64,000 nucleotides of DNA from positions 17,070-81,069 of the forward strand of contig JACPID010000003.1 of the NCBI GenBank assembly GCA_016188265.1. The letters are read 5' to 3'. This stretch comes from Candidatus Woesearchaeota archaeon. GTDB taxonomy: Archaea > Nanobdellota > Nanobdellia > Woesearchaeales > ARS49. Numbering within the stretch: the stretch's first letter is position 1; the number at the start of each line of letters is the position of its first letter. Positions 1 through 64,000 of this stretch are shown here, piece by piece. The notes under the pieces are model-generated. The model was not told where the DNA came from, searched no databases, and saw only the letters and a program-made list of their open reading frames with translations. The position numbers were made by a program, and so were the translations under genes.

Positions 1-1794
1 CAAATATTAATCCCACTCATACTCTTAGGCGGTGTTTTACTTTGGCATAGTCTTCATTCACGCTTTGGGCAAAAAAACAAGTACATACCTATAATTCTTG
101 CAGTTTTCACAACAATTTTTCTTTTAGGGCTTCTTGCCCCATTACTAGATTTTTTTCCAATATTAGAACCATTAATTTCATTAATATTTTTTATAGCTCA
201 TATTGCTTTGTTAGTGCTTGTTTTCTGGGCTGTTGGATCTTTAGTTCATGCTTTATGGACTGGAGGCAGATCAAAACATGTACAACAGCATTATGAAAAC
301 GATTTATCAACTCTTGAAAAAAGGCTTTCAGAAGGATTTGAACAAACAAAAGAGTATATTTCTCAACAATTAGAACCAATCAAACTAGCAATTAAAGATT
401 TGCATAATATTGTTAACAGCATACTTGATTTTGTAAAAGGAATTGTTGATCAATTAAAAAATGTAGAAGAACACCAAAACAATATTTTAGAACACCTGCA
501 GACTGTTGCTAAAGATGTTAATAAAACTGGAGAATTATCACTAAGTCTTGCATCAGATGTTGGTGCAATGAGAACAAATTATGATGAACTAAGTTCATGG
601 CTGAAAGATCATACAGGTTTAGTGATTGAAAAACTCGATAGTTTTCAAGAAAACATCCAGGAAATTAATACAAGATCAAAACAACTTCATGAAGAACAAA
701 TAGAATTATTATCTGAATTCAAGGGTTTAGATAAAAAATTAGCAAAAAAAGAAGAACAATTAACTGATTTTATTCAAAATGCATCAACAAAAGCACATCT
801 AGATACATTAAAAGAAGATATTAAATCACATTTTGAAACATTAAATGCAAATATTGATGCATTAAAAACAGCAGAAAAAGAAACACAAACAAAAATCGAA
901 GTATTGCAAAAAAGAAATATCAGCGTACGCAAAGATATGATTAAACGTGTTGTTGAAGAAACAATGCAAAAAATGAAAACAGCAAGCGAATCATTAGAAC
1001 ATGTTCAAAGAAGCGGAGGACAGGAAAAAGAACAGGCATTGATTGTTATTAGACAAGCACAAGGCAGTATTTTAAATCTTCAGCAAGGAATTACTAGTTT
1101 AGGAAGTACACTTCAAGAAGTTGGAACTGATCTTCAAACAACATACAGAACTAATGAAGATGTCAACCATGGTTTAAATAGCATGGCAAAAATAATGGAA
1201 GAAATTAAGATTTTGTTAGAAAAAATCAATAAAAAAACAGATCAGTACTACCAAGATTATAAAAAAGCAGATGAAATAGAAAAAGCAACAAGTGCAGAAG
1301 CAAGCAAAGCAGTTAAAAATGTTTTGCAGGATCTTAAGATTGAAAAAGAGCTTTTAACATCAGTTACTCCAGCGCACAAAATAATTGCAAGTTTATACAA
1401 TAATTTAAACAAAAGCAAAAATCAAAAAGAAGAAACATTAAAAGCAATTGATGACTTAAAATCATTAGTAAAACACATACAACCTGAAAGAACTTTAACA
1501 CTTCCTGTAATTAAAAATCCAAATGATAAAAAAATATTATCTAAAAATAAAAAAGCAGATTTAGTGATTAATAGTATTGAAGCATACAAAGCAGAAAAAA
1601 CAGAATATTTTAAACAATTAACAAATAAAATAAATGAGGTTATTGCAGGATTAGAAGCTTTCTTAAAGCAAAGCCCTGTAAAGTGGAAGCAAGAAGTAAT
1701 GCCTTACATTAGCCCATACATGCAAACATTTTATCAAATTAATAAATTTCAAGAAAATGTCCAAGATTTAATCAATATGCTTAGAGCCCTCTAA
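1..1794 (+). CDS. Membrane-anchored long coiled-coil protein, 5'-truncated by the window edge
   Basis: Frame 1 is open from base 1 (QILIPLILLGGVLLWHSLHSRFG...), so the listed start at 208 is internal; hydrophobic N-terminal segments followed by a long E/K/Q-rich coiled coil. Confidence 0.8.
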   Translation, partial: QILIPLILLGGVLLWHSLHSRFGQKNKYIPIILAVFTTIFLLGLLAPLLDFFPILEPLISLIFFIAHIALLVLVFWAVGSLVHALWTGGRSKHVQQHYENDLSTLEKRLSEGFEQTKEYISQQLEPIKLAIKDLHNIVNSILDFVKGIVDQLKNVEEHQNNILEHLQTVAKDVNKTGELSLSLASDVGAMRTNYDELSSWLKDHTGLVIEKLDSFQENIQEINTRSKQLHEEQIELLSEFKGLDKKLAKKEEQLTDFIQNASTKAHLDTLKEDIKSHFETLNANIDALKTAEKETQTKIEVLQKRNISVRKDMIKRVVEETMQKMKTASESLEHVQRSGGQEKEQALIVIRQAQGSILNLQQGITSLGSTLQEVGTDLQTTYRTNEDVNHGLNSMAKIMEEIKILLEKINKKTDQYYQDYKKADEIEKATSAEASKAVKNVLQDLKIEKELLTSVTPAHKIIASLYNNLNKSKNQKEETLKAIDDLKSLVKHIQPERTLTLPVIKNPNDKKILSKNKKADLVINSIEAYKAEKTEYFKQLTNKINEVIAGLEAFLKQSPVKWKQEVMPYISPYMQTFYQINKFQENVQDLINMLRAL

Positions 1795-1827
1795 AACTTT
1801 TTAAACTAATTCTATTTAAGCTATAGC

Positions 1828-2112
1828 ATGACTGATAAAGAAACACTTTTAAGAGTGGCAAAAAATGCAAGAATAAACCTAACAGAAGAAGAACAAAAAG
1901 AATTACTGCCACAACTTCAGGAAATTTTGGAATTATTTACAAAACTAAAAGAAGCAGATACAAAAGATGTAAAACCAAGCTTCCACCCAGTTGAATTAAA
2001 AAATAAAACAAGAGAAGATAAGCCTAAAAAGTGTTTAGGCCAAGAAGAAGCATTAGCAAATGTAAAACATGAAAAAGACGGATTTATCAAAGGGCCGAGA
2101 ATTATAAAATGA
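1828..2112 (+). CDS. gatC: Asp/Glu-tRNA amidotransferase subunit C
   Basis: 95-codon GatC-like ORF (VAKNARINLTEEEQKELLPQLQEILELFTKLKEADT) directly upstream of gatA, 4-nt overlap. Confidence 0.9.
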   Translation: MTDKETLLRVAKNARINLTEEEQKELLPQLQEILELFTKLKEADTKDVKPSFHPVELKNKTREDKPKKCLGQEEALANVKHEKDGFIKGPRIIK

Positions 2113-3503
2113 TATCACAACTAGTTTCTAATGTAAAAAAAGAAATAATAGACCCTGTTGAAAACACGTATAAAATAATTGAGAAAGCAAAAAAAATAAA
2201 CAAAGAATACAATTACATAACAACTTTCTCAGAAGAAAAAGCAATAGAACAAGCAAAACAAGTAAAAAAAAACAAAAAAGGATTGCTGGCTGGATTGCCA
2301 ATAACAGTTAAAGATTGTATTTGTGTTAAAGGAATTGAAACAAGCGCAGGCTCAAAAATTCTCAAGGGATACAAACCTGTTTTTAATGCAACAGCAATTA
2401 ATAATCTTGAAAAACAAGAAGCAATAATTATTGGAAAAACTGTTCAAGATGAATTTGGCTTTGGCAGTTTTAATATTAATACAGGATTAGGCTATAACAT
2501 ACCTAAAAATCCAGTAAATAAAGAACATGTTACAGGAGGCTCGAGCGGAGGAAGTGCTGGAATTACCAAGCTATTAGATAATCATGCAAGCATTGCAGAA
2601 AGCACTGGAGGAAGCATTGAAACTCCTGCTTCATTTTGTGGAGTTATAGGCTTTTGCCCAACATACAGCAGAGTAAGCAGGTATGGACTAATATCATATG
2701 CAAATTCTCTTGACAAAATCGGACCAATAACTAAAAGCATCAGCGACACTGCTCTTTTAATGAATGTTATCTCAGGACATGATGAAAATGACTGCACAAC
2801 ATCAAATGAAAAAGTAAGCAACTATACTAAAGCTCTTGGAAAATCTGTAAAAGGATTACGCATCGGAGTTATGAAAATACCAGAGCTTGACAAAGATATT
2901 GATAAAGCGCAATGGAGCGCTATTAAAGAGCTTGAAGAAAAAGGAGCAAGTTATGAAAAAATTGAGCTTCCAATAACAGAAAAGTATGGAGTTCCAGCAT
3001 ATTACATAATTGCAATGAGCGAAGCATCAACAAATCTTGCATGCCTTTCAGGAATGCGATATGGCGTACAAGAAAATCCAGCAATGCACTTTGATGAATA
3101 TTTTTCAATGATTCGCTCAAGTAATTTTGGCAAAGAAGCAAAAAGAAGAATTATCCTAGGAACATTTGCGAGAATGGCAGGATACAGAGAAGCATATTAT
3201 TTGAAAGCAACAAAAATACGCACACTTATTATTCAAGAGTACAAAAAACTTTTCAAAAAATATGACATCATTGTATCGCCAACAGTTCCGTTTGTTGCGC
3301 CTAAATTAAAAGATGTAGAAAAATTAAGCCCAGTAAAACAATATTTAGCTGACACGCTTACAGTAGGCCCAAATTTAGCAGGAATTCCTCATATGAGTTT
3401 TCCATTTAGAGAAAAAAAAGGGCTTCCAATAGGAATACAATTTATGAGCGATCATTTTAAAGAAGAAAAGCTAATAACAGTTGGCAGTGAATTAGAAAAA
3501 TGA
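2109..3503 (+). CDS. gatA: Asp/Glu-tRNA amidotransferase subunit A
   Basis: Amidase signature: LPITVKDCICVKGIETSAGSKIL, GGSSGGSAG, ESTGGSIETPASFCGVIGFCPTYSRVSRYGLI. Confidence 0.95.
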   Translation: MISQLVSNVKKEIIDPVENTYKIIEKAKKINKEYNYITTFSEEKAIEQAKQVKKNKKGLLAGLPITVKDCICVKGIETSAGSKILKGYKPVFNATAINNLEKQEAIIIGKTVQDEFGFGSFNINTGLGYNIPKNPVNKEHVTGGSSGGSAGITKLLDNHASIAESTGGSIETPASFCGVIGFCPTYSRVSRYGLISYANSLDKIGPITKSISDTALLMNVISGHDENDCTTSNEKVSNYTKALGKSVKGLRIGVMKIPELDKDIDKAQWSAIKELEEKGASYEKIELPITEKYGVPAYYIIAMSEASTNLACLSGMRYGVQENPAMHFDEYFSMIRSSNFGKEAKRRIILGTFARMAGYREAYYLKATKIRTLIIQEYKKLFKKYDIIVSPTVPFVAPKLKDVEKLSPVKQYLADTLTVGPNLAGIPHMSFPFREKKGLPIGIQFMSDHFKEEKLITVGSELEK

Positions 3504-4912
3504 GCTTAAAAATAGGCTTAGAAATACATGCAAGTTTGTTAACAAAAACAAAACTATTTTGTTCTTGCCAAGCTTATGGAGCAAAAGAACCAAATACGCA
3601 AACTTGTCCAGTGTGCCTGGGGCATCCTGGAAGCAAGCCTGTATTAAATAAAAAAGCGCTTGATTATGCGCTTAAGCTATGTCTAGCACTCCATTGTGAA
3701 ATATCTCAAGAAGCAATATTTTCAAGAAAATCATATTTTTATCCAGATCTTGCAAAAAATTATCAAATCACGCAATATGAAATTCCCTTGGGAAAAAATG
3801 GAAATATACAAGTAAGTAAAAATAAAATAAAAATAAGAAGAGTACATTTAGAAGAAGATCCAGGAGCCTTAGTTCATGTTGGAGGTAAAAGCAAAGCAAG
3901 CATATCTCTTGTAGATTATAACAGGTCAGGACTGCCTTTATGTGAAATAGTAACAGAGCCGGTAATAACAAGTGCTTCTGAAGCAAGAGAAGTTGTAAAA
4001 CAATTAACATCAATTCTAGAATATCTTGAAATATTTGACATAAAAATATGCGAATTAAAAGCAGATGTTAATTGCAGCATTGAACAAAGCGGGTATACGC
4101 GTGTTGAAATAAAAAACATCACAGGCTTTAAAGAAATAGAACAAGCTGTAATATATGAGATAAAAAGACAGGAGAATCTAGTGAAAAAAGGCGGAAGAAT
4201 TATTCAGGAAACCAGAGGATGGGACTCAGAAAAAAAAGAAACATATACTTTACGTACAAAAGAAACAGAAGAAGACTACGGATACATAACTGACACTGAT
4301 CTTGTGCCTCAAGAAATTACCAAAGAAACAATTGAAACTTTAAGAAGAGAACTGCCTGAATTGCCGCAACAAAAAGCAGAAAAATATGCTAAAAAATACA
4401 GCATAGATAAAATTGATGCAGAAATAATTGCGCAAGACAAACATGTAGCAGAATTATTTGAAAAAATAATTAAAAAAATTGATCCAAAATTAACAGCAAA
4501 ATGGTTTAGGCATGAACTTTTACGCGTAATAAACTTAACAGAAAAAACAATCCATGAACTAAACTTAAAAGAAGAGCACATTCTTGAAATATTGAGTTTA
4601 ATAAAAGAAGAAACAATAACAGAAAAAACTGCAAAAGAAATTGTTGAAAATTTGGTTAAAAAACCATTCTCTCCTAAACAATACATAAAAGAAAAAGGCC
4701 TGGAAATGAAAAAAAATATTTATGAACTTGAAAATTTATGCAAAGAAGCAGTTAAAGAAAATCAAAATGCAGTAAAAGATTATTTAGCCGGAGAAGAAAA
4801 ATCAATAAACTTTATAATCGGCAAAGTTATGGGTAAAACTAAAGGAACAGCAAAACCGCAAGAATTGAAGGAAATAATTAAAAATATAATCCATGATGAG
4901 AACACACAATAA
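3500..4912 (+). CDS. gatB: Asp/Glu-tRNA amidotransferase subunit B
   Basis: GatB motifs GLEIHASLLTKTKLFCSC, CPVCLGHPGSKPVLN, FSRKSYFYPDLAKNYQITQYE; overlaps gatA by 4 nt. Confidence 0.95.
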   Translation: MSLKIGLEIHASLLTKTKLFCSCQAYGAKEPNTQTCPVCLGHPGSKPVLNKKALDYALKLCLALHCEISQEAIFSRKSYFYPDLAKNYQITQYEIPLGKNGNIQVSKNKIKIRRVHLEEDPGALVHVGGKSKASISLVDYNRSGLPLCEIVTEPVITSASEAREVVKQLTSILEYLEIFDIKICELKADVNCSIEQSGYTRVEIKNITGFKEIEQAVIYEIKRQENLVKKGGRIIQETRGWDSEKKETYTLRTKETEEDYGYITDTDLVPQEITKETIETLRRELPELPQQKAEKYAKKYSIDKIDAEIIAQDKHVAELFEKIIKKIDPKLTAKWFRHELLRVINLTEKTIHELNLKEEHILEILSLIKEETITEKTAKEIVENLVKKPFSPKQYIKEKGLEMKKNIYELENLCKEAVKENQNAVKDYLAGEEKSINFIIGKVMGKTKGTAKPQELKEIIKNIIHDENTQ

Positions 4913-6656
4913 CGGAGCATTAAGAAAAAAAGACATTAAAAAAGCAGTAACGCTCTGCGGATGGATTCATTCTATCAGAGACCATGGAGGAGTTATTTTT
5001 ATAGATTTAAGAGATAGGTATGGATTTACTCAAGTAGTTTTTAATCCTGAACATAATAAAAAAATTCATGAAGAATCAATAAAACTAAAAAGAGAAGATG
5101 TTATTCAAGTAACAGGAACAGTTGTTCTCAGAAGCAAAGATACAATTAATCTAAACATGCCTACTGGAGAAGTTGAAGTTGTTGTTAATCAATTAAATGT
5201 TCTTGCAAAAAGTAAAACTCCGCCTATTGAAATTGACGAGTTCAAGCCAGCAGGCGAAGAAGCAAGACTAAAGTACAGATATCTTGATCTTAGAAAAACA
5301 AGCATGAAGGAAAAAATTGAGTTCAGGCATAAAATTGCGCAATCAGTGCGTGAATACCTAAATAAACAGGATTTTTTAGAAATAGAAACACCATTTTTAA
5401 TAAAGTCAACACCAGAAGGAGCAAGAGACTATATAGTTCCATCACGCATCCATGCTGGAAAATTTTACGCACTTCCACAATCACCACAAATTTACAAACA
5501 ACTACTTATGATGTCTGGTTTAGACAAGTACTACCAACTGGCAAGATGCATGAGAGATGAAGACCTGCGAGCAGATAGGCAGCCAGAGTTTACACAAATT
5601 GATCTGGAAATGAGTTTTGTAACAGAAGAAGACATTTATTCCATAATAGAAGAATTAATCAAACACGTATTTAAAACAGTTGGGAAAAAAACCAGCACTC
5701 CTTTTCAAAGAATCTCGTATACAGATTCAATCAACAAATACGGCGTAGACAAGCCTGATATAAGATACGGACTTGAATTTATTGATGTAACTGATGCTGT
5801 AAAATATTCTGATTTTCAAGTTTTCAAAGATGTTATTAAAAAAAACGGAATAATAAAATGCATAAATCCTAACAAAGACTTTGGAAGAAAAGAACTTGAC
5901 TTGTACATAGAATATGCACAAAATATTGGAGCAAAAGGCATGGCTTGGATGAAAGTAACAAAAAAAGGACTGGAATCAAACATTGTAAAATACTTCACCA
6001 AAGAAATTCAAGATAAAATACTTAAAACAACCAAAGCAAAAACAAACAGCACATTAATGTTTATTGCAGGACATCAAAAAAGAGTGCATCATGTATTAGC
6101 TGAATTAAGAAAAAAAATCAGCGAAGACCTAAAATTATACAATCCTGAAGAATTTGCATTTTGCTGGATTAATAATTTTCCTTTATTTGAAAAAAATGAA
6201 GAAACAGGAAAACTTGAACCAGCACACCACATGTTCTGCAAACCAAAAGAAGGACATGAAAAACTGCTCAAAAACAATCCTGAAAAAGTAATCTGTACAC
6301 AATATGATCTAGTTTTAAATGGCATTGAATTAGGTTCTGGAAGTTTACGCATTAATGAGCCTAAATTACAAGAGCAAGTAATGGATGCTATTGGAATGAA
6401 TGAAAAAGAAAAACAACAATTCTCATTTTTTTTAGAAGCATTATCATACGGAGCTCCGCCACACGGAGGAATAGCCTTAGGATTTGACAGACTTGTTGCA
6501 TTGCTCATAGGACTTCACGACATTAGGGAAGTTATTGCATTTCCAAAAAATAAAGCAGCAGAATCACTTGTTGACGGAGCACCAACATTTATTGATGAAC
6601 AATTACTAAAGGATGCGCACATAAAGAACCAAGAGCGCCAACTAGATATGAATTAA
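4893..6656 (+). CDS. aspS: Aspartyl-tRNA synthetase, bacterial-type long form
   Basis: 587 aa with bacterial-type architecture: GWIHSIRDHGGVIFIDLRDRYG, FLIKSTPEGARDYIVPSR, RQPEFTQIDLEMSF, GAPPHGGIALGFDRLVALL plus a GAD-like insertion. Confidence 0.93.
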   Translation: MMRTHNNGALRKKDIKKAVTLCGWIHSIRDHGGVIFIDLRDRYGFTQVVFNPEHNKKIHEESIKLKREDVIQVTGTVVLRSKDTINLNMPTGEVEVVVNQLNVLAKSKTPPIEIDEFKPAGEEARLKYRYLDLRKTSMKEKIEFRHKIAQSVREYLNKQDFLEIETPFLIKSTPEGARDYIVPSRIHAGKFYALPQSPQIYKQLLMMSGLDKYYQLARCMRDEDLRADRQPEFTQIDLEMSFVTEEDIYSIIEELIKHVFKTVGKKTSTPFQRISYTDSINKYGVDKPDIRYGLEFIDVTDAVKYSDFQVFKDVIKKNGIIKCINPNKDFGRKELDLYIEYAQNIGAKGMAWMKVTKKGLESNIVKYFTKEIQDKILKTTKAKTNSTLMFIAGHQKRVHHVLAELRKKISEDLKLYNPEEFAFCWINNFPLFEKNEETGKLEPAHHMFCKPKEGHEKLLKNNPEKVICTQYDLVLNGIELGSGSLRINEPKLQEQVMDAIGMNEKEKQQFSFFLEALSYGAPPHGGIALGFDRLVALLIGLHDIREVIAFPKNKAAESLVDGAPTFIDEQLLKDAHIKNQERQLDMN

Positions 6657-6670
6657 AAGCCAAAGAATTA
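6622..6670. repeat. 49-bp copy (48/49) of an internal asnS segment at the 3' end of aspS
   Basis: taaagaaccaagagcgccaact[a]gatatgaattaaaagccaaagaatta versus 7618-7666 with [g]; one mismatch. Confidence 0.95.
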
Positions 6671-6913
6671 ATCATAAACATCTTTGCGATGATCAAAACA
6701 GTTAATGATAATTTTGTCTTGTTCAATTCTGTAAATTATCCTAAATGGGGCAACTCTTACACTACGATGATTCTTCAAATCATATTTTAATGGCTTGCCT
6801 ATTTCTGGACTTTCAGAAAGTTTTTTTAATTGTTTGATAATCTTTAGTCTTGTTGTTTTATCTTTAAGTTTCTTAAAGTCTTTTCTGAACTCATCAGAAA
6901 ATACGATTTCCAT
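6668..6913 (-). CDS. RelE/ParE-superfamily toxin
   Basis: MEIVFSDEFRKDFKKLKDKTTRLKIIKQLKKL...VRVAPFRIIYRIEQDKIIINCFDHRKDVYD; RelE-like, paired with the adjacent AbrB-like gene. Confidence 0.85.
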   Translation of the reverse strand: MEIVFSDEFRKDFKKLKDKTTRLKIIKQLKKLSESPEIGKPLKYDLKNHRSVRVAPFRIIYRIEQDKIIINCFDHRKDVYD

Positions 6914-6914
6914 T

Positions 6915-7205
6915 TTACGCCATCAATAGATCATCAATTTCTTCGTCACTCATAGAAGTGTCTGCTTTGACAGCTTTCCCTCTACTTATTTGTTCTTCAC
7001 TTCTTTCAATAGCTTCTATTAAGCGAAGGTCTCGTGCTAGAGTTTCTTTTCTAATCATTTTTAATAAAATATTTCCTCCCTCATTAAAGACAAGAAATTT
7101 TGTTGATGCCTTTATTCCTGCATCTTTCCTAATTTCAGCAGTGATTACCACTTGTCCATTTTCCGATAATTTTGTTATTGAAACTTCCATTTTTTTCACA
7201 TACAA
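6915..7205 (-). CDS. AbrB-like antitoxin
   Basis: SpoVT/AbrB-like N-terminus (SITKLSENGQVVITAEIRKDAGIKASTKFLVFNEGGNILLK), immediately upstream of the toxin. Confidence 0.8.
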   Translation of the reverse strand: MYVKKMEVSITKLSENGQVVITAEIRKDAGIKASTKFLVFNEGGNILLKMIRKETLARDLRLIEAIERSEEQISRGKAVKADTSMSDEEIDDLLMA

Positions 7206-7209
7206 TGTA

Positions 7210-7223
7210 TTTTAATATTAAAA
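7210..7223. promoter_or_regulatory. 14-bp perfect palindrome TTTTAATATTAAAA just upstream of the antitoxin start
   Basis: Perfect self-complementarity 5 bp outside the antitoxin ORF start; candidate autoregulatory operator. AT-only, so low complexity. Confidence 0.35.
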
Positions 7224-7252
7224 CATCTTTTATATTTAAACTTTTCTGTTTT

Positions 7253-7342
7253 TTAGTTGAGGACATAAGTAAAGCATATATTATTCAACCTCAACTAAGT
7301 TGAAAAAGACAAACTATTTTATGTGTTACTTTTGTCTTTTTC
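7253..7342. ncRNA. Paired-hairpin element between divergent TA and asnS genes
   Basis: Stem 1 ttagttgagg/cctcaactaa (7253-7262/7289-7298), stem 2 gaaaaagacaaa/tttgtctttttc (7302-7313/7331-7342), 3-nt spacer; loop 1 acataa (7263-7268) complements loop 2 ttatgt (7319-7324). Confidence 0.5.
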
Positions 7343-7387
7343 TATTTTTACTAAACACTTAAAAACACTGCACATTGAAGTACACCT

Positions 7388-8677
7388 ATGAAATACGTGT
7401 CTATCGCAGAAGCAATAGAAAAAGGCAAAGGAACAGTAGAATTAAGAGGATGGTGTTATAGAGAAAGAAAAAGCAATAAGTATGCATTTATTGTTTTAAG
7501 AGATAATACTGATATTATTCAATGCATTGTAGAAAAAGAAAATGTACTGCCAGAAGTATGGGCTCAAGTTGAAAACCTGCTAATAGAAAGCAGCCTTACA
7601 ATAAAAGGGGAAATTGTTAAAGAACCAAGAGCGCCAACTGGATATGAATTAAAAGCCAAAGAATTAAAAATTATTCAATTTGCAGACAGATTTCCAATTA
7701 CAAAGGACCAAAGCACTGAGTTTTTACTTGATAAAAGACATTTATGGATAAGAAGCAGGGAATTAACAAATGTTTGGAAAATAAAAGCGCAATTACTTAA
7801 AGCATGCAGAGAATTTTTTGATAAAAAAAAATATTATGAAGTCACACCGCCAATAATTACTGGAAGTTCTTGCGAAGGAGGATCTACACTTTTTGAATTA
7901 AAATATTTTGATGACAAAGCATATCTTTCACAATCAGCTCAGCTTTATTTAGAAGCAATGATTTTCAGCCTTGAAAAAGTATGGGCCTTAACACCGAGTT
8001 TTCGCGCAGAGCCTAGCAAAACAACAAGACATTTAACAGAATATTGGCATTTAGAAGCAGAAGCTGCATGGATGAATTTTGAAGATTTGCTTAAACTAGA
8101 AGAAGAATTAGTAAGCTACATTTGCCAATATGTTGCAAAAAATTGTAAAAAAGAACTTGCAGTTTTAGGAAGAGATCCTAAAGATTTAGAAAAAATAAAA
8201 CCTCCTTTTCCAAGAATAACATATGATGAAGCAATCAAAATACTAAAACAAGATGAAATTAGTATAGACTGGGGAAAAGATTTGCGCACAATCGAAGAAG
8301 ATCAACTAATGAAGCATTACGACAAACCTCTTATAGTTACAAAATATCCTAAAAAAATCAAAGCATTTTACATGAAAGAAGATCCTGAAAACAAAGATGT
8401 TGTTTTATGCTGCGATGTAATTGCTCCAGAAGGATATGGAGAAATAATAGGCAGCAGTGAAAGAGAAACAGATCTTGAAAATCTAAAACAAAGACTTAAA
8501 GAACAAGGAGAAAAAATCGAAGATTATGAATGGTATCTTGATTTAAGATGTTTTGGCAGTGTACCTCATTCTGGATTTGGATTAGGAGTTGAAAGAGTGC
8601 TTAGATGGATTTGCAAATTAGAAACAGTCAGAGACTGCATACCCTTTCCAAGAACAATTAAAAGAATGACTCCTTAA
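7388..8677 (+). CDS. asnS: Asparaginyl-tRNA synthetase, archaeal type
   Basis: Class II aaRS: RHLTEYWHLEAEAAWM, GFGLGVERVLRWICKLETVRDCIPFPRTIKRMTP. Confidence 0.93.
   Translation: MKYVSIAEAIEKGKGTVELRGWCYRERKSNKYAFIVLRDNTDIIQCIVEKENVLPEVWAQVENLLIESSLTIKGEIVKEPRAPTGYELKAKELKIIQFADRFPITKDQSTEFLLDKRHLWIRSRELTNVWKIKAQLLKACREFFDKKKYYEVTPPIITGSSCEGGSTLFELKYFDDKAYLSQSAQLYLEAMIFSLEKVWALTPSFRAEPSKTTRHLTEYWHLEAEAAWMNFEDLLKLEEELVSYICQYVAKNCKKELAVLGRDPKDLEKIKPPFPRITYDEAIKILKQDEISIDWGKDLRTIEEDQLMKHYDKPLIVTKYPKKIKAFYMKEDPENKDVVLCCDVIAPEGYGEIIGSSERETDLENLKQRLKEQGEKIEDYEWYLDLRCFGSVPHSGFGLGVERVLRWICKLETVRDCIPFPRTIKRMTP
7618..7666. repeat. Source copy of the 49-bp repeat, inside asnS and in frame (KEPRAPTGYELKAKEL)
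   Basis: Direct visual alignment with 6622-6670. Confidence 0.95.
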
Positions 8678-8968
8678 TTAACTTAATAACATCTTAATTC
8701 TATCAAGAACTTCTTTTTTCTCAAAAGGTTTCTCAAGTAAAGGTATTAAATACATCAAAAGATTGTGTTTTTCTTCTGCTTTTACAAGCACAACATTATC
8801 AGAAGCAACTGCAGTCCTATAATCTTCAATAGCATTTGATAAATCAACAAGAATTACTTTTAAAGCAGTTATGCGTGATTTACCAATATCCTTATCATTT
8901 TGCACTGTACTTTTAAGCAATTGAACTTCTGCTTTTAATGTTTCTAAAACTGATTTTAATGCAGGCAT
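8678..8968 (-). CDS. Small alpha-helical protein of unknown function
   Basis: 96-aa ORF; its stop codon abuts the asnS stop codon (TAA|TTA). Confidence 0.6.
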   Translation of the reverse strand: MPALKSVLETLKAEVQLLKSTVQNDKDIGKSRITALKVILVDLSNAIEDYRTAVASDNVVLVKAEEKHNLLMYLIPLLEKPFEKKEVLDRIKMLLS

Positions 8969-9023
8969 GCAATAAGGTTAAACAAGCAAATTTAAATTGA
9001 TTTAGCTTTTCCAATATTATAAT

Positions 9024-9248
9024 ATGCGAATATACAAAATATCTGGCTGGAAAGTATGGCTAATATTACTTATAGCAATGATAATTTTTATAGCATTATT
9101 TATTATTGCAATCCACATATTTATTTTTCTTCTACCACTAATTCTAGCAATTGTTCTCATGAGTTTGCTATGGAATTTATTCTCTAAAAAAAGAAAGTAT
9201 AAAAGAAAAGAAAAAGATTTTATTGATGTTCAGTGTCAAGTGAAATGA
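9024..9248 (+). CDS. Small membrane protein
   Basis: Two hydrophobic segments (WLILLIAMIIFIALFIIAIHIFIFLLPLILAIVLMSLL) then a basic tail; tail-to-tail overlap with the next gene. Confidence 0.55.
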   Translation: MRIYKISGWKVWLILLIAMIIFIALFIIAIHIFIFLLPLILAIVLMSLLWNLFSKKRKYKRKEKDFIDVQCQVK

Positions 9249-10446
9249 GTGAATTAATTGACTTCACTGAATCGTCAAGGATTCTTTTTTCAAAATCAGC
9301 AATTTTTTCACCTTCTTCTTTTTCAACAGATAAAACCTGTGCAAGTTTTTTAACTAATCCTATTTGTTTTTCAACAGATGTTAACTGGTGCTGTTTTGTA
9401 TTTTCCTGAATAATCTTTTCTTCTAAAACATCAACATTTTCTGAAGAAATCTTAATTTCTTCAAATTCTTTTGAGCTTAATTTAGAAGTATTTTTTAGCA
9501 TAGCATAAGCGCCTTGCTGTTCAAGATATTCAAAAATTTTCTGCATTAAAATATCAGAAGGCTTTCCTGAACACAAAACTCCTTTAAACCTTAATAAAAC
9601 AATTGCATTCTCTACATTTTTTATTTGAGAAAAACAATAATCCTCAACTTGGCCAGGCGTTTTGCTATTACAATCAATTGTTAAAGAAACAACCTGGTGA
9701 AGCGGCAATGAAACATGTTTTACTCTAAAATCTTCAACAATACAAAACGAGCCGTGTTTTAATTTTTCCAACTCTGAGAAATTATTTGGAAATGTAGGCC
9801 CTGGAAAAACAATATTTTGATAACCATCTAAATCTTGACGATCAACAACATGAACATGGCCCCCTGCATAATAATTAAAACCTTTTGGTAAAAAAGAAAC
9901 TTCCATTGCATCCATTTCCTCAAGATCTTTGGGCTTAAGTTCATTAATTGCAGAATGAAATAAAAAAATTTTATTTCCACGCTCATTTTCCAAAGATTCT
10001 CTGAGAAGATCCTCATAATAGTACTTATCTAAACCTCCTTTTTTTCCAATAATGCCTGTTATTTTAACTCCAGTTTTTGAGTCAACAGTAAAATGAAGCT
10101 TTAATTTGCCATCAACCACACTTCCTTTAGCTACATTAATGCCCAATCCAGCACGATCAATAATATCAAGCATTGTTTTTCCACTGGGGCTAAAATCATG
10201 GCTTCCTGCAATAAAATAAACAGGAATACTTGCATCATGGATTCTTTTCAATTGTTCAACAGCAAGTTTAATACTATCAATATCAGGAATTGCTGTATTA
10301 AAAAGATCGCCACATAAAAGAACAAAATCAACATTTTCCTGCAAAATAATATCAACTGCTTTTACAAATGATTTTATGTTTAAATCACGCAATTTAGGTT
10401 CTTTCCAACCACCAATGTGAATATCAGACATATGAGCAAACTTCAT
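9220..10446 (-). CDS. Mre11/SbcD-like calcineurin-fold nuclease
   Basis: MKFAHMSDIHIGGW, LLCGDLFNTAIPD, IAGSHDFSPSG, LFHSAI, GGHVHV metallophosphoesterase motifs. Confidence 0.88.
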   Translation of the reverse strand: MKFAHMSDIHIGGWKEPKLRDLNIKSFVKAVDIILQENVDFVLLCGDLFNTAIPDIDSIKLAVEQLKRIHDASIPVYFIAGSHDFSPSGKTMLDIIDRAGLGINVAKGSVVDGKLKLHFTVDSKTGVKITGIIGKKGGLDKYYYEDLLRESLENERGNKIFLFHSAINELKPKDLEEMDAMEVSFLPKGFNYYAGGHVHVVDRQDLDGYQNIVFPGPTFPNNFSELEKLKHGSFCIVEDFRVKHVSLPLHQVVSLTIDCNSKTPGQVEDYCFSQIKNVENAIVLLRFKGVLCSGKPSDILMQKIFEYLEQQGAYAMLKNTSKLSSKEFEEIKISSENVDVLEEKIIQENTKQHQLTSVEKQIGLVKKLAQVLSVEKEEGEKIADFEKRILDDSVKSINSLISLDTEHQ

Positions 10447-10481
10447 TATATCTGGTAAAAAGCAGTAATTTATAAGAATTA

Positions 10482-10931
10482 TTATATTAATTTAGCTAAG
10501 TCTAAATTTTTTAATCCAGAAATATCATTGCGTATTAATTCTGCCAATGTTCTTTTGATATCATGAAGTTTTTCTATACAATGTAAAGTAGTTATGCTAC
10601 TTAAAGATTCAGCGATGCTACTTAAAGATTGTTCTGATTGTTCTGCTGAAGATTCGAATTTGTGCGTTAAAAAAAAATCGCTTAAATCAGTTATGTATTG
10701 ATCTTCAGATGTGAACTTAAGATCTCTAACATATTTCTGAAAATCAGAAATAATCCAGATGATACTAGCATGAATTCCCCTCATAGTATCATATTCATAA
10801 TATACACTTTTATGCGCAGGATGGTCAAGAAAATCATGTTGTTTTTCTTCGTAGGTTCTTGCATAATCAACAATTTTTTTCAGTACTGAAAGAACTATAT
10901 CAGGATATTCTTTTAAACACGATTCAGCCAT
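10482..10931 (-). CDS. Uncharacterised 149-aa helical protein
   Basis: ORF between GGDEF and mre11 on the same strand; contains a 16-bp repeat at 21-bp spacing (10595-10610, 10616-10631). Confidence 0.6.
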   Translation of the reverse strand: MAESCLKEYPDIVLSVLKKIVDYARTYEEKQHDFLDHPAHKSVYYEYDTMRGIHASIIWIISDFQKYVRDLKFTSEDQYITDLSDFFLTHKFESSAEQSEQSLSSIAESLSSITTLHCIEKLHDIKRTLAELIRNDISGLKNLDLAKLI

Positions 10932-11030
10932 AAAAAACTAGAATAATTTATGATTTAAAACTATTATGATTATTAGATTCACAGCCTTAGTCTTCACAGT
11001 ACTTCTGCAGAGATTGATTTATTAGGCAGT

Positions 11031-11104
11031 AATTAACTTTGCCACCTGCGAAATAAAATACAACTTAAACTACTCCTCTATCTATTCAAGTGGCAAAGTT
11101 AATT
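11031..11104. terminator. 15-bp hairpin at the 3' end of the GGDEF gene
   Basis: aattaactttgccac (11031-11045) / gtggcaaagttaatt (11090-11104), perfect; overlaps the stop codon of the minus-strand GGDEF gene. Confidence 0.55.
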
Positions 11105-12595
11105 AGTAAGGTATTCTTGAATAATTTGTATATGATTTTTACCTCTACGTTTAGCCTCATACAAAGCTGCATCAGCTATTTCAAATAATTTTTTTGACAA
11201 TTGGTCTGCATTTTCAATAGTTATTAATTTGCCTTTTCCATTAAAAAAAGCAAGACCTCCTGAAATAGTGAATTTATCATCAATGCCAATTCGCTTAAAA
11301 AAAATAGGACTTTCTTTTTCAATAAGCAAACGTAAACGATTTACTACGCCAACAATCTCATGAAAGTCAGCAGGAGAAAAAATAACGCAAAACTCTTCCC
11401 CACCATAACGAAAAACAAGATCTTTAGCTTTAAGGGCTTTTCTTGAAGTATTTCCCAAAAACCGAAGCACATTATCCCCAACTGCGTGGCCGTAAGTATC
11501 ATTTATTCTTTTAAAATTATCACCATCAAAAACAAGCAGGCATAACTGAGAACTATCTTTGCTTGCTCTCTGAATTAGTTCTGGAATTTTCTTCCAAAAA
11601 TATTTTTTTGTAAAACAATTAGTCAACTGATCAATCAATGCTTCAAGCGCTGCAGCAGCAAGTTCTTTTTTTTCACGCAAAGAAAGCCATAAAGAACGAA
11701 GAGAATATCTTGATAAGGTTTTTTTACAAGGATCATCAAGCATATCGCTATGCTCCATAAGCAAAGACTGATATTCTAAAACTTCTTCAGGTTTTGTAAA
11801 AGTTCTCAAGTCTTCTTTTACATCTGATAATGTTATAACAGTTTTTTTTGAAAATGAAAAAAACATCATCTTTCTAGTTATTAAATCATGAATTTGTGTT
11901 TTTACAGTTCTCTTTTTTTCAAAAATATTTTGCAAAGGTGCAAGACATTCATTTTTTTCTTTGTATAAAGATAAAATGATTGCATAAATAATTTCTTCAA
12001 GCTCTTCTTCTTTTGCTCTAATCTGATCTTTATTAATTTCACTTAAGTGTTCATACCATTGAAATACTTCATCTTCTTTTTGTAAAAAAAGTTTTTGATC
12101 ATTAATATAAATTTCAAATTTGTCAAGAATATGTAAAATCTGGTCTGCTAAAGAATCTTCTTCATGTTCTTTTTCAAGCGCTTGCGAGATTTTTTTAGCG
12201 CTTAATCCTATTTTTTTAACAGCCATAGAATTTAAAGCTTCATTCTCCTTTGCTTCTAAAAAATCACGCCACTCTTTTGATAAAATGCTCTCCTCTTTTG
12301 CAGTAAGAGTTTTTTCTTCAAGTAAAAGCGCATATTCTTTTTTTTCATAATCTAAAATTGATTGAAACTTTGAAAAAATCTGCCTCCGGATCTTTTCAAT
12401 TTCGGATTTTATATGAAATATATTTGATAAATCGCTCGCATCTCTAAGTTGCCTGCTCCACCAAACGAGATTTGCAATAAGTTTTTTATGCTCCTTAATA
12501 GTATTTAAACGATCAAAAAAACTTTTGAAAACTTCCTGTTCTTGTTCACCTATTTTTTTAAATGCAACATACAATCTCTCAATATCATTGTTCAT
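11099..12595 (-). CDS. GGDEF-domain protein (putative diguanylate cyclase) with long helical N-terminus
   Basis: [30 protein letters not shown]...[18 protein letters not shown]...[13 protein letters not shown]; intact GGEEF. Confidence 0.92.
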
Positions 12596-14109
12596 AATAG
12601 CTTCATTCCAGAAAAGGTAGACTGTTCTTTTATACTTTTCTGTTGTTTTGCTACATCATCAAAAAAAGGAATTGAAATTGGAATTGCAAATCTTGCAAAT
12701 GTTGATGTAAGAATAGCCTCCCCTTTATCTAAAGAAGATATTGCATGTTCATCTTTACTTAAATCCTGAGCTGCGCTTTCAATTATGGCCTGTCTTTCTT
12801 GTTTTAATTCGGTGCCTAAAATAATTTTTGTATTAAGATTTGCAAGAATATCGCGAGGAATTAAAGATGGTAATTGAGTAATTGCAATTAAGCCTATGTT
12901 AAACTTTCTGCCTTCTCTAGCGATTGTTGAAAATACATTATTTCCACGCTCAAGCGCATCTTTTGACAATACTCTTGGAGCTTCTTCGAGAACAATGGAA
13001 ATTACAGGCAAAGCTGACAATGTTGCCTGATCTGCTTTTTTAGCACTAGCTAATAATTCATGAGCTATAATACTTCCTAGAAAAACTTCAATTCTTTCAC
13101 TAGCTAAAGAAGTATCAATAACAACTATTGTACTTTCGTAAAGAGCTCTAATAACATCACTAACAAAAGAGTGGCCAGAAGTTGTACTAAAAATTCCTTT
13201 GCTAATAATAAAGCCATCTTGAATAGATAAATTAAGAAGGCTTAGCAATTGCCTTTTAATAACTGCAAGCGTTGATTCTCCAAAAGAAACAGAAATAGGC
13301 TTATTTAAAATAATTGCTTCAATCCAGGAATCAGCATATTCACGATAATATGATTGAAGCGCTTGATATTGAGGATCACTCCACTCAATAACTCCTTGAA
13401 AATGTTTTGGCTTGATTAAAGAAATATTAATTCGCAATGTACGCGAACCTGGCGGAGGATTTGCAAAAGTGTAATATATTAGTTTGCTTGAAAATGCATG
13501 ATCTTTTAAGCCGATTGAAGATCTTCCATAATATTCATCATGAGGATCTAAAATAAGAATTCCTGCATAATTTTGAGCTAATAAATTCCACATCAAGTGC
13601 TTCATTAAAACACTTTTTCCACGGCCAGTAGTTCCACTAATTAATACATGATGACTGAGAACATTTCTGCCATCAAGAATTATTTCAACAGGTATTGTTT
13701 TTTTTCCACTTCTTAAAAATCCAAGAAAAAAAGGGTTTATAGACGGCTGAAGAAAAGAAACATCTTGTTTTGTTATTGATCTTACTGGTGAAAAAATTTT
13801 TGGCAATGTTTTGCAAGCTGCTGCTTTATTTCCTTTAATAAAAAGAATATTTTTTACATTAGCTAACTGGTACGAACGAAGTTTTTCATCCATTATTTGC
13901 AAATCTGTATCTTCTTCTAATTTTAATCCTGAAACAAGTTCAAGTTGCTGTTGCGATAATTGAGAACCATATGCAAGATCAAATACTTGCAAAAGAATCT
14001 TATTTTCTTTATCTTCAGTTATTAATAATTCACCTAATTCAAAATATTCACTATTTTTTTGGCGAACACAAATATTTCCAAATTGACCTGAAATAACCAA
14101 CCCTCTCAT
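12592..14109 (-). CDS. herA: HerA-type FtsK/HerA superfamily ATPase
   Basis: Walker [23 protein letters not shown], Walker B region [34 protein letters not shown]; 4-nt overlap with the downstream GGDEF gene. Confidence 0.88.
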
Positions 14110-14179
14110 TTATAGAAATAAGTTAACAAAAGATTTATATAACTATCTTCCACAATATATCACAAAAGCAGGTGATAAT

Positions 14180-14758
14180 ATGTTAAGATTACTTTGGAGT
14201 CCTGGCAGCCTTATTGAAGATTTAAGAGGAAAACCAAGTTTTGGACTTGCATTTTTCACTTTAGTAATAAGCACACTCATCATATGCGGAAGTATTGTTT
14301 TATTTAGTTTTGTATCTCAGGATTCAAAAATTCTGCTTAAAACAACAGGCACAATATTTGTAGCTGTTATTGTTATAGTCTTTTACTTGGCAGCATTATT
14401 AACTGCTATTATGAAAACACTTTCTGGAAATGGTTCTTACACTGCAGGCCTTTCAAGCCTTTCATTACCAATGATGCCATTATCTGTTGCATTACTATTA
14501 ATTGTTTTAGCAAACATTGTTAATATTACAAGCCAAACAATAATTGCAATATACACTATGTGGATAATCACTGGCCTATCAACTCCTTTTTTATTAGTGT
14601 TAAGCATATCTACAATATTTCGCGCACTAAAAGAATTATTTGAAACAAATATGATCACAGCATTATTAGGCTTTTTTCTTTTAAAAATAACAGTCATTGC
14701 ACTATTGCTAGCAAGCACAACTCAATACTGGCTGCCACTATTAATTATAGCAGAGTAA
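14180..14758 (+). CDS. Polytopic membrane protein (Yip1-domain-like)
   Basis: Multiple hydrophobic segments; LLWSPGSLIEDLRGKPSFGLAF N-terminus resembles Yip1-family starts. Confidence 0.6.
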   Translation: MLRLLWSPGSLIEDLRGKPSFGLAFFTLVISTLIICGSIVLFSFVSQDSKILLKTTGTIFVAVIVIVFYLAALLTAIMKTLSGNGSYTAGLSSLSLPMMPLSVALLLIVLANIVNITSQTIIAIYTMWIITGLSTPFLLVLSISTIFRALKELFETNMITALLGFFLLKITVIALLLASTTQYWLPLLIIAE

Positions 14759-14794
14759 TAATTATTATAAACTAGTTTAATAAACATAATAACA

Positions 14795-14998
14795 ATGGAA
14801 GACAATTTTCTAAAAAAAAAAGAAGTGCAAAAAGCTCTTAAAGAAGCAAAGAAACTTGAAAAACATATTATTCCTCAAGAAGAGATTGTAAAAACTTATG
14901 AAGAAGGCCTTGAACAATTAAATAAGTTAAAAGAATTTTTAAAACCAGCATGGTTTGTTAAAGATACTGACAGCAAGAAAAAAAAAGATAGCACCTAA
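14795..14998 (+). CDS. Small charged protein of unknown function
   Basis: 67-aa ORF, coiled-coil composition. Confidence 0.5.
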   Translation: MEDNFLKKKEVQKALKEAKKLEKHIIPQEEIVKTYEEGLEQLNKLKEFLKPAWFVKDTDSKKKKDST

Positions 14999-15143
14999 TT
15001 AAACACTATGCACCACTCAACAGTTATTACCGTCGAGTCTTAGTAATAATACCGACGAAAAGTTTATAAAATAGAAGTCCTAACATTATTAGATTCGATG
15101 CGTTCTCGTCGAAATAATAAAAAAAAAATCGGAGGAGTGACTA

Positions 15144-15371
15144 ATGGCACAAAAAGTAACAAAAGTAGGTGTAAAAAAAGAAAAAGGATATCTCTACTTT
15201 GTAGATAAAAAAGGAAATGTAGCTCGTGCAAAAATGGCACGCGGTAAAAAAAGAGGCGGCAAAACAGAAGTTGTTGCAAAAGCAGGTGTAAAAAAAGAAA
15301 AAGGATATCTCTACTTTGTAGATAAACAAGGAGATGTTTCAAAAGCTAAAATGGCACGCGGCGGAAGATAA
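15144..15371 (+). CDS. Small basic protein made of two tandem units (candidate nucleic-acid-binding protein)
   Basis: Units VGVKKEKGYLYFVDKKGNVARAKMARGKKRGGK and AGVKKEKGYLYFVDKQGDVSKAKMARGGR; strong ribosome-binding site ggaggag upstream. Confidence 0.8.
   Translation: MAQKVTKVGVKKEKGYLYFVDKKGNVARAKMARGKKRGGKTEVVAKAGVKKEKGYLYFVDKQGDVSKAKMARGGR
15167..15209 (+). repeat. 43-bp exact direct repeat, copy 1
   Basis: aggtgtaaaaaaagaaaaaggatatctctactttgtagataaa, identical at 15284-15326. Confidence 0.95.
15284..15326 (+). repeat. 43-bp exact direct repeat, copy 2
   Basis: Identical to 15167-15209. Confidence 0.95.
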
Positions 15372-15527
15372 ACCCGCCTTTGCTTATTAAATAAGGAGGT
15401 TATGCTTCATGGGAATTGCCATCTTTGGCGGATAATACAGTCACAAATAAATCTGATAGTACTATATATTTTTAGAAAACTATTTATACTTGGCATTGCC
15501 TGTTCAAGTTATAAGAGGGGTTTTTAG

Positions 15528-16166
15528 ATGGTAATGAAGTTTTTTAAAAGAATCTTTGGAAGATTATGGAAAGACCTATTTAAAGGCAAAAAAGAACTGA
15601 AATTAGGACTGTACGGCCCGCCAAATTCTGGTAAAACCACTTTAGCAAATAGAATATGCTTAGATTGGCTTGGCGAAGAAATGGGCAGTGTAAGTAGCAT
15701 TGCACATGAAACACGAGAAATACAAATAAAAGAACAAATTTCTATTCGTTCAAAAGATGGAAAAGAATTATTTTTTAATCTAGTAGACACTCCGGGAATT
15801 GCAACAAGAATTGATTATGAAGATTTTTTAAAAGCAGGATTAACTGAAAATAAAGCAAAAAAAAGAGCAAAAGAAGCAACAAAAGGAATAATTGATGCAA
15901 TTAAATGGCTTGATGACATGGATGCTGTTGTTGTTGTTTTAGATGCAACTCAAGACCCGTACTCGCAAGTTAACATAACAATAATAGGAAATCTAGCGGC
16001 AAGAAACATACCTGTTATTATAGCTGCAAATAAAGTTGATTTAAGAAAGTCAAATATGAAAAAAATAGAATCTGCATTCCCACAATATGAAGTTGTTGGA
16101 ATTTCAGCAAAATATGGAAAGCATGTTGAAAAATTATATGAAACCTTCTTTAATTTAGTAAAATAA
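15528..16166 (+). CDS. Era-like small GTPase
   Basis: G1 GPPNSGKTTL, G3 DTPGIA, G4 ANKVDL. Confidence 0.88.
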   Translation: MVMKFFKRIFGRLWKDLFKGKKELKLGLYGPPNSGKTTLANRICLDWLGEEMGSVSSIAHETREIQIKEQISIRSKDGKELFFNLVDTPGIATRIDYEDFLKAGLTENKAKKRAKEATKGIIDAIKWLDDMDAVVVVLDATQDPYSQVNITIIGNLAARNIPVIIAANKVDLRKSNMKKIESAFPQYEVVGISAKYGKHVEKLYETFFNLVK

Positions 16167-16168
16167 AA

Positions 16169-16552
16169 ATGGTAACTATACAATTTGTTCCATATGGAGA
16201 AATTGAAGATGTTAGCAGTGTTGGAAGGATTAGAAAATTATTAAATATTGCAAAACAAAATAAAATTGTATTATTACAAGGAAGACTTAAAAAAGAAGAA
16301 GAAGCTGAACTTATAAAAGCAACAATGGAAGAAATAAACAAAGAATTCAAAGGCATTGAATTAGCTGTTATTAATCCTGCAGAACAAGCATCAACTAAAT
16401 TTCAAAAATTTCGAAACCAAGTATTTTCAAGTATTTTAGGAGATAGGCAAGGACTGACAATAATAGGCCCTGCAAATGTTGTAAAATCAATAAAAAAAGA
16501 CCCTCATAAAATTGAATTGTTAACTGCAGAAAACAGAAAAAGAAGGAAATAA
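16169..16552 (+). CDS. DUF2073-like archaeal protein
   Basis: Position between Era-like GTPase and Zn-ribbon protein, matching a conserved archaeal trio; FVPYGEIEDVSSVGRIRKLLNIAKQNKIVLLQGRL. Confidence 0.7.
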   Translation: MVTIQFVPYGEIEDVSSVGRIRKLLNIAKQNKIVLLQGRLKKEEEAELIKATMEEINKEFKGIELAVINPAEQASTKFQKFRNQVFSSILGDRQGLTIIGPANVVKSIKKDPHKIELLTAENRKRRK

Positions 16553-16554
16553 CA

Positions 16555-16932
16555 ATGCCCCACCAATGCGTAAGGTGCAATGCCATTTATGAAGATGGAA
16601 GCAAAGAAATTCTAAAAGGCTGTTCCTGCGGAGCTCGACTATTTTTTTTCATTAAAAAAGAAAGGCTAGAACAGCTTAAAAAAGATTTAGATGTTAATCT
16701 TTCAAATGAAGATAAAAAACAAATAGAAGAAGATGTGTATGACCTTATAGGAACAAAAGATCCTGATGCGCCTGTAATTTTAGACTTTGAAACAATACGC
16801 ATACTTAAACCAGGAAAATATGAAGTAGATCTTGTTCAGTTATTTAAAAAAGAACCTCTTGTTTTTAAATTAGAAGAAGGAAAATACATCATTGATTTGC
16901 CTGAAACATTTGAAAGACTTAAAAACAAATAG
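16555..16932 (+). CDS. Zn-ribbon protein (DUF2072-like)
   Basis: N-terminal CVRC...CSCG zinc ribbon (MPHQCVRCNAIYEDGSKEILKGCSCGARLFFF). Confidence 0.75.
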   Translation: MPHQCVRCNAIYEDGSKEILKGCSCGARLFFFIKKERLEQLKKDLDVNLSNEDKKQIEEDVYDLIGTKDPDAPVILDFETIRILKPGKYEVDLVQLFKKEPLVFKLEEGKYIIDLPETFERLKNK

Positions 16933-16942
16933 TTTTAACAAA

Positions 16943-17030
16943 TAGAAAACGAAATAAATAATAGGACAATAGTTTCGTTTTCTAAATAGTACGCGCCATA
17001 AGAGTGTCCTACAAATTATGGCGCGTACTA
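16943..17030 (+). repeat. Paired-hairpin repeat, copy 1
   Basis: Stem 1 tagaaaacgaaa/tttcgttttcta (12 bp, 18-nt loop); 2-nt spacer; stem 2 tagtacgcgccata/tatggcgcgtacta (14 bp, 16-nt loop). Loop 1 taggaca (16962-16968) complements loop 2 tgtccta (17005-17011). Confidence 0.9.
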
Positions 17031-17033
17031 AAA

Positions 17034-17939
17034 TCATTCATCATCAATAATAATTCTGGCAATATTATTCAATAAAGTGATTACTTGTTTAAAATGCTCA
17101 TGTGTTTCATTAGGCAATTGATCAACTTCCTGCATAATTATTGTTCTTTGTTTAGCAAAATTATCTGCAAAATGTTTGTCTTTAGTATAAAATGATTTCA
17201 TAAGTGCTTCATAATGTTCTGAAATATTTTTTAGAAATAATTGAACTGAATTTTGTTTTTCTTTTATAAGAGGATAAATATTTTTACAACAATCTGCAAT
17301 ATTTTCCAAATTAACAGCCAAATACCATAAAGATAATATTCTTGCAGGAAGGATTTTAAATTGTTCTGCCAATGTATCATCTTTTAAAGATCCTTTAAGC
17401 ATACGAAATACTAAAAAGTATAATCTATTAACATCTTGATCACGAAATGACAAGCTTTCCTGAGCTGTATCTTTTGATATATCTTGAAACATTGAACGTA
17501 AAATCATATCAATGCGCCTGATAGTTTTTTCAATAGAAACATCATCTATATTAAGGAGATCTCTTGCTGTAAATGAATTAGAAGATTGTTCAATAAGCTC
17601 TAGTGCAACAAAATCCCTTAAAAGTTCTCTTAATTCCTGTTGATTTTTTTTAACCTGCTCCCCAACTATATTTATTGTGTGATAATTATTTATGTACGCA
17701 GAAGTTATTTCTCTTTGAAGTGTTTCAAATGCTTTTGATTTTTCAAATGAGAGAGTAATTTCTCTTGCAACTGGTTTTGATCTTTTAATATGCGGGGTAA
17801 TAATTATTTCTGTGGATGATTTCTCATATAAGTAAACAGCATCTCCTTTTTTGAGGTTATTTTTATCCAGCCACTCTTTTGGCAAAGATAAAGTATGACT
17901 TGTTTGTCCTGCTTTTACTAATTTTCTAACATAAACCAT
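17034..17939 (-). CDS. AbrB-domain + PhoU-domain regulator
   Basis: N-terminal SpoVT/AbrB-like VRKLVKAGQTSHTLSLPKEWLDKNNLKKGDAVYLYEK, then a PhoU-like helical region; paralogous to 60474-61352. Confidence 0.8.
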   Translation of the reverse strand: MVYVRKLVKAGQTSHTLSLPKEWLDKNNLKKGDAVYLYEKSSTEIIITPHIKRSKPVAREITLSFEKSKAFETLQREITSAYINNYHTINIVGEQVKKNQQELRELLRDFVALELIEQSSNSFTARDLLNIDDVSIEKTIRRIDMILRSMFQDISKDTAQESLSFRDQDVNRLYFLVFRMLKGSLKDDTLAEQFKILPARILSLWYLAVNLENIADCCKNIYPLIKEKQNSVQLFLKNISEHYEALMKSFYTKDKHFADNFAKQRTIIMQEVDQLPNETHEHFKQVITLLNNIARIIIDDE

Positions 17940-17959
17940 AACAACCTCTTTACAACCTA

Positions 17960-17971
17960 AAGTATATACTT
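17960..17971. promoter_or_regulatory. 12-bp palindrome AAGTATATACTT upstream of the AbrB-PhoU gene
   Basis: Perfect palindrome 21 bp upstream of the minus-strand start; operator or TATA-overlapping site. Confidence 0.35.
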
Positions 17972-18059
17972 ACCGTACTTGCCGTATTATATGTGCATTA
18001 TTCATATATAAAAGCTTTTACATCCTATAAAATACAATGGTTAAGAACTAAAAAGGACG

Positions 18060-18173
18060 GTGTTAGTCGAAGAGGACGCAAATCCTAACATTGAGGAGGT
18101 CAAGGCTGAGCGTCAACAAAAACCTAAATGCCTTGCACCATATCCTTTTCAATATTATTTTCCTAATCAATAG
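18060..18173 (+). CDS. Candidate 37-aa small protein (GTG start)
   Basis: Open frame VLVEEDANPNIEEVKAERQQKPKCLAPYPFQYYFPNQ* downstream of TATA-like tatataaaa (18005-18013); not in the supplied track. Confidence 0.25.
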   Translation: MLVEEDANPNIEEVKAERQQKPKCLAPYPFQYYFPNQ

Positions 18174-18217
18174 GTGATTTGTTAGGCGAACATAAGTCAC
18201 AACTCACAACAACTTAC

Positions 18218-18303
18218 TGGGCGGGATTATAACATCCCACCCATTGCACTCATCCCTCAAACCCCTCTAATGGCGCGAACATGGATTTCTTAATCTCGCG
18301 CCA
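18218..18303 (+). terminator. Two GC-rich hairpins followed by a T-run
   Basis: tgggcggga/tcccaccca (18218-18243, one mismatch) and tggcgcga/tcgcgcca (18271-18303), then atttttttt. Confidence 0.55.
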
Positions 18304-18379
18304 ATTTTTTTAATTTTTTATGCTAAAAACTATATACAAATATAGAAATTATTATAAAACTAGCAGTATAACAAAACAT

Positions 18380-19489
18380 ATGCAATTAAAAAATAAAAAC
18401 TTAGAAGAAAAAACAATCTTGTTTCTTAAAAACCTTGAAAAAAAAGACAAAATTGCAATAATGCACCATTCAGACCCAGATGGTGTTTGTTCTGGAGTTC
18501 TTATTTCAAAAATTATTGAACGTTTAAGAGATAAACCAATTGATTTACGTTATAATCAACATAGCAATGAACATGCTATACAACCACAAACTGTTAAATT
18601 ACTAAAAAAATACAGTATTAACAAACTAATAACAACAGACATATGTTCTGAAGAAAATAAAAAAAAATTAGAAGAAGTAGAAGATTTTGCTAAAATACTG
18701 ATTATAGATCATCACAGATTTAAACATGATGCAAACTCAGAAAAAACCATTATGTTTAAGCCCCAACTTGTTTATGAAGGTATTGAACCTTCAAAGTATT
18801 GTTCAGCAAAACTAGTATATGATTTAGGAGAAAAATGCAGTATTTTTATGAAGGATCTTGATTGGATAGCATCGATAGGCATTGTTGCTGACATGGCTTT
18901 TCAAGAATGGGAAGAATTTCTTAAAAACACTGCTGAAAAATATGGAATTGAAAAAAATAATTGGTGGGAAGGAAAATTTGGAAAAGCTTCAAACCTAATT
19001 AATGATACTGAATGCTTTAATGATGAGCTTGCTAAAGAAAGTTTTTATTTTTTATCAAATGCGAGAAATATCCGAGATTTTTTATCATCTCCTTTAATAA
19101 AATATCAGAATATTATTCAAGAAGAAGTTGATAATTGTCTCTCCTCTGCTAATGAAAAAGCAGAACATTATTCAGAATTAGAGCTGGTATATTACGAGAT
19201 TAAACCTAAATATAAAGTAAAATCTTCAATAAGCACATTGATAAGCATGGAAAAGCCAAATACAACATTTATTATTGTTGACTTGTCAGAAGAGTATGCT
19301 ACTGTAAGCGGAAGAAGATTAGATGGAAAAATTGCAATGAATGAATTATTTGAATATGCAACAAAAGACATAACAGAAGCGCATGGGGGAGGACATGTTA
19401 ATTCAGGAGGAGCTACTGTTCCAAAAAAAAGTTATGCTCTATTTAAACAAAGAATTTTTGAATATCTCAAAAACTACCTACTTCAGTAG
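18380..19489 (+). CDS. DHH/DHHA1-family phosphoesterase
   Basis: HHSDPDGVCSG, DHH motif (IIDHHRF), C-terminal EAHGGGHVNSGGA (DHHA1). The ORF opens at 18320; ATG 18380 looks the more likely start. Confidence 0.88.
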   Translation: MQLKNKNLEEKTILFLKNLEKKDKIAIMHHSDPDGVCSGVLISKIIERLRDKPIDLRYNQHSNEHAIQPQTVKLLKKYSINKLITTDICSEENKKKLEEVEDFAKILIIDHHRFKHDANSEKTIMFKPQLVYEGIEPSKYCSAKLVYDLGEKCSIFMKDLDWIASIGIVADMAFQEWEEFLKNTAEKYGIEKNNWWEGKFGKASNLINDTECFNDELAKESFYFLSNARNIRDFLSSPLIKYQNIIQEEVDNCLSSANEKAEHYSELELVYYEIKPKYKVKSSISTLISMEKPNTTFIIVDLSEEYATVSGRRLDGKIAMNELFEYATKDITEAHGGGHVNSGGATVPKKSYALFKQRIFEYLKNYLLQ

Positions 19490-19500
19490 GTAGTTTTTGA
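19467..19500 (+). terminator. 15-bp perfect hairpin with tetraloop spanning the DHH stop codon
   Basis: tcaaaaactacctac-ttca-gtaggtagtttttga, ending in a T-run; stop codon TAG at 19487-19489 lies in the right arm. Confidence 0.75.
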
Positions 19501-19511
19501 TCATACAAATA

Positions 19512-20489
19512 ATGACATATACAAGCTTACTACTCGACTTTGTTGAAACGCTTTTCACAGCACAATCTACAGAAATTTTACTAGATAAAGCAACAGAATT
19601 TCTTACAAATACTTTCAAAATATCAAACACATGCATTTATCTTAAAGAAAATAAAAAAAGATTTTATTCAAATATACAAATTGAAAAAGAATACTCTTTA
19701 ATTGAACAAAAATTATTAGAACTATTATGCTCTCTTAAAACAATAACATCAATTGCTTCAATTAAAAAAGATGTACTTACAGAAAATATCAAGATAGAAA
19801 ACATTCCTAATTCAGTTCTGGCAATACCTTTAATAGATCAAAGAGAGTTCTTTGGTGCAATTTTTTTATACTCTGAAAAAGAACTTAAAGATTTTCAAGA
19901 TATTTCTGATCAATTACAAAAAAGATTCTTAAATGCATACAAGTACATAAATAAGTATGATGAACTTAAAAAAACATCAGTAACAGATCCTTTAACAGGA
20001 CTTTTCAATAGAATTTACATGATAGATTTCTTAAACCAAACACTCAAACATGCTGAAATTAGCAAAAAACCAACATCTATTATAATTTTAGACCTGGATA
20101 ATTTTAAAGGATATAATGATACAAAAGGGCACTTAGAAGGGGATAAACTTCTCAAAACAGTATCTGAAGGTATTTGCAACAAATTTCGTTTTCAAGATGT
20201 TGCTTGCAGATATGGCGGTGAAGAATTTGTTGTAATTCTCCCAAATACTGAAAGTAAAATCGCACTTCAGCGTGCAGAAGAAGTGAGAAGATTCATTGAA
20301 GCAGATTGCAATACAACCATAAGTGTAGGAGTAATGACTTGCCTAAACTCCTCGCTAAGTTCTCAAGAAATGTTAAAAAATGCAGATGATGCCCTATATA
20401 AAGCAAAAAGAACTGGAAAAAATAAAGTAATTCAGTATATTTCTGTAGATAAAAGCCTCGGGGTTATTGATACAACACATGCAATATGA
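19512..20489 (+). CDS. GAF-like + GGDEF diguanylate cyclase
   Basis: TDPLTGLFNRIYMIDFL, ILDLDNFKGYNDTKGHLEGDKLL, RFQDVACRYGGEEFVVI (I-site RxxD 5 aa before GGEEF), DDALYKAKRTGKN. ORF track starts at TTG 19497; ATG 19512 more likely. Confidence 0.93.
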   Translation: MTYTSLLLDFVETLFTAQSTEILLDKATEFLTNTFKISNTCIYLKENKKRFYSNIQIEKEYSLIEQKLLELLCSLKTITSIASIKKDVLTENIKIENIPNSVLAIPLIDQREFFGAIFLYSEKELKDFQDISDQLQKRFLNAYKYINKYDELKKTSVTDPLTGLFNRIYMIDFLNQTLKHAEISKKPTSIIILDLDNFKGYNDTKGHLEGDKLLKTVSEGICNKFRFQDVACRYGGEEFVVILPNTESKIALQRAEEVRRFIEADCNTTISVGVMTCLNSSLSSQEMLKNADDALYKAKRTGKNKVIQYISVDKSLGVIDTTHAI

Positions 20490-22762
20490 GAAAGACATTA
20501 TTAGAAACAGCATATATTTTTGCAATTAGTGCAGTATTAATATTATTTTTATTATATACTAATTGGCATATTTATCTTGTATTTTTTGTTTTTTTATTTG
20601 CAGGACTTCCTATTTTAAGCTTTTTTCAATACAAGAATTTTTCATGGATTGAAAGAATTTTAATGGCTTTTTTTCTTGCTGATAGCTTGTTTTTTATTTT
20701 TCACTTACTAGTATTATGGCGTATTCCGTTATTAAAGCAATTTACACTGTTTTGGTTTTTATTTCCTATGCTGCTTTATTTTTTACGCTGGAACCATGTA
20801 AAATCAATAATTAATAATTCTGACTTAAAATTTTCTGAAAAAAATGCAATACTAATATTATTGTTAACAAGTGCGTTTATACTTTCACCTGCTGCAAGAC
20901 CTCATGTTTTATCTGATACAGACTATCTTCCAGAAGCATGGCAAGGATTAAATATCAATCACCAAATTGAAAGATCAGGATCAATAGCCTTATGGACTAA
21001 AGAACTGCTGGTTGGTTATCCTAGATTTATTTATGATGGATTTATTTCTTATGAAAAATTCGGATTTTTATCAATGATTTTTGGAACAAAAAATTATTTT
21101 GGAAGTATTAATTCAGTCCTTATAATTTCATTTTTATTTATGCTTTTAGGAGTGTATAGATACTGCCGTTATCTAGGTGGAAAAGAGTACTGGTCACTTA
21201 TCCCACCTTGGTTTATTCTTGGAAGCTATTTGTTTATCCAATTATTAGGATTGGGTTATTTAAGGGCAATTATGAGCATTTCAATATATCCATTAATGCT
21301 TATTTGCTCTATTAATATTAAAGAAAATTGGAGATTATTACTGATGATTTCAATTTTAAGCTTTTTTCACCATCCAATGTATGGATTGATTACAATTATA
21401 TTCTGCTGTTTACTGAACTGTTTAAAGTATAAATCAATTGATGAAACTATAAAGCCAATTATGTATTTAAGCAGTTTGTTTTTCATAATTACATTATTCT
21501 GGTTAATTCCTGCCCTAACAACAAAAGAATATTCATTCATGGAAATATCAAAAGTTTCTTCTGCATCTGAAAAATTAATAGATTATTTTAACTTTTTATT
21601 TAACTTAATTGTAAATGAAGATGAATATTTTTGGATCTTTTTTATAACCGGCTTAATTGCAACAATAATATACAATCCATCATACTTGTATGTTTTATTA
21701 ACCATTATTTTATATGGACTGATTTATGTTATTCCAATAATAGGAAAGGTACTAAACTCAATAGATTTAGGCAGATTACGCTGGCTTTGGTTCATGTTAT
21801 TTAGCATATTTATAATATCACTCCAAAATATTAAAAATAAAAAATTAGCAAAATTATTATTTGCAATTATTGTTATTTTTTTAGTTCTAAAATTAATAAC
21901 ACCACATCAACAAATAAAAAAATTTTATTTTGATGAAAGAAGCGCTGATGAAATATACAATTTTAGCATTCTAAGCAAATTAAAAACTCTGCCTGAAGGA
22001 AGAATAGTAACCTATGGAGCTTTTGCAGCTGTTTTTGATAACTTTTTGCAAATTATTTCACAAAAAGATATTATTCATTATGGAATGTATCACGGCCAAC
22101 ATATGAATTTATTTGAAAAAACAAGATCAAAAGATGGAAATTATACTCTGCCTGATTCTACTCAACAAACATTAAATTATTTACGCGCATCATTCACCCC
22201 TTTCATAGTAGTAAGTGAGTGCAGTAAAGAAAGACCGGGAGCAAAAACAACTTTAAGACTTTATAAAGAAGCAAATAATGAATTAGAAGAAACCTACAGT
22301 GAAGACTGCATCAGGGTTTTTAAAATAAAAAACATATCATTTATTGAAAAGATCACTCTTGCAAGTGTTCCTGAAAATGAAAGTTTGTATATGTCATGGA
22401 ATAATTCTTGGAAAGCATACAACGCAGAAGGAGCTGAAGCAAACATGATAATACAAAAAGAAGAAGAATTAACAAAAATACTTGATCCAGAACCATTACA
22501 ATATCAAAGACAAAATAATGAACACATAATAATATATGAACCAACTGAAAACTCATGGATAGTTATTAAAGAACAGTATCATCCTTACTGGAAAGCGCAT
22601 CAATCAGAAAAAGAATTAACAGTATACAAATCTAATATTGGAACAATGCTTGTGAAAGCAGAAACAAATGAAAAAATCGATTTAAAATTTCAAAACCCAG
22701 GATATGTTAAATGGCTAGCATTATTAAGCATGTTAACTTTATTTTTACTAATGCTACTTTAA
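20486..22762 (+). CDS. Large polytopic membrane protein (GT-C-glycosyltransferase-like)
   Basis: Over ten hydrophobic segments plus C-terminal soluble domain; overlaps the GGDEF stop by 4 nt (ATGA). Confidence 0.7.
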   Translation: MRKTLLETAYIFAISAVLILFLLYTNWHIYLVFFVFLFAGLPILSFFQYKNFSWIERILMAFFLADSLFFIFHLLVLWRIPLLKQFTLFWFLFPMLLYFLRWNHVKSIINNSDLKFSEKNAILILLLTSAFILSPAARPHVLSDTDYLPEAWQGLNINHQIERSGSIALWTKELLVGYPRFIYDGFISYEKFGFLSMIFGTKNYFGSINSVLIISFLFMLLGVYRYCRYLGGKEYWSLIPPWFILGSYLFIQLLGLGYLRAIMSISIYPLMLICSINIKENWRLLLMISILSFFHHPMYGLITIIFCCLLNCLKYKSIDETIKPIMYLSSLFFIITLFWLIPALTTKEYSFMEISKVSSASEKLIDYFNFLFNLIVNEDEYFWIFFITGLIATIIYNPSYLYVLLTIILYGLIYVIPIIGKVLNSIDLGRLRWLWFMLFSIFIISLQNIKNKKLAKLLFAIIVIFLVLKLITPHQQIKKFYFDERSADEIYNFSILSKLKTLPEGRIVTYGAFAAVFDNFLQIISQKDIIHYGMYHGQHMNLFEKTRSKDGNYTLPDSTQQTLNYLRASFTPFIVVSECSKERPGAKTTLRLYKEANNELEETYSEDCIRVFKIKNISFIEKITLASVPENESLYMSWNNSWKAYNAEGAEANMIIQKEEELTKILDPEPLQYQRQNNEHIIIYEPTENSWIVIKEQYHPYWKAHQSEKELTVYKSNIGTMLVKAETNEKIDLKFQNPGYVKWLALLSMLTLFLLMLL

Positions 22763-22773
22763 TAATTCAAGCA

Positions 22774-23967
22774 TCATTTTCTTGTAATTATCTCAACCAC
22801 ATCCCTATGTTTTAACATGTGATCTTTTCCAACACTCATCTTAGTTTTAACATTAATAGCTCGAATAAAATTTTTTCCAAGATCAGTATGAAGATGGTAT
22901 GCAAAATCAATAGCAGTTGAATTTTTAGGCAATAAAAAACAGTCTGGTAAAACATTGCCATCTTTATCTGCAAGCTTGTTTACTCCGCCAGGAAAAATTG
23001 CTATTGCACCTAAAAGATCAAATACAGCAGTATTTAGTATTTGTTGAATGCCAGTGCTTCCAAAAACATCTAAAATTTTTTTCTGTATAAACTCGAGAGC
23101 TAATCTTTGTTTAGGAGATAAGCCACCAATAATTTCAAATTTACTATCTCCTGGAAGGTATTTAATAAAATTCTTTTTAGCTGCTTCTCTTAAAGCCAAT
23201 TCTGCATCTGCAGCGCAAGGAATAATAATATGATTAGGAAATGCTTTTTTCAAACGCTCAATATTTTCTTTAGCTGAATGAACATCAATCTTATTAGCAG
23301 CAATAACCATAGGCTTTGTTAATAAGCGCAGTTGAACTGCTAATTTGTGCAGATCTTCTTCAGCCCAAGATATTAATTGTTCTTTAGAAAAAGAAAGATT
23401 AGACAATGCTTTTTTAATATGTTCTTCTTTGATATTCAATCCTGATAATTGTTTTGCTAAAGCAAGAACAACATCACTTTGTTCTTGTTGAACTTGGCGG
23501 GCAAACTTATCCCAACCTTTTTTAATAATACTTAAAACCCACATATCCAACTCAAACTCTAAAAATTTTACATCAAAAACAGGATCATACTTTCCTGGTT
23601 CAACAGGTTCTCCTTTTTCATTTGAGCTTCCGCTTGCATCAACAACATGAATAAAAACATCTGCCTGCCTTAAATCATCCAAAAATCTATTACCCATACC
23701 TTTACCTTCATGAGCCCCTGGAACAAGCCCTGCAACATCAATAAGCTCAAAAGGAACAAAACGCTGATTATTAATACAATAACCATACCTAGGATTACAT
23801 TGCGTATTAAATTCTTTATCAACACAATCAATCCTCACATGAGCAAAACCTTTATTAGGATCAATAGTTGCAAAAGGATAATTTGCAATCAACACATCAG
23901 CAAGTGTAGAAGCTTTAAAGAATGTTGATTTGCCAGTATTAGCCTTACCTACAAGACCTATGATCAT
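22774..23967 (-). CDS. YchF/OBG-type GTPase with TGS domain
   Basis: GLVGKANTGKSTFFKA, ELIDVAGLVPGAHEGKGMGNRFLDDLRQAD, AANKIDV, C-terminal TGS-like DFAYHLHTDLGKNFIRAI. Confidence 0.9.
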   Translation of the reverse strand: MIIGLVGKANTGKSTFFKASTLADVLIANYPFATIDPNKGFAHVRIDCVDKEFNTQCNPRYGYCINNQRFVPFELIDVAGLVPGAHEGKGMGNRFLDDLRQADVFIHVVDASGSSNEKGEPVEPGKYDPVFDVKFLEFELDMWVLSIIKKGWDKFARQVQQEQSDVVLALAKQLSGLNIKEEHIKKALSNLSFSKEQLISWAEEDLHKLAVQLRLLTKPMVIAANKIDVHSAKENIERLKKAFPNHIIIPCAADAELALREAAKKNFIKYLPGDSKFEIIGGLSPKQRLALEFIQKKILDVFGSTGIQQILNTAVFDLLGAIAIFPGGVNKLADKDGNVLPDCFLLPKNSTAIDFAYHLHTDLGKNFIRAINVKTKMSVGKDHMLKHRDVVEIITRK

Positions 23968-24017
23968 ACAATAATAGATTTCACAATCTTTTTAAAAAAC
24001 TTTAGTATTACAATAAC

Positions 24018-24704
24018 ATGCTTAAAGCAGATTTTCACGCACACTGTAAAGGAGACCCTCTTGATATATTTATTAAACACACACCTGAACAATTAATTGA
24101 TCATGCAGCTTCACTAGGATACAAAGTTCTTGCAATAACATTACACACTAAAAACATTTACACAAAAGATCTTGCAGACTATGCTAAAAAAAAAGAAATT
24201 ATTTTAATTCCTGGCTGTGAAGCAAACATAGAAAAAAAACACACATTATTGCTTAATTTTACACAAAAAGAAATAGATCAAATTAAAACATTTGAAGATT
24301 TAAGAATAATAAAAAAAGATCATCATGCAGTTATTGCAGCCCATCCTTTTTTTCCGCAAAGAAGCTGCTTATTTGGAAAATTAGAAAAAAATATCGACTT
24401 ATTTGATGGCATAGAGCATTGCCATTTTTATACAAAATTAATTAATTTTAATAAATTTGCAAATAAAATTGTTATTAAGCATGAAAAGCCTTGGATTGGG
24501 ACTTCAGATACGCACTTTTTATGGCAGATGACTGGAAGCAATTACACACTAATTGATGCTGAACAAAACATAGAAAGCATTATTAAAGCAATAAAGAAAG
24601 GAAATGTAAAACTTGCAACTAAACCAGTTCCTTGGAAACAAGTAATAAAAACATTAGCAGCCATGTTTAATCCACTCCAGCATATTCCAGCAAAAAAGAT
24701 ATAA
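24018..24704 (+). CDS. PHP-domain metal-dependent phosphoesterase
   Basis: MLKADFHAHCKGDP, ILIPGCEAN, AAHPFF, GTSDTHF. Confidence 0.85.
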   Translation: MLKADFHAHCKGDPLDIFIKHTPEQLIDHAASLGYKVLAITLHTKNIYTKDLADYAKKKEIILIPGCEANIEKKHTLLLNFTQKEIDQIKTFEDLRIIKKDHHAVIAAHPFFPQRSCLFGKLEKNIDLFDGIEHCHFYTKLINFNKFANKIVIKHEKPWIGTSDTHFLWQMTGSNYTLIDAEQNIESIIKAIKKGNVKLATKPVPWKQVIKTLAAMFNPLQHIPAKKI

Positions 24705-24731
24705 ACAGTTTTAGTATATTGTAAAAAAAAA

Positions 24732-26111
24732 ATGATTGTATCAATGCTTCTATTTATTACTGCTTTAATACTAAATTTGTATTACTTAAATGCAGGAGTA
24801 TTTCACTATGATGGATTAATTGTTTTAGAATCAATTCAACAAAATTCATTTCCAGTATTTCTACATTTACGAACAACTTATTTTTTTCTTGCCTTTATTC
24901 TGTCAAAAATATTGCCTTTTTCCATAGAAACAACAATAAATCTAGTATCTGCTTTTTCAGGAGCTGCATGCATCAGTGTGCTTTATTTATTACTTAAAAA
25001 ATATTTTAACAAAAACATATCTGCATTAGCAAGCACATTATTAATGCTTAATCCATTATTTTTATCAATTTCAACATATGGAAAAGAACACACTTTTGAA
25101 ACACTGCTTTTTTTATTAACACTGCTTTTTATATCAAAAAAACAAATCTGGAAAGCAACAACAACAATTATTCTTTACATATTTACCAGAGAAACAAGCA
25201 TTTTTTTACTGCCTGCAATTTTTATTTTTGCATACAAAAATCTTGATTGGACAAATCCTAAAACAAAAAAATGCATTGCAATAATATTTTTTGCATTTAG
25301 CGTGTATACATATTTTGCACTTTACCCTGCTTATTTTAAACAAGTTATTGAAGCCAACCACCCAGTTCAAAATTTTCATGCATGGAATTCAAACACTATA
25401 ATACAAGCACTAAAAGACATTCAGCAAACATTACACTGGCCAATGCTTCTACTTATTACCTTAGGAATAATAACTTTACTTATGCTTAAACAATATTTTT
25501 GGATTATATTTACAGGGTCTTGGTTGCTTCCCACATACATACTAATAAATCACAGCTTATACTCTTTCAGATGGCTTACAATAATAATGCCAGCAATGTC
25601 GCTGTTATCTGCATTTGGAATTAACGCCTTATGGAAAAAAGCATACAAAATACTTCCAATTGCATTAGTTATACTATTTTCTACTTCAACTCTTGCAATG
25701 ATGCACCCAATCCTATCATACAGACAAGAAGCTGGAGGAATGAAAGTATTAGAAGAGGCATTTAGAGATTCTGATAAAAATAGCTATGTAGGAATTTATG
25801 GAGACCATTGTATTTTTGTAAAACAGTATACAAAAGCAAAATGCTTCCCAAATGATCCTACAAATCAAACAATTCAATTCATAAAAGAAAAATTAAAAGA
25901 AAACTCTACAGTTTACTTGTTTTTAAATTTTGATCAAAATCAAAAAAAACAAGTGCCAATGTTTCAAAAACAGCTTCAAGAAAACTTCAAAGGAGAAAGA
26001 CTGCCAGATATAATTGGAGAAGACTTCCATGATGCTGAAATTAGTTTAAAGAAAAAAAACTGGGTATTGTATAAAATAGTCTGCAGTTTAGAATACAAGA
26101 ATTGCATATAG
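24732..26111 (+). CDS. Polytopic membrane glycosyltransferase-like protein (PMT/ArnT family style)
   Basis: Repeated hydrophobic helices with luminal FHYDG near the N-terminus and IFTRETSIFLLPAIF. Confidence 0.65.
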   Translation: MIVSMLLFITALILNLYYLNAGVFHYDGLIVLESIQQNSFPVFLHLRTTYFFLAFILSKILPFSIETTINLVSAFSGAACISVLYLLLKKYFNKNISALASTLLMLNPLFLSISTYGKEHTFETLLFLLTLLFISKKQIWKATTTIILYIFTRETSIFLLPAIFIFAYKNLDWTNPKTKKCIAIIFFAFSVYTYFALYPAYFKQVIEANHPVQNFHAWNSNTIIQALKDIQQTLHWPMLLLITLGIITLLMLKQYFWIIFTGSWLLPTYILINHSLYSFRWLTIIMPAMSLLSAFGINALWKKAYKILPIALVILFSTSTLAMMHPILSYRQEAGGMKVLEEAFRDSDKNSYVGIYGDHCIFVKQYTKAKCFPNDPTNQTIQFIKEKLKENSTVYLFLNFDQNQKKQVPMFQKQLQENFKGERLPDIIGEDFHDAEISLKKKNWVLYKIVCSLEYKNCI

Positions 26112-26153
26112 AAAGTGAGAATTTATATATTCTAAATATGAAGAATATAATGC

Positions 26154-26765
26154 ATGCCAGAACAAGATATAAAGCACAGATACACTGATGTTGAATACAT
26201 ACAAGTTCATAAATTCACAATCAGTTACAAAGATGTTTTTTCTATGAAATACTTATACAATCTTTTAAGAGAATGGCTTGTTGACAATAATTATGCTTCA
26301 GATGACACTTCAAAATTTGGAGAAGTCTTTTACTTACAAAGAGATAATCCAAAAGATGGAAGAGAAATATGGGCAAGATGGAGGCTTAAAAAAGAACCTG
26401 AAAAAGCAAGCAAGTTATGGAGATATGATCTTGATATTGATATCCACGTAACAGGCTTAAGAGAAGTAGAAATTCCAATAGGCAATAAAAAAATAAGAGC
26501 AGATCAAGGGGAAGTTGAAATCAATGTTGCGGCAAACCTTATTATTGATTATGAAAAAGCTTGGGAAAAACATCCTTGGCTTAAAAATTTCAAAAACTGG
26601 ATTATTTACAAATACTTAAAATCAAAACTAGATTCAAAAACAGCAGAATTATTTGAAGATGCAAGCAGGCTTCAAGAAGCAATAAAAACATATTTACAAA
26701 TACAAACATACTTGCCAAAGAAAGAATTCGGAGAATTCTATGAAAAAAGATTACCTGAGGAATAG
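26154..26765 (+). CDS. Uncharacterised family, tandem copy 1
   Basis: Shares layout with the next two ORFs: domain start, LIREW-like helix, G-E(L)I-(I/L)T-type strand, DYEKAWEKHP...LKNFKNWIIYKYL. Confidence 0.65.
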   Translation: MPEQDIKHRYTDVEYIQVHKFTISYKDVFSMKYLYNLLREWLVDNNYASDDTSKFGEVFYLQRDNPKDGREIWARWRLKKEPEKASKLWRYDLDIDIHVTGLREVEIPIGNKKIRADQGEVEINVAANLIIDYEKAWEKHPWLKNFKNWIIYKYLKSKLDSKTAELFEDASRLQEAIKTYLQIQTYLPKKEFGEFYEKRLPEE

Positions 26766-26767
26766 CA

Positions 26768-27259
26768 ATGGTAAAGGCAGAAACTGAACACTCTACAAGC
26801 ACCTATAAAATTAAATATAGAGGATATTTTGATCCTAATGAATTAATTGTTTTTATAAGAAAATGGGTTTTAGAAAATCATTATAGTTTTTCAGAAACAA
26901 AACACAAAGCAAGCAGCTCATCAATATCAATAGAAGTTGAAGGAAGCAGAAAATTAAATGAATATGTAAAATACAAAATCAACATAAGCACAGATGCTGA
27001 CGATATAAAACAAATAGAATTAATAAAAGAAGGCAAAAAAATAAAAACCTATGAAGGAAAACTAATTATGACAATCTGCGGAACTATGAATCTTGACTGG
27101 CAAAAACGCTTTAATAAAAGCCAAATACTGCAATTTCTGCAAGATTTTTTCCACAAATACATCATAAAAGAAAAAGTAGAAGATGAATGGATCAGCCCAT
27201 TAGAAAACAATGCAATATCTTTAAGAAATGACCTAAGAAAACTATTAAACATCAACTAA
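26768..27259 (+). CDS. Uncharacterised family, tandem copy 2
   Basis: GYFDPNELIVFIRKWV...YEGKLIMTICGTMNLDWQKRFNKSQILQFLQDFFHKYI. Confidence 0.65.
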   Translation: MVKAETEHSTSTYKIKYRGYFDPNELIVFIRKWVLENHYSFSETKHKASSSSISIEVEGSRKLNEYVKYKINISTDADDIKQIELIKEGKKIKTYEGKLIMTICGTMNLDWQKRFNKSQILQFLQDFFHKYIIKEKVEDEWISPLENNAISLRNDLRKLLNIN

Positions 27260-27261
27260 AA

Positions 27262-27759
27262 ATGGCAGAAAAAGAAAGCTTAGGAAAAAAAGAAATCCAA
27301 TACGATGGAATTTTCAGCGCAAAAGAACTAATTGAAACAATAAAAGACACTGCATCAGATAAAAAATTTAGCGTAAGTGAAGGAGAACATATTGAAAGTG
27401 TTAAAAAAACAGGAAGATACATCCAAAGAACATTAACCTTAGGAAAAACATTAAGCGATTATGCAAAATTAAAAGCCATTATATCACTGCAATTTTCAGA
27501 ACTAAAAGATACAATAGTTCAAAAAGCAGGAAAGAAAAAAAAATATCAAACAGGAAAATTATACTTAACAATAGAACCATTACTAGTAACAGACTATGAA
27601 GAACGATGGGAAAGCAAACCAGTATTTTTTCTTCTAAGAATGTTCTTTGAAAAAAACATATACAGCCCGCAACTAAAAAAATTCAGAGCAGAAGGGGAAG
27701 AATTAATGGAATTATTATATGAAAACCTCAAAGCTTATCTTAATTTGCAAAAATACTAA
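27262..27759 (+). CDS. Uncharacterised family, tandem copy 3
   Basis: GIFSAKELIETIKDTA...YQTGKLYLTIEPLLVTDYEERWESKPVFFLLRMFFEKNI. Confidence 0.65.
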   Translation: MAEKESLGKKEIQYDGIFSAKELIETIKDTASDKKFSVSEGEHIESVKKTGRYIQRTLTLGKTLSDYAKLKAIISLQFSELKDTIVQKAGKKKKYQTGKLYLTIEPLLVTDYEERWESKPVFFLLRMFFEKNIYSPQLKKFRAEGEELMELLYENLKAYLNLQKY

Positions 27760-27796
27760 ATTTTATAAATGATTATTTTATTCTATCTTATTACTT

Positions 27797-27883
27797 GCCT
27801 CCGTAGCATAGTAGCTATTGCGGCTGACTTGTAATATAAATCAAGTTATCAGCAGGTCGGGAGTGCAATTCTCCCCGGAGGCT
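27797..27883 (+). tRNA. tRNA-Thr(TGT) with a 14-nt intron at 37/38 (27834-27847)
   Basis: Acceptor GCCTCCG/CGGAGGC, anticodon stem GCTGA/TCAGC, loop CTTGTA[atataaatcaagtt]A, T arm GGGAG-TGCAATT-CTCCC, discriminator T. BHB: helix cttg/caag with bulges taa and tta. Confidence 0.9.
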
Positions 27884-27935
27884 CTCAAAATTAACAGAAT
27901 TTTGGATCCTCGAAGTGCAAGACACATTCGAGGCT

Positions 27936-28193
27936 TTACTCGTATGCGCGTTCTCGCTTATCAATATCTGAAATGAAAAGAATATTTTTCTCATAGAGCA
28001 CGCAGTACTGTATCCTGTAATCCCCCACACTGACCCGAAATATTTTCTCTTTTCTGTTGACAACTCTTTTGATATCTGCTGGAAACGGATCTTCTGCGAG
28101 TTTCTCAATTCTTTGAATAATTCTTTGGGCTAATTGTTTATCTGCCTTTTTAAGAAAGTGGTGTGCGAGTGAAGACAACTCAACATTAAACAT
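27936..28193 (-). CDS. RelE-family toxin
   Basis: MFNVELSSLAHHFLKKADKQLAQRIIQRIEKLAEDPFPADIKRV...FRVSVGDYRIQYCVLYEKNILFISDIDKRERAY. Confidence 0.85.
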   Translation of the reverse strand: MFNVELSSLAHHFLKKADKQLAQRIIQRIEKLAEDPFPADIKRVVNRKEKIFRVSVGDYRIQYCVLYEKNILFISDIDKRERAYE

Positions 28194-28195
28194 AT

Positions 28196-28396
28196 TTACA
28201 AACCAAGTTCTCTTTTAAGTAGTGAAAGAGAAGTTGTTTTACCTTGCTTGAGTTCTTTAAGACTCTGATCAAAACGCTTACCTTCTTCAATGGTCATAAT
28301 GGTATCTGGATCAAACATGTGCTTCTTTATGAATTCTACTTCCTTCTTAATGTGTTTAAGTTCGGTATAAACTTTCTCAAGTATCGCTTCTGCCAT
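28196..28396 (-). CDS. Cognate antitoxin
   Basis: 66-aa charged helical ORF directly upstream of the toxin. Confidence 0.7.
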   Translation of the reverse strand: MAEAILEKVYTELKHIKKEVEFIKKHMFDPDTIMTIEEGKRFDQSLKELKQGKTTSLSLLKRELGL

Positions 28397-28492
28397 ACTT
28401 GATTACTAAATATCTGAGTTTTTAAACCTTACGCCCATCTTTGTTTGTTCTTAAAGAAAAAGGCCGGATAGAATTCTTGATGTGCCAATGTT

Positions 28493-29149
28493 TTAGTGTT
28501 TCATTTTTGCATCTGCCTGTTCTTTAACAAGATTGAATAGAGTGTCCAAAATTTGTACAGGCACTGTAACACCCATATCTCGTTTCAATTGTTCAAGGAA
28601 ATCTCCTAAATCAAATAGCGCGCGTTCTCGGCCTAATTTAACTTGATTTTTTGCCTCGTCAATGAGAATTTGCCAATTAATTGATCGGGATTCAATTATT
28701 TTTCTTGCATCATCCTTGTCTTTCAACCTGTCAGTTGCGCATTTCATCAAGATGATATCGTGAGAATCTGCTATTCTCAATGATAAAGTATCTCCGAATT
28801 GATGTGTTGCGCTTGCACGTTCCTGCATAGTTTTAGAGAAAACAAAATCAATCACGTCCACAACAAATAAATCAAATCTTTCGTTCCCTAATGTAAACAT
28901 TTCAGGCTGGTCTTTTTTCCCGCCATAAACGCGAAATGCGTCCATTCCTTTATACCCAAGTGCAGTAAGTGCTTTCTTAAAAATTTCGCGATCCTTCATA
29001 TTCTCAAAAACAATATCAACATCAAGTGTTGCATCTTTAATACCTTGGAACATCATTGCAGTTCCACCAATTGCATACACTGTTACGTGCTTAGACAATT
29101 TCTGTGCAATCGCTAAAAGCAGGCGCTGTTGTGCTTCAATGGTAATCAT
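28493..29149 (-). CDS. Nucleotidyltransferase-fold protein (AbiEii/DUF6036-like)
   Basis: YAIGGTAMMFQGIKDATLDVDIVFEN active-site-like motif; 4-nt overlap with upstream HTH gene. Confidence 0.7.
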   Translation of the reverse strand: MITIEAQQRLLLAIAQKLSKHVTVYAIGGTAMMFQGIKDATLDVDIVFENMKDREIFKKALTALGYKGMDAFRVYGGKKDQPEMFTLGNERFDLFVVDVIDFVFSKTMQERASATHQFGDTLSLRIADSHDIILMKCATDRLKDKDDARKIIESRSINWQILIDEAKNQVKLGRERALFDLGDFLEQLKRDMGVTVPVQILDTLFNLVKEQADAKMKH

Positions 29150-29766
29150 GCATATGCCTCCAAATCTGATTTGTTAAATGGCAGATATACTCTCCAACGA
29201 TTCTCTATCTCTTTAAAATCCTTTGATTTAAGCCCAGGAATCAAATATCTAAATGCGTATTCCTTTTTTGGCAAAGAAAGATTACGAAACCTGCCACTCA
29301 TTCTTCGAGTGCGCATAATTGTACGTGCAAGATCATAAAGTGCACCAATCTGTCGTTCACAATAATTTCCTTTTGAAATCCGATATAAAACATCCCAATC
29401 TATTACTTTCTTAAATAATACAAGTGCTGATAGAATTGTTCTAAGACTATCTCTTTTAACTGCATAAACTAATATCTCTTCTGGCGTTGGAGTCTTTCCA
29501 TAAAATCTATGAATTACTCCCACTGCAAGCTTGATTGGGGAAATCTTATTGAGCAGCTCCTCATAACTTGTTCCACCTAACTTATTTTCAAAAGATATGG
29601 AGTATATACGATTGCCACTTGGAAAGCGCGCAGTTTTGACGTATCCTGCCTTTCGTAGACGGTGAATGTAATAGACGGCCTGCGGTCTACTAATGCCTAA
29701 AACCGACATCACAGATTGCAGTGTATGTACGCCTTCAAGTCGTTTAAACAATTCTTCTTTATGCAT
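29146..29766 (-). CDS. Winged-helix/HTH protein partnered with the nucleotidyltransferase
   Basis: N-terminal HTH LQSVMSVLGISRPQAVYYIHRLRKAGYVKTARFPSGNRIYSIS. Confidence 0.7.
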   Translation of the reverse strand: MHKEELFKRLEGVHTLQSVMSVLGISRPQAVYYIHRLRKAGYVKTARFPSGNRIYSISFENKLGGTSYEELLNKISPIKLAVGVIHRFYGKTPTPEEILVYAVKRDSLRTILSALVLFKKVIDWDVLYRISKGNYCERQIGALYDLARTIMRTRRMSGRFRNLSLPKKEYAFRYLIPGLKSKDFKEIENRWRVYLPFNKSDLEAYA

Positions 29767-29972
29767 AAATTAAATGTAGCTAGATTAATATATAAAGGTT
29801 GCTATTTTTATCAAAAATAAGTTAAATATAGAGGTAATGATATTTAAATACAGAGCTTATAAATAAAACTGCTGAAATTGATTTGTGACAATAACTTCAA
29901 ATAACAATCTTTATAAAATAATTGAGTTAACTATCGTTATTATCTTGTTAAAATATCATGGAGGGATTAAGT

Positions 29973-30497
29973 ATGAGTGTAAAAATAGGACAAAAAGTTC
30001 AAGATTTTAAAGCAAAAGCATATCAAGCAGGGAATTTTGCAGATATTAAATTATCACAATTCAAAGGCAAATGGGTAGTATTATTTTTTTATCCTCTGGA
30101 TTTCACATTTATTTGCCCAACTGAAATTAAAGGTTTCGGAGAAAAAGAAAAAGAATTTAAAAAACTAAATGCAGTAGTTATAGGAGCAAGCACTGACAGC
30201 GAATTTTCCCATAAAAACTGGTTTGAAAGAGACTTGCCTGAAGTAAAATTTCCAGTTATTGCAGATACAACACGTGCAGTAAGTGAATTGTTCGGTGTTT
30301 TAAAAGAAGATCAAGGCATTGCATTCAGAGGAACATTTATAATTGATCCAGAAGGAATGCTTAGATACATGGTTGTTTCAGATTTAAGCGTAGGCAGAAG
30401 TGTTCAAGAAACATTAAGAATACTGCAAGCATTACAATCAGGAGAACTTTGTCCTGTTGAATGGAAGCCTGGAGAACAAACACTAGGCAAAGCATAA
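29973..30497 (+). CDS. 2-Cys peroxiredoxin (AhpC type)
   Basis: FYPLDFTFICPTEI peroxidatic Cys, GELCPVEWKPG resolving Cys. Ribosome-binding site ggaggga before ATG 29973; upstream ATG 29958 less likely. Confidence 0.93.
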   Translation: MSVKIGQKVQDFKAKAYQAGNFADIKLSQFKGKWVVLFFYPLDFTFICPTEIKGFGEKEKEFKKLNAVVIGASTDSEFSHKNWFERDLPEVKFPVIADTTRAVSELFGVLKEDQGIAFRGTFIIDPEGMLRYMVVSDLSVGRSVQETLRILQALQSGELCPVEWKPGEQTLGKA

Positions 30498-30512
30498 GGA
30501 GGTATTACTAAA

Positions 30513-31100
30513 ATGGTTGAAGCAAAAAATTTTGATCATTTAATTGGAAGATTAAAAGGAATAAGCGACAAGCAATTACAAGCTCATTTTGGATTATATC
30601 AAGGTTATGTTAAAAAACTAAATGAAATAAGAGAAAAACTTGCAAAAACAGACACTTCATTAAGCAATTACTCATTCGGAGATTTTAGCGAACTTAAAAG
30701 AAGAGAAGCAGTTGCATTTAATGGAACTTATTTGCATGAATTATACTTTGAAAACTTAGAGTTAAAAAAAATACCATCTCAAGAATTAAAAAAAGCAGTT
30801 GAAAATGCCTGGGGAAGTTGGGAAAAATTTGAAGCAGACCTAAAAGGAAGCGCCGCCTCAACACCAGGATGGGTTGTTGTAACGTGGGATTATACTGACA
30901 AAAAACTACACACTTACATTTTATTTGAACACCACATAGGGCTTCCAGCACACCAATATATTGTACTAGCACTTGACTGCTGGGAACATGCATTTATGAT
31001 AGATTATGGAACAAACAAAGCTGACTATCTCAAAGCATTCTTAGAGAATGTAAATTGGGAAGTTGTTAATAAAAGGTTTAAGAACGCATCAAATTGCTAA
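30513..31100 (+). CDS. Fe/Mn superoxide dismutase
   Basis: HFGLYQGYVKKLNE, FNGTYLHELYFENL, ALDCWEHAFMIDYG. Confidence 0.88.
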   Translation: MVEAKNFDHLIGRLKGISDKQLQAHFGLYQGYVKKLNEIREKLAKTDTSLSNYSFGDFSELKRREAVAFNGTYLHELYFENLELKKIPSQELKKAVENAWGSWEKFEADLKGSAASTPGWVVVTWDYTDKKLHTYILFEHHIGLPAHQYIVLALDCWEHAFMIDYGTNKADYLKAFLENVNWEVVNKRFKNASNC

Positions 31101-31133
31101 AATTTTAAAAATAACTAAAAACTTTTTAGAAGA

Positions 31134-32066
31134 ATGTATGATGTTTTAATTGTTGGAGCAGGAGCAGCAGGACTAACTGCGGCAATTTATACTTGTAGAA
31201 AAAATTTGAAAACAGCAGTTATCAGCTTGGATATTGGTGGACAAACAAATCTTACTAATCATATTGAAAATTACCCCGGAGTTAATGCAATGCCAGGACC
31301 TCAATTAATGCAGAAATTTCAAGAAAATGCCTTAAATTTTGGTGCTGAGATTATTCCTGGAAAAGTAATTCATATAGATAAAAAAGATGATTTATTTGAA
31401 GTACAGTTAGCAAATGGTGAGAAAAATCAAACAAAAGTTGTAATACTTGCATTTGGAAAAGTTGCAAGAAGCCTAAATATCCCTGGAGAAGAAAAATTCT
31501 TTGGCAGAGGAGTAAGCACTTGCGCTACATGCGATTCTCCGCTTTATAAAAATAAGATTGCTGCAGTTGTTGGCGGGGGAAATTCAGGTGTTGAAGCTGC
31601 ATTGGAACTAGCAAGTATAGCAAAAAAAGTATACTTAATACACAGGCATCAAAAACTAAAAGCAGATGAAATAACTGTGAAAAAAGTTGAGAAACAACCA
31701 AATGTAGAAATAATATTAAACAGCCAACCAACAGAAATAATTGGAGATAAATTTGTAACAAGCATTATTGTCGAAGATGTTAAAACAAAAGAAAAAAAAG
31801 GCTTACACATTGATGGGGTATTTGTAGAAATAGGTTATGTAGTTGATACAAGCATGGTTAAACACTTAGCAAAGTTAAATAAAAGAAATGAAATAATTAT
31901 AACCGACAAATGTGAAACAAGCTGTCCTGGATTATTTGCTGCTGGAGATGTTACAACAATGCCATTTAAACAAACAGTTATTTCAGCAGGAGAAGGAGCA
32001 AAAGCAGCATTACAGGCATATTATTATTTAACAGGAGGAAAAGGTTCTACAATAGACTGGACATAA
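31134..32066 (+). CDS. trxB: Thioredoxin reductase
   Basis: GAGAAGLTAAIYTCRK, CATCDSPLY (CxxC), GGGNSGVEAA, GLFAAGDV. Confidence 0.93.
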   Translation: MYDVLIVGAGAAGLTAAIYTCRKNLKTAVISLDIGGQTNLTNHIENYPGVNAMPGPQLMQKFQENALNFGAEIIPGKVIHIDKKDDLFEVQLANGEKNQTKVVILAFGKVARSLNIPGEEKFFGRGVSTCATCDSPLYKNKIAAVVGGGNSGVEAALELASIAKKVYLIHRHQKLKADEITVKKVEKQPNVEIILNSQPTEIIGDKFVTSIIVEDVKTKEKKGLHIDGVFVEIGYVVDTSMVKHLAKLNKRNEIIITDKCETSCPGLFAAGDVTTMPFKQTVISAGEGAKAALQAYYYLTGGKGSTIDWT

Positions 32067-32069
32067 TAA

Positions 32070-32158
32070 TAGAAAACGAAATAAATAATAGGGCAATAGT
32101 TTCGTTTTCTAAATAGTACGCGCCATAAAGAGTGTCCTACAAATTATGGCGCGTACTA
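32070..32158 (+). repeat. Paired-hairpin repeat, copy 2
   Basis: Differs from 16943-17030 by one substitution (loop 1 taggaca>tagggca, 32089-32095) and one inserted A in loop 2; stems perfect; loop pairing kept through a G-U wobble. Confidence 0.9.
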
Positions 32159-32199
32159 TAAGCAAAAATATAAAAATACTTGAAGATTATTAACACATA

Positions 32200-32661
32200 A
32201 TGAATAAAAAGATTTATCAGGCGTATAAGAAAAAATACACTTCACTGCCTAATTTTGAAGTGCTTGATCATGAATTTGAAATAAGCAGTATTGAGAGTGA
32301 ATTGTTTGTATTAAGGCAGATTAGAAAAAAAGCCGGAGAACGCATTGAAGGCTTTATAAAATTCATTGAAGAAATTCTTCAGCCAGAAGGAGCTTCATTT
32401 TCTTCTATGTATGAATGTTTGTGTTTTGATGACACTGAAAAAAAAGCAATGCTAGATATTTATAAAAAAATGATGATTCTTCACAGAAGCCTAGTATCAG
32501 CAGATATTGCACTTGACAATAAGCAAGATGTTGAAGTAATTAAACTTGTAACTAAAGAATGGCCAGTTCTAAGCAAAAAATTGCTTCCTTATGTGGAAAA
32601 GATTAAAAAACACTGGCATGAATTAAGAGAGACAAAAGAAATACTAGATTATCTACAATGA
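32200..32661 (+). CDS. Uncharacterised helical protein
   Basis: 153-aa ORF, 4-nt overlap with adk. Confidence 0.6.
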   Translation: MNKKIYQAYKKKYTSLPNFEVLDHEFEISSIESELFVLRQIRKKAGERIEGFIKFIEEILQPEGASFSSMYECLCFDDTEKKAMLDIYKKMMILHRSLVSADIALDNKQDVEVIKLVTKEWPVLSKKLLPYVEKIKKHWHELRETKEILDYLQ

Positions 32662-33278
32662 AAATAATACTAATGGGCCTGCAAGGTAGTGGCAAAGGCA
32701 CTCAAGCAAAAAAAATAAGCAAAAAATATAATATTCCACATATTTCCACAGGAGATATGCTTCGAGCAGAAATTGCAAAGAAAACTGCTTTAGGTGAAAG
32801 AATTAAATCAATACAACAAGGAGAACTTGTTCCTGATCCAGTTATTATTGATGTAATAAAAGATCGCATCAATCAATTTGATTGCAAAAATGGGTTTATA
32901 CTTGACGGCTTTCCAAGAACAATACAGCAAGCAAAATCACTTGATAAAATTGTAAGTGTTGATTACGTAATTGCTTTAGAAATACAGGATAGTGTTGCTA
33001 TTGAACGATTAAGTAAAAGAAGCCAGTGTAGAAAATGCAATTATATTTATGGAGCAAATCAAAGACTAAAAAATAATATTTGTAAGTTCTGCAGTGGAGA
33101 AGTTTACACAAGAAAAGACGATTACCCTGAAGCTATTAAAAGAAGACTTGAAATTTACCACAAAGAAACTGAGATAATACTACGCTATTATGAAAATAAA
33201 AATTTACTTTACAGAATTAATGGAGAAAGAAGTGTAGAAGAAGTATTTGATGATATTACAAGTATATTAAAAAAATAA
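32658..33278 (+). CDS. adk: Adenylate kinase with Cys4 zinc LID
   Basis: GLQGSGKGTQAKKI, STGDMLRAEI, DGFPRTIQQA, CRKCNYIY...CKFC. Confidence 0.93.
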   Translation: MKIILMGLQGSGKGTQAKKISKKYNIPHISTGDMLRAEIAKKTALGERIKSIQQGELVPDPVIIDVIKDRINQFDCKNGFILDGFPRTIQQAKSLDKIVSVDYVIALEIQDSVAIERLSKRSQCRKCNYIYGANQRLKNNICKFCSGEVYTRKDDYPEAIKRRLEIYHKETEIILRYYENKNLLYRINGERSVEEVFDDITSILKK

Positions 33279-33284
33279 TAGTAA

Positions 33285-34265
33285 CTAAAATAACTGTCTC
33301 ATATATTCTGTTGCATAACATCCAGGCTCAAGGATAAATTCAATTGTAAATTTATTTTTTCCCTGAAATTCTTCATCAGGCTCTAGTTTGCTGAGTTTTA
33401 TTTTTGAAGCATAGGCAAGAATTTTCCTCTCACCGCCAATTAAACTAATGACAGGAATTTCTCTTATTACAAAACTTTGAATATTAATATTATCTTTATC
33501 AAAAATTAACTGAACTATGCTATTTTGTTGAGAAGAAAGCTCAGTGCCAAATCCAACTAAAGGAAAAGTTGATTCTATTGTTGGTTTATTTTTTTTTATC
33601 CAATCATTAACACATTGATTCCAAACATAAGATTGATATGCATTTACTAAAATTAACAATTCATTTTTAGGAATTTTTTGCAAAGTATTAACAAACTGGC
33701 CAGGATATTTTTCTAAAAAATCAGTTAATTTTTGCGAAGTAATGCTATTTTTTTGCTGAATAAGCCTAACTGCTTCCGAAAAGTTCTTCTGAATTAATGC
33801 CCTGCCTATCAAATGATTATAGTTTCCAAATCTTTGCTCTCCATAATAATTAATAAAACTATCTCTTTTTTCAGGAAGATGAAGAATGTTTCTTACTATT
33901 ATCTTAAAATAATTACCTTTTAGTTGACCTAAAAAAACAGGCTCTTCAGATCCGCCTAAAATAAAAATTTTAATATCTTTATGAGAAAATAATTTTAATT
34001 TTGAAGCAAATCCAACAGGAACAGAACACAATTGTTTTGTTATTGCATGACGGTCTTTTAATCCTGCATAACCAATTAGTTTTATAGGAATTTTAATATT
34101 TCGAGAAATAATTTTAATTGCATTAAAGGTTGTCTGATCTTTTTTTTCAAGCCAAAAAACACAATATTTACCTTCAATTTTAGGAGTTATAACAGGAATT
34201 TCTTCAACATAAAAATCAGTTAATTTATGTTTAATAACATATTTTTCCAATATTGTTTTTAACAT
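33285..34265 (-). CDS. truD: tRNA pseudouridine synthase TruD
   Basis: GYAGLKDRHAITKQ, INYYGEQRFG, NAYQSYVWN. Confidence 0.9.
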   Translation of the reverse strand: MLKTILEKYVIKHKLTDFYVEEIPVITPKIEGKYCVFWLEKKDQTTFNAIKIISRNIKIPIKLIGYAGLKDRHAITKQLCSVPVGFASKLKLFSHKDIKIFILGGSEEPVFLGQLKGNYFKIIVRNILHLPEKRDSFINYYGEQRFGNYNHLIGRALIQKNFSEAVRLIQQKNSITSQKLTDFLEKYPGQFVNTLQKIPKNELLILVNAYQSYVWNQCVNDWIKKNKPTIESTFPLVGFGTELSSQQNSIVQLIFDKDNINIQSFVIREIPVISLIGGERKILAYASKIKLSKLEPDEEFQGKNKFTIEFILEPGCYATEYMRQLF

Positions 34266-34329
34266 AAAAAGCTAAACATATATTCTTATTTATAAATGTC
34301 TAGAAAGATATTAAAAAGAGTTTAAATTA

Positions 34330-34527
34330 ATGCTTTTCATGCAATCATCAATTGACCCATATGATTCACAGTATTACTTCAACATAAAAATACCTATAAA
34401 TGAACACTTGATACCTGCTATAAAAAAAATAACAAATTTAGAAGACAAAAAACAACGTAAGGAAAGAAAAAAAGAAATAGAAAAAGAAGCAACAGGTTTA
34501 GGAAAAATTCTCGACTTATACATCTAA
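34330..34527 (+). CDS. Small hypothetical protein
   Basis: 65-aa ORF, no recognised motif. Confidence 0.35.
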   Translation: MLFMQSSIDPYDSQYYFNIKIPINEHLIPAIKKITNLEDKKQRKERKKEIEKEATGLGKILDLYI

Positions 34528-34554
34528 CTTTGCGTGGTAAAGATAAGTATATGC

Positions 34555-35202
34555 TTAAATTCCCAGCCAAGCAACTAAAATATGGCCTATAAAACCTGCA
34601 AAAAGAGGAATTAACAAATTATCATCTATTTTTGTAACAACAGTCTCTACAAAAGTTGCTGTAAGAGCCATTAAAACAATAGGTATCCAAAGAATATCTC
34701 CGTGAGGTAAAATTGAATCAAGCCACCAAATATCAGAACGTAAGAAAATAATTCCTACAACAATATCAATAAAAAATTCAGCTAAAATCCCCTCCAGCGC
34801 TTTTCTTTTTCTGTACAACCAAATACTGCCAAAATATTTTCCAACTATTGCAGCTGACAAATCACCAAAAGTAGTCATAAGAATTGCACTTACAGCAACT
34901 CTTAAATCAAAAACAGCTAAACAAATAATTGCACCTAAAAGAAAAAAAATCTCACCACCCAAACGTTGCTGTTCGCTTTTTCTTTTAAAACGTTTCCAAA
35001 AATAAGAAACAACCGGAAGCTTTGCTTTTAACTCAATACGAACATATTCAAACTCTATCAATATGATTAACAAAAATGCTAAAGCAAGAAGCGCTATACC
35101 ACGATTAAATACTTGAGCAAAAAAACCATAAATAACTAAAAAAAGTATTGAAAGTAGATGAATTACTTTTCTTCCAACTTCTTGCTGAAAATCCCAAGGC
35201 AT
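34555..35202 (-). CDS. SEC59/DGK1/VTE5-type CTP-dependent kinase or phosphatidate cytidylyltransferase-like membrane protein
   Basis: EVGRKVIHLLSIL, TTFGDLSAAIVGKYFG, RKALEGILAEF. Confidence 0.75.
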   Translation of the reverse strand: MPWDFQQEVGRKVIHLLSILFLVIYGFFAQVFNRGIALLALAFLLIILIEFEYVRIELKAKLPVVSYFWKRFKRKSEQQRLGGEIFFLLGAIICLAVFDLRVAVSAILMTTFGDLSAAIVGKYFGSIWLYRKRKALEGILAEFFIDIVVGIIFLRSDIWWLDSILPHGDILWIPIVLMALTATFVETVVTKIDDNLLIPLFAGFIGHILVAWLGI

Positions 35203-35257
35203 TAAATTAAAAACAAAACAATATTATATAAAAGTATCTCTATACACTAAAATTCAT

Positions 35258-35406
35258 GCGCCTGTAGCTCAGTATGGATAGAGCGGCGGGTTCCTAACCC
35301 GAAGATCGGGGGTTCAAAATGGTTTGTGGTTGATGGTTAGTGGTTTGAGGATTGCAAACTACCCACTACAAACTATAAACCATTGAAAGTCCTCCCAGGC
35401 GCGCCA
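35258..35406 (+). tRNA. tRNA-Arg(CCT), encoded CCA, 71-nt intron in the T loop at 59/60 (35319-35389)
   Basis: Acceptor GCGCCTG/CAGGCGC-G-CCA, D stem GCTC/GAGC, loop TTCCTAA, T stem GGGGG/CCTCC. Removing 35319-35389 gives T loop TTCAAAT. Central helix ttca/tgaa with flanking bulges fits BHB. TATA-like sequence about 30 bp upstream. Confidence 0.9.
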
Positions 35407-35433
35407 TTTTGAACAAAATTGAAGAGGTTTTAA

Positions 35434-36492
35434 ATGAAATACTTATACGCAATATGCAGTTGGGGCTTAGGACATGCAACAAGATCTTTACCAATCATAA
35501 ACGCATTAATTCAGAAAGGCCATGAAGTAACAATTGCAGCAAGCGATCGATCGCTTCAGTTTTTACAACAAGAACTCCCTAACTGTGAATTTATTAACTT
35601 TCCAGATTATCCTAAACCATATACAACAACCCATTTTTTTAGAGCAAAATTTGCAGTTTACCTGCCTGCTATAATAAATTCAATTAATAATGAAAAAAAA
35701 AGAGTAGATAAACTAGTTGAAAATAAAAAATTTGACAGAATAATAAGCGATCATAGATATGGTTTTTTCCATAAGAATATTCCTTCTTATTTTTTTGGGC
35801 ATCAATTGAGATTTATAATGCCTAGCAGATCAAAACTGCTTGAAAAAATAGGTGAAAAATTTAATGCAAACTACCAAAAAAAATTCGAGTATTTCATAAT
35901 ACCTGATTATGAAAAAAAAAATCTAGCCGGCGACCTATGCCACAATTTAAATTTGTTTGAAAAAGAAAAACTAAAATATGTAGGAATTATCTGCATGGCT
36001 GAAAAACAAAAAAAAAGAGAAAAAATAGATTACTTTATTTCACTTTCAGGTGTTGAAGGCCAGCGTAAAAGCTTTGAAAACTTAATCATGCCTCAAATAA
36101 AAAAATTAGAAGGAAAAATAGTTGTTTCTTTAGGAAAACCTGAAGAAAAAGGAATAACAAGTAAAGACAATATAACAATTTATCAACACTTATCATCAGA
36201 AGAACAAATAAGTATTATGGCAGAAAGTAAACTCATTATTGCACGTTCAGGATACACCACAATGATGGAAGTAGCGTCATTAGGCAAAAATGCACTATAC
36301 ATACCGTACAAAGGCCAAACAGAACAAGAATATTTAGCTGAACATCATGAAAAATTAGGCAATTATTATTCAGTAAACCAAAGAGAATTAAATCTTGAAA
36401 GGGATATTGGGCTTACAAGTTCTTTTAAAAGTTTCAGAAGAGATTGTGATATTAAAAAAAATATAAAGAATGTATTAAAAATCGTGACATGA
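35434..36492 (+). CDS. GT-B glycosyltransferase (MurG/UGT-like)
   Basis: YAICSWGLGHATRSLPIINALIQKGHEVTIAAS; C-terminal ARSGYTTMMEVASLGKNALYIPYKGQTEQ. Confidence 0.82.
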   Translation: MKYLYAICSWGLGHATRSLPIINALIQKGHEVTIAASDRSLQFLQQELPNCEFINFPDYPKPYTTTHFFRAKFAVYLPAIINSINNEKKRVDKLVENKKFDRIISDHRYGFFHKNIPSYFFGHQLRFIMPSRSKLLEKIGEKFNANYQKKFEYFIIPDYEKKNLAGDLCHNLNLFEKEKLKYVGIICMAEKQKKREKIDYFISLSGVEGQRKSFENLIMPQIKKLEGKIVVSLGKPEEKGITSKDNITIYQHLSSEEQISIMAESKLIIARSGYTTMMEVASLGKNALYIPYKGQTEQEYLAEHHEKLGNYYSVNQRELNLERDIGLTSSFKSFRRDCDIKKNIKNVLKIVT

Positions 36493-37091
36493 ACAATATA
36501 ACCCGTTACTCACTTACACTATTTTTTCTTTTTTTAAGTATTTTCATACCTGTTATTTATTACAAGTATAACTCACTTCCCTGGATATTTTGGTTTTGTA
36601 ATAATGTAAGCATTTTATTGGCGCTAGGTATTTTTTTAAAAAATAGAACAATAATAACCGGCGAATTATTGCTTGGAGGAATAGGGCAGTTATTTTGGAT
36701 TATTGATTTTATTACAAAATACTTTTTTGGCATTTACACAACAGGTGTAACTGAATACATGTTTATTCCAAATTATCCGAAAATACTTTTTACAACAGGA
36801 CTTACGCATTTTGCAATTTTTTTTTTAATGATTTGGAGCCTTCACTTATTAGGGGGCCCAGCAAAAGACGGATGGAAAGTAGCTGCAATTCATGGAATAC
36901 TGATATGGGCTGTTGCATTCTTTGTTTTTACAGAACAATATAATTTAAATTGTGCATACAAGAGTTGTGTTTCATTCTTGCCTGAGTATGGCTATAAAAT
37001 ATACTGGCCAATTCTTTACCTATTTGGAGTTATAATGCCATTAAATTATTTGCTTAATAAATATTGGAAGCAGAAAAAACATGTTAACTAA
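36489..37091 (+). CDS. Polytopic membrane protein
   Basis: Several hydrophobic helices; overlaps the previous gene by 4 nt. Confidence 0.65.
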   Translation: MNNITRYSLTLFFLFLSIFIPVIYYKYNSLPWIFWFCNNVSILLALGIFLKNRTIITGELLLGGIGQLFWIIDFITKYFFGIYTTGVTEYMFIPNYPKILFTTGLTHFAIFFLMIWSLHLLGGPAKDGWKVAAIHGILIWAVAFFVFTEQYNLNCAYKSCVSFLPEYGYKIYWPILYLFGVIMPLNYLLNKYWKQKKHVN

Positions 37092-38943
37092 TGAATTTTT
37101 TTAATAGCTCAATAATTTTCTGGCCCTGAGCTTTACCTCTGAGAGATTTCATTGCAATGCCAATTAATGCATTAAATGGCTTGTCTTTGTTTTCTTCAAT
37201 AATCTTTTTAAGAGTTGCTTTAATTTCTTCATCACTTAACATCTTATATCTTGATAAATCAAATGCTTTACCTTGAGCTGTATCAACAATAATTTGAAGT
37301 ACAGATTCCTTGGTAATTTCAGAGTTATTAAGCGCTTTAAAAATTTCCTTAAAATAATCTTCAGTAATTAGATCAATATCGCTTCCAGGATAGTTTCTTG
37401 CCAATTCAGGTGCAAATGAAACAAGCATCTCAGCTATAAAAGCTTGTTTAACATTTTTATTTTCTTTGATTAATTCTTCAAATAAGAATACATACTCTGA
37501 GCGAGAAATTTTTTCTGCTAAATCCTTGCTTAAATTAAATTCTTTTTCATATCTTGCTGCTTTTTCTGTTAATAATTCTGGAACTTTAATCTTTTTTGTA
37601 AAATCATCAGTTAATTCAGTATCAGGAATATCTGTTTCAGGATACATTCTTGCCGCGCCAGGCATTGGCCTTAAATATGAAGTTGTTCCATCTGGATTTG
37701 CTTTTCTAACTTCAGAAGGAACTCCCTTCAGTGCTTCATTTGTTCTTTCAATAACTGCAATTATTGCTTTTTCTGACCTACTTTTTTCATCTGCTACAAT
37801 AACAAAAGCATCTTTAGCCCCACAATTTAATTGTTTTTTTATAAGTTCTACATCTTCAGAAGAAATACCATACTTTGGCAGTTCATCTGAATGAAATAAA
37901 CCTCCAACACCAGCAATTACTTTTGCTCTATCGCTTAATTCAGTGCCAAAACGCCTATTTGGCTGCACTTCTTTTCCAAGAATGCCTGCAAATAAAGGCA
38001 GGCAAATCCCTAAAACAACACCTTTTTTTTCTAAAACAGATTTTATAACTTTAGAATCTGATTTGTCAAATATCTTTGTAAGATCTTCTGCATTTTCTTT
38101 GATGTGACGAATACCTGTTTTATGAAGATAATTTTTAATTTCGACTAAATTTTGCTGTCTTTGCACTTCAAACTCAACAATTGTTGGAATAAGCTTTAGA
38201 TCCTGAGCGCCTTTTATTTCTATTCTTGTTCCTTCTTTTATTGAAACATTAACATCTTGACGAATTGTTCCTAAACCTCGCTTTGCTTTTCCAGTAGAAC
38301 GAAGAAGCAAGCCAATTGTTTCTGCAACTTCTCTGGCTTGTTCAGGAGTTATAATATCAGGAGTTGTACTTATCTCAATAAGAGAAATACCTAAACGGTC
38401 TAAACGAAAAACAGTAGATTCTTTTGACTCACTTATTATTCTAGCAGCATCTTCTTCCAAAATAACAGTTGGAATGCCAACATTGCCTGATTTTGTTTTA
38501 AGAACTCCATTTGTTGCAATTAGTGCAGTTCTTTGAAAACCAGAAGTATTACTTCCATCGACTATTATTTTTCTCATAACTCGAATAACATCAACAAAAA
38601 CAGCTTTGAGAAGCAGTGCGGTTTGAATCGCTGTTTTTAATGAATCCTGATTAATAATATAAGGAGGCTGTTCATCAAGCTCAACAAGACAAGTTGTATC
38701 ATTATAACATTGATAAGAATAAATTTTACCTTTTTGCATTTCTTGAAGAGCAGCAATATCAATTTCTCCAGTTTCACCAACAGAAGCTCTTAATTTTCTT
38801 TGGACTTCAAAATCAGGCTCATCATCACGAATCAAGGCAGGACAATTACAAAAAAGTTTAGTATTTTCTATTTGCTGATGAATTTCTAATCCACACTTAA
38901 GGCCGAGTTTTTTATAATCCAACTGCATATTAATCTGTTTCAT
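37084..38943 (-). CDS. gatE: Glu-tRNA(Gln) amidotransferase subunit E
   Basis: CGLEIHQQIENTKLFCNCPALI, RKIIVDGSNTSGFQRTALIA, GLGTIRQDVNVSI. Confidence 0.93.
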   Translation of the reverse strand: MKQINMQLDYKKLGLKCGLEIHQQIENTKLFCNCPALIRDDEPDFEVQRKLRASVGETGEIDIAALQEMQKGKIYSYQCYNDTTCLVELDEQPPYIINQDSLKTAIQTALLLKAVFVDVIRVMRKIIVDGSNTSGFQRTALIATNGVLKTKSGNVGIPTVILEEDAARIISESKESTVFRLDRLGISLIEISTTPDIITPEQAREVAETIGLLLRSTGKAKRGLGTIRQDVNVSIKEGTRIEIKGAQDLKLIPTIVEFEVQRQQNLVEIKNYLHKTGIRHIKENAEDLTKIFDKSDSKVIKSVLEKKGVVLGICLPLFAGILGKEVQPNRRFGTELSDRAKVIAGVGGLFHSDELPKYGISSEDVELIKKQLNCGAKDAFVIVADEKSRSEKAIIAVIERTNEALKGVPSEVRKANPDGTTSYLRPMPGAARMYPETDIPDTELTDDFTKKIKVPELLTEKAARYEKEFNLSKDLAEKISRSEYVFLFEELIKENKNVKQAFIAEMLVSFAPELARNYPGSDIDLITEDYFKEIFKALNNSEITKESVLQIIVDTAQGKAFDLSRYKMLSDEEIKATLKKIIEENKDKPFNALIGIAMKSLRGKAQGQKIIELLKKFIS

Positions 38944-40207
38944 AACTTAAACTTTTACTGATTTCCCCTCTGAAATTCTGATTAAATAATCTGCTGGCTT
39001 CTTCTTTTTTATAATTGCTTAATAACCATGCTAGTTTAATAAATGCTGTTTCAGGAATTGTATCAGTATAATTACCTAAAACACCAATCTCAACTAATCT
39101 TCTTCCAGGCGTATAAACATTCATGTCAATTGACCCAAATATTGTTTGAGAACTCATAACAATTAATGTTCCTTCTTTTATCAGATCTTTAATTGTTGAA
39201 AATATCTTAGCATGCTCTTTAGTATACTCATCAATTTCATTTATCGGTGCATGGCCTAAACCAGTGCCCTCAATAACCAGTCCATCAAATCCTTTGTAAG
39301 CTTGAAATTCTGATGCATACATATTAGTATGAACTTTTACTAAGCCAACTTTTAATTTTTCATTAAATAATCTTAAACTAAAAGAACCTTCAAATTTATC
39401 ATGCTCTTTATACCATGAAACCTTTTTAGTTTTATAATCAACATGCGCTATAGGAGATCCATTTATAACTTTAAACGCACTTCTTTTGCTGGTATGCATT
39501 TTTCTAGATTTTGCAGCTGGTAAAACAAGTGCAGTTGTATCGCTTGATTCTTCATGCATGCAAATAGCAACACCCGAATAATTTGTTTGTGTAATAAAAA
39601 CAACAGCACATAAAAGATTCATAGCTGCATCAGTACTTGGACGATCGCTACTTCGCTGAGAACCAACTAATATTACTGGAACAGAAATATTTTCTAAAAC
39701 AAAAGACAGTGCAGCTGCAGTATAATGTAAAGTATCAGTGCCATGAGTTATAATAATGCCTTTTACACCTTTTTTTATTTCTTCAGCAATTGCTTTTGCT
39801 ATAATATTGTAATGAGAAAAACGCATATCATCTGAAGACATATTTCTAATAAGGCGTGAAGAAATATTTGCCATTGAAAATAGCTCTGGAAACATAACCA
39901 GCATATCTTCTGGAGTAAATTTATTATAAACCGCGCCAGTTGAGTAATCAACTTTTGAAGCAATTGTTCCGCCAGTGTGCAAAATAGAAATTGTAGGCAT
40001 ATTTTTAAGTTGTTTTAAAACAACTTTTTTTCTTTCTTTTTCAACATGTTTGGCAAGAACACTTGACTTTTTAATATTTTTTTTATCAAAACCAGCATTA
40101 TACCCTGTATTTAGCTTAAGAAATACTTTATCTTTTTCATCTTGAACAAGAACACCATCATAAGATCCTTTAATTGTTTCTATTATTACATGATCACCAA
40201 CTTGCAT
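38930..40207 (-). CDS. gatD: Glu-tRNA(Gln) amidotransferase subunit D
   Basis: Asparaginase-like ILHTGGTIASKVD, IITHGTDTLHYTAAAL, GSQRSSDRPSTDA. Confidence 0.93.
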   Translation of the reverse strand: MQVGDHVIIETIKGSYDGVLVQDEKDKVFLKLNTGYNAGFDKKNIKKSSVLAKHVEKERKKVVLKQLKNMPTISILHTGGTIASKVDYSTGAVYNKFTPEDMLVMFPELFSMANISSRLIRNMSSDDMRFSHYNIIAKAIAEEIKKGVKGIIITHGTDTLHYTAAALSFVLENISVPVILVGSQRSSDRPSTDAAMNLLCAVVFITQTNYSGVAICMHEESSDTTALVLPAAKSRKMHTSKRSAFKVINGSPIAHVDYKTKKVSWYKEHDKFEGSFSLRLFNEKLKVGLVKVHTNMYASEFQAYKGFDGLVIEGTGLGHAPINEIDEYTKEHAKIFSTIKDLIKEGTLIVMSSQTIFGSIDMNVYTPGRRLVEIGVLGNYTDTIPETAFIKLAWLLSNYKKEEASRLFNQNFRGEISKSLSYETD

Positions 40208-40249
40208 ACAAGCAATAAAAGAATTATGTTTTAAAAATGTTTCCTGCCA

Positions 40250-43200
40250 CTAACCAAAATATGCTGGTTTTTCTTCACTCATTTGTTTTCCTTTGGCAGC
40301 ACTAAAGTGTTCACCTAATTCTTCATAAGCCTTTTCAACATCTTTATTTGCACTCGGGCGTACTTTCTTTAATGCATCATCAAAATGCTTTTGAGAAATA
40401 ACCTTTGAATTAATGTCTTCACGTAAAGCAAAAATAGCAGCTTCACGGCATACTGCTTCAATATCTGCACCTGCATAACCTTGTGTACGTTCTGCAAGAT
40501 CAGTAATTTTAACTTCTTTAAGAGGCATATTTTTTGTATGGACCTTAAATATTTCTTCTCGGGTTTTTTTATCAGGAACAGGAGTAAGTATTATACGGTC
40601 AAACCTTCCAGGACGCAATAACGCTGTATCAAGCATATCTGGCCTATTAGTTGCGCCTACAACAACAACATCATGCAATGATTCTATACCATCAATTTCA
40701 GTTAATAATTGATTTACAACACGCTCAACAACATGATTATCACCATCAGCACCTCTTCTAGGAGCAAGACTATCAATTTCATCAAAGAAAATTATTGTTG
40801 GAGCTGTTTGGCGCGCTTTCTTAAAAACCTCGCGAACAGCCTTCTCGCTTTCGCCCAACCATTTACTCAAAAGTTCCGGCCCTTTAACACTTATAAAATT
40901 AGCCTCACTTTCCTTGGCAATTGCTTTTGCTAATAATGTTTTTCCAGTGCCTGGCGCTCCATACACTAAAACTCCTTTTGGCGGTTTTACTCCAAGACGC
41001 TGAAATGCTTCAGGATGTTTTAAAGGCCATTCAATAGCTTCTTTAAGTTCTTGTTTAGCTGCGTCTAATCCGCCAATATCAGACCAGCTGACATTCGGTG
41101 TTTCAACAAAAACCTCACGCAATGCAGACGGCCGAACAACTTTAAGCGCTTCTTTAAAATCATCACGAGTAACAAGCAATTTTTCAAGAATTTCTTTAGG
41201 TATTGCTTCAGTCTGATCATATTTTAAATCAGGAAAAACTTTTCTAAGAACAATCATAGCAGCTTCTTTTGCAAGAGCTGAAAGATCAGCCCCAACAAAA
41301 CCGTGAGTAATTGCTGCAAGCTCCTTAAGATCAACATCTTTTGCAAGAGGCATATTTCTTGTATGAATTTTAAGAATTGTTAAACGACCTTCTTTATTAG
41401 GAACACCTATTTCAAGTTCTCTATCAAAACGACCTGGACGGCGAAGAGCTGGATCTAAAATATTTGGAACATTAGTAGCAGCAATAACAATAATTTTACC
41501 TCTACTTTTTAAGCCATCCATTAAAGCAAGCAATTGCGCAACAACACGGCGTTCAACCTCTCCTCTTGTTTCTTCACGCTTACTTGCAATAGCATCAATT
41601 TCATCAATAAAAATAATAGACGGCGCATTTTTTTCAGCTTCTTCAAATTTTTTACGAATGTTTTCTTCACTTGCTCCGTAGTATTTGCTGTTATGTAATA
41701 ATAATAGGTTGCCAGCAACAAAATTATTTTTATCTACTGTAAAATCATATAACTCTTGGTCAGGGAGGATTTGTTTATTTTTGATGTATTCCCATGCAAT
41801 ATCTTTTCGCATTAAAGTATTGTATTCTGCCTTAATATCAGAACTTAATTTATTTTCTCTACTAATAATGTTGTATAACTTTTGTAAAGTGTATTTAGTA
41901 AATCTGCCTTTTCCATAAACATAGTAATCATTATTTCTATATTTGTTATAAGCAACTGTTTTTCTTAGTTTATCCAAAAGAAGATGCGGCGTTGGTATGT
42001 TTGCGTGTTCTTTTTCTTTGATAGCTTCTGTTATTAAATTTAGTTTGTCTTGTTTTATTCTGCTTCCTACTTGTTTCGCAAAACTAATGCGCCCTTCATG
42101 ACCGCGAATAACTAATGCAAACATAATTCCTTTTGGTGTTGGATGTTTTTTAAGAAATGTTTGAATTAGTAATTTAGAATTTAATAATGCTTGTAATTCT
42201 ATCAAAAATTCTTTTGATTTTGAATATATTTTTGGCGTAGGATAATGGATGATTTTTTGTTTTGTTTTGATTGTTTGAATAGAAACTGTTCCATCACCAT
42301 CAAAATATCCTCTAATGAACGCTGCTACTTCTTCTTTTGGAAGACTATAGAAGTATGGTGGAAGCGTGTCTGTCTTTTTGCCAGGATGCAATCCTAATAA
42401 GCCTAAGTACTTAACTAAAATAGCAGAATATGTTGCTACTCTTCCATCATGCATTTCAGTTATTTTTTCTGCAGGGATATCAAAGAGCTTGTTGAGAAGC
42501 AATTTGAATTGATTCCTTAGAAGGGGATTATTATTTGCAAAAACTACAGCATCGCCTTTTTTACTTATGTGTCCGTCAGACCAAATTAATCCTAATAATT
42601 CAAGAAGATCTGAACTGGTTTTTTTAGGCAGTTGTATAAAATTGCTGCGATTAATATTTTTTGATATAAGACTGTATTTTTTATTTTTGCAGACTAATTT
42701 AGGAATATTTTTTATCGGTATAATACGTGATTTTTTAGGTAAATTTATTTCTCCAATACGTGCAACAAAATCTCCCTCTTTTAATTCTTCTAATCTTCTC
42801 CAAACAAGTTTGCCGCAACTGTACGTTAAAAAAGGTTGATTAAATGACCCTTTGACTTCATTCCCGTCGCTTAATATGATTTTAATTGCAGGCCCTTTTA
42901 ATTTTACTACATGTGTTATTTTTGCTTTTGTAATCTTGTTATTTTTTTCATCAAGTGCATATGTTGTTAAAGGTTTTTTAAATTCAACAACATCAATTGA
43001 TCCTAATTTTTTCTCTACACCTTTTGCATTGTCAAATATTTTTTTTGCAGTAACATGTCCTTTTGGGTTTAAGAATATTTTTGTATCTCCATCAACACAC
43101 ATAATCTCAGGACCATTAATAGAAATAAAGTGTGAATTTGTTTCATTTGCAACTGCTTTTGCTAATAATGTTTTCCCAGTGCCTGGAGGCCCGTGCAATA

Positions 43201-43936
43201 AAACACCTTTTGGCGGTTCTATGCCTAAACGCTCAAAAATTTCAGGATGTTTTAATGGCAATTCAACCATTTCACGTATTTTTTTAATTTCATCTTCCAA
43301 ACCACCTATATCTTCATAAGCAACTTCAGGTAAAGTTTCTTCTTTTACTGCAACTGCTTCAGGATTTAAAGTAACATCTGTTGCTTCAGTAATGATAACA
43401 GGCCCTTTTGGATTTGTTTCTGCAACAATAAACTTAAGATCCCCAAAACCAAAACCACCCATCATACTTTCTTCCATCATAGAAAACACATCCTCAAAAA
43501 AAGGACTTCCACTCATAGCAGCACGCCTTCTTTTTGTTCCACCTAAAGAAATAACATCACCTTTTACAACAGCTCTTCCTAACAAACCTTGCTTGAACAA
43601 ATTAGAAGAAGCGCGAACAACAATACCTTCACGCGCGGGTGCAATAATAACCTTTTTAGCATGGTCAATTTTTACAGCACGCACTTTAATCATTTCACCA
43701 ATAGAAGTTTTAGCATTTTTACGAATTAAATTATCCATACGGATCATATTTAATCCAATATCACCAGGATAAGCGCGATCCACAAGTGCAACAGTTTTTC
43801 TTCCGCCTTCTATCTCAACAATGTCCCCAGGATGAACCCCTATATCTCTCATGAGATTACTATCTATACGAATAATGCCTTTACTAACATCATCCTGTAT
43901 AGCTTCAGCAACTTTCAATCTCAGATCATTTACCAT
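40250..43936 (-). CDS. CDC48/VCP-type AAA+ ATPase with intein
   Basis: Two AAA modules ([36 protein letters not shown]) with an uninterrupted 1228-codon ORF. Confidence 0.95.
41690..43099 (-). mobile_element. In-frame intein (470 aa) with LAGLIDADG homing endonuclease
   Basis: Starts Cys (GPEIM^CVDGDTKIF), ends His-Asn before Ser (LLLLHN^SKYYG); two dodecapeptides [11 protein letters not shown] and [11 protein letters not shown]. Confidence 0.95.
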
Positions 43937-43957
43937 TCACAAACCCTCAGAATAAAT

Positions 43958-44386
43958 TTAAGTTGATTTGCCAGAATCAATTTGTTTTGCTTCAACACGT
44001 GGTAATTGAATTGGCGGTGGAAGGTTAAGCTCTCGTGTAAGTATTAATGCTTCAATATGAGCTCTTGATAATACTGCATTTAAAACAGGAACCATAATTT
44101 CTGGTGAAACTTTTTTATCCTTTTTCCAATTCTTCAATACCTTTTCAGTTTCATCAAGTGAATCAAGCCATAAAACATCACCTTCTAAACGAAGTGTAGC
44201 AACATCAGGATCATATTGTGAAACAAAATCAAAAGTAAACTTAAGCGCTCCTTGTTTAGATGTAACACGAAGATCTGCTTTCTCTACATTAAGGATATTT
44301 GCATTACTTTGAATGTTAACTTTTCCGTCTACAGCTTTCTTTTTCTCCAGATTAATTTTTGTAAAGCCTAAACCAAGTACAGTCAT
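43958..44386 (-). CDS. Uncharacterised archaeal protein (SecB-like fold possible)
   Basis: 142-aa ORF upstream of cdc48. Confidence 0.55.
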   Translation of the reverse strand: MTVLGLGFTKINLEKKKAVDGKVNIQSNANILNVEKADLRVTSKQGALKFTFDFVSQYDPDVATLRLEGDVLWLDSLDETEKVLKNWKKDKKVSPEIMVPVLNAVLSRAHIEALILTRELNLPPPIQLPRVEAKQIDSGKST

Positions 44387-44441
44387 GGTATTTTCAAGAT
44401 GCCACTAATTTATAAATTTTATGTTCTTGTCTTAGCTTGAC

Positions 44442-45392
44442 ATGTTGAAAACTGCATTGCAAATTCAAATAAGCAATAACTGCACTACAAATTCAGTTCA
44501 AACATTGCCTAAAAACCTGCTTTTTATAGAGCAATTTGAGCAAAAAGTTAAGCAAACAATTAAAAGATTTTCCATGTTTAAACCAGATGATAAAATTCTT
44601 GTTGCAGTAAGCGGAGGCAAAGACAGTACTGCAGTTTTGTATACCCTGAAAAAATTCGGATACAAATTTGAAGCAGTAACTGTTGATGCACATATTGGTT
44701 GTTATACAGAACAAAATCTTAAAAACATTAGAAAACATTGCCAAAATTTAGGAATTATCCTTCATGAAATTCCTTTTAGAAAGGTTTTTGGAGCTAGTTT
44801 ATGTTTTATAAAAGACACATTAAGCCAAAAAGGATTTAATTTAAAGTCATGCACTGTGTGCGGTGTTCTTAGAAGGTATATTTTAAATAAAAAAGCAAGA
44901 GAAATTGGAGCTACAAAACTAGTTACAGGCCATAATTTAGATGATGAATCTCAGGCTTTTTTTATGAATTTAATGAAGAACAAACTTGATTTATGCGCAC
45001 GCTCAGGCCCTGTTAATGGAATGTCAAAGCACAAAAATCTTGTCCAGCGAGTAAAGCCATTATACTTAACACGTGAAGAGGATATTGTTAAATACAGCAA
45101 AATGATGCAGTTTCCTGTTTATTACGGAAAATGCCCTTGTTCTGTTGAGGGTTTTAGAAATTCTATAAAAGACGGACTAAATAATGTTGAGGAAAAATTT
45201 CCAAAAGCTAAAGAAAATATTATAAATTACTTTTTAAATATCCGTGACAAACTCCAAAAAAATTACGCATTAAATAAAGCACCTGATGAATGCATTCATT
45301 GCGGTGAACCATGTTCTAGTGAGATTTGCCGCGCTTGTAAAATACTTGTTGACTTTAAAATAATGGCAGAGGCTCCTGAAATTTTAGCATGA
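44442..45392 (+). CDS. TtuA/Ncs6-type tRNA 2-thiolation protein
   Basis: PP-loop VAVSGGKDSTAVLY, CTVCGVLRRYILN, GHNLDDESQ, zinc motif CIHCGEPCSSEICRAC. Confidence 0.88.
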   Translation: MLKTALQIQISNNCTTNSVQTLPKNLLFIEQFEQKVKQTIKRFSMFKPDDKILVAVSGGKDSTAVLYTLKKFGYKFEAVTVDAHIGCYTEQNLKNIRKHCQNLGIILHEIPFRKVFGASLCFIKDTLSQKGFNLKSCTVCGVLRRYILNKKAREIGATKLVTGHNLDDESQAFFMNLMKNKLDLCARSGPVNGMSKHKNLVQRVKPLYLTREEDIVKYSKMMQFPVYYGKCPCSVEGFRNSIKDGLNNVEEKFPKAKENIINYFLNIRDKLQKNYALNKAPDECIHCGEPCSSEICRACKILVDFKIMAEAPEILA

Positions 45393-45955
45393 TGGATATT
45401 GTTTTTCCTAATAATAATGAAAATGAGTTTTTAGACATGGCTGAAAAACTCAGCATTAAAAAATTAATTTTTGCATATACAGAAAAATCTCAGATAAAAA
45501 AAATCAAAGACGTAAAAACTGCTTTTTTGTGCGATGCTGAAAATGTTGATTTATCAAGAAAATATGCTGATTTTACCATAGTGAAAAGCGCTGGAAATGA
45601 TAGGTTTTCTTTAGAACGTGCAAAACCAGATTTCATGTTTGGCTTTGAAGAAATTGCTCAAAAAGACTCATTACACCAGCGCGCTTCAGGCTTAAATCAA
45701 GTGCTTTGCTCTATTGCATCAAGAAATAAAATCAATATTTTATTTAATTTTAACATAATTCTAAAAGCTTCAGAAATTAAACGTGCACTTTTTATTGGCA
45801 GAATGATGCAAAACTCAATTCTTTGCAAGAAGTATAAAGTTCCTCATGCTTTTGTTTCTTTTGCACACTCGCCAAAAGAACTTCGTTCTCCAAAAGATCT
45901 GGAAAGTTTTTTCTCTTTACTAGGAATCACACAGAAATTAGACGTATATTCTTAA
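45389..45955 (+). CDS. RNase P protein component Rpp30-like
   Basis: PHP-like fold; RASGLNQVLCSIASRNKINILFNFN pattern typical of archaeal Rpp30. Confidence 0.8.
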   Translation: MMDIVFPNNNENEFLDMAEKLSIKKLIFAYTEKSQIKKIKDVKTAFLCDAENVDLSRKYADFTIVKSAGNDRFSLERAKPDFMFGFEEIAQKDSLHQRASGLNQVLCSIASRNKINILFNFNIILKASEIKRALFIGRMMQNSILCKKYKVPHAFVSFAHSPKELRSPKDLESFFSLLGITQKLDVYS

Positions 45956-46460
45956 TACATTCTTCTAAAATTTGTTTATTCTTTATTTTTTTACAAATTT
46001 TTTCATCAAGTTTTTTAAATGCAATTTTTGCTTTTACAATATCTTGACACTGAACTTTTTTTGCTTCAAAATATTCTTCATCATACAATACCATGCTTAA
46101 ACATTCTTCTTTCAAAACATTATCACTTAATTCTTCACAACCCTCCTTATTGTGCAAAGCTCGTGCCTTACACCAAATATCTTTTTCAGGACAAAGATCA
46201 GGCCTTTTTTCTACAACAGCTTTACAATAATCATCTTCACAAGGCACTGAATAATGCCTTATTTCTAGCTTACAAAATTCATTTGGACAAATATTTTCAT
46301 CTTTTGTTTCTAGCGCTAATGAGTATAACTTATCATTTTCTACTTCTTGTTCACATAAACTTAATTCTTCCCTGTATTCTTTTGCGCTAAAATAATGCCA
46401 AAAAAATAATCCAATTATTAATATAAGCAATACAAAAACAATTGCCACTCCTTTTTTCAT
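45927..46460 (-). CDS. Small Cys-rich membrane-anchored or secreted protein
   Basis: N-terminal TM (VAIVFVLLILIIGLFFWHYF) then many Cys. Confidence 0.65.
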   Translation of the reverse strand: MKKGVAIVFVLLILIIGLFFWHYFSAKEYREELSLCEQEVENDKLYSLALETKDENICPNEFCKLEIRHYSVPCEDDYCKAVVEKRPDLCPEKDIWCKARALHNKEGCEELSDNVLKEECLSMVLYDEEYFEAKKVQCQDIVKAKIAFKKLDEKICKKIKNKQILEECIKNIRLISV

Positions 46461-46543
46461 GTTATACTATAATTTCTTTTAGTTTATATTTGTTACTGAT
46501 ACTATAGCAAAATTTATTAATAAAGTAGTATATTTAGTATAGG

Positions 46544-46631
46544 CGCCGAACTTAATAATTGTATAAATAATAGTTAAGTTCGGCGAATATAACAAACGCA
46601 AAAATTATGAAAATATAGTGCGTTTGCTATA
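46544..46631 (+). ncRNA. Paired-hairpin element upstream of the surface operon (AATT-loop type)
   Basis: Stem 1 cgccgaacttaa/ttaagttcggcg (46544-46555/46574-46585), loop taattgtataaataatag; 2-nt spacer; stem 2 tataacaaacgca/tgcgtttgctata (46588-46600/46619-46631, one mismatch), loop aaaattatgaaaatatag. Ends 20 nt before ATG 46652. Confidence 0.7.
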
Positions 46632-46651
46632 TAATAAAAGAGGAATAAGTA

Positions 46652-49357
46652 ATGCGATGGATCATTGCAATAAGCGTCATACTAATTGTACTTCCATTAA
46701 CTAATGCAGTTGTATTTGATTATTATATTGGTGAAGCTAATTCTATACACCTTTTACCAGGCCAGAAGCAAGAATTGCCTACAAAACAGTTTATGATTTA
46801 CTTAAATTCTTGCGGCAGTGTTGCAAGAAATAGATGTTCTTCCCTGTCAAGTTTTAATGCTGTTATTGATAGTGTTTCTCTTCCAGGCCATAATCCAGGA
46901 GTTGATGTTTTTGCTTGTTATACTGCTGTTTCAGAAAAATTTGTTCAAACTATTTCATTTTCCGGCACAGCTCCTAATAAAGTTGATGACCATAAATGCA
47001 ATTTTAATGCTTATGCAGATGCATTTTTGTTTGAAAATTTCACTAAAAAACAAGCAAGCGCTTCCTTTAGTGATAAAGAAGCAAAACCTCTTGGCAGTGT
47101 AGAAGAGCTTTTAGGCCCTGTAAATGTTAATGAAGCAACTGTTTTTTCTGCATCAAATGATGTTATTGTTTGGATTGGAACAGACATGGATTTTGGAATT
47201 AAAAAAACCAGAGATTTTACAAAAAATGCATGGGCTTGTCTTGATTCAAATCATAATCAGCAATGTGATTATATTGATGGAAAAGAATGCATTGCAAAAA
47301 AAGGCTCTTGGTATAATGGTTTTTGCTGCGGTGTTGATTATAACCCAGGATATTATTCTACATTAAAAAAAACAGTTCCTGTGTGGGGCTTAAAAACACA
47401 GCAAATTGATGTTCCTGTTAATTCAATTTGCGGAACTAATGTTGAGGGCAAATACCAATGGCTACCTTTAGAAGAAGTTGGAGAACCTAGATCATCACTT
47501 GAACCTGAAGGCTTATTTGTATCTGATGGAACTAAATTTTTTAATTGCGGCGGCGATAAAGATTTTATGAACCTTCACGGAATTCCAAAACTTGACAAAT
47601 CTATATTTACGTACAAAGGAAAATCAAATGAATACCTTTGCCAGAATGAAGAAATAATTTCTTGCGGAGGAAATACCCCTTTTTCTGAATTATCAAAAAA
47701 TCCCGGGGAAAAGATTAATTACAAAAGTAAAGAATATTATTGCAGCAGTTCAGGCTTATTTGTTGATGACCTCGATAAAACTGATGAATCAACCTGCAAT
47801 AATGCAGGATTTATTTGGACTGGAACAAAATGTTGCGGAGATCCTGAAGAAAAACCAGAATATTATAACGATCCTTACAATTCTTCAAAAGTTAAACAAG
47901 GGCTTGGCGGAGGCTGTTGGAATAGTAATTTTGTTGCTAGAGGCAGAACAATTCCAGATGATCAGGGAATTATCAACCATCAAGGAGAGTTTTATAGTTG
48001 TAAATTTCCAACTAATCAAGCGCTTCTATTGCAAGTTAAAAATGAACAAGAATGCACAGTTCTTCCAGAATCTGTTCCAGAACCTGAAAATTACAAGCAT
48101 GCAGTATGCCAGCCTAATGGAAAATGGGTTATTGATAATGACTCTTCTGCTAAATCAAAAAAAAGCATTTCATGGAATCCCAATTCTAACCAGATAGTTC
48201 AAGGATGCTGTTCTTCTTCACAATGCTGGGATGGCAATCAATGTAAAAACTTAAATGAATATATAGCAATTTCTGACGATGAAGGATTTCAGTGCACTGC
48301 ACAAGGATGGCAGGCAGCAAAAGTAAAACATCGTTGGGATAGAAAAACAGATGCAGGATTTTGTGAATTAGCATCACAATGTCTTGTCGATCCTTCAGGA
48401 GATTTTTTATTAAATGGAAAACCTGAAGCTTGGTTTGAAAATAAAAAACCTCAATGCATTAATGATTCACAATACATTTTAGATCCAATCTGCGATGATG
48501 GTTCTTGGACTTCTAGAACAAGAAATATTGCTCTTTCATTAATTACTGTTGCAGAACAAGATTCGCCTAATGATTATACTTTATTTTGCGGAAATTACGA
48601 TGAGGTTTTACCATATCTGGACTACTCGGTTTCAAGAGGCGATGTAAAACAATATTTTGAATCTTTTTGCAAGCCATTTAATAGCCAAGATCAATATCCT
48701 TGTGTAAATAATGTTTGCGCTTTAAAATTTTCAAAAGGTGTTGCATTTGGCGCTTCTCTTAATATTCCAATTAATGATGATGAAAAATCATTTTTATATG
48801 CTCTTGACTTAGATAAAAACTTTTGTTCAAATATTGATATAACTGCTAATTTCTATGAAGAATGCAGCCCAGGGCAACTTTCAAAATCAAGCTTATTTTA
48901 CAATCCTAAACAACAATCAATACTTTACTTGCCTAAAGGAAGCATACCTTTTCCTTTAACTTACAAAACTGCATTTGACCGCTTTATAAAACAGCCTTTA
49001 GATACATTAATAACTTATGCTAAAACAATAAGCACTTTAAAAATGCCTCTTGCACAATTTTTTACAAAATTAGGCATTCTTAATAATCTTTATGCAAGCT
49101 CAAAAAATGGAGTTAGAGTATTTGCATTTCTTGAAAAACATCAAACAAAACAAGATGCATCTTATTTAGGAATAAAATATAGCAGCACTGAGTTTTCTGA
49201 ACAGTTATGTTCTGAATTTTTTAAACTTAAGGATGTTAATGCGCAATGCTTAAAACAACCATTGCCTTTTGATTTCTTGCTTATTTCAAAAAGCTATCCT
49301 GGCGAGAAATCACTTGTTGACTTCTGGAATGAACTTACTGGAGGTTTGAGGCTGTGA
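46652..49357 (+). CDS. Large secreted Cys-rich protein
   Basis: Signal peptide MRWIIAISVILIVLPLTNAVV; repeated CC motifs (GFCCGVD, KCCGDPEEKPEYY, GCCSSSQCWDG). Confidence 0.75.
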   Translation: MRWIIAISVILIVLPLTNAVVFDYYIGEANSIHLLPGQKQELPTKQFMIYLNSCGSVARNRCSSLSSFNAVIDSVSLPGHNPGVDVFACYTAVSEKFVQTISFSGTAPNKVDDHKCNFNAYADAFLFENFTKKQASASFSDKEAKPLGSVEELLGPVNVNEATVFSASNDVIVWIGTDMDFGIKKTRDFTKNAWACLDSNHNQQCDYIDGKECIAKKGSWYNGFCCGVDYNPGYYSTLKKTVPVWGLKTQQIDVPVNSICGTNVEGKYQWLPLEEVGEPRSSLEPEGLFVSDGTKFFNCGGDKDFMNLHGIPKLDKSIFTYKGKSNEYLCQNEEIISCGGNTPFSELSKNPGEKINYKSKEYYCSSSGLFVDDLDKTDESTCNNAGFIWTGTKCCGDPEEKPEYYNDPYNSSKVKQGLGGGCWNSNFVARGRTIPDDQGIINHQGEFYSCKFPTNQALLLQVKNEQECTVLPESVPEPENYKHAVCQPNGKWVIDNDSSAKSKKSISWNPNSNQIVQGCCSSSQCWDGNQCKNLNEYIAISDDEGFQCTAQGWQAAKVKHRWDRKTDAGFCELASQCLVDPSGDFLLNGKPEAWFENKKPQCINDSQYILDPICDDGSWTSRTRNIALSLITVAEQDSPNDYTLFCGNYDEVLPYLDYSVSRGDVKQYFESFCKPFNSQDQYPCVNNVCALKFSKGVAFGASLNIPINDDEKSFLYALDLDKNFCSNIDITANFYEECSPGQLSKSSLFYNPKQQSILYLPKGSIPFPLTYKTAFDRFIKQPLDTLITYAKTISTLKMPLAQFFTKLGILNNLYASSKNGVRVFAFLEKHQTKQDASYLGIKYSSTEFSEQLCSEFFKLKDVNAQCLKQPLPFDFLLISKSYPGEKSLVDFWNELTGGLRL

Positions 49358-50571
49358 AAGGCCAAATAACTATTTTTATTATCCTTGGACTGCTGATAAT
49401 CTTTTTAATATTACTAAGCATTTATTTTTTTGTAAAAGAACAGGTTAAACAGCCTGTTGACCAATCAGAAATAATGTCAATTAAGTCAACACTTCAATCT
49501 TGCATTGAACAAGCAACATTAAGCGCTTTTATTCAGTTTTTAAAACAAGGAGGAAAATATCAAGTTGATTCAACAAAAATGCCGTTGCTTGTTACTCGTG
49601 AACCTGTTCTTATTTCAAATTATGATAATGTTCCTTTTTTATCAAATCAACCGCCAGTTTATCCATGGAAAACATTTCCCTATAATCCAGAAACAAAACA
49701 AAAAGAATTTGTTCAAACATCAATTTTTGGCTGGAATAAAATATCTTCACTTCAACAAATGGAAGCTGATCTTTCAAAAATAATTAAAGAACAATTAAAA
49801 AAACAATGTGAAAACTTGCAAATTCCAGCATCTATAAATTTAGAAGATGTAAATATAAATTCTGTTTTTGGAAACATTGACACTATTATTTCTGTTTCAG
49901 GAATACGTGTTAAATTTCAACAAAATGTTGCTTCAAATATTCCTGAAATAAAAGTTCGCATTCCTATTGCAATGAAAGTATTATATAATTTTATAAGAAA
50001 TTTTATAGATGATGAAGTAAATGATGCACAGCACAAATTCCAACAAGAAAACCAAATATTTTCTGTTATTACTGAAAAAATTGAAGGGCACACTTTAGTG
50101 TCTATAACAGATCCATCGCTTAATATACAAGGAGTGCCCTTCTTTTTTCAATTTATTATTGAAAACAGGCCCCCGGCATTATTTTACATAGATCAAGATA
50201 TGCTTGGCCAAAATCTTGTCTGCTCTGAAACAAAAATATCTTTAGAAAAACCTAACAAATTAATTATTAGTGGAGGAATTTCCCCTTTAATCTCTGTGAA
50301 TGAAAATGAGCTTCCAGCAAAAGCTTTTGTTCAGCAAGGAAAAATAATTGCACATCCTTGTTTTGAACAAACTATCTTATTAGAAGCCATAGACCCGGAC
50401 CAGGACTTATTTGCATTTTCAATTGATGAAGGCGATCATGTTATTAATGAAAAAGAATACCAAAACTTATGTTTTATTCCTATGACTATTAGAGTTAGTG
50501 ACGGTTTTGAAAGTGATTTTCAAAAACTAAAATTTCGTGTTAAGCCAAGAGGTAAAGCATGCCCAGAATAA
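49354..50571 (+). CDS. Membrane-anchored protein with pilin-like N-terminus
   Basis: MKGQITIFIILGLLIIFLILLSIYFFVKEQ; GTG start, 4-nt overlap with upstream gene. Confidence 0.7.
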   Translation: MKGQITIFIILGLLIIFLILLSIYFFVKEQVKQPVDQSEIMSIKSTLQSCIEQATLSAFIQFLKQGGKYQVDSTKMPLLVTREPVLISNYDNVPFLSNQPPVYPWKTFPYNPETKQKEFVQTSIFGWNKISSLQQMEADLSKIIKEQLKKQCENLQIPASINLEDVNINSVFGNIDTIISVSGIRVKFQQNVASNIPEIKVRIPIAMKVLYNFIRNFIDDEVNDAQHKFQQENQIFSVITEKIEGHTLVSITDPSLNIQGVPFFFQFIIENRPPALFYIDQDMLGQNLVCSETKISLEKPNKLIISGGISPLISVNENELPAKAFVQQGKIIAHPCFEQTILLEAIDPDQDLFAFSIDEGDHVINEKEYQNLCFIPMTIRVSDGFESDFQKLKFRVKPRGKACPE

Positions 50572-53500
50572 GCTGGCAACAAATAGTTGGAAGTTTATGG
50601 TTTATAGTTTTATTGCTAATTATTGTTCCTTTTGCTTCTGCAGAAGGCTGTTGCTGTAATACTCAAACAGGACTTGCCGAGCCAGATTCAGCTCAACCAG
50701 ATGCAAATACATGTGCGCAAGAACTTACATTTTTAGAAATAACTAGCGAAGAAAGATTTGCAAAAGTTACTTGCAGTGAAAAATGCATTGAAGAATTTGG
50801 CGAAAGAGCTTATGTATGTGGTGATGGTTACTGTAATGAACCAGAAGAAACACCAGATTCATGTCCTGTAGATTGTAAAAGAGTTATTGCATTGTGTGGA
50901 GACCCTTTATATAATCCTCCGCCAAGACTCTTCAGGGTATTGCCAGTTAAATCACAGCCAATTCTTGAGCTTTTTTTTACACTTGAATGCCCTCAATCAA
51001 TTCAGTTTTTAGATATTTATCGCTGTACTGGAAAAGATTGTACTGATTTCAAAAAAATTGATACAATTGCACCAACAACATCATATAAAGATTTTAGTGA
51101 ATTAAGTTTTAATCAAGATTATTCATACAAAATTGAAGCTCAATATAGCAGTGGAAAAAGCTCTGCTGTTAAAGCAACAGGTAATTTAGGGAATATAGAA
51201 TGTTTAAGCCAAAACTCTCCTGTTTTTTGTATTTCTGATGGTTATTATAATAAGTATAAAAACCTTCTTCAAAAACAAGGACATGGTATTTTAAGCGCTC
51301 AATCTTTTCAAAATGAATTTATAAATTCAGTAAGCGCAGAATTTAATACAAGATTTAATCAAGCCTGGAAATGCAATGATTTAAATAAGCTTTATCAAGA
51401 CTTGCCAAAAGTCCAGTGCGATGCTTCAAAAAATGAAGTTTGTGTTATTCGTGGAAGTTCTGCTCAATGCATTACTCCATCAGTTTGTGAAAATAACAGG
51501 CCTTTTGGTCTTTTTAACGCTGTAGAATCTTGCGAAGGACTAGAACAAAATCCAAATTATTGCTATTTTGATCGTAAAACAGGAATAATTAACACATGCA
51601 ATAATTGCCCAACAGATTATTCTTTGCAATGTTATGATTATAAAACAAAAGGCGCTTGTGAAAACGATAATTGTAATGTTGGAAATTGCGCTTGGAGGAA
51701 TATTTTTCCTTCTTTGGGCATAGGAGTATGTATTGACACTGCTCAAAATAATTGTCATCTTTGCACTGAAAAAAACAGTTTATTTGATTCATGTTATGCT
51801 GAAAAAGCAAAAGCGCTTTCAACAAATACTGCATCTTGTTATTACTCTCCAACCTTTAAACAAGCTCTTGACTGTTCAAGAATAACTTGTCAAGATTATG
51901 AGCTAGAGCAAGATTGCGGGACCCCCTTGGGAGGTGTAAAACTTAATCAAGATAATTCTATACAACAAAAAAGCATTGATCCTTGTGGAATTGGTGCCTG
52001 CCAGTTCCAACCACAGGGTTGTATGAAAAATGCTGATGGAAATACAGGCCCTGGTTCTGAAGACTGCTCAAAAGGAGACCGCAATTGTGAGCTAGATTAT
52101 TTTCCTCCAGAAACACAAATTTCTTTGACAGGCAACAAAAATGAATTTCTCCATATCAGGATTAAAGATAAAAAAACAAAAGAAGACCCTTTAAGAGATT
52201 TGTCAGAAAAACCAGGATACTTTACTTATTTATGTTTGGTTACTGCAACAAAACAGTGCAATGATGCAAGTAGTTTTGATATTAAAATAAACGCTTCACG
52301 TTTAGTGCTTAATAATCTAGTATTATTTGAAAAAAAACAAAGACTTGCAACGCTTCAAGAAGGCAAAAACATATTGAAGTTTTTTAGCAAAGATAATTCA
52401 AGCAATTTAGAGCAAATAAAATCAATTGAAATTTCAGCATGTGATAATTGTCAAGGGCCTGTTGTAGATTTTATAAAAGTAGAAGGAGCAAAAAGATTTG
52501 ATGACTTCTTTTACACAAATAATATACAACCAGCAATAAGTGTTGAATTTATAACTCCAACACAAATTACAACAGCAGAACTGATAAGAGAAGGAAAAAC
52601 AGTTCAACTTAAACAAACAAATTCAGGCTTTAATATTGGTTTTACTTTCATTCCAACTTCACCATTAACAGAAGGAGCATACACATTTAGATTAAGCGCT
52701 TTAAATCAAAAAAATATAGAATTAATTCAACAAGCTGCCATTGGTTTGGTTATTGATACAACTCCGCCTACAGTAGAAGCAAGTCCTGATGATGGAACTG
52801 CCTTTGAAACTCAACAAGTTAGTGTTAAACTATTATTCAGCGAACCAGTGATGCCAGATAATCTTATTTTAGAAGAAGATACTTTTGTTAATAAATTTGC
52901 AAGTGTTCCTGAAGAATCAAAAGTTATTGATATACTTCAAACAAAAGACAATAAAGTATTTGAAGGAAAATTAACACATAAACAAGATGGAGTAATAACT
53001 TTTGTTATTGATGTTACAGATTTTGCAGGAAATATTCTTCAAACAACATCATCATACTCAGTTAATACAGGGATTGGAAAAATACGCTTAAAACAACCAA
53101 GTTGGGGCATTACTTCACAAACTCAGTTTGATATCATTATTCAAACAACAACAAAATCAGAATGTTCTTATGCATATGATCTTCCTACAATTCCTCCTGC
53201 AAATGAGCAGAACTTCCTTGCAAGCAAACGTTTTGATAAAACAAGCGGAAACTTTCATGTTGTTCAAGGATTCAACAGATTGCAAGATAGACAAGAACAT
53301 CATATTGATATTTTTTGTAAAGATAAAAATGGAATAATGTATGAGCGTTTTACATTATCAATTGATACAACGCCTTTATTTATTATTGAAGCATTTGCAT
53401 CTCCAGAAAAAATTTCTGAAACTTCAGACCAAATTCAAGATTTATATGAAACAACACTTAATATTGTACTGAACGAAGAAGGATTCTGCAGGTATGCAGA

Positions 53501-55493
53501 TGAATCAACTTCATTTGATAAAATGAAAAATTTTCAGAACTATGATAGAGTGCCAAAAATAGTCCTTCAAACACCTATTAAAGTAATGCAGCAAAAAGAT
53601 TATGAATACTTTGTTCAATGTAAAGATAAAGCAGAATTGCTTTCAAATACTAAAATAGTTAGTTTTAGTGTTGATTTAAGCCAAAATTTTAGTATAGAAA
53701 GCAAAACAAAAAAAGGATTTAATAGCCCTGATATTGAATTGAGAATTTTTACTAATAAAAAATCAGTATGCTTTTATGGAGAAGATGAAAGATCAATAAC
53801 AAATCCTTTAGGAGAAAGTGAGATTAGTTTTTTTCATAAACAATTAGTTTCTGCATCTGGAAATGCTTCAGGTATTTTAAATTATTATGTTAGGTGCACT
53901 TCAACACAAGGAGAAATAGCAGAAGCAAAAGTTGAAATATTTGTAGATTTAACACCTCCAACCCTTAATATTGATGTTTCTACAGACTATTATTTAGATA
54001 GAAAAATTTCATGGGATTTAGACATGTTTAAGATAAGATTAGAAGGACAAGATGAAGAAACTGGCATTGCAGGATTTTATTATTTAATTGAAAATATTGA
54101 TGGCCAAGTTGTTGCTGATTGGGCTTTCACAGACAGAACAGATGGCAAATCATTTTATGTTAAACAAAAAAGCGACAACACCCCAATTATGTTAATTGAT
54201 AAAACATCTTATAGAGTGCGTGCACGCGCAGTAAATAAAGCAGGACTTCATAGTGAAGAGATTGTAAGTGATTTTGTCCTGATAGATTCAAGCGTTGAAC
54301 CTGAACACTGCATAAATGAACGCCATGATCCTGATCAAGGAGAGATTGGAGCAGATTGCGGAGGAACTTGCAGTGGTGCCTGTAAATCTGGTGATTTTTG
54401 CCAAACAAATGAGAATTGTGAAAGCAACATATGTAAAGAAGGAATATGCCAAGCGCCTTCCTGCAATGATAAAATCAAAACTTTTGATTTTGAAACAGAT
54501 ATAGATTGTGGCGGGCAATGCCCAACAAAATGCAGTATAAGCAGTTCTTGCAAGATTAATAGTGACTGTGAACTTGATTTTTGCCAAAATTTTGTTTGCG
54601 AACAACCAGGACCTTGTGAAGATAAGCATTTAAGCTCAGAAACTGGAGAAACAGATATAGATTGCGGAGGATTATGCGGTTCTTGCAGTGCAGGCAAAAA
54701 CTGCAATTCAAACAAAGATTGCTCTTCAGGATTATCTTGCAATGAAAATGTATGTACAATTTTAGCAGAAGCTGACAGTGATGCTGATAGCATAAAAGAT
54801 GATCAAGATATTTGCTTAGAAACACCATCTGGAGAGCAGGTTGAAAGAATAGGGCCTTATGCGGGATGCTCTGAAGAGCAAAGATATACAAAATGGATTA
54901 TTGACAATTTTGGCAGTGCAGAAGCAGAAGGTGCAGGAAAGTATGATGATCCTGACAATGACGGCTTAAATAATTGGGAAGAATTTATTTTATACAAAAA
55001 TTACAAACAAAGTACAGATCCATTAAATGCAGATACTGATGGTGATGGCTGGAATGACAACGAAGAAGTAAAAAAAGGGTACAATCCTTTAAATGAAAAA
55101 GAACATCCCCCATCACTAATATGGACTTTATTTAAATGGATGATTATTCTCGCAATTTTAGGAATAATTGGTTATGGCGGGCATTATTCGTATAAGCGTT
55201 GGGTTAAAGATTGGCTTGAAGAAAAAGGCTGGCTAAAAAAGAAAGAAATGCCATTTCCAATACTGCCTAAACCGCTAATCAGGCCTCCTATCAGCATAAA
55301 ACCTCCTGTAAAAGTTCCTCCAATTTCTTTTAAAAAACCTCCTGAAAAAATATTAAAAGAATTAAAAAAATTAGCAAAACCAAAAAAAGAAGAGTACTTA
55401 ACTCTTAAAGAATTAGCCGGCAAAATAAAGAAAAAAGATGTTTCAAAAGAAGTATTTGAAAAACTTAAAAAATTTAGAGAAAAAAGAAGATGA
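50559..55493 (+). CDS. Giant Cys-rich surface protein (1644 aa) with TSP3-like repeats, C-terminal TM and basic Pro-rich tail
   Basis: Signal peptide; CGDGYCNEPEETPDSCPVDC; three ETD-DCGG-C modules; DPDNDGLNNWEEF and DTDGDGWNDNEEVKKGYNPL; TM IWTLFKWMIILAILGIIGYGG; tail PPISIKPPVKVPPISFKKPPEK. Confidence 0.8.
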   Translation: MPRISWQQIVGSLWFIVLLLIIVPFASAEGCCCNTQTGLAEPDSAQPDANTCAQELTFLEITSEERFAKVTCSEKCIEEFGERAYVCGDGYCNEPEETPDSCPVDCKRVIALCGDPLYNPPPRLFRVLPVKSQPILELFFTLECPQSIQFLDIYRCTGKDCTDFKKIDTIAPTTSYKDFSELSFNQDYSYKIEAQYSSGKSSAVKATGNLGNIECLSQNSPVFCISDGYYNKYKNLLQKQGHGILSAQSFQNEFINSVSAEFNTRFNQAWKCNDLNKLYQDLPKVQCDASKNEVCVIRGSSAQCITPSVCENNRPFGLFNAVESCEGLEQNPNYCYFDRKTGIINTCNNCPTDYSLQCYDYKTKGACENDNCNVGNCAWRNIFPSLGIGVCIDTAQNNCHLCTEKNSLFDSCYAEKAKALSTNTASCYYSPTFKQALDCSRITCQDYELEQDCGTPLGGVKLNQDNSIQQKSIDPCGIGACQFQPQGCMKNADGNTGPGSEDCSKGDRNCELDYFPPETQISLTGNKNEFLHIRIKDKKTKEDPLRDLSEKPGYFTYLCLVTATKQCNDASSFDIKINASRLVLNNLVLFEKKQRLATLQEGKNILKFFSKDNSSNLEQIKSIEISACDNCQGPVVDFIKVEGAKRFDDFFYTNNIQPAISVEFITPTQITTAELIREGKTVQLKQTNSGFNIGFTFIPTSPLTEGAYTFRLSALNQKNIELIQQAAIGLVIDTTPPTVEASPDDGTAFETQQVSVKLLFSEPVMPDNLILEEDTFVNKFASVPEESKVIDILQTKDNKVFEGKLTHKQDGVITFVIDVTDFAGNILQTTSSYSVNTGIGKIRLKQPSWGITSQTQFDIIIQTTTKSECSYAYDLPTIPPANEQNFLASKRFDKTSGNFHVVQGFNRLQDRQEHHIDIFCKDKNGIMYERFTLSIDTTPLFIIEAFASPEKISETSDQIQDLYETTLNIVLNEEGFCRYADESTSFDKMKNFQNYDRVPKIVLQTPIKVMQQKDYEYFVQCKDKAELLSNTKIVSFSVDLSQNFSIESKTKKGFNSPDIELRIFTNKKSVCFYGEDERSITNPLGESEISFFHKQLVSASGNASGILNYYVRCTSTQGEIAEAKVEIFVDLTPPTLNIDVSTDYYLDRKISWDLDMFKIRLEGQDEETGIAGFYYLIENIDGQVVADWAFTDRTDGKSFYVKQKSDNTPIMLIDKTSYRVRARAVNKAGLHSEEIVSDFVLIDSSVEPEHCINERHDPDQGEIGADCGGTCSGACKSGDFCQTNENCESNICKEGICQAPSCNDKIKTFDFETDIDCGGQCPTKCSISSSCKINSDCELDFCQNFVCEQPGPCEDKHLSSETGETDIDCGGLCGSCSAGKNCNSNKDCSSGLSCNENVCTILAEADSDADSIKDDQDICLETPSGEQVERIGPYAGCSEEQRYTKWIIDNFGSAEAEGAGKYDDPDNDGLNNWEEFILYKNYKQSTDPLNADTDGDGWNDNEEVKKGYNPLNEKEHPPSLIWTLFKWMIILAILGIIGYGGHYSYKRWVKDWLEEKGWLKKKEMPFPILPKPLIRPPISIKPPVKVPPISFKKPPEKILKELKKLAKPKKEEYLTLKELAGKIKKKDVSKEVFEKLKKFREKRR

Positions 55494-55972
55494 AGAATAA
55501 ATCCCAGCTCATAGGCCAAATTTTTATTTTTATTTTTGCCCTTGCAGTTTTTGCAATGCTTGTAAGCTTCGGCTATAAATATGTTAAACAAATTCAAGAA
55601 TCACACTACACACTTTCTATTGTTGACTTTCGCGATAAATTATCTGAAGCAGTAGAACGTATTAGGTATAGAACTGGCAGCGTTGAAAAATTAGCTCTTA
55701 AATTTCCTCAAAGACATTTAGAAATATGTTTTGTTGATTCTGAATCAGCAGAATCACTGGCAGAAAATAGGCCTTTACTGCACTCTTTATGGTCTGGGAG
55801 CAAACAAAATGTTTTTCTCCAACCTTTATCTTTAATTCCAATCATATTACCTTCAATAAAAATAGATTCAGGTTATTGCTGCTTAACTCCTGACGGAACA
55901 CTAAATCTTCGTTTAGAAGCCCTTCCAGATAAAGTTAAAATAAGCCCGTGGGAATTAGAGTGTGAAAAATGA
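55490..55972 (+). CDS. Membrane-anchored pilin-like protein
   Basis: MKNKSQLIGQIFIFIFALAVFAMLVSFGYKYV. Confidence 0.65.
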   Translation: MKNKSQLIGQIFIFIFALAVFAMLVSFGYKYVKQIQESHYTLSIVDFRDKLSEAVERIRYRTGSVEKLALKFPQRHLEICFVDSESAESLAENRPLLHSLWSGSKQNVFLQPLSLIPIILPSIKIDSGYCCLTPDGTLNLRLEALPDKVKISPWELECEK

Positions 55973-56979
55973 GCAAAGCAATTGAATTACAATTTCACTG
56001 GGTGTTTCTCTTGATAGCTGGTGCAATAATTCTTGGCTTTTTTAGCATTATTGCTTTAAAACAGTACCAAATCAGCACTGCAAAAAAAGAAATCTTTCTT
56101 TTAAGGGATTTTGAAACAACATTTGAAAGCTCTCTTAAATCAGAAAATACAGTTATGCCTCCTTTAGATACAATTCAAGATGTTTCATTTTATTGTTCAA
56201 ATGTTTGCGATTGTAATTATATTATTGGAAAAACACAAAGGCCTTATAGAGAAAAAATAATAATCTCACCTCCAAATCTTAAAGGAGGGAAACAGATAAT
56301 GTGGGCTCTTCCAGTAAACCTGCCTTTTAAAGTAAGCTCGATTTTATTGCTTTTTAATCAAAATGTAAAATTTTATTTTATATACGATGAAACTAGTGAG
56401 TCAGTAAAATTAAAAGAAATAATACAAAGAAATATTCCTGAAACACTTATTTCACAATTTATTCAAAAACCTGATTTATACAATTTACAATTTGAGGGAT
56501 ATGATTATTCAAGATTTGTATTTATTGAAACCTCAATACAGGATATTGATAATAGTTTCAGCAATGAAGATGTTAGCGCCGTTTTAATAAACGACAATCT
56601 TGCTGAGTTCTATGAAAAACAAGAAGGACAAGCTGTATTTATCAGGCAAAAATCATTTTTCTTTTATCCAGAAGATAAAGGATCATTATTTGCTGCAATT
56701 TTTTCATCTGATGCAAATATGTTTTCCTGTTCTATGCAAAAAATATATTCACGCCTTGAAGCTATTGCAAACATTCATAAATCTCGTATTCAAGAATTGC
56801 AAGGTTTTGAAGAGCGCTGTTATTATCCACTAGATAACATAGCAAGATTGGAGGAAATTTCACCAGAATTAATGCAAAATAATGTAAATTCATTTTCACA
56901 ACTGCCTTTAATAATAGAATCATTAAAAAAAGAGAATTACAATATTGCAGATATACAAGGATGCCCTTCAATGTACTAA
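55969..56979 (+). CDS. Membrane-anchored surface protein
   Basis: MSKAIELQFHWVFLLIAGAIILGFFSIIALKQYQ N-terminal TM. Confidence 0.65.
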   Translation: MSKAIELQFHWVFLLIAGAIILGFFSIIALKQYQISTAKKEIFLLRDFETTFESSLKSENTVMPPLDTIQDVSFYCSNVCDCNYIIGKTQRPYREKIIISPPNLKGGKQIMWALPVNLPFKVSSILLLFNQNVKFYFIYDETSESVKLKEIIQRNIPETLISQFIQKPDLYNLQFEGYDYSRFVFIETSIQDIDNSFSNEDVSAVLINDNLAEFYEKQEGQAVFIRQKSFFFYPEDKGSLFAAIFSSDANMFSCSMQKIYSRLEAIANIHKSRIQELQGFEERCYYPLDNIARLEEISPELMQNNVNSFSQLPLIIESLKKENYNIADIQGCPSMY

Positions 56980-56980
56980 A

Positions 56981-57478
56981 ATGAAATCTAAAGCTCAGAT
57001 TAAAATGTTTGAAAATGTTGCTGTTATGATAGTTTTCTTTTTTTTACTTGTTTTAGGTTTTAGAGTGTATTATTCTTATCAAGAACAGGCATTAAGTGAA
57101 GAATTAAGAGACATTCTTGAAACAAGAACTTTTCAACTTGTTGAACGCTTGACTGCTCTCCCAGAACTAGAATGCAGTGTTGGAAGTGTTGAAATTCCTT
57201 CCTGCATTGATTTATTAAAATCAAAATCACTTCAAAATTATATAAAAAAAAATCCAGAAAAATATTTTACTTTTTTTGGCTTTTCAACAATTGAGATTAA
57301 ACCAGTATATGGGGAGCCTATTATAGTCTATAACAACACACCTAAAAGTTATACTTCAATGCAAATCAGGCATCTGCCAGTATTATTGTATGATGCAAAA
57401 GGAAATGCAAAATGTGTCGGTGTATCTGGTAATTGTTTTTTAGCAAATTTAAAAGTGAGTGTTTATGAAGAGGAATAA
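56981..57478 (+). CDS. Membrane-anchored pilin-like protein
   Basis: MKSKAQIKMFENVAVMIVFFFLLVLGFRVYYSYQ; start at ATG 56981 rather than 56945. Confidence 0.65.
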   Translation: MKSKAQIKMFENVAVMIVFFFLLVLGFRVYYSYQEQALSEELRDILETRTFQLVERLTALPELECSVGSVEIPSCIDLLKSKSLQNYIKKNPEKYFTFFGFSTIEIKPVYGEPIIVYNNTPKSYTSMQIRHLPVLLYDAKGNAKCVGVSGNCFLANLKVSVYEEE

Positions 57479-57938
57479 AAAGTCACAAACAGAGCTAATT
57501 GGCATTGCAATTATTGTTTTACTAGCAATAATGCTTTTTTTATTTGCGATAGCTTTTTTTTCAGAAATTAAAAAATCACCATACAAGCCAATTGAAGACC
57601 GTAAAATTATAAATTCATTTCTTGCTTCAAGTGTTCAGTCAACAACAATGTGCCAACAATACCCGCTTAAGCAATTAATAGAAGATTGCACTCTGGGAGC
57701 AATACTTTCCTGTCCTGAAAACTCGTGCGATTATATTAAAAGCTATTTTGATGCTTCACTGCAACATTTCTTTGAAGGAAGACAATACTATTTCAGCATT
57801 ACTGAAATGAAAGATGTGCCTATTGAAATTTCAAATACACCTCAAAACAAACCATGCACTGGAGAAAAAGAAGCTAAAAATTACCCAATCTACATACGAG
57901 GATTTCCTATAACAATTTATTTAGAACTTTGCAGATAG
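57465..57938 (+). CDS. Membrane-anchored pilin-like protein
   Basis: MKRNKKSQTELIGIAIIVLLAIMLFLFAIAFFSEIKKS. Confidence 0.65.
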   Translation: MKRNKKSQTELIGIAIIVLLAIMLFLFAIAFFSEIKKSPYKPIEDRKIINSFLASSVQSTTMCQQYPLKQLIEDCTLGAILSCPENSCDYIKSYFDASLQHFFEGRQYYFSITEMKDVPIEISNTPQNKPCTGEKEAKNYPIYIRGFPITIYLELCR

Positions 57939-57981
57939 ATCTATTTACAAACTAAAATTAGCAATATTAGGCGAAATTATG

Positions 57982-58368
57982 CTAATAGGTTTCAACTTGA
58001 ATTCCATTGATTCTTTTAAAATGTTCAATATTTCTAGTTACTATTGTATTAATATTATTGCTTAAGGTAATTCCCGCAGTCATGCAGTCGCAATCAGATA
58101 TTATTGCACCTTTTTTAACAAGTTGCGCAGATATATCAGCAGACTTTATTATTGCACGATTGTCTAAAGAAAGAAGCCTCATATCATCAAATGTGTGAAT
58201 TACTTCTCTAAATCTTTCATCAGAAATTTTTCTTATAAAGAGCCCTCTTATAACTTCATACATGTTTATTTGTGTAGTTAATAATAAGTCTTTTGAATTA
58301 AGTATCTTAAGAGTTTCTTTTTCACCTCGCAATACATCAATTAGAAAAGTTGTATCTAATACTTTCAT
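57982..58368 (-). CDS. VapC-type PIN-domain toxin
   Basis: MKVLDTTFLIDVLRGE, acidic PIN residues, ISDCDCMTAGI. Confidence 0.88.
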   Translation of the reverse strand: MKVLDTTFLIDVLRGEKETLKILNSKDLLLTTQINMYEVIRGLFIRKISDERFREVIHTFDDMRLLSLDNRAIIKSADISAQLVKKGAIISDCDCMTAGITLSNNINTIVTRNIEHFKRINGIQVETY

Positions 58369-58604
58369 AACATCCTCTTTTTAATCGCCTTTATGTTTTC
58401 TTGTCTTATCTTTTTAAGATCTTTTAACATATCATCTCCCTCTTTATGAGTTAATATTCCGAATAAATCTTTTATATTTCTAGAAGATTTCTTAGAAAAC
58501 ACTCTTATTATTTCTTTAGAAAAACTTTCGCTTTTTAATTTATTTTCTAAAAGCAAATTATATGCATTTTCAACAATAGTTAATGTTTTGGTTGTCATAA
58601 ACAT
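58365..58604 (-). CDS. VapB-like antitoxin
   Basis: 79-aa ORF overlapping vapC by 4 nt; ATG 58598 (MTTKTLTIVENAYNLLLENK) may be the true start. Confidence 0.75.
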   Translation of the reverse strand: MFMTTKTLTIVENAYNLLLENKLKSESFSKEIIRVFSKKSSRNIKDLFGILTHKEGDDMLKDLKKIRQENIKAIKKRML

Positions 58605-58622
58605 ACGTGTACACGTACGTGT
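58604..58622. promoter_or_regulatory. Two overlapping perfect palindromes upstream of vapBC
   Basis: tacgtgtacacgta (58604-58617) and acacgtacgtgt (58611-58622), adjacent to minus-strand TATA-like ttttatata. Confidence 0.7.
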
Positions 58623-58695
58623 ATATAAAATTTACGCTTTAAAAAGCTAATAATATACAATTAGACCTTTAAAACTTTCTTTATTATACTGTTTA

Positions 58696-60492
58696 ATGAC
58701 AAAACAAAAATTGATTAACTCTTTAGTCTTATCAAGCTGCATCTCGTTTACAGCATTTGCAGGTCATGCCTTATACTATAAAAAAATGCCAATGCAAAGA
58801 TTTTTTATAGATCCATTACAATGCGCATATGCTTGTTTGCTGGCATCAACTGCAATTCCAGCATTAATCCTTTCCAAAATCTCAAAAAAACATTCTTCCA
58901 AAAGCGTTGTTGAAAATCCTGAGCTTTCAGCTGGAATCTTTTATAATACTGCAATTGCAACCTCTTTAATGTTTTATTCTCAATTTCCACGTGAATTAAT
59001 GCATATAAAACACGCAATTATTCCTTTCACAGCAGGCTCAGGCATTTATACTTATTTTTTTCTTAAAAACTTATCAAAATTTAATCAGCCTTATATTAAA
59101 AATTTTATAAACGGACTTTCTTTTGCTTTGAAAATCAATAAAGCCTCAAAACAAAAAAATACATCTACGCTTGAAAAACTTATTCAAGAAGAAGCCAATA
59201 GAATATATAGAGATCCTTCGCATTATTATTCTCAAATTGCTTCTACTGAAATGCAAAAAAATAATCCTGATATTGAAAAAGTTATTGCATATGAAAAAAA
59301 ATCATTGAATCAAAAAAAATGCAGTTTGCTTGATAAAATTGTAAACTATCCTCTGACATTATTTATTGAATCAAAATTATTCCCAAAATACAGAGGGCAT
59401 CATCTTGGCAAAGCGCTTTATGCATACAAGTATAATGATGAAAAAACCTTTATACAAGAATATCACTCTTTTATTAATCAAGAACAATCCATTGCTTCCA
59501 AAGCAGCTTATGTTTTTGCTATTGAAGCATTTCTTGAAAAAAAAACATCTAATAATTTAGAGCAAGAAAAAAACATTGCTTGGAAATCACTTATTGGCTC
59601 AATAGTAAAAGAAAAACAATTTTTTGAATCAATTGACAATAGAAAAGTTTACACAGTTTCAATTCATAATTTTCTACGCACAATGCTTATTTTACGTGAA
59701 GGCCCTAAAGAATTTTTGGAGCAGGAGATGAAAAACATATCCAGCATAAAAAATGCCCTAACAGCTAACTGCAGTGTTGTTGAGCCAATTCACATTAGTG
59801 AACATAATGGTTCTTATTATCTTGTTGAAAAATTTGCTCCTGGCAATAGATTAACAGAAAATCTTTCAAGAAGCGCACTTCAAAAATCAATTACTTGCAC
59901 AAAATTAATTCATAATGCCTTTGAAAGAAAAACTGAAAAAGAATGCATGAAACGCGCTACAGAAAAACTCAGAAAAATAGAACTGCCAGATGATATCAAA
60001 AACTTGTTTGCTTCTTCTATGAGTATTCTTTTTGATTATGCAAGCAATTATGCTGTTTTTGACTGCGATGCTCATGCAGATAACTTTTTTGTTCAAAAAA
60101 CTAAGCAAGGCCTACGTATTATAGCTCTTGACAAGCCGTCAAGAGGATATGTTTTGCCTGAAGAAGACATCACAAAGCTTGTGAATGGCCACTCATTTTA
60201 TAAACAATTAGAACAAGGATGGAATCAAAAAAAAGAAGACATATGCAATAATTATGATGCAGATAAAAAGTTCTTTTATTCCTGCGCATCACTTACACCT
60301 TACAAAGCTTTATCCTACGCAGCTTACAGCATTAAATTTCCTATAAAATTAAACAATGCACTATCTTTTCTAAAAAACGCTATTTTTGATATTAATATGC
60401 TAATTGAAGAAACAAAACCTAATAAAAAAAATTATTCTTTATACAAAATTATTCTCAAAGCTCTCAGCCAAACTCAAAGTATCATCGCATAA
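58696..60492 (+). CDS. Membrane-anchored protein with atypical kinase/phosphotransferase-like domain
   Basis: N-terminal TM segments; VFDCDAHADNFFVQKTKQGLRIIALDKPSRG resembles the HxDxxxxN / D-containing catalytic loops of APH-type kinases. Confidence 0.55.
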   Translation: MTKQKLINSLVLSSCISFTAFAGHALYYKKMPMQRFFIDPLQCAYACLLASTAIPALILSKISKKHSSKSVVENPELSAGIFYNTAIATSLMFYSQFPRELMHIKHAIIPFTAGSGIYTYFFLKNLSKFNQPYIKNFINGLSFALKINKASKQKNTSTLEKLIQEEANRIYRDPSHYYSQIASTEMQKNNPDIEKVIAYEKKSLNQKKCSLLDKIVNYPLTLFIESKLFPKYRGHHLGKALYAYKYNDEKTFIQEYHSFINQEQSIASKAAYVFAIEAFLEKKTSNNLEQEKNIAWKSLIGSIVKEKQFFESIDNRKVYTVSIHNFLRTMLILREGPKEFLEQEMKNISSIKNALTANCSVVEPIHISEHNGSYYLVEKFAPGNRLTENLSRSALQKSITCTKLIHNAFERKTEKECMKRATEKLRKIELPDDIKNLFASSMSILFDYASNYAVFDCDAHADNFFVQKTKQGLRIIALDKPSRGYVLPEEDITKLVNGHSFYKQLEQGWNQKKEDICNNYDADKKFFYSCASLTPYKALSYAAYSIKFPIKLNNALSFLKNAIFDINMLIEETKPNKKNYSLYKIILKALSQTQSIIA

Positions 60493-61352
60493 TAAGGGCC
60501 AAGTATGTCATGAGTTCTTTGTATTATATTTAGAATATAATGCGCGAATTTTGGATTTTTTTCAAGCAATTCTTTTGCTTGTTTTTCCAAATTTCTTTTT
60601 TTCTTAGTAAACATTACGCCTTTTTCTTCACTAAATGAAGCAAATATTTCATGAAAAAGCTTGAACAAAGCATTAGTTTCTTCAATAATTACTTGTACTT
60701 TTTTACTATTATTTGCCAAAGCACTGCCTAAACAAACATATTCATCAGCTATTTTCTCAGCTTCCCAAATAATACAGTATAATAACTGCTGATTTGAATC
60801 CTTTGAAAACTGATTATTAATAGTTCTTTTACACACATTTGTAAGCTTATCTGTTAATTCTTCAAGTGATTTGAGCTCATTTAATAATTTTTCATCAAAT
60901 TTCCTGCTTAATAATGCAACAATAACTCCCATTTCTTGAATAATAAAAAAAACTCTTCTCAAAATAATATCAACTGTTTCTTCTAAAGGCTGCGCAATAT
61001 TTTTTATAGTGCAAGTAGTAAGCCCTCTATTGAGAATCTCAAAACCTAAAAGCGTTTTTGTCTTTTCTTGAATAGCTTGAATAAGCTCTGGCTTAGAAAC
61101 TGAAGCCTCAATAAGATCAATTCCTTTTTTGTATGCAGCGCTTATTCTTCTTTTAACAAATTCTTCATTACCCTCTAGATGAAGCTTCAGTATTTTATTT
61201 ACATCGCTGCTTTCTGAGGTTATAACTACTTTTTTGCCTGATATTTCAAGATTTAATTCATCACCTTTTTTTATGCCTTGCTTTTTAATCCAAAAACTTG
61301 GCAGGCTTACAACATGCGTTTTCCCAGCTAACTGAATAACCTTCCTCCTCAT
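60474..61352 (-). CDS. AbrB-domain + PhoU-domain regulator (paralog of 17034-17939)
   Basis: MRRKVIQLAGKTHVVSLPSFWIKKQGIKKGDELNLEISGKKVVIT then PhoU-like helices. Confidence 0.8.
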   Translation of the reverse strand: MRRKVIQLAGKTHVVSLPSFWIKKQGIKKGDELNLEISGKKVVITSESSDVNKILKLHLEGNEEFVKRRISAAYKKGIDLIEASVSKPELIQAIQEKTKTLLGFEILNRGLTTCTIKNIAQPLEETVDIILRRVFFIIQEMGVIVALLSRKFDEKLLNELKSLEELTDKLTNVCKRTINNQFSKDSNQQLLYCIIWEAEKIADEYVCLGSALANNSKKVQVIIEETNALFKLFHEIFASFSEEKGVMFTKKKRNLEKQAKELLEKNPKFAHYILNIIQRTHDILGPYYAMIL

Positions 61353-61393
61353 AAGCTTAAGCTCAAAAAAAAGCTATTTTAAATTTTATGAAG

Positions 61394-61419
61394 TTATATA
61401 ATTATAAGCAATTATATAA
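61394..61419. promoter_or_regulatory. Palindrome TTATATAATT-N6-AATTATATAA between divergent PhoU-like and Lrp-like genes
   Basis: 10-bp perfect inverted repeat with 6-nt spacer. Confidence 0.5.
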
Positions 61420-61489
61420 TGTTTAAGCACAAAATATATACCTTCAAAGCTTCAACTATTCCTTTATCATTTGTTGGAGGTCAAGATAT

Positions 61490-61963
61490 ATGGATAAAAA
61501 GGATATGACAATTTTATCTTGTTTAAGACAGGATGGAAGAATGTCTTTAACAGAGCTTTCAAAAAGTACTGGAATTCCAGTATCAACAGCACACGATAGG
61601 CTTAAACACACACAAGGTTTTTTATTTCAAAAATACACTATTGTACTAAACTATAGCAATATTGGTTTTTCAACAAGAGCAATTATTTTTGTTAAATCAA
61701 CAAGCATCAAACGAGATGATCTTAAAGATTTTCTTTCTAAACACCCGCATATAAATTCACTTTATAGTGTTAATAATGACTTTGATTACTGTTTTGAATG
61801 CATTTTCAAAGATATTGGTGAAATGGAATTTTTTATTCAAGCAATCAGCGATAAATTTCAAATTAAAAAAAAAGAAATCCATTACATCTTAAAAGAACAT
61901 TCAAGAGAAAAATTCTTTTCTGACTTTGAAACAGCAAAAATGATGGCAGAAGGGAATTTATGA
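61490..61963 (+). CDS. Lrp/AsnC-family transcription regulator
   Basis: MTILSCLRQDGRMSLTELSKSTGIPVSTAHDRLKHT HTH plus ligand-binding-like domain; ribosome-binding site ggaggt upstream. Confidence 0.85.
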   Translation: MDKKDMTILSCLRQDGRMSLTELSKSTGIPVSTAHDRLKHTQGFLFQKYTIVLNYSNIGFSTRAIIFVKSTSIKRDDLKDFLSKHPHINSLYSVNNDFDYCFECIFKDIGEMEFFIQAISDKFQIKKKEIHYILKEHSREKFFSDFETAKMMAEGNL

Positions 61964-62051
61964 TGATAGAAGTGCAAAAACAATCTTGTACATAACCGAA
62001 AGATTTAAATATTTCCACTATTTTGGAATGATTATTCCTTTTTAATGGAAA

Positions 62052-62669
62052 ATGCTGACGAAAGAATACACATTATTAGAACTGTTTGTAAAAGAGCCTT
62101 GGAAAAAACTAACTTTCAAACAAGTTAAAACACTGTCTAAGCAAAAATCAGACAATTATGTACACACTAGACTAAAGAAATTGGTTAAAGAAGAAATTCT
62201 CAAGGAAGAAAGAGTAGGAAACAACATACTCTACAAAGTGAATAATAACGTAAATTCATTAAATATGCTCGGTTTCGTAGCAGAATTTATAGCTTTAAAA
62301 GATAAACACATTCCTAGAAAAAATATTGAAAAAATCGCCAATAAAATCAAAACACCATACTTTACATTAATAATCACTGGAAGTTATGCTAAGAAACAGC
62401 ATAAACAAACATCTGACTTAGATATAGTAATCATTTGTGACTATAAACAAAATCCTGACCAAATACTATCACAAATTAAAACTGAAGCAGAAATGATGAT
62501 TCCTGAAATTCATCCACATGTATTCACACAAGCACAATTTTATGAAATGCTAACAAACAAAGAAGAAAATTATGGCAAAGAGACAGCAAGACACAACCTA
62601 ATAATAACCGGAGCAAAACAATATCTCTCAATCATGATGGAGGCGATAAATCATGGATTCGATGGCTAA
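62052..62669 (+). CDS. wHTH + MNT-type nucleotidyltransferase (antitoxin)
   Basis: LIITGSYAKKQHKQTSDLDIVII with N-terminal winged helix; overlaps HEPN gene. Confidence 0.82.
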   Translation: MLTKEYTLLELFVKEPWKKLTFKQVKTLSKQKSDNYVHTRLKKLVKEEILKEERVGNNILYKVNNNVNSLNMLGFVAEFIALKDKHIPRKNIEKIANKIKTPYFTLIITGSYAKKQHKQTSDLDIVIICDYKQNPDQILSQIKTEAEMMIPEIHPHVFTQAQFYEMLTNKEENYGKETARHNLIITGAKQYLSIMMEAINHGFDG

Positions 62670-63129
62670 AATATATCTACAAAGAGCCTTGAATGAAATA
62701 AGTGCTGCAAAAATATTATTTGAAGTGTCAAATGATTTGAAGAAAAAACAATTATTTCAACTTGAAGAAGAAACAACCTTCTACAGCTCAGTAATTTCAC
62801 ACGCATACTATTCAATATTCTATTCAGCAAAAGCAATATTATTAACTAAAGGAATTAAAACAAGCACCCCTGAGATCCACAAACAAACATTTGAAGCATT
62901 CAAAAAAGAATTTATTGATAATGGATTTCTAGACGTAGAACTACTAAACATTTACAAGAAAATGATAATAAGAGCAGATGAATTATTGCAAATCTTTAGA
63001 GATGAAAAATGGAAAAGAGGACACTACACATATCAAACTATTCCGCAAGCTAATCAAAAACCTTCTGAAGACTCTATACAAAATGCCATATTCTTTGTAA
63101 AACACATAAAGGCAATTGTTGAAAAATAA
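62653..63129 (+). CDS. HEPN-domain protein (putative toxin)
   Basis: AKIYLQRALNEISAAKILFEV...SVISHAYYSIFYSAKAILLTKG. Confidence 0.82.
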   Translation: MDSMAKIYLQRALNEISAAKILFEVSNDLKKKQLFQLEEETTFYSSVISHAYYSIFYSAKAILLTKGIKTSTPEIHKQTFEAFKKEFIDNGFLDVELLNIYKKMIIRADELLQIFRDEKWKRGHYTYQTIPQANQKPSEDSIQNAIFFVKHIKAIVEK

Positions 63130-63156
63130 AATAACATTTAGTAATTCTTTCTTTTT

Positions 63157-63201
63157 TAGTACGCACCATAAAAAGTGTCCTACAAATTATGGCGCGCACT
63201 A
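63157..63201 (+). repeat. Paired-hairpin repeat, copy 3 (second hairpin only)
   Basis: tagtacgcaccata/tatggcgcgcacta with loop aaaagtgtcctacaaat; two A-C mismatches on the + strand. Confidence 0.8.
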
Positions 63202-63233
63202 AAATAACATCTGTGAGTTTTCTCTTAGAGTAA

Positions 63234-63321
63234 TGCCAGACATAAATAATTATACAAAATAGTTATGTCTGGCAGACTTAGTAACTGACAAGAATTGTAC
63301 AAATAATATGTCAGTTACTAA
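63234..63321 (+). ncRNA. Paired-hairpin element upstream of pilin-like genes (AATT-loop type)
   Basis: Stem A tgccagacataa/ttatgtctggca, loop ataattatacaaaatag; 3-nt spacer; stem B ttagtaactgaca/tgtcagttactaa, loop agaattgtacaaataata. Confidence 0.7.
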
Positions 63322-63378
63322 ACATAGAAATATTTATATAACAAAACCAGTTATTAGTATTGAAAGAGAGGTGTTATT

Positions 63379-63681
63379 ATGATGAAGAAAGGACAGCTCA
63401 CAGTTAATACAATAATAGTAGCTGCACTAGCAGTAACTGTTTTAATAGTACTTTTTGCAATATTTACTGGAAGAATAAGAGTGCTTCCTGAAGAAACAGC
63501 AAAAACAGAAGCTAAAGTAAGAGCAGCTACTTGCAGTGCACAAAATGGATATTGTGTTTCATCTGAAGAAGAATGTCCTGAAGAAGGTTATGAACGAAAA
63601 AGTGCTCCACTGCAAGGCTGGTTGGATTGTCCTAATGCTAAAACAGACTTGTGTTGCAGACCTACACCTGTTGAGGAATAA
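63379..63681 (+). CDS. Pilin-like Cys-rich small protein
   Basis: MMKKGQLTVNTIIVAALAVTVLIVLFAIFTGRIRV class III-signal-like start; Cys-rich C-terminus. Confidence 0.7.
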   Translation: MMKKGQLTVNTIIVAALAVTVLIVLFAIFTGRIRVLPEETAKTEAKVRAATCSAQNGYCVSSEEECPEEGYERKSAPLQGWLDCPNAKTDLCCRPTPVEE

Positions 63682-63703
63682 TTTTTAATTATTTTTTTTT
63701 AAC

Positions 63704-64000
63704 ATGAGAAAAGGAGTTATTTCAATTGAAGTACTTATTGTTGTTGTTTTAGCTATTATTGTGCTTATTGTACTTGGAGGTTATTTTGTTCAAAAGTTCA
63801 GAGCAACAACTGAACAAGCAGAAAAACCTATTGAAAGCATTGAAAAACAAACATGTGCTTATTATAATGGTGGTTGCTATAATTCTTGTGATCCTTCACA
63901 ACAGCTTAAAGTTCCAAGACCATCTTCTGGCAGGTGGATAGATTGTGGTTTAAAAGAATGTTGCGTTTCACTTGAAAAATTAAAAATTCCCAAAACTGAA
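63704..64000 (+). CDS. Pilin-like Cys-rich protein, 3'-truncated by the window edge
   Basis: Open frame from ATG 63704 to the window end: MRKGVISIEVLIVVVLAIIVLIVLGGYFVQKF...CAYYNGGCYNSCDPSQQ...RWIDCGLKECC; absent from the ORF track, which lists a shadow ORF instead. Confidence 0.75.
   Translation, partial: MRKGVISIEVLIVVVLAIIVLIVLGGYFVQKFRATTEQAEKPIESIEKQTCAYYNGGCYNSCDPSQQLKVPRPSSGRWIDCGLKECCVSLEKLKIPKTE

Follow-up and report, generated by a model that had tools for sequence, protein, structure and literature searches.

A double-hairpin repeat of Woesearchaeota is very probably a MITE of an IS630-related clade that duplicates 3 bp of its target

This work describes an 88-nt double-hairpin element on the + strand at positions 16943 to 17030 of the 64,000-nt stretch of Candidatus Woesearchaeota DNA analyzed here (the window). 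The element is very probably (probability of roughly 0.92) a non-autonomous DNA transposon (MITE) moved in trans by an IS630/Tc1-mariner-type DDE transposase. It is short, non-coding, and multicopy, with a 26-nt TIR and a fixed 3-bp target-site duplication (TSD), and relatives of its host harbor related autonomous insertion sequences (ISs) whose TIRs and TSDs match those of the element. Empty sites of the paralogous kind were also found. A departure concerns the target: the main subfamily and its IS clade duplicate 3 bp, often with no TA among them, and insertion at TA with duplication of TA holds in sister subfamilies and their ISs. For this reason, we assign the element to the MITEs of an IS630-related clade rather than to the canonical TA-inserting IS630 MITEs, a 3-bp, non-TA duplication being non-canonical for IS630 as judged from the open-access literature and general knowledge rather than from ISfinder.

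The window element fills the gap between two convergent genes. It starts 10 nt past the stop codon of a + strand gene (16555 to 16932), and the convergent gene (17034 to 17939) begins 3 nt beyond its end. Both of these gaps include an AAA duplication (16940 to 16942 and 17031 to 17033, identified by flank comparison), such that the locus reads AAA-element-AAA. The left TIR (TAGAAAACGAAATAAATAATAGGACA; 16943 to 16968, + strand) comprises a tip at positions 1 to 3, box 1 at 8 to 11, and box 2 at 20 to 25; the right TIR (TAGTACGCGCCATAATTTGTAGGACA; 17005 to 17030) reads on the - strand. Hairpin 1 (16943 to 16984, + strand) has a stem of 12 to 13 bp, namely 12 Watson-Crick pairs plus one G-U, whose outer arm is the tip and box 1 of the left TIR and whose loop contains box 2. 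Hairpin 2 (16987 to 17030, + strand) has a 15-bp stem and a 14-nt loop containing the inverted box 2. The first loop carries TAGGACA and the second its exact complement, TGTCCTA. A sequence-only reading of the same DNA had placed the element at precisely these coordinates and had correctly given the complementary heptamers and the position relative to the two genes; its 12-bp first stem stands as well, whereas the second, given as 14 bp with a 16-nt loop, is one pair longer, and the AAA duplication was missed.

The predicted fold of the window element has an MFE of -37.2 kcal/mol, compared to a mean of -12.1 for shuffled sequences (z = -9.4; none of 200 shuffles was equally good). A blind two-hairpin finder returned six pairs in the window, whereas three Markov-shuffled versions gave 0, 1, and 0. 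Five of the six are elements (two of the window element's subfamily and three of diverged subfamilies), and the remaining pair, at 21807 to 21881, looks like chance. These comparisons, together with the copies described below, exclude a chance origin of the double hairpin. Such a very stable fold could also be expected of a structured RNA (a 3'-end stabilizer, terminator, or sRNA) that works via its two hairpins and loop-loop kissing and has spread as a repeat. We consider this reading improbable; an Rfam search gave no family at the gathering threshold, and further evidence on it is given below.

The genome that contains the window (G000; 924 kb in 25 contigs, 98% complete) holds 11 full copies of 88 to 89 nt with 94 to 100% identity, in addition to partial and half copies. 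All 11 full copies are flanked by an exact 3-bp duplication (AAA, TAA, TTA, or ATA). In the window, a second full copy lies at 32070 to 32158 (+ strand; TSD TAA at 32067 to 32069 and 32159 to 32161), and the genome search retrieved a lone right hairpin, a decayed copy, at 63157 to 63201 (+ strand). The diverged two-hairpin elements are found at 7254 to 7344 (- strand; another subfamily, TAGAAAAAGACA.../TAGTTGAGGACA..., with TSD TTT), 46540 to 46629 (+ strand; TAGGCGCCG.../...GCTA, with a probable TA-type duplication), and 63232 to 63320 (+ strand; TAATGCCAGACA.../TAGTAACTGACA..., with no clear TSD). Relatives were sought across the order with a covariance model trained on 21 elements, a search that had been proposed from the sequence; of 359 genomes, 99 contain full-length relatives, with a constant length of ∼89 nt. 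Neither disrupted, uncompensated stems across the family nor confinement to the contig was seen: stem changes are compensated, and members occur throughout the order. Matches in a named collection were Candidatus Woesearchaeota throughout, and viral contigs searched with two exact element patterns gave no match. A gene neighbor common to the copies was looked for, and none was found. As a side observation, a small basic protein with a duplicated GVKKEKGYLYFVDKKG motif is encoded at 15144 to 15371 of the window, and a homologue adjoins an element in G004 (L026, downstream).

TSDs were surveyed in 106 extracted elements from 47 genomes, with the chance rate taken from flanks paired across genomes. 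An exact 3-bp duplication was present in 84 of these elements, compared to 14% expected by cross-pairing. The duplication reaches 4 bp in only three elements, and most elements that lack a 3-bp duplication duplicate TA. TAA is the commonest target (28/84), and because it is preferred, copies often abut stop codons. Many copies sit at gene 3' ends, as would suit a structured RNA, but their proximity to stop codons is accounted for by this target preference. At three loci (L015:2238-2326 and L016:2971-3058 in contigs C8 and C25 of G000, and L011:8061-8149), reading frames of a putative DGR-like reverse transcriptase and UvrD-like helicase (named by eye) continue into the element, where they terminate with NNRTIVSFSK followed by TAG, such that the elements furnish C termini and stop codons.

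Two nested insertions yield paralogous empty sites. In G057 (L028/L039), the unoccupied sequence GAAATAATGAG is matched by GAAAT[element]AATAATAAG, giving a 3-bp AAT duplication; for a nested element in G000, CAACTTAGTTGAGG is matched by CAATCTA[element]TAGTTGAGG, giving a TA duplication. The host of the G057 insertion is itself a member of another, sequence-unrelated two-hairpin family (AGAGAAGTTTGA.../AGAGAACTTTGC...; L028:1293-1380, L039), with the present element inserted in its loop. A composite of two nested elements (L171 to L173; G000 contigs C11 and C22) moved as a ∼180-nt unit with GAA TSDs. Transposition of this composite shows that element ends suffice and that neither the 89-nt length nor the adjacency of the hairpins is essential; composite and nested elements also break up the compact unit on which a structured RNA would depend. 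In L172, part of the composite was lost between ATTTATGTC repeats. At another locus (L195; G098:C47, from 1501), at least four hairpins stand in a row (TAGTAAGTGAC..., GCGGTGGAC..., TAGTCACGGA..., and AAAGAACAC...), apparently as stacked elements.

Genome searches with the TIR pattern first yielded elements of 230 to 330 nt with the same TIRs and 3-bp duplications and no end hairpins and next a 1024-bp IS in the same-family genome G015. This IS has TIRs TAGTCAGCGACATAAGTAATTAGACA and TAGTCAGCGACATAAATTGTAGGACA, the TSD TTT, and a transposase in two frames; TAGTCAGCGACATAAATTGTAGGACA, its right TIR, agrees at 22/26 positions with the window element's right TIR. Joining the two frames across the frameshift gives a transposase with a score of 215 bits against NCBIfam transpos_IS630 (cutoff, 100); Pfam DDE_3 is matched at 3e-20. 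In general, IS630 elements in relatives are about 1.0 to 1.1 kb long, encode a DDE_3 transposase that is mostly split in two frames, and carry TIRs matching the MITE subfamilies; end hairpins were not found at these ∼1-kb elements. The duplication is 3 bp in ten ISs (those of G015, G092, G282, G286, G041, G124, G051, G050, G249, and G143) and TA in four (G205, G348, G139, and G003), with TTT, TTA, AAA, ACT, TAT, and ATC duplicated in the 3-bp clade. In the transposase tree, one clade takes most 3-bp ISs, with G249 and G143 apart. Both boxes recur at the IS ends, with own versus cross values of 0.97 versus 0.51 at positions 8 to 11 and 0.80 versus 0.34 at positions 20 to 25; because each IS TIR pair was chosen for being the best inverted-repeat match flanking its gene, TIR identity as a whole is inflated, whereas this block pattern is unaffected.

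For 91 of the 106 MITEs, one end is identical at ≥19/26 positions to some IS TIR, against a background of ∼1% of 844 TAG-starting 26-mers. IS630 transposase homologues were detected in 38/359 genomes, and the small element is present in 19 of these 38 genomes versus 80 of the other 321 (Fisher p = 0.002; overlap counted by hand). No autonomous element with these exact TIRs was found in the 98%-complete genome of the window, where 28/28 strong TIR matches are known copies. The sole IS630 found there (contig C19) is frameshifted, with a TA-type left end and no recognizable right end, and groups in the transposase tree with a TA-type relative. Other candidate partners were set aside: transposases of PF01609, PF01797, and PF00665 did not track with copy-rich genomes, and a DGR-like reverse transcriptase beside one copy (L015) was a single occurrence, taken as a bystander.

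Several related elements are larger or differently organized. The 230- to 330-nt elements L174, L185, L197, L201, L205, L207, and L209 (G142, G136, and G154), several of which have 3-bp TSDs, carry a single large fold-back core (CAATCCG..CGGATTG, GCCTCGCC..GGCGAGGC). TA-type relatives (L175, L179, L180, L183, L184, L187, and L191 to L193; G138, G142, G143, and G137) have variable cargo between two hairpins, consisting of nested palindromic modules (GTCAAAAA...TTTTTGAGCA and GCTCGAAAA...TTTTCGACA) that differ in most copies. A further subfamily with TAGATAACTGCG ends comprises L037:1154-1243, L067:1621-1711, and an IS in L233 (G205), and probably derives from the TA-type IS630 of G205. The loops of the L037 element share a perfect 9-mer (TATAGCCTA/TAGGCTATA).

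REP/REPIN and BIME palindromes, which like the present family are small paired palindromes dispersed between genes, are associated with Y1 transposases and produce no TSD. The hairpins described here start with TAG, recalling GTAG-tagged REPs, and as pairs they resemble REPINs; a REP/REPIN or IS200/IS605-type palindrome that a Y1 (HUH) transposase mobilizes in the form of single-stranded hairpin DNA was therefore weighed. GTAG-tagged repeats are among those described in PMC3733652. The chance that this accounts for the element is close to nil, since both the TSDs and the presence of a cognate DDE transposase contradict it: a 3-bp duplication is unexpected from Y1 transposition, and the family has an IS630 partner. 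In addition, Y1_Tnp was not found in G000, only about half of copy-rich genomes have one, and the longer elements that share these TIRs either have no end hairpins or encode an IS630 transposase. Among the four functions floated in the sequence-only reading, a MITE/REP-like repeat is borne out by the TSDs, TIRs, and cognate IS630 elements, and its remark that no known archaeal feature explains the repeat gives way to a MITE of an IS630-type element.

To compare the two ends, the left end was aligned to the reverse complement of the right end, read from the tips, for 57 nonredundant elements. In-register sharing exceeds the cross-element expectation at positions 8 to 11 (z = 7.3) and 20 to 25 (z = 8.8), with a weaker excess at 13 to 17 (z = 3.2) and no excess at 4 to 7 or 26 to 30. 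The TAG tip is invariant, and A12, A15, and T17 are almost invariant. A bipartite TIR occupies the first 26 nt at each end; it consists of the TAG tip and the element-specific boxes 1 and 2 and predicts sharing at both sites. The transposase would read tip, box 1, A/T-rich spacer, and box 2, presumably through tandem helix-turn-helix domains as in ISY100. Insertion with a 3-bp stagger would then duplicate 3 bp of target, with a sister set of subfamilies duplicating TA instead. The complementary loops are box 2, inverted, once at each end.

The "kissing" heptamer coincides with box 2. Covariation does provide points in favor of a structured RNA: by pair counting, the stems are 94 to 96% paired and the loop-loop helix is 83% paired, with two-sided changes at 15/33 pairs, and loop complementarity is 5.66 nt versus 4.78 nt for permuted loops (p of about 1e-4). 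However, covariation of the loop-loop helix is equally explained by box 2, which lies in TIR register and is common to the hairpin-less 1-kb IS ends, and box 1, which the ends also share, falls within the stems, a place where kissing between loops gives no reason to expect sharing. Kissing complementarity is also missing from many copies. Sequence comparison thus suggests that the kissing loops are mostly the second recognition site of the transposase rather than an RNA device. In the kissing complex proposed earlier, the complementarity is real, and the RNA interpretation is superfluous; RNA kissing is not needed to explain the loops, although it may take place.

The stems present a separate problem. 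Inner and outer arms of each hairpin match at 91 to 100% for each of positions 4 to 11 (cross-element, 30 to 80%), and pairing falls to 26 to 40% at position 13, the stem being exactly 12 bp. Positions 4 to 10 vary freely between elements, and 4 to 7 also between the two ends, yet they are 93 to 100% paired. The palindromes are maintained, and positions 4 to 7 are not end-recognition sequence; the TIR model by itself does not predict perfect stems there. An asymmetry of G-U (G-T) over A-C mismatches, which a structured RNA would favor, is not significant (37 versus 24; p = 0.12), and RNA-level selection on the stems is at best faintly indicated. Similarity between hairpins 1 and 2 is slightly avoided at positions 5 to 7 (z = -2.5), a point that fits both a structured RNA and a MITE whose hairpins are functionally required. 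In the latter case, the substrate of the transposase or host would be a cruciform or a folded single strand, and pairing between the loops would help to bring the ends together in synapsis. The exact, freely diverging stems and the constant length over 99 genomes agree with such a requirement, but autonomous IS ends and the 230- to 330-nt elements share the TIRs and TSDs without end hairpins, and stem mutations confined to single young copies are uncompensated. Moreover, template switching can homogenize palindrome arms, leaving apparent compensation (PMC8794818; palindrome-arm template switching also features in PMC8604942), and so could make and keep perfect stems without function. A functional requirement is therefore doubtful. 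For the MITE favored here, the inner arms are specific to the MITE form, with palindromy probably kept by replication template switching and/or selection on transposable copies; persistence of the hairpins would reflect either palindrome correction or structural need. A bolder scenario, in which an archaeal IS630 clade moved from TA to 3-bp targets and drives order-wide MITEs whose ends must fold into 12-bp hairpins, with box 2 loop pairing helping synapsis, is likewise unlikely.

Known MITEs of IS630/Tc1-mariner elements (e.g., Submariner of Pandoravirus; PMC4495683) are similarly short, non-coding, and multicopy, with target duplications and TIRs matching an IS630/mariner-type element. The window family differs in its woesearchaeal host, the 3-bp non-TA duplication of its main subfamily, and its two end hairpins with compensated 12-bp stems. 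Coxiella QMITEs and other prokaryotic MITEs (reviewed in PMC10969869) are likewise AT-rich and intergenic, with TIRs, direct repeats, and transcripts with predicted stable stem-loops; whereas the two TIRs of a typical MITE transcript pair with one another, in the present family the partner of each TIR is an inner copy of itself, and two hairpins result. The bacterial IS630 element ISY100 inserts almost only at TA, which it duplicates, and two helix-turn-helix motifs of its transposase span the 24-bp TIR (PMC2170065). It shares with the woesearchaeal elements a DDE_3 transposase with an N-terminal HTH region and TIRs of ∼24 to 26 bp, bound over their full length in ISY100, and its two HTH motifs fit the two boxes. 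In contrast, the woesearchaeal clade duplicates 3 bp, against the TA rule, and in most of its members two frames encode the transposase.

Taken as a MITE, what appeared to be an orphan RNA structure becomes an explained mobile element, and MITEs are extended to an order-wide family in Woesearchaeota. TIR recognition boxes in register can produce covariation that looks like that of RNA kissing loops, and discovery of noncoding RNAs by covariance may be misled by it. Relative to textbook knowledge, the novelty lies in the 3-bp non-TA duplication (for IS630) and in two 12-bp hairpins with compensated stems (for MITEs). The family suggests that some IS630-type transposases duplicate 3 bp, departing from the TA that is regarded as a constant feature of the Tc1/mariner superfamily, and the TA- and 3-bp-type elements with sequenced transposases offer a direct route to what sets the stagger.

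Follow-up and report, generated by a model that had tools for sequence, protein, structure and literature searches.

The window (the whole stretch of 64,000 nt that was analysed, from a Candidatus Woesearchaeota archaeon) carries two copies of a short twin-hairpin repeat together with related elements. As the preliminary description stated, copy 2 begins 3 nt after the stop of trxB: the upstream open reading frame, which matches Pyr_redox_2 as expected of thioredoxin reductase, ends at 32066 and the repeat starts at 32070. The gap is 3 nt long because the left TAA of a target-site duplication sits there. Copy 1 lies 10 nt after a gene (16555-16932) matching OapC, an origin-associated protein. 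The features are listed below, named after the interpretation reached further on.

7254-7344, minus strand: related twin-hairpin MITE of another subfamily (AD type), target-site duplication AAA
16940-16942: left target-site duplication AAA of copy 1
16943-17030, plus strand: copy 1 of the twin-hairpin MITE, 88 bp
17031-17033: right target-site duplication AAA of copy 1
32067-32069: left target-site duplication TAA of copy 2, identical to 32159-32161
32070-32158, plus strand: copy 2, twin-hairpin MITE of 89 bp, TAG...CTA
32070-32111, plus strand: arm 1 of copy 2, stem TAGAAAACGAAA / TTTCGTTTTCTA, 18-nt loop with TAGGGCA
32114-32158, plus strand: arm 2 of copy 2, stem TAGTACGCGCCATAA / TTATGGCGCGTACTA, loop with TGTCCTA
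32070-32095, plus strand: putative left end-recognition sequence, positions 1-26 (TAG, free positions 4-8, positions 9-12, GGGC at 22-25), from cross-arm covariation and comparison with IS630 ends
32133-32158, minus strand: putative right end-recognition sequence, inverted, GGAC at 22-25, on the same grounds
32159-32161: right target-site duplication TAA of copy 2
63157-63201, plus strand: relic consisting of arm 2 only, same subfamily as copies 1 and 2
63231-63320, plus strand: related twin-hairpin element of the ATAC / TA-duplication subfamily (BC type)

Re-reading of the two copies confirmed two differences between them, a substitution and a base insertion, both located in loops. The former is an A-to-G change at about 32093 (TAGGACA to TAGGGCA) and the latter one extra A in the second loop of copy 2. 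Both stems are perfect in both copies, stem 1 being 12 bp long. The A-to-G change does create a G-U pair on the plus strand, where TAGGGCA and TGTCCTA pair at all seven positions with the fifth a wobble; on the minus strand the fifth position is a mismatch. Matches to the first hairpin with up to 3 mismatches numbered 0 in dinucleotide shuffles of the window. Elsewhere, the segment 15160-15361 of the window has a pair of 85-nt direct repeats, 88% identical and 117 nt apart, that read like a coding repeat.

Copies and target-site duplications

The host genome assembly (G000; 25 contigs, 924 kb) was joined (923,817 bp) and scanned with a profile of the element ends. It contains 11 full copies of the element represented by copies 1 and 2, and also five copies reduced to arm 1 or part of it, a short left-end piece and the arm-2 relic. 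All 11 full copies are bordered by exact 3-bp target-site duplications (AAA, TAA, TTA, ATA or TTT), with flanks that differ from copy to copy. Two of them are identical in sequence at different sites, which points to recent movement. A nested insertion was also found: the four-hairpin unit at C22:42188-42368 is a two-hairpin element whose linker has received a second one, and the empty form is present, reversed, at C22:33289-33378, so that CAAC-TA-GATTG in the empty site can be compared with CAAC-TA-(89 bp)-TA-GATTG in the filled one. This composite occurs at two places (C22:42188-42368 and C11:21573-21754) with unrelated flanks, and its outer ends therefore work despite arms lying about 90 bp apart. 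The whole-genome scan with the end profile found no autonomous copy; matching duplications occurred only on units of 88-181 bp. Five loci of the same genome (C4:54493, C4:56643, C7:3606, C25:106164 and C1:8068) carry a different repeat, about 180-200 bp long and with multiple hairpins (CACTAAGATTCCACTAGTG...), in copies 95-99% identical; it is probably another small mobile element and by eye is unrelated to the twin-hairpin MITE.

Across the order, a covariance model (R1) built from 19 copies, with E-values that are rough, matched 101 of 352 genomes in 68 of 220 genera, nearly all matches being 84-92 nt long. A phylum-wide draw of genomes added only two more outside the order, both weak and of the same class. 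IMG/VR gave no match to the element patterns, and a broad hairpin pattern run on genome and viral contigs returned mostly unrelated palindromes. Family statistics were computed on 114 elements from 45 genomes, some of them of ambiguous orientation. Of the 114 elements, 75 carried an exact 3-bp duplication where the TAG...CTA unit meets its flanks, compared with 9% when flanks from different genomes were mismatched, and agreement of the flanks at 4-mers dropped to 2 of 114. After the boundaries were re-registered, 75 elements had a 3-bp duplication and 19 a TA duplication.

Several individual genomes deserve comment. G232 has 16 exact matches to the first hairpin, and its assembly is broken by the repeat, since many contigs end within a copy. 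Its elements (L209-L233) adjoin AGAGAAGTTTGAAAT, with the inverse of AGAGAAGTTTGAAAT downstream, and several have internal deletions or have lost their 5' parts. In G113, three copies with equal scores (C4:54141, 60459 and 67489), spaced 6.3 and 7.0 kb apart, suggest a repeated gene module. Two apparent composites of 1.2 kb (L306) and 1.5 kb (L312) proved to be separate elements around toxin-antitoxin-like genes. These genes lie between neighbouring element ends in unrelated genomes (L306 386-1589 in G268 and L312 1501-3008 in G198), and they read as VapBC-like, with a PIN-domain protein and an RHH- or AbrB-like partner; they are perhaps there by chance, perhaps as cargo.

End sequences and the probable transposase

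The two ends of the element match each other at positions 1-3, 8-11 and 22-24, that is, terminal inverted repeats are present, and the identity between arms rises above the permuted level at no register other than 0, counted from the ends (z 6.9). Cross-arm covariation falls into two clusters, at positions 8-11 and 22-24 from each end. Positions 8-11 lie inside the stems and thus are not predicted by pairing between the loops, and the split into two clusters argues for a protein-read inverted repeat rather than one continuous helix. The two loops can pair because they contain the end-recognition sequence in opposite orientations. The loop motif at positions 22-25 also predicts the type of target duplication. 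Elements with NTAN in both arms had a TA duplication in 10 cases and a 3-bp duplication in 0, whereas those sharing other motifs had 35 3-bp and 3 TA duplications (Fisher p 4e-8, which is optimistic because copies of one subfamily are not independent).

An IS630-family transposase gene (DDE_3) is located on contig C19 of the host genome; its score for NF033545 falls just short of the threshold, as the gene is broken across two frames. One end of this IS630 copy survives, at C19:21837. Its positions 9-28 are identical to the ends of the sister MITE subfamily at 19 of 20 bases, whereas its positions 4-8 agree at 0 of 5 (left end) and 2 of 5 (right end). Other places in the genome with at least 17 of 20 matches are mostly MITE ends, with a few weak ones besides. 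Copy 2, by comparison, agrees with the IS630 end at only 13 of 20 (left) and 11 of 20 (right) of positions 9-28, with an architecture common to both. In G203, a 1-kb IS630 copy has TAGN5GACATAAGTAACGCAT at both ends, with different bases at 4-8, and lacks a palindrome. Since IS630 ends carry the loop sequence outside any hairpin, the loop sequence is the inner half of a transposase site. Recognition of the ends does not require the palindrome, which is missing from IS630 copies that bear these ends.

No transposase with GGAC-subfamily ends was found in the host genome, which is 98% complete. What it does have are fragments of DDE_Tnp_1 and rve genes, in degraded form, and a single IS630 that belongs to the other end class. 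The DDE_Tnp_1 and rve genes were rejected as mobilisers on account of having no flanking element ends, as was DDE_Tnp_1_2, whose loci have no end-like sequence around them. The copy-1/copy-2 subfamily duplicates 3 bp of A/T-rich sequence and not TA, which is duplicated only in the sister class. A characterised transposase of the IS630 family uses a pair of helix-turn-helix motifs to bind its 24-bp ends, and its insertions duplicate TA (PMC2170065). The two covarying clusters and the TA class fit an enzyme of this kind. The mobiliser class is thus most likely IS630 (Tc1/mariner superfamily); the sister subfamily is tied to it directly by its end sequences, and for the GGAC subfamily we infer the same class. 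Against this stand the failure to find a transposase with GGAC-type ends and the 3-bp duplication of most elements, which is not what IS630 elements normally produce.

Taken together, the twin-hairpin repeat is in all likelihood (probability about 0.85) a non-autonomous DNA transposon, a MITE, moved by a DDE transposase that recognises both ends. The element works like a MITE and has most of the properties that define one: it is short, multi-copy and non-coding, with inverted ends and a target duplication. The proposed unit is 88-91 bp of non-coding DNA with two facing palindromic arms. Each end would be a 26-bp recognition sequence: TAG comes first, followed by five unconstrained positions, a tetramer of the GACA type, AT-rich spacer sequence and, at 22-25, a motif that sets specificity. 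A DDE transposase made elsewhere would bind both ends. Insertion of the TAG...CTA unit would duplicate 3 bp (TA in the sister class). Each hairpin loop would be the inner part of an end sequence, which would make the loops reverse complements through the inverted-repeat design. Most simply, stem pairing kept with free sequence suggests that, during transposition or replication, the DNA of each arm functions as a hairpin or cruciform.

Alternative readings of the stems and loops

As the preliminary description had supposed, the stems are genuine; they are conserved, and compensatory changes in them are numerous. Within an arm, 4.8 of 5 bases at positions 4-8 pair, compared with 2.3-2.8 for permuted partners (z 15 and 16.5 for the two arms), while the same positions show no likeness between arms (z 0.8). 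It follows that stem pairing is conserved with free sequence in each arm separately, and recognition of the ends as sequence leaves the palindromy of positions 4-8 unexplained. One possible, though doubtful, alternative is that DNA structure comes first and sequence second: the arm hairpins, extruded as cruciforms or in single-stranded DNA and possibly docked by their loops, would be what the transposase or the replication machinery recognises. The free-sequence pairing just described agrees with such a model, and so does the geometry over 45 genomes, where arm size is constant and the loops are mostly 18-19 and 20-22 nt long. However, IS630 copies with the same ends have no palindrome, and the four-hairpin composite was duplicated to a second place with its outer arms far apart. 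Nor does the pattern of stem mismatches favour it, as 28 G-T and 22 A-C mismatches on the plus strand amount to no significant strand bias. An excess of G-U over A-C in a first stem count (25 vs 10 distinct events) vanished when loop length, and not the model, was used to orient the elements.

That same lack of strand bias, along with perfect stems of free sequence, would be produced if the palindromes were a by-product, without function, of template switching that corrects inverted repeats during replication. We consider this unlikely, as it accounts neither for arms of constant length in 45 genomes nor for the two arms differing in mid-stem yet not at TAG and GACA. A combined version, in which an archaeal IS630-like system with 3-bp duplications requires both ends to fold as DNA hairpins, perhaps loop-docked, so that structure and sequence together mark the element, strikes us as unlikely too, and slightly less probable than the by-product model.

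The preliminary description had instead read the repeat as a structured plus-strand RNA, whose two hairpins are docked by a selected loop-loop helix that tolerates G-U pairs. The complementarity of the loops does exceed chance: matched loops pair at -4.9 kcal/mol, compared with -3.3 +/- 0.3 for permuted ones (z -5.5), 6 of 7 loop pairs show two-sided changes in the first 19-sequence alignment (which leans to the R1 structure), and loop matches of 7-13 bp, different in sequence, recur in several genera. Selection on the plus-strand RNA is the part that found no support. Pairing on the minus strand scores at least as well (z -6.8). Among the loop mismatches of 94 oriented elements, G-U on the plus strand (50) is about as frequent as A-C (56), and likewise in well-paired elements (27 vs 26), so that G-U on the plus strand is not preferred. 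Of the 11 host-genome copies, five have perfect loop pairing, three have one G-U (copy 2, L004 and L011) and three are mispaired (L008, L009 and L010), which together with the equal G-U and A-C counts leaves selection for a plus-strand kissing RNA unsupported. Nor are the loops held constant in these copies, collected genome-wide, since loop positions vary at least as much as the rest (5 of 14 vs 11 of 75). The split of the covariation, and the presence of the same sequence at IS630 ends that have no hairpins, also speak against a loop-loop RNA helix. Moreover, the 3' side of genes is not favoured (33 left neighbours co-oriented vs 39 opposed), an absence of orientation preference that also speaks against a role as terminator or 3' UTR, and Rfam gave no match to the element. 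We therefore regard a selected kissing RNA as improbable.

IS200/IS605- and REP-type elements, which a Y1 HUH transposase moves in single-stranded form, make no target duplication; similar as they are in short size and subterminal hairpins, we give this origin almost no credence, because 3-bp or TA duplications are the rule here and no Y1_Tnp was found in G000, G001, G010, G013 or G232.

Described relatives and significance of the family

The nearest described cases to the twin-hairpin MITE are RUP with IS630-Spn1 and the two-armed CIR elements. RUP of Streptococcus pneumoniae is a non-coding intergenic repeat of about 100 bp, proposed to be moved in trans by the IS630-Spn1 transposase, whose terminal repeats it matches (PMC2229807). 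It resembles our element in being a small non-coding repeat linked to IS630 by matching ends, and has TA at its ends (PMC2229807); it differs in being bacterial rather than archaeal, in not being described as two facing hairpin arms, and in its TA, whereas most twin-hairpin elements duplicate 3 bp. In the CIR elements of Caulobacter and Brucella, the 5' and 3' halves each form a long stem-loop, with a linker between them and TA termini (PMC2229807), but they have no end-to-end inverted repeat and no known duplication, and carry a GANTC motif.

ISY100 and the IS630/Tc1-mariner group have 24-bp imperfect terminal repeats and a transposase with two helix-turn-helix motifs, and insert into and duplicate TA (PMC2170065). 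The TA class of twin-hairpin MITEs has ends in common with an IS630 copy of the host genome, but the MITE has no internal transposase, an extra palindromic arm and mostly a 3-bp duplication. Correia/NEMIS and ERIC MITEs are likewise short, with 5'-TA-3' termini, a target duplication and stem-loop transcripts (PMC2229807); they form one long end-to-end stem, in contrast to the two facing hairpins here.

A search of the openly accessible papers found no such MITE family in Woesearchaeota. The repeat seems to represent a MITE family, not described so far, of an order of uncultivated archaea. What is new is a twin-arm architecture spread over the order, stems that keep pairing while their sequence is free to vary, and the link between a loop motif and which of two types of duplication an element has. 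For copy 2 and its relatives, what was supposed to be an RNA signal becomes the signal of a mobile element, with a sister subfamily linked to IS630 transposases. More generally, complementarity of loops, and even two-sided covariation, can mislead where a repeat has inverted ends.
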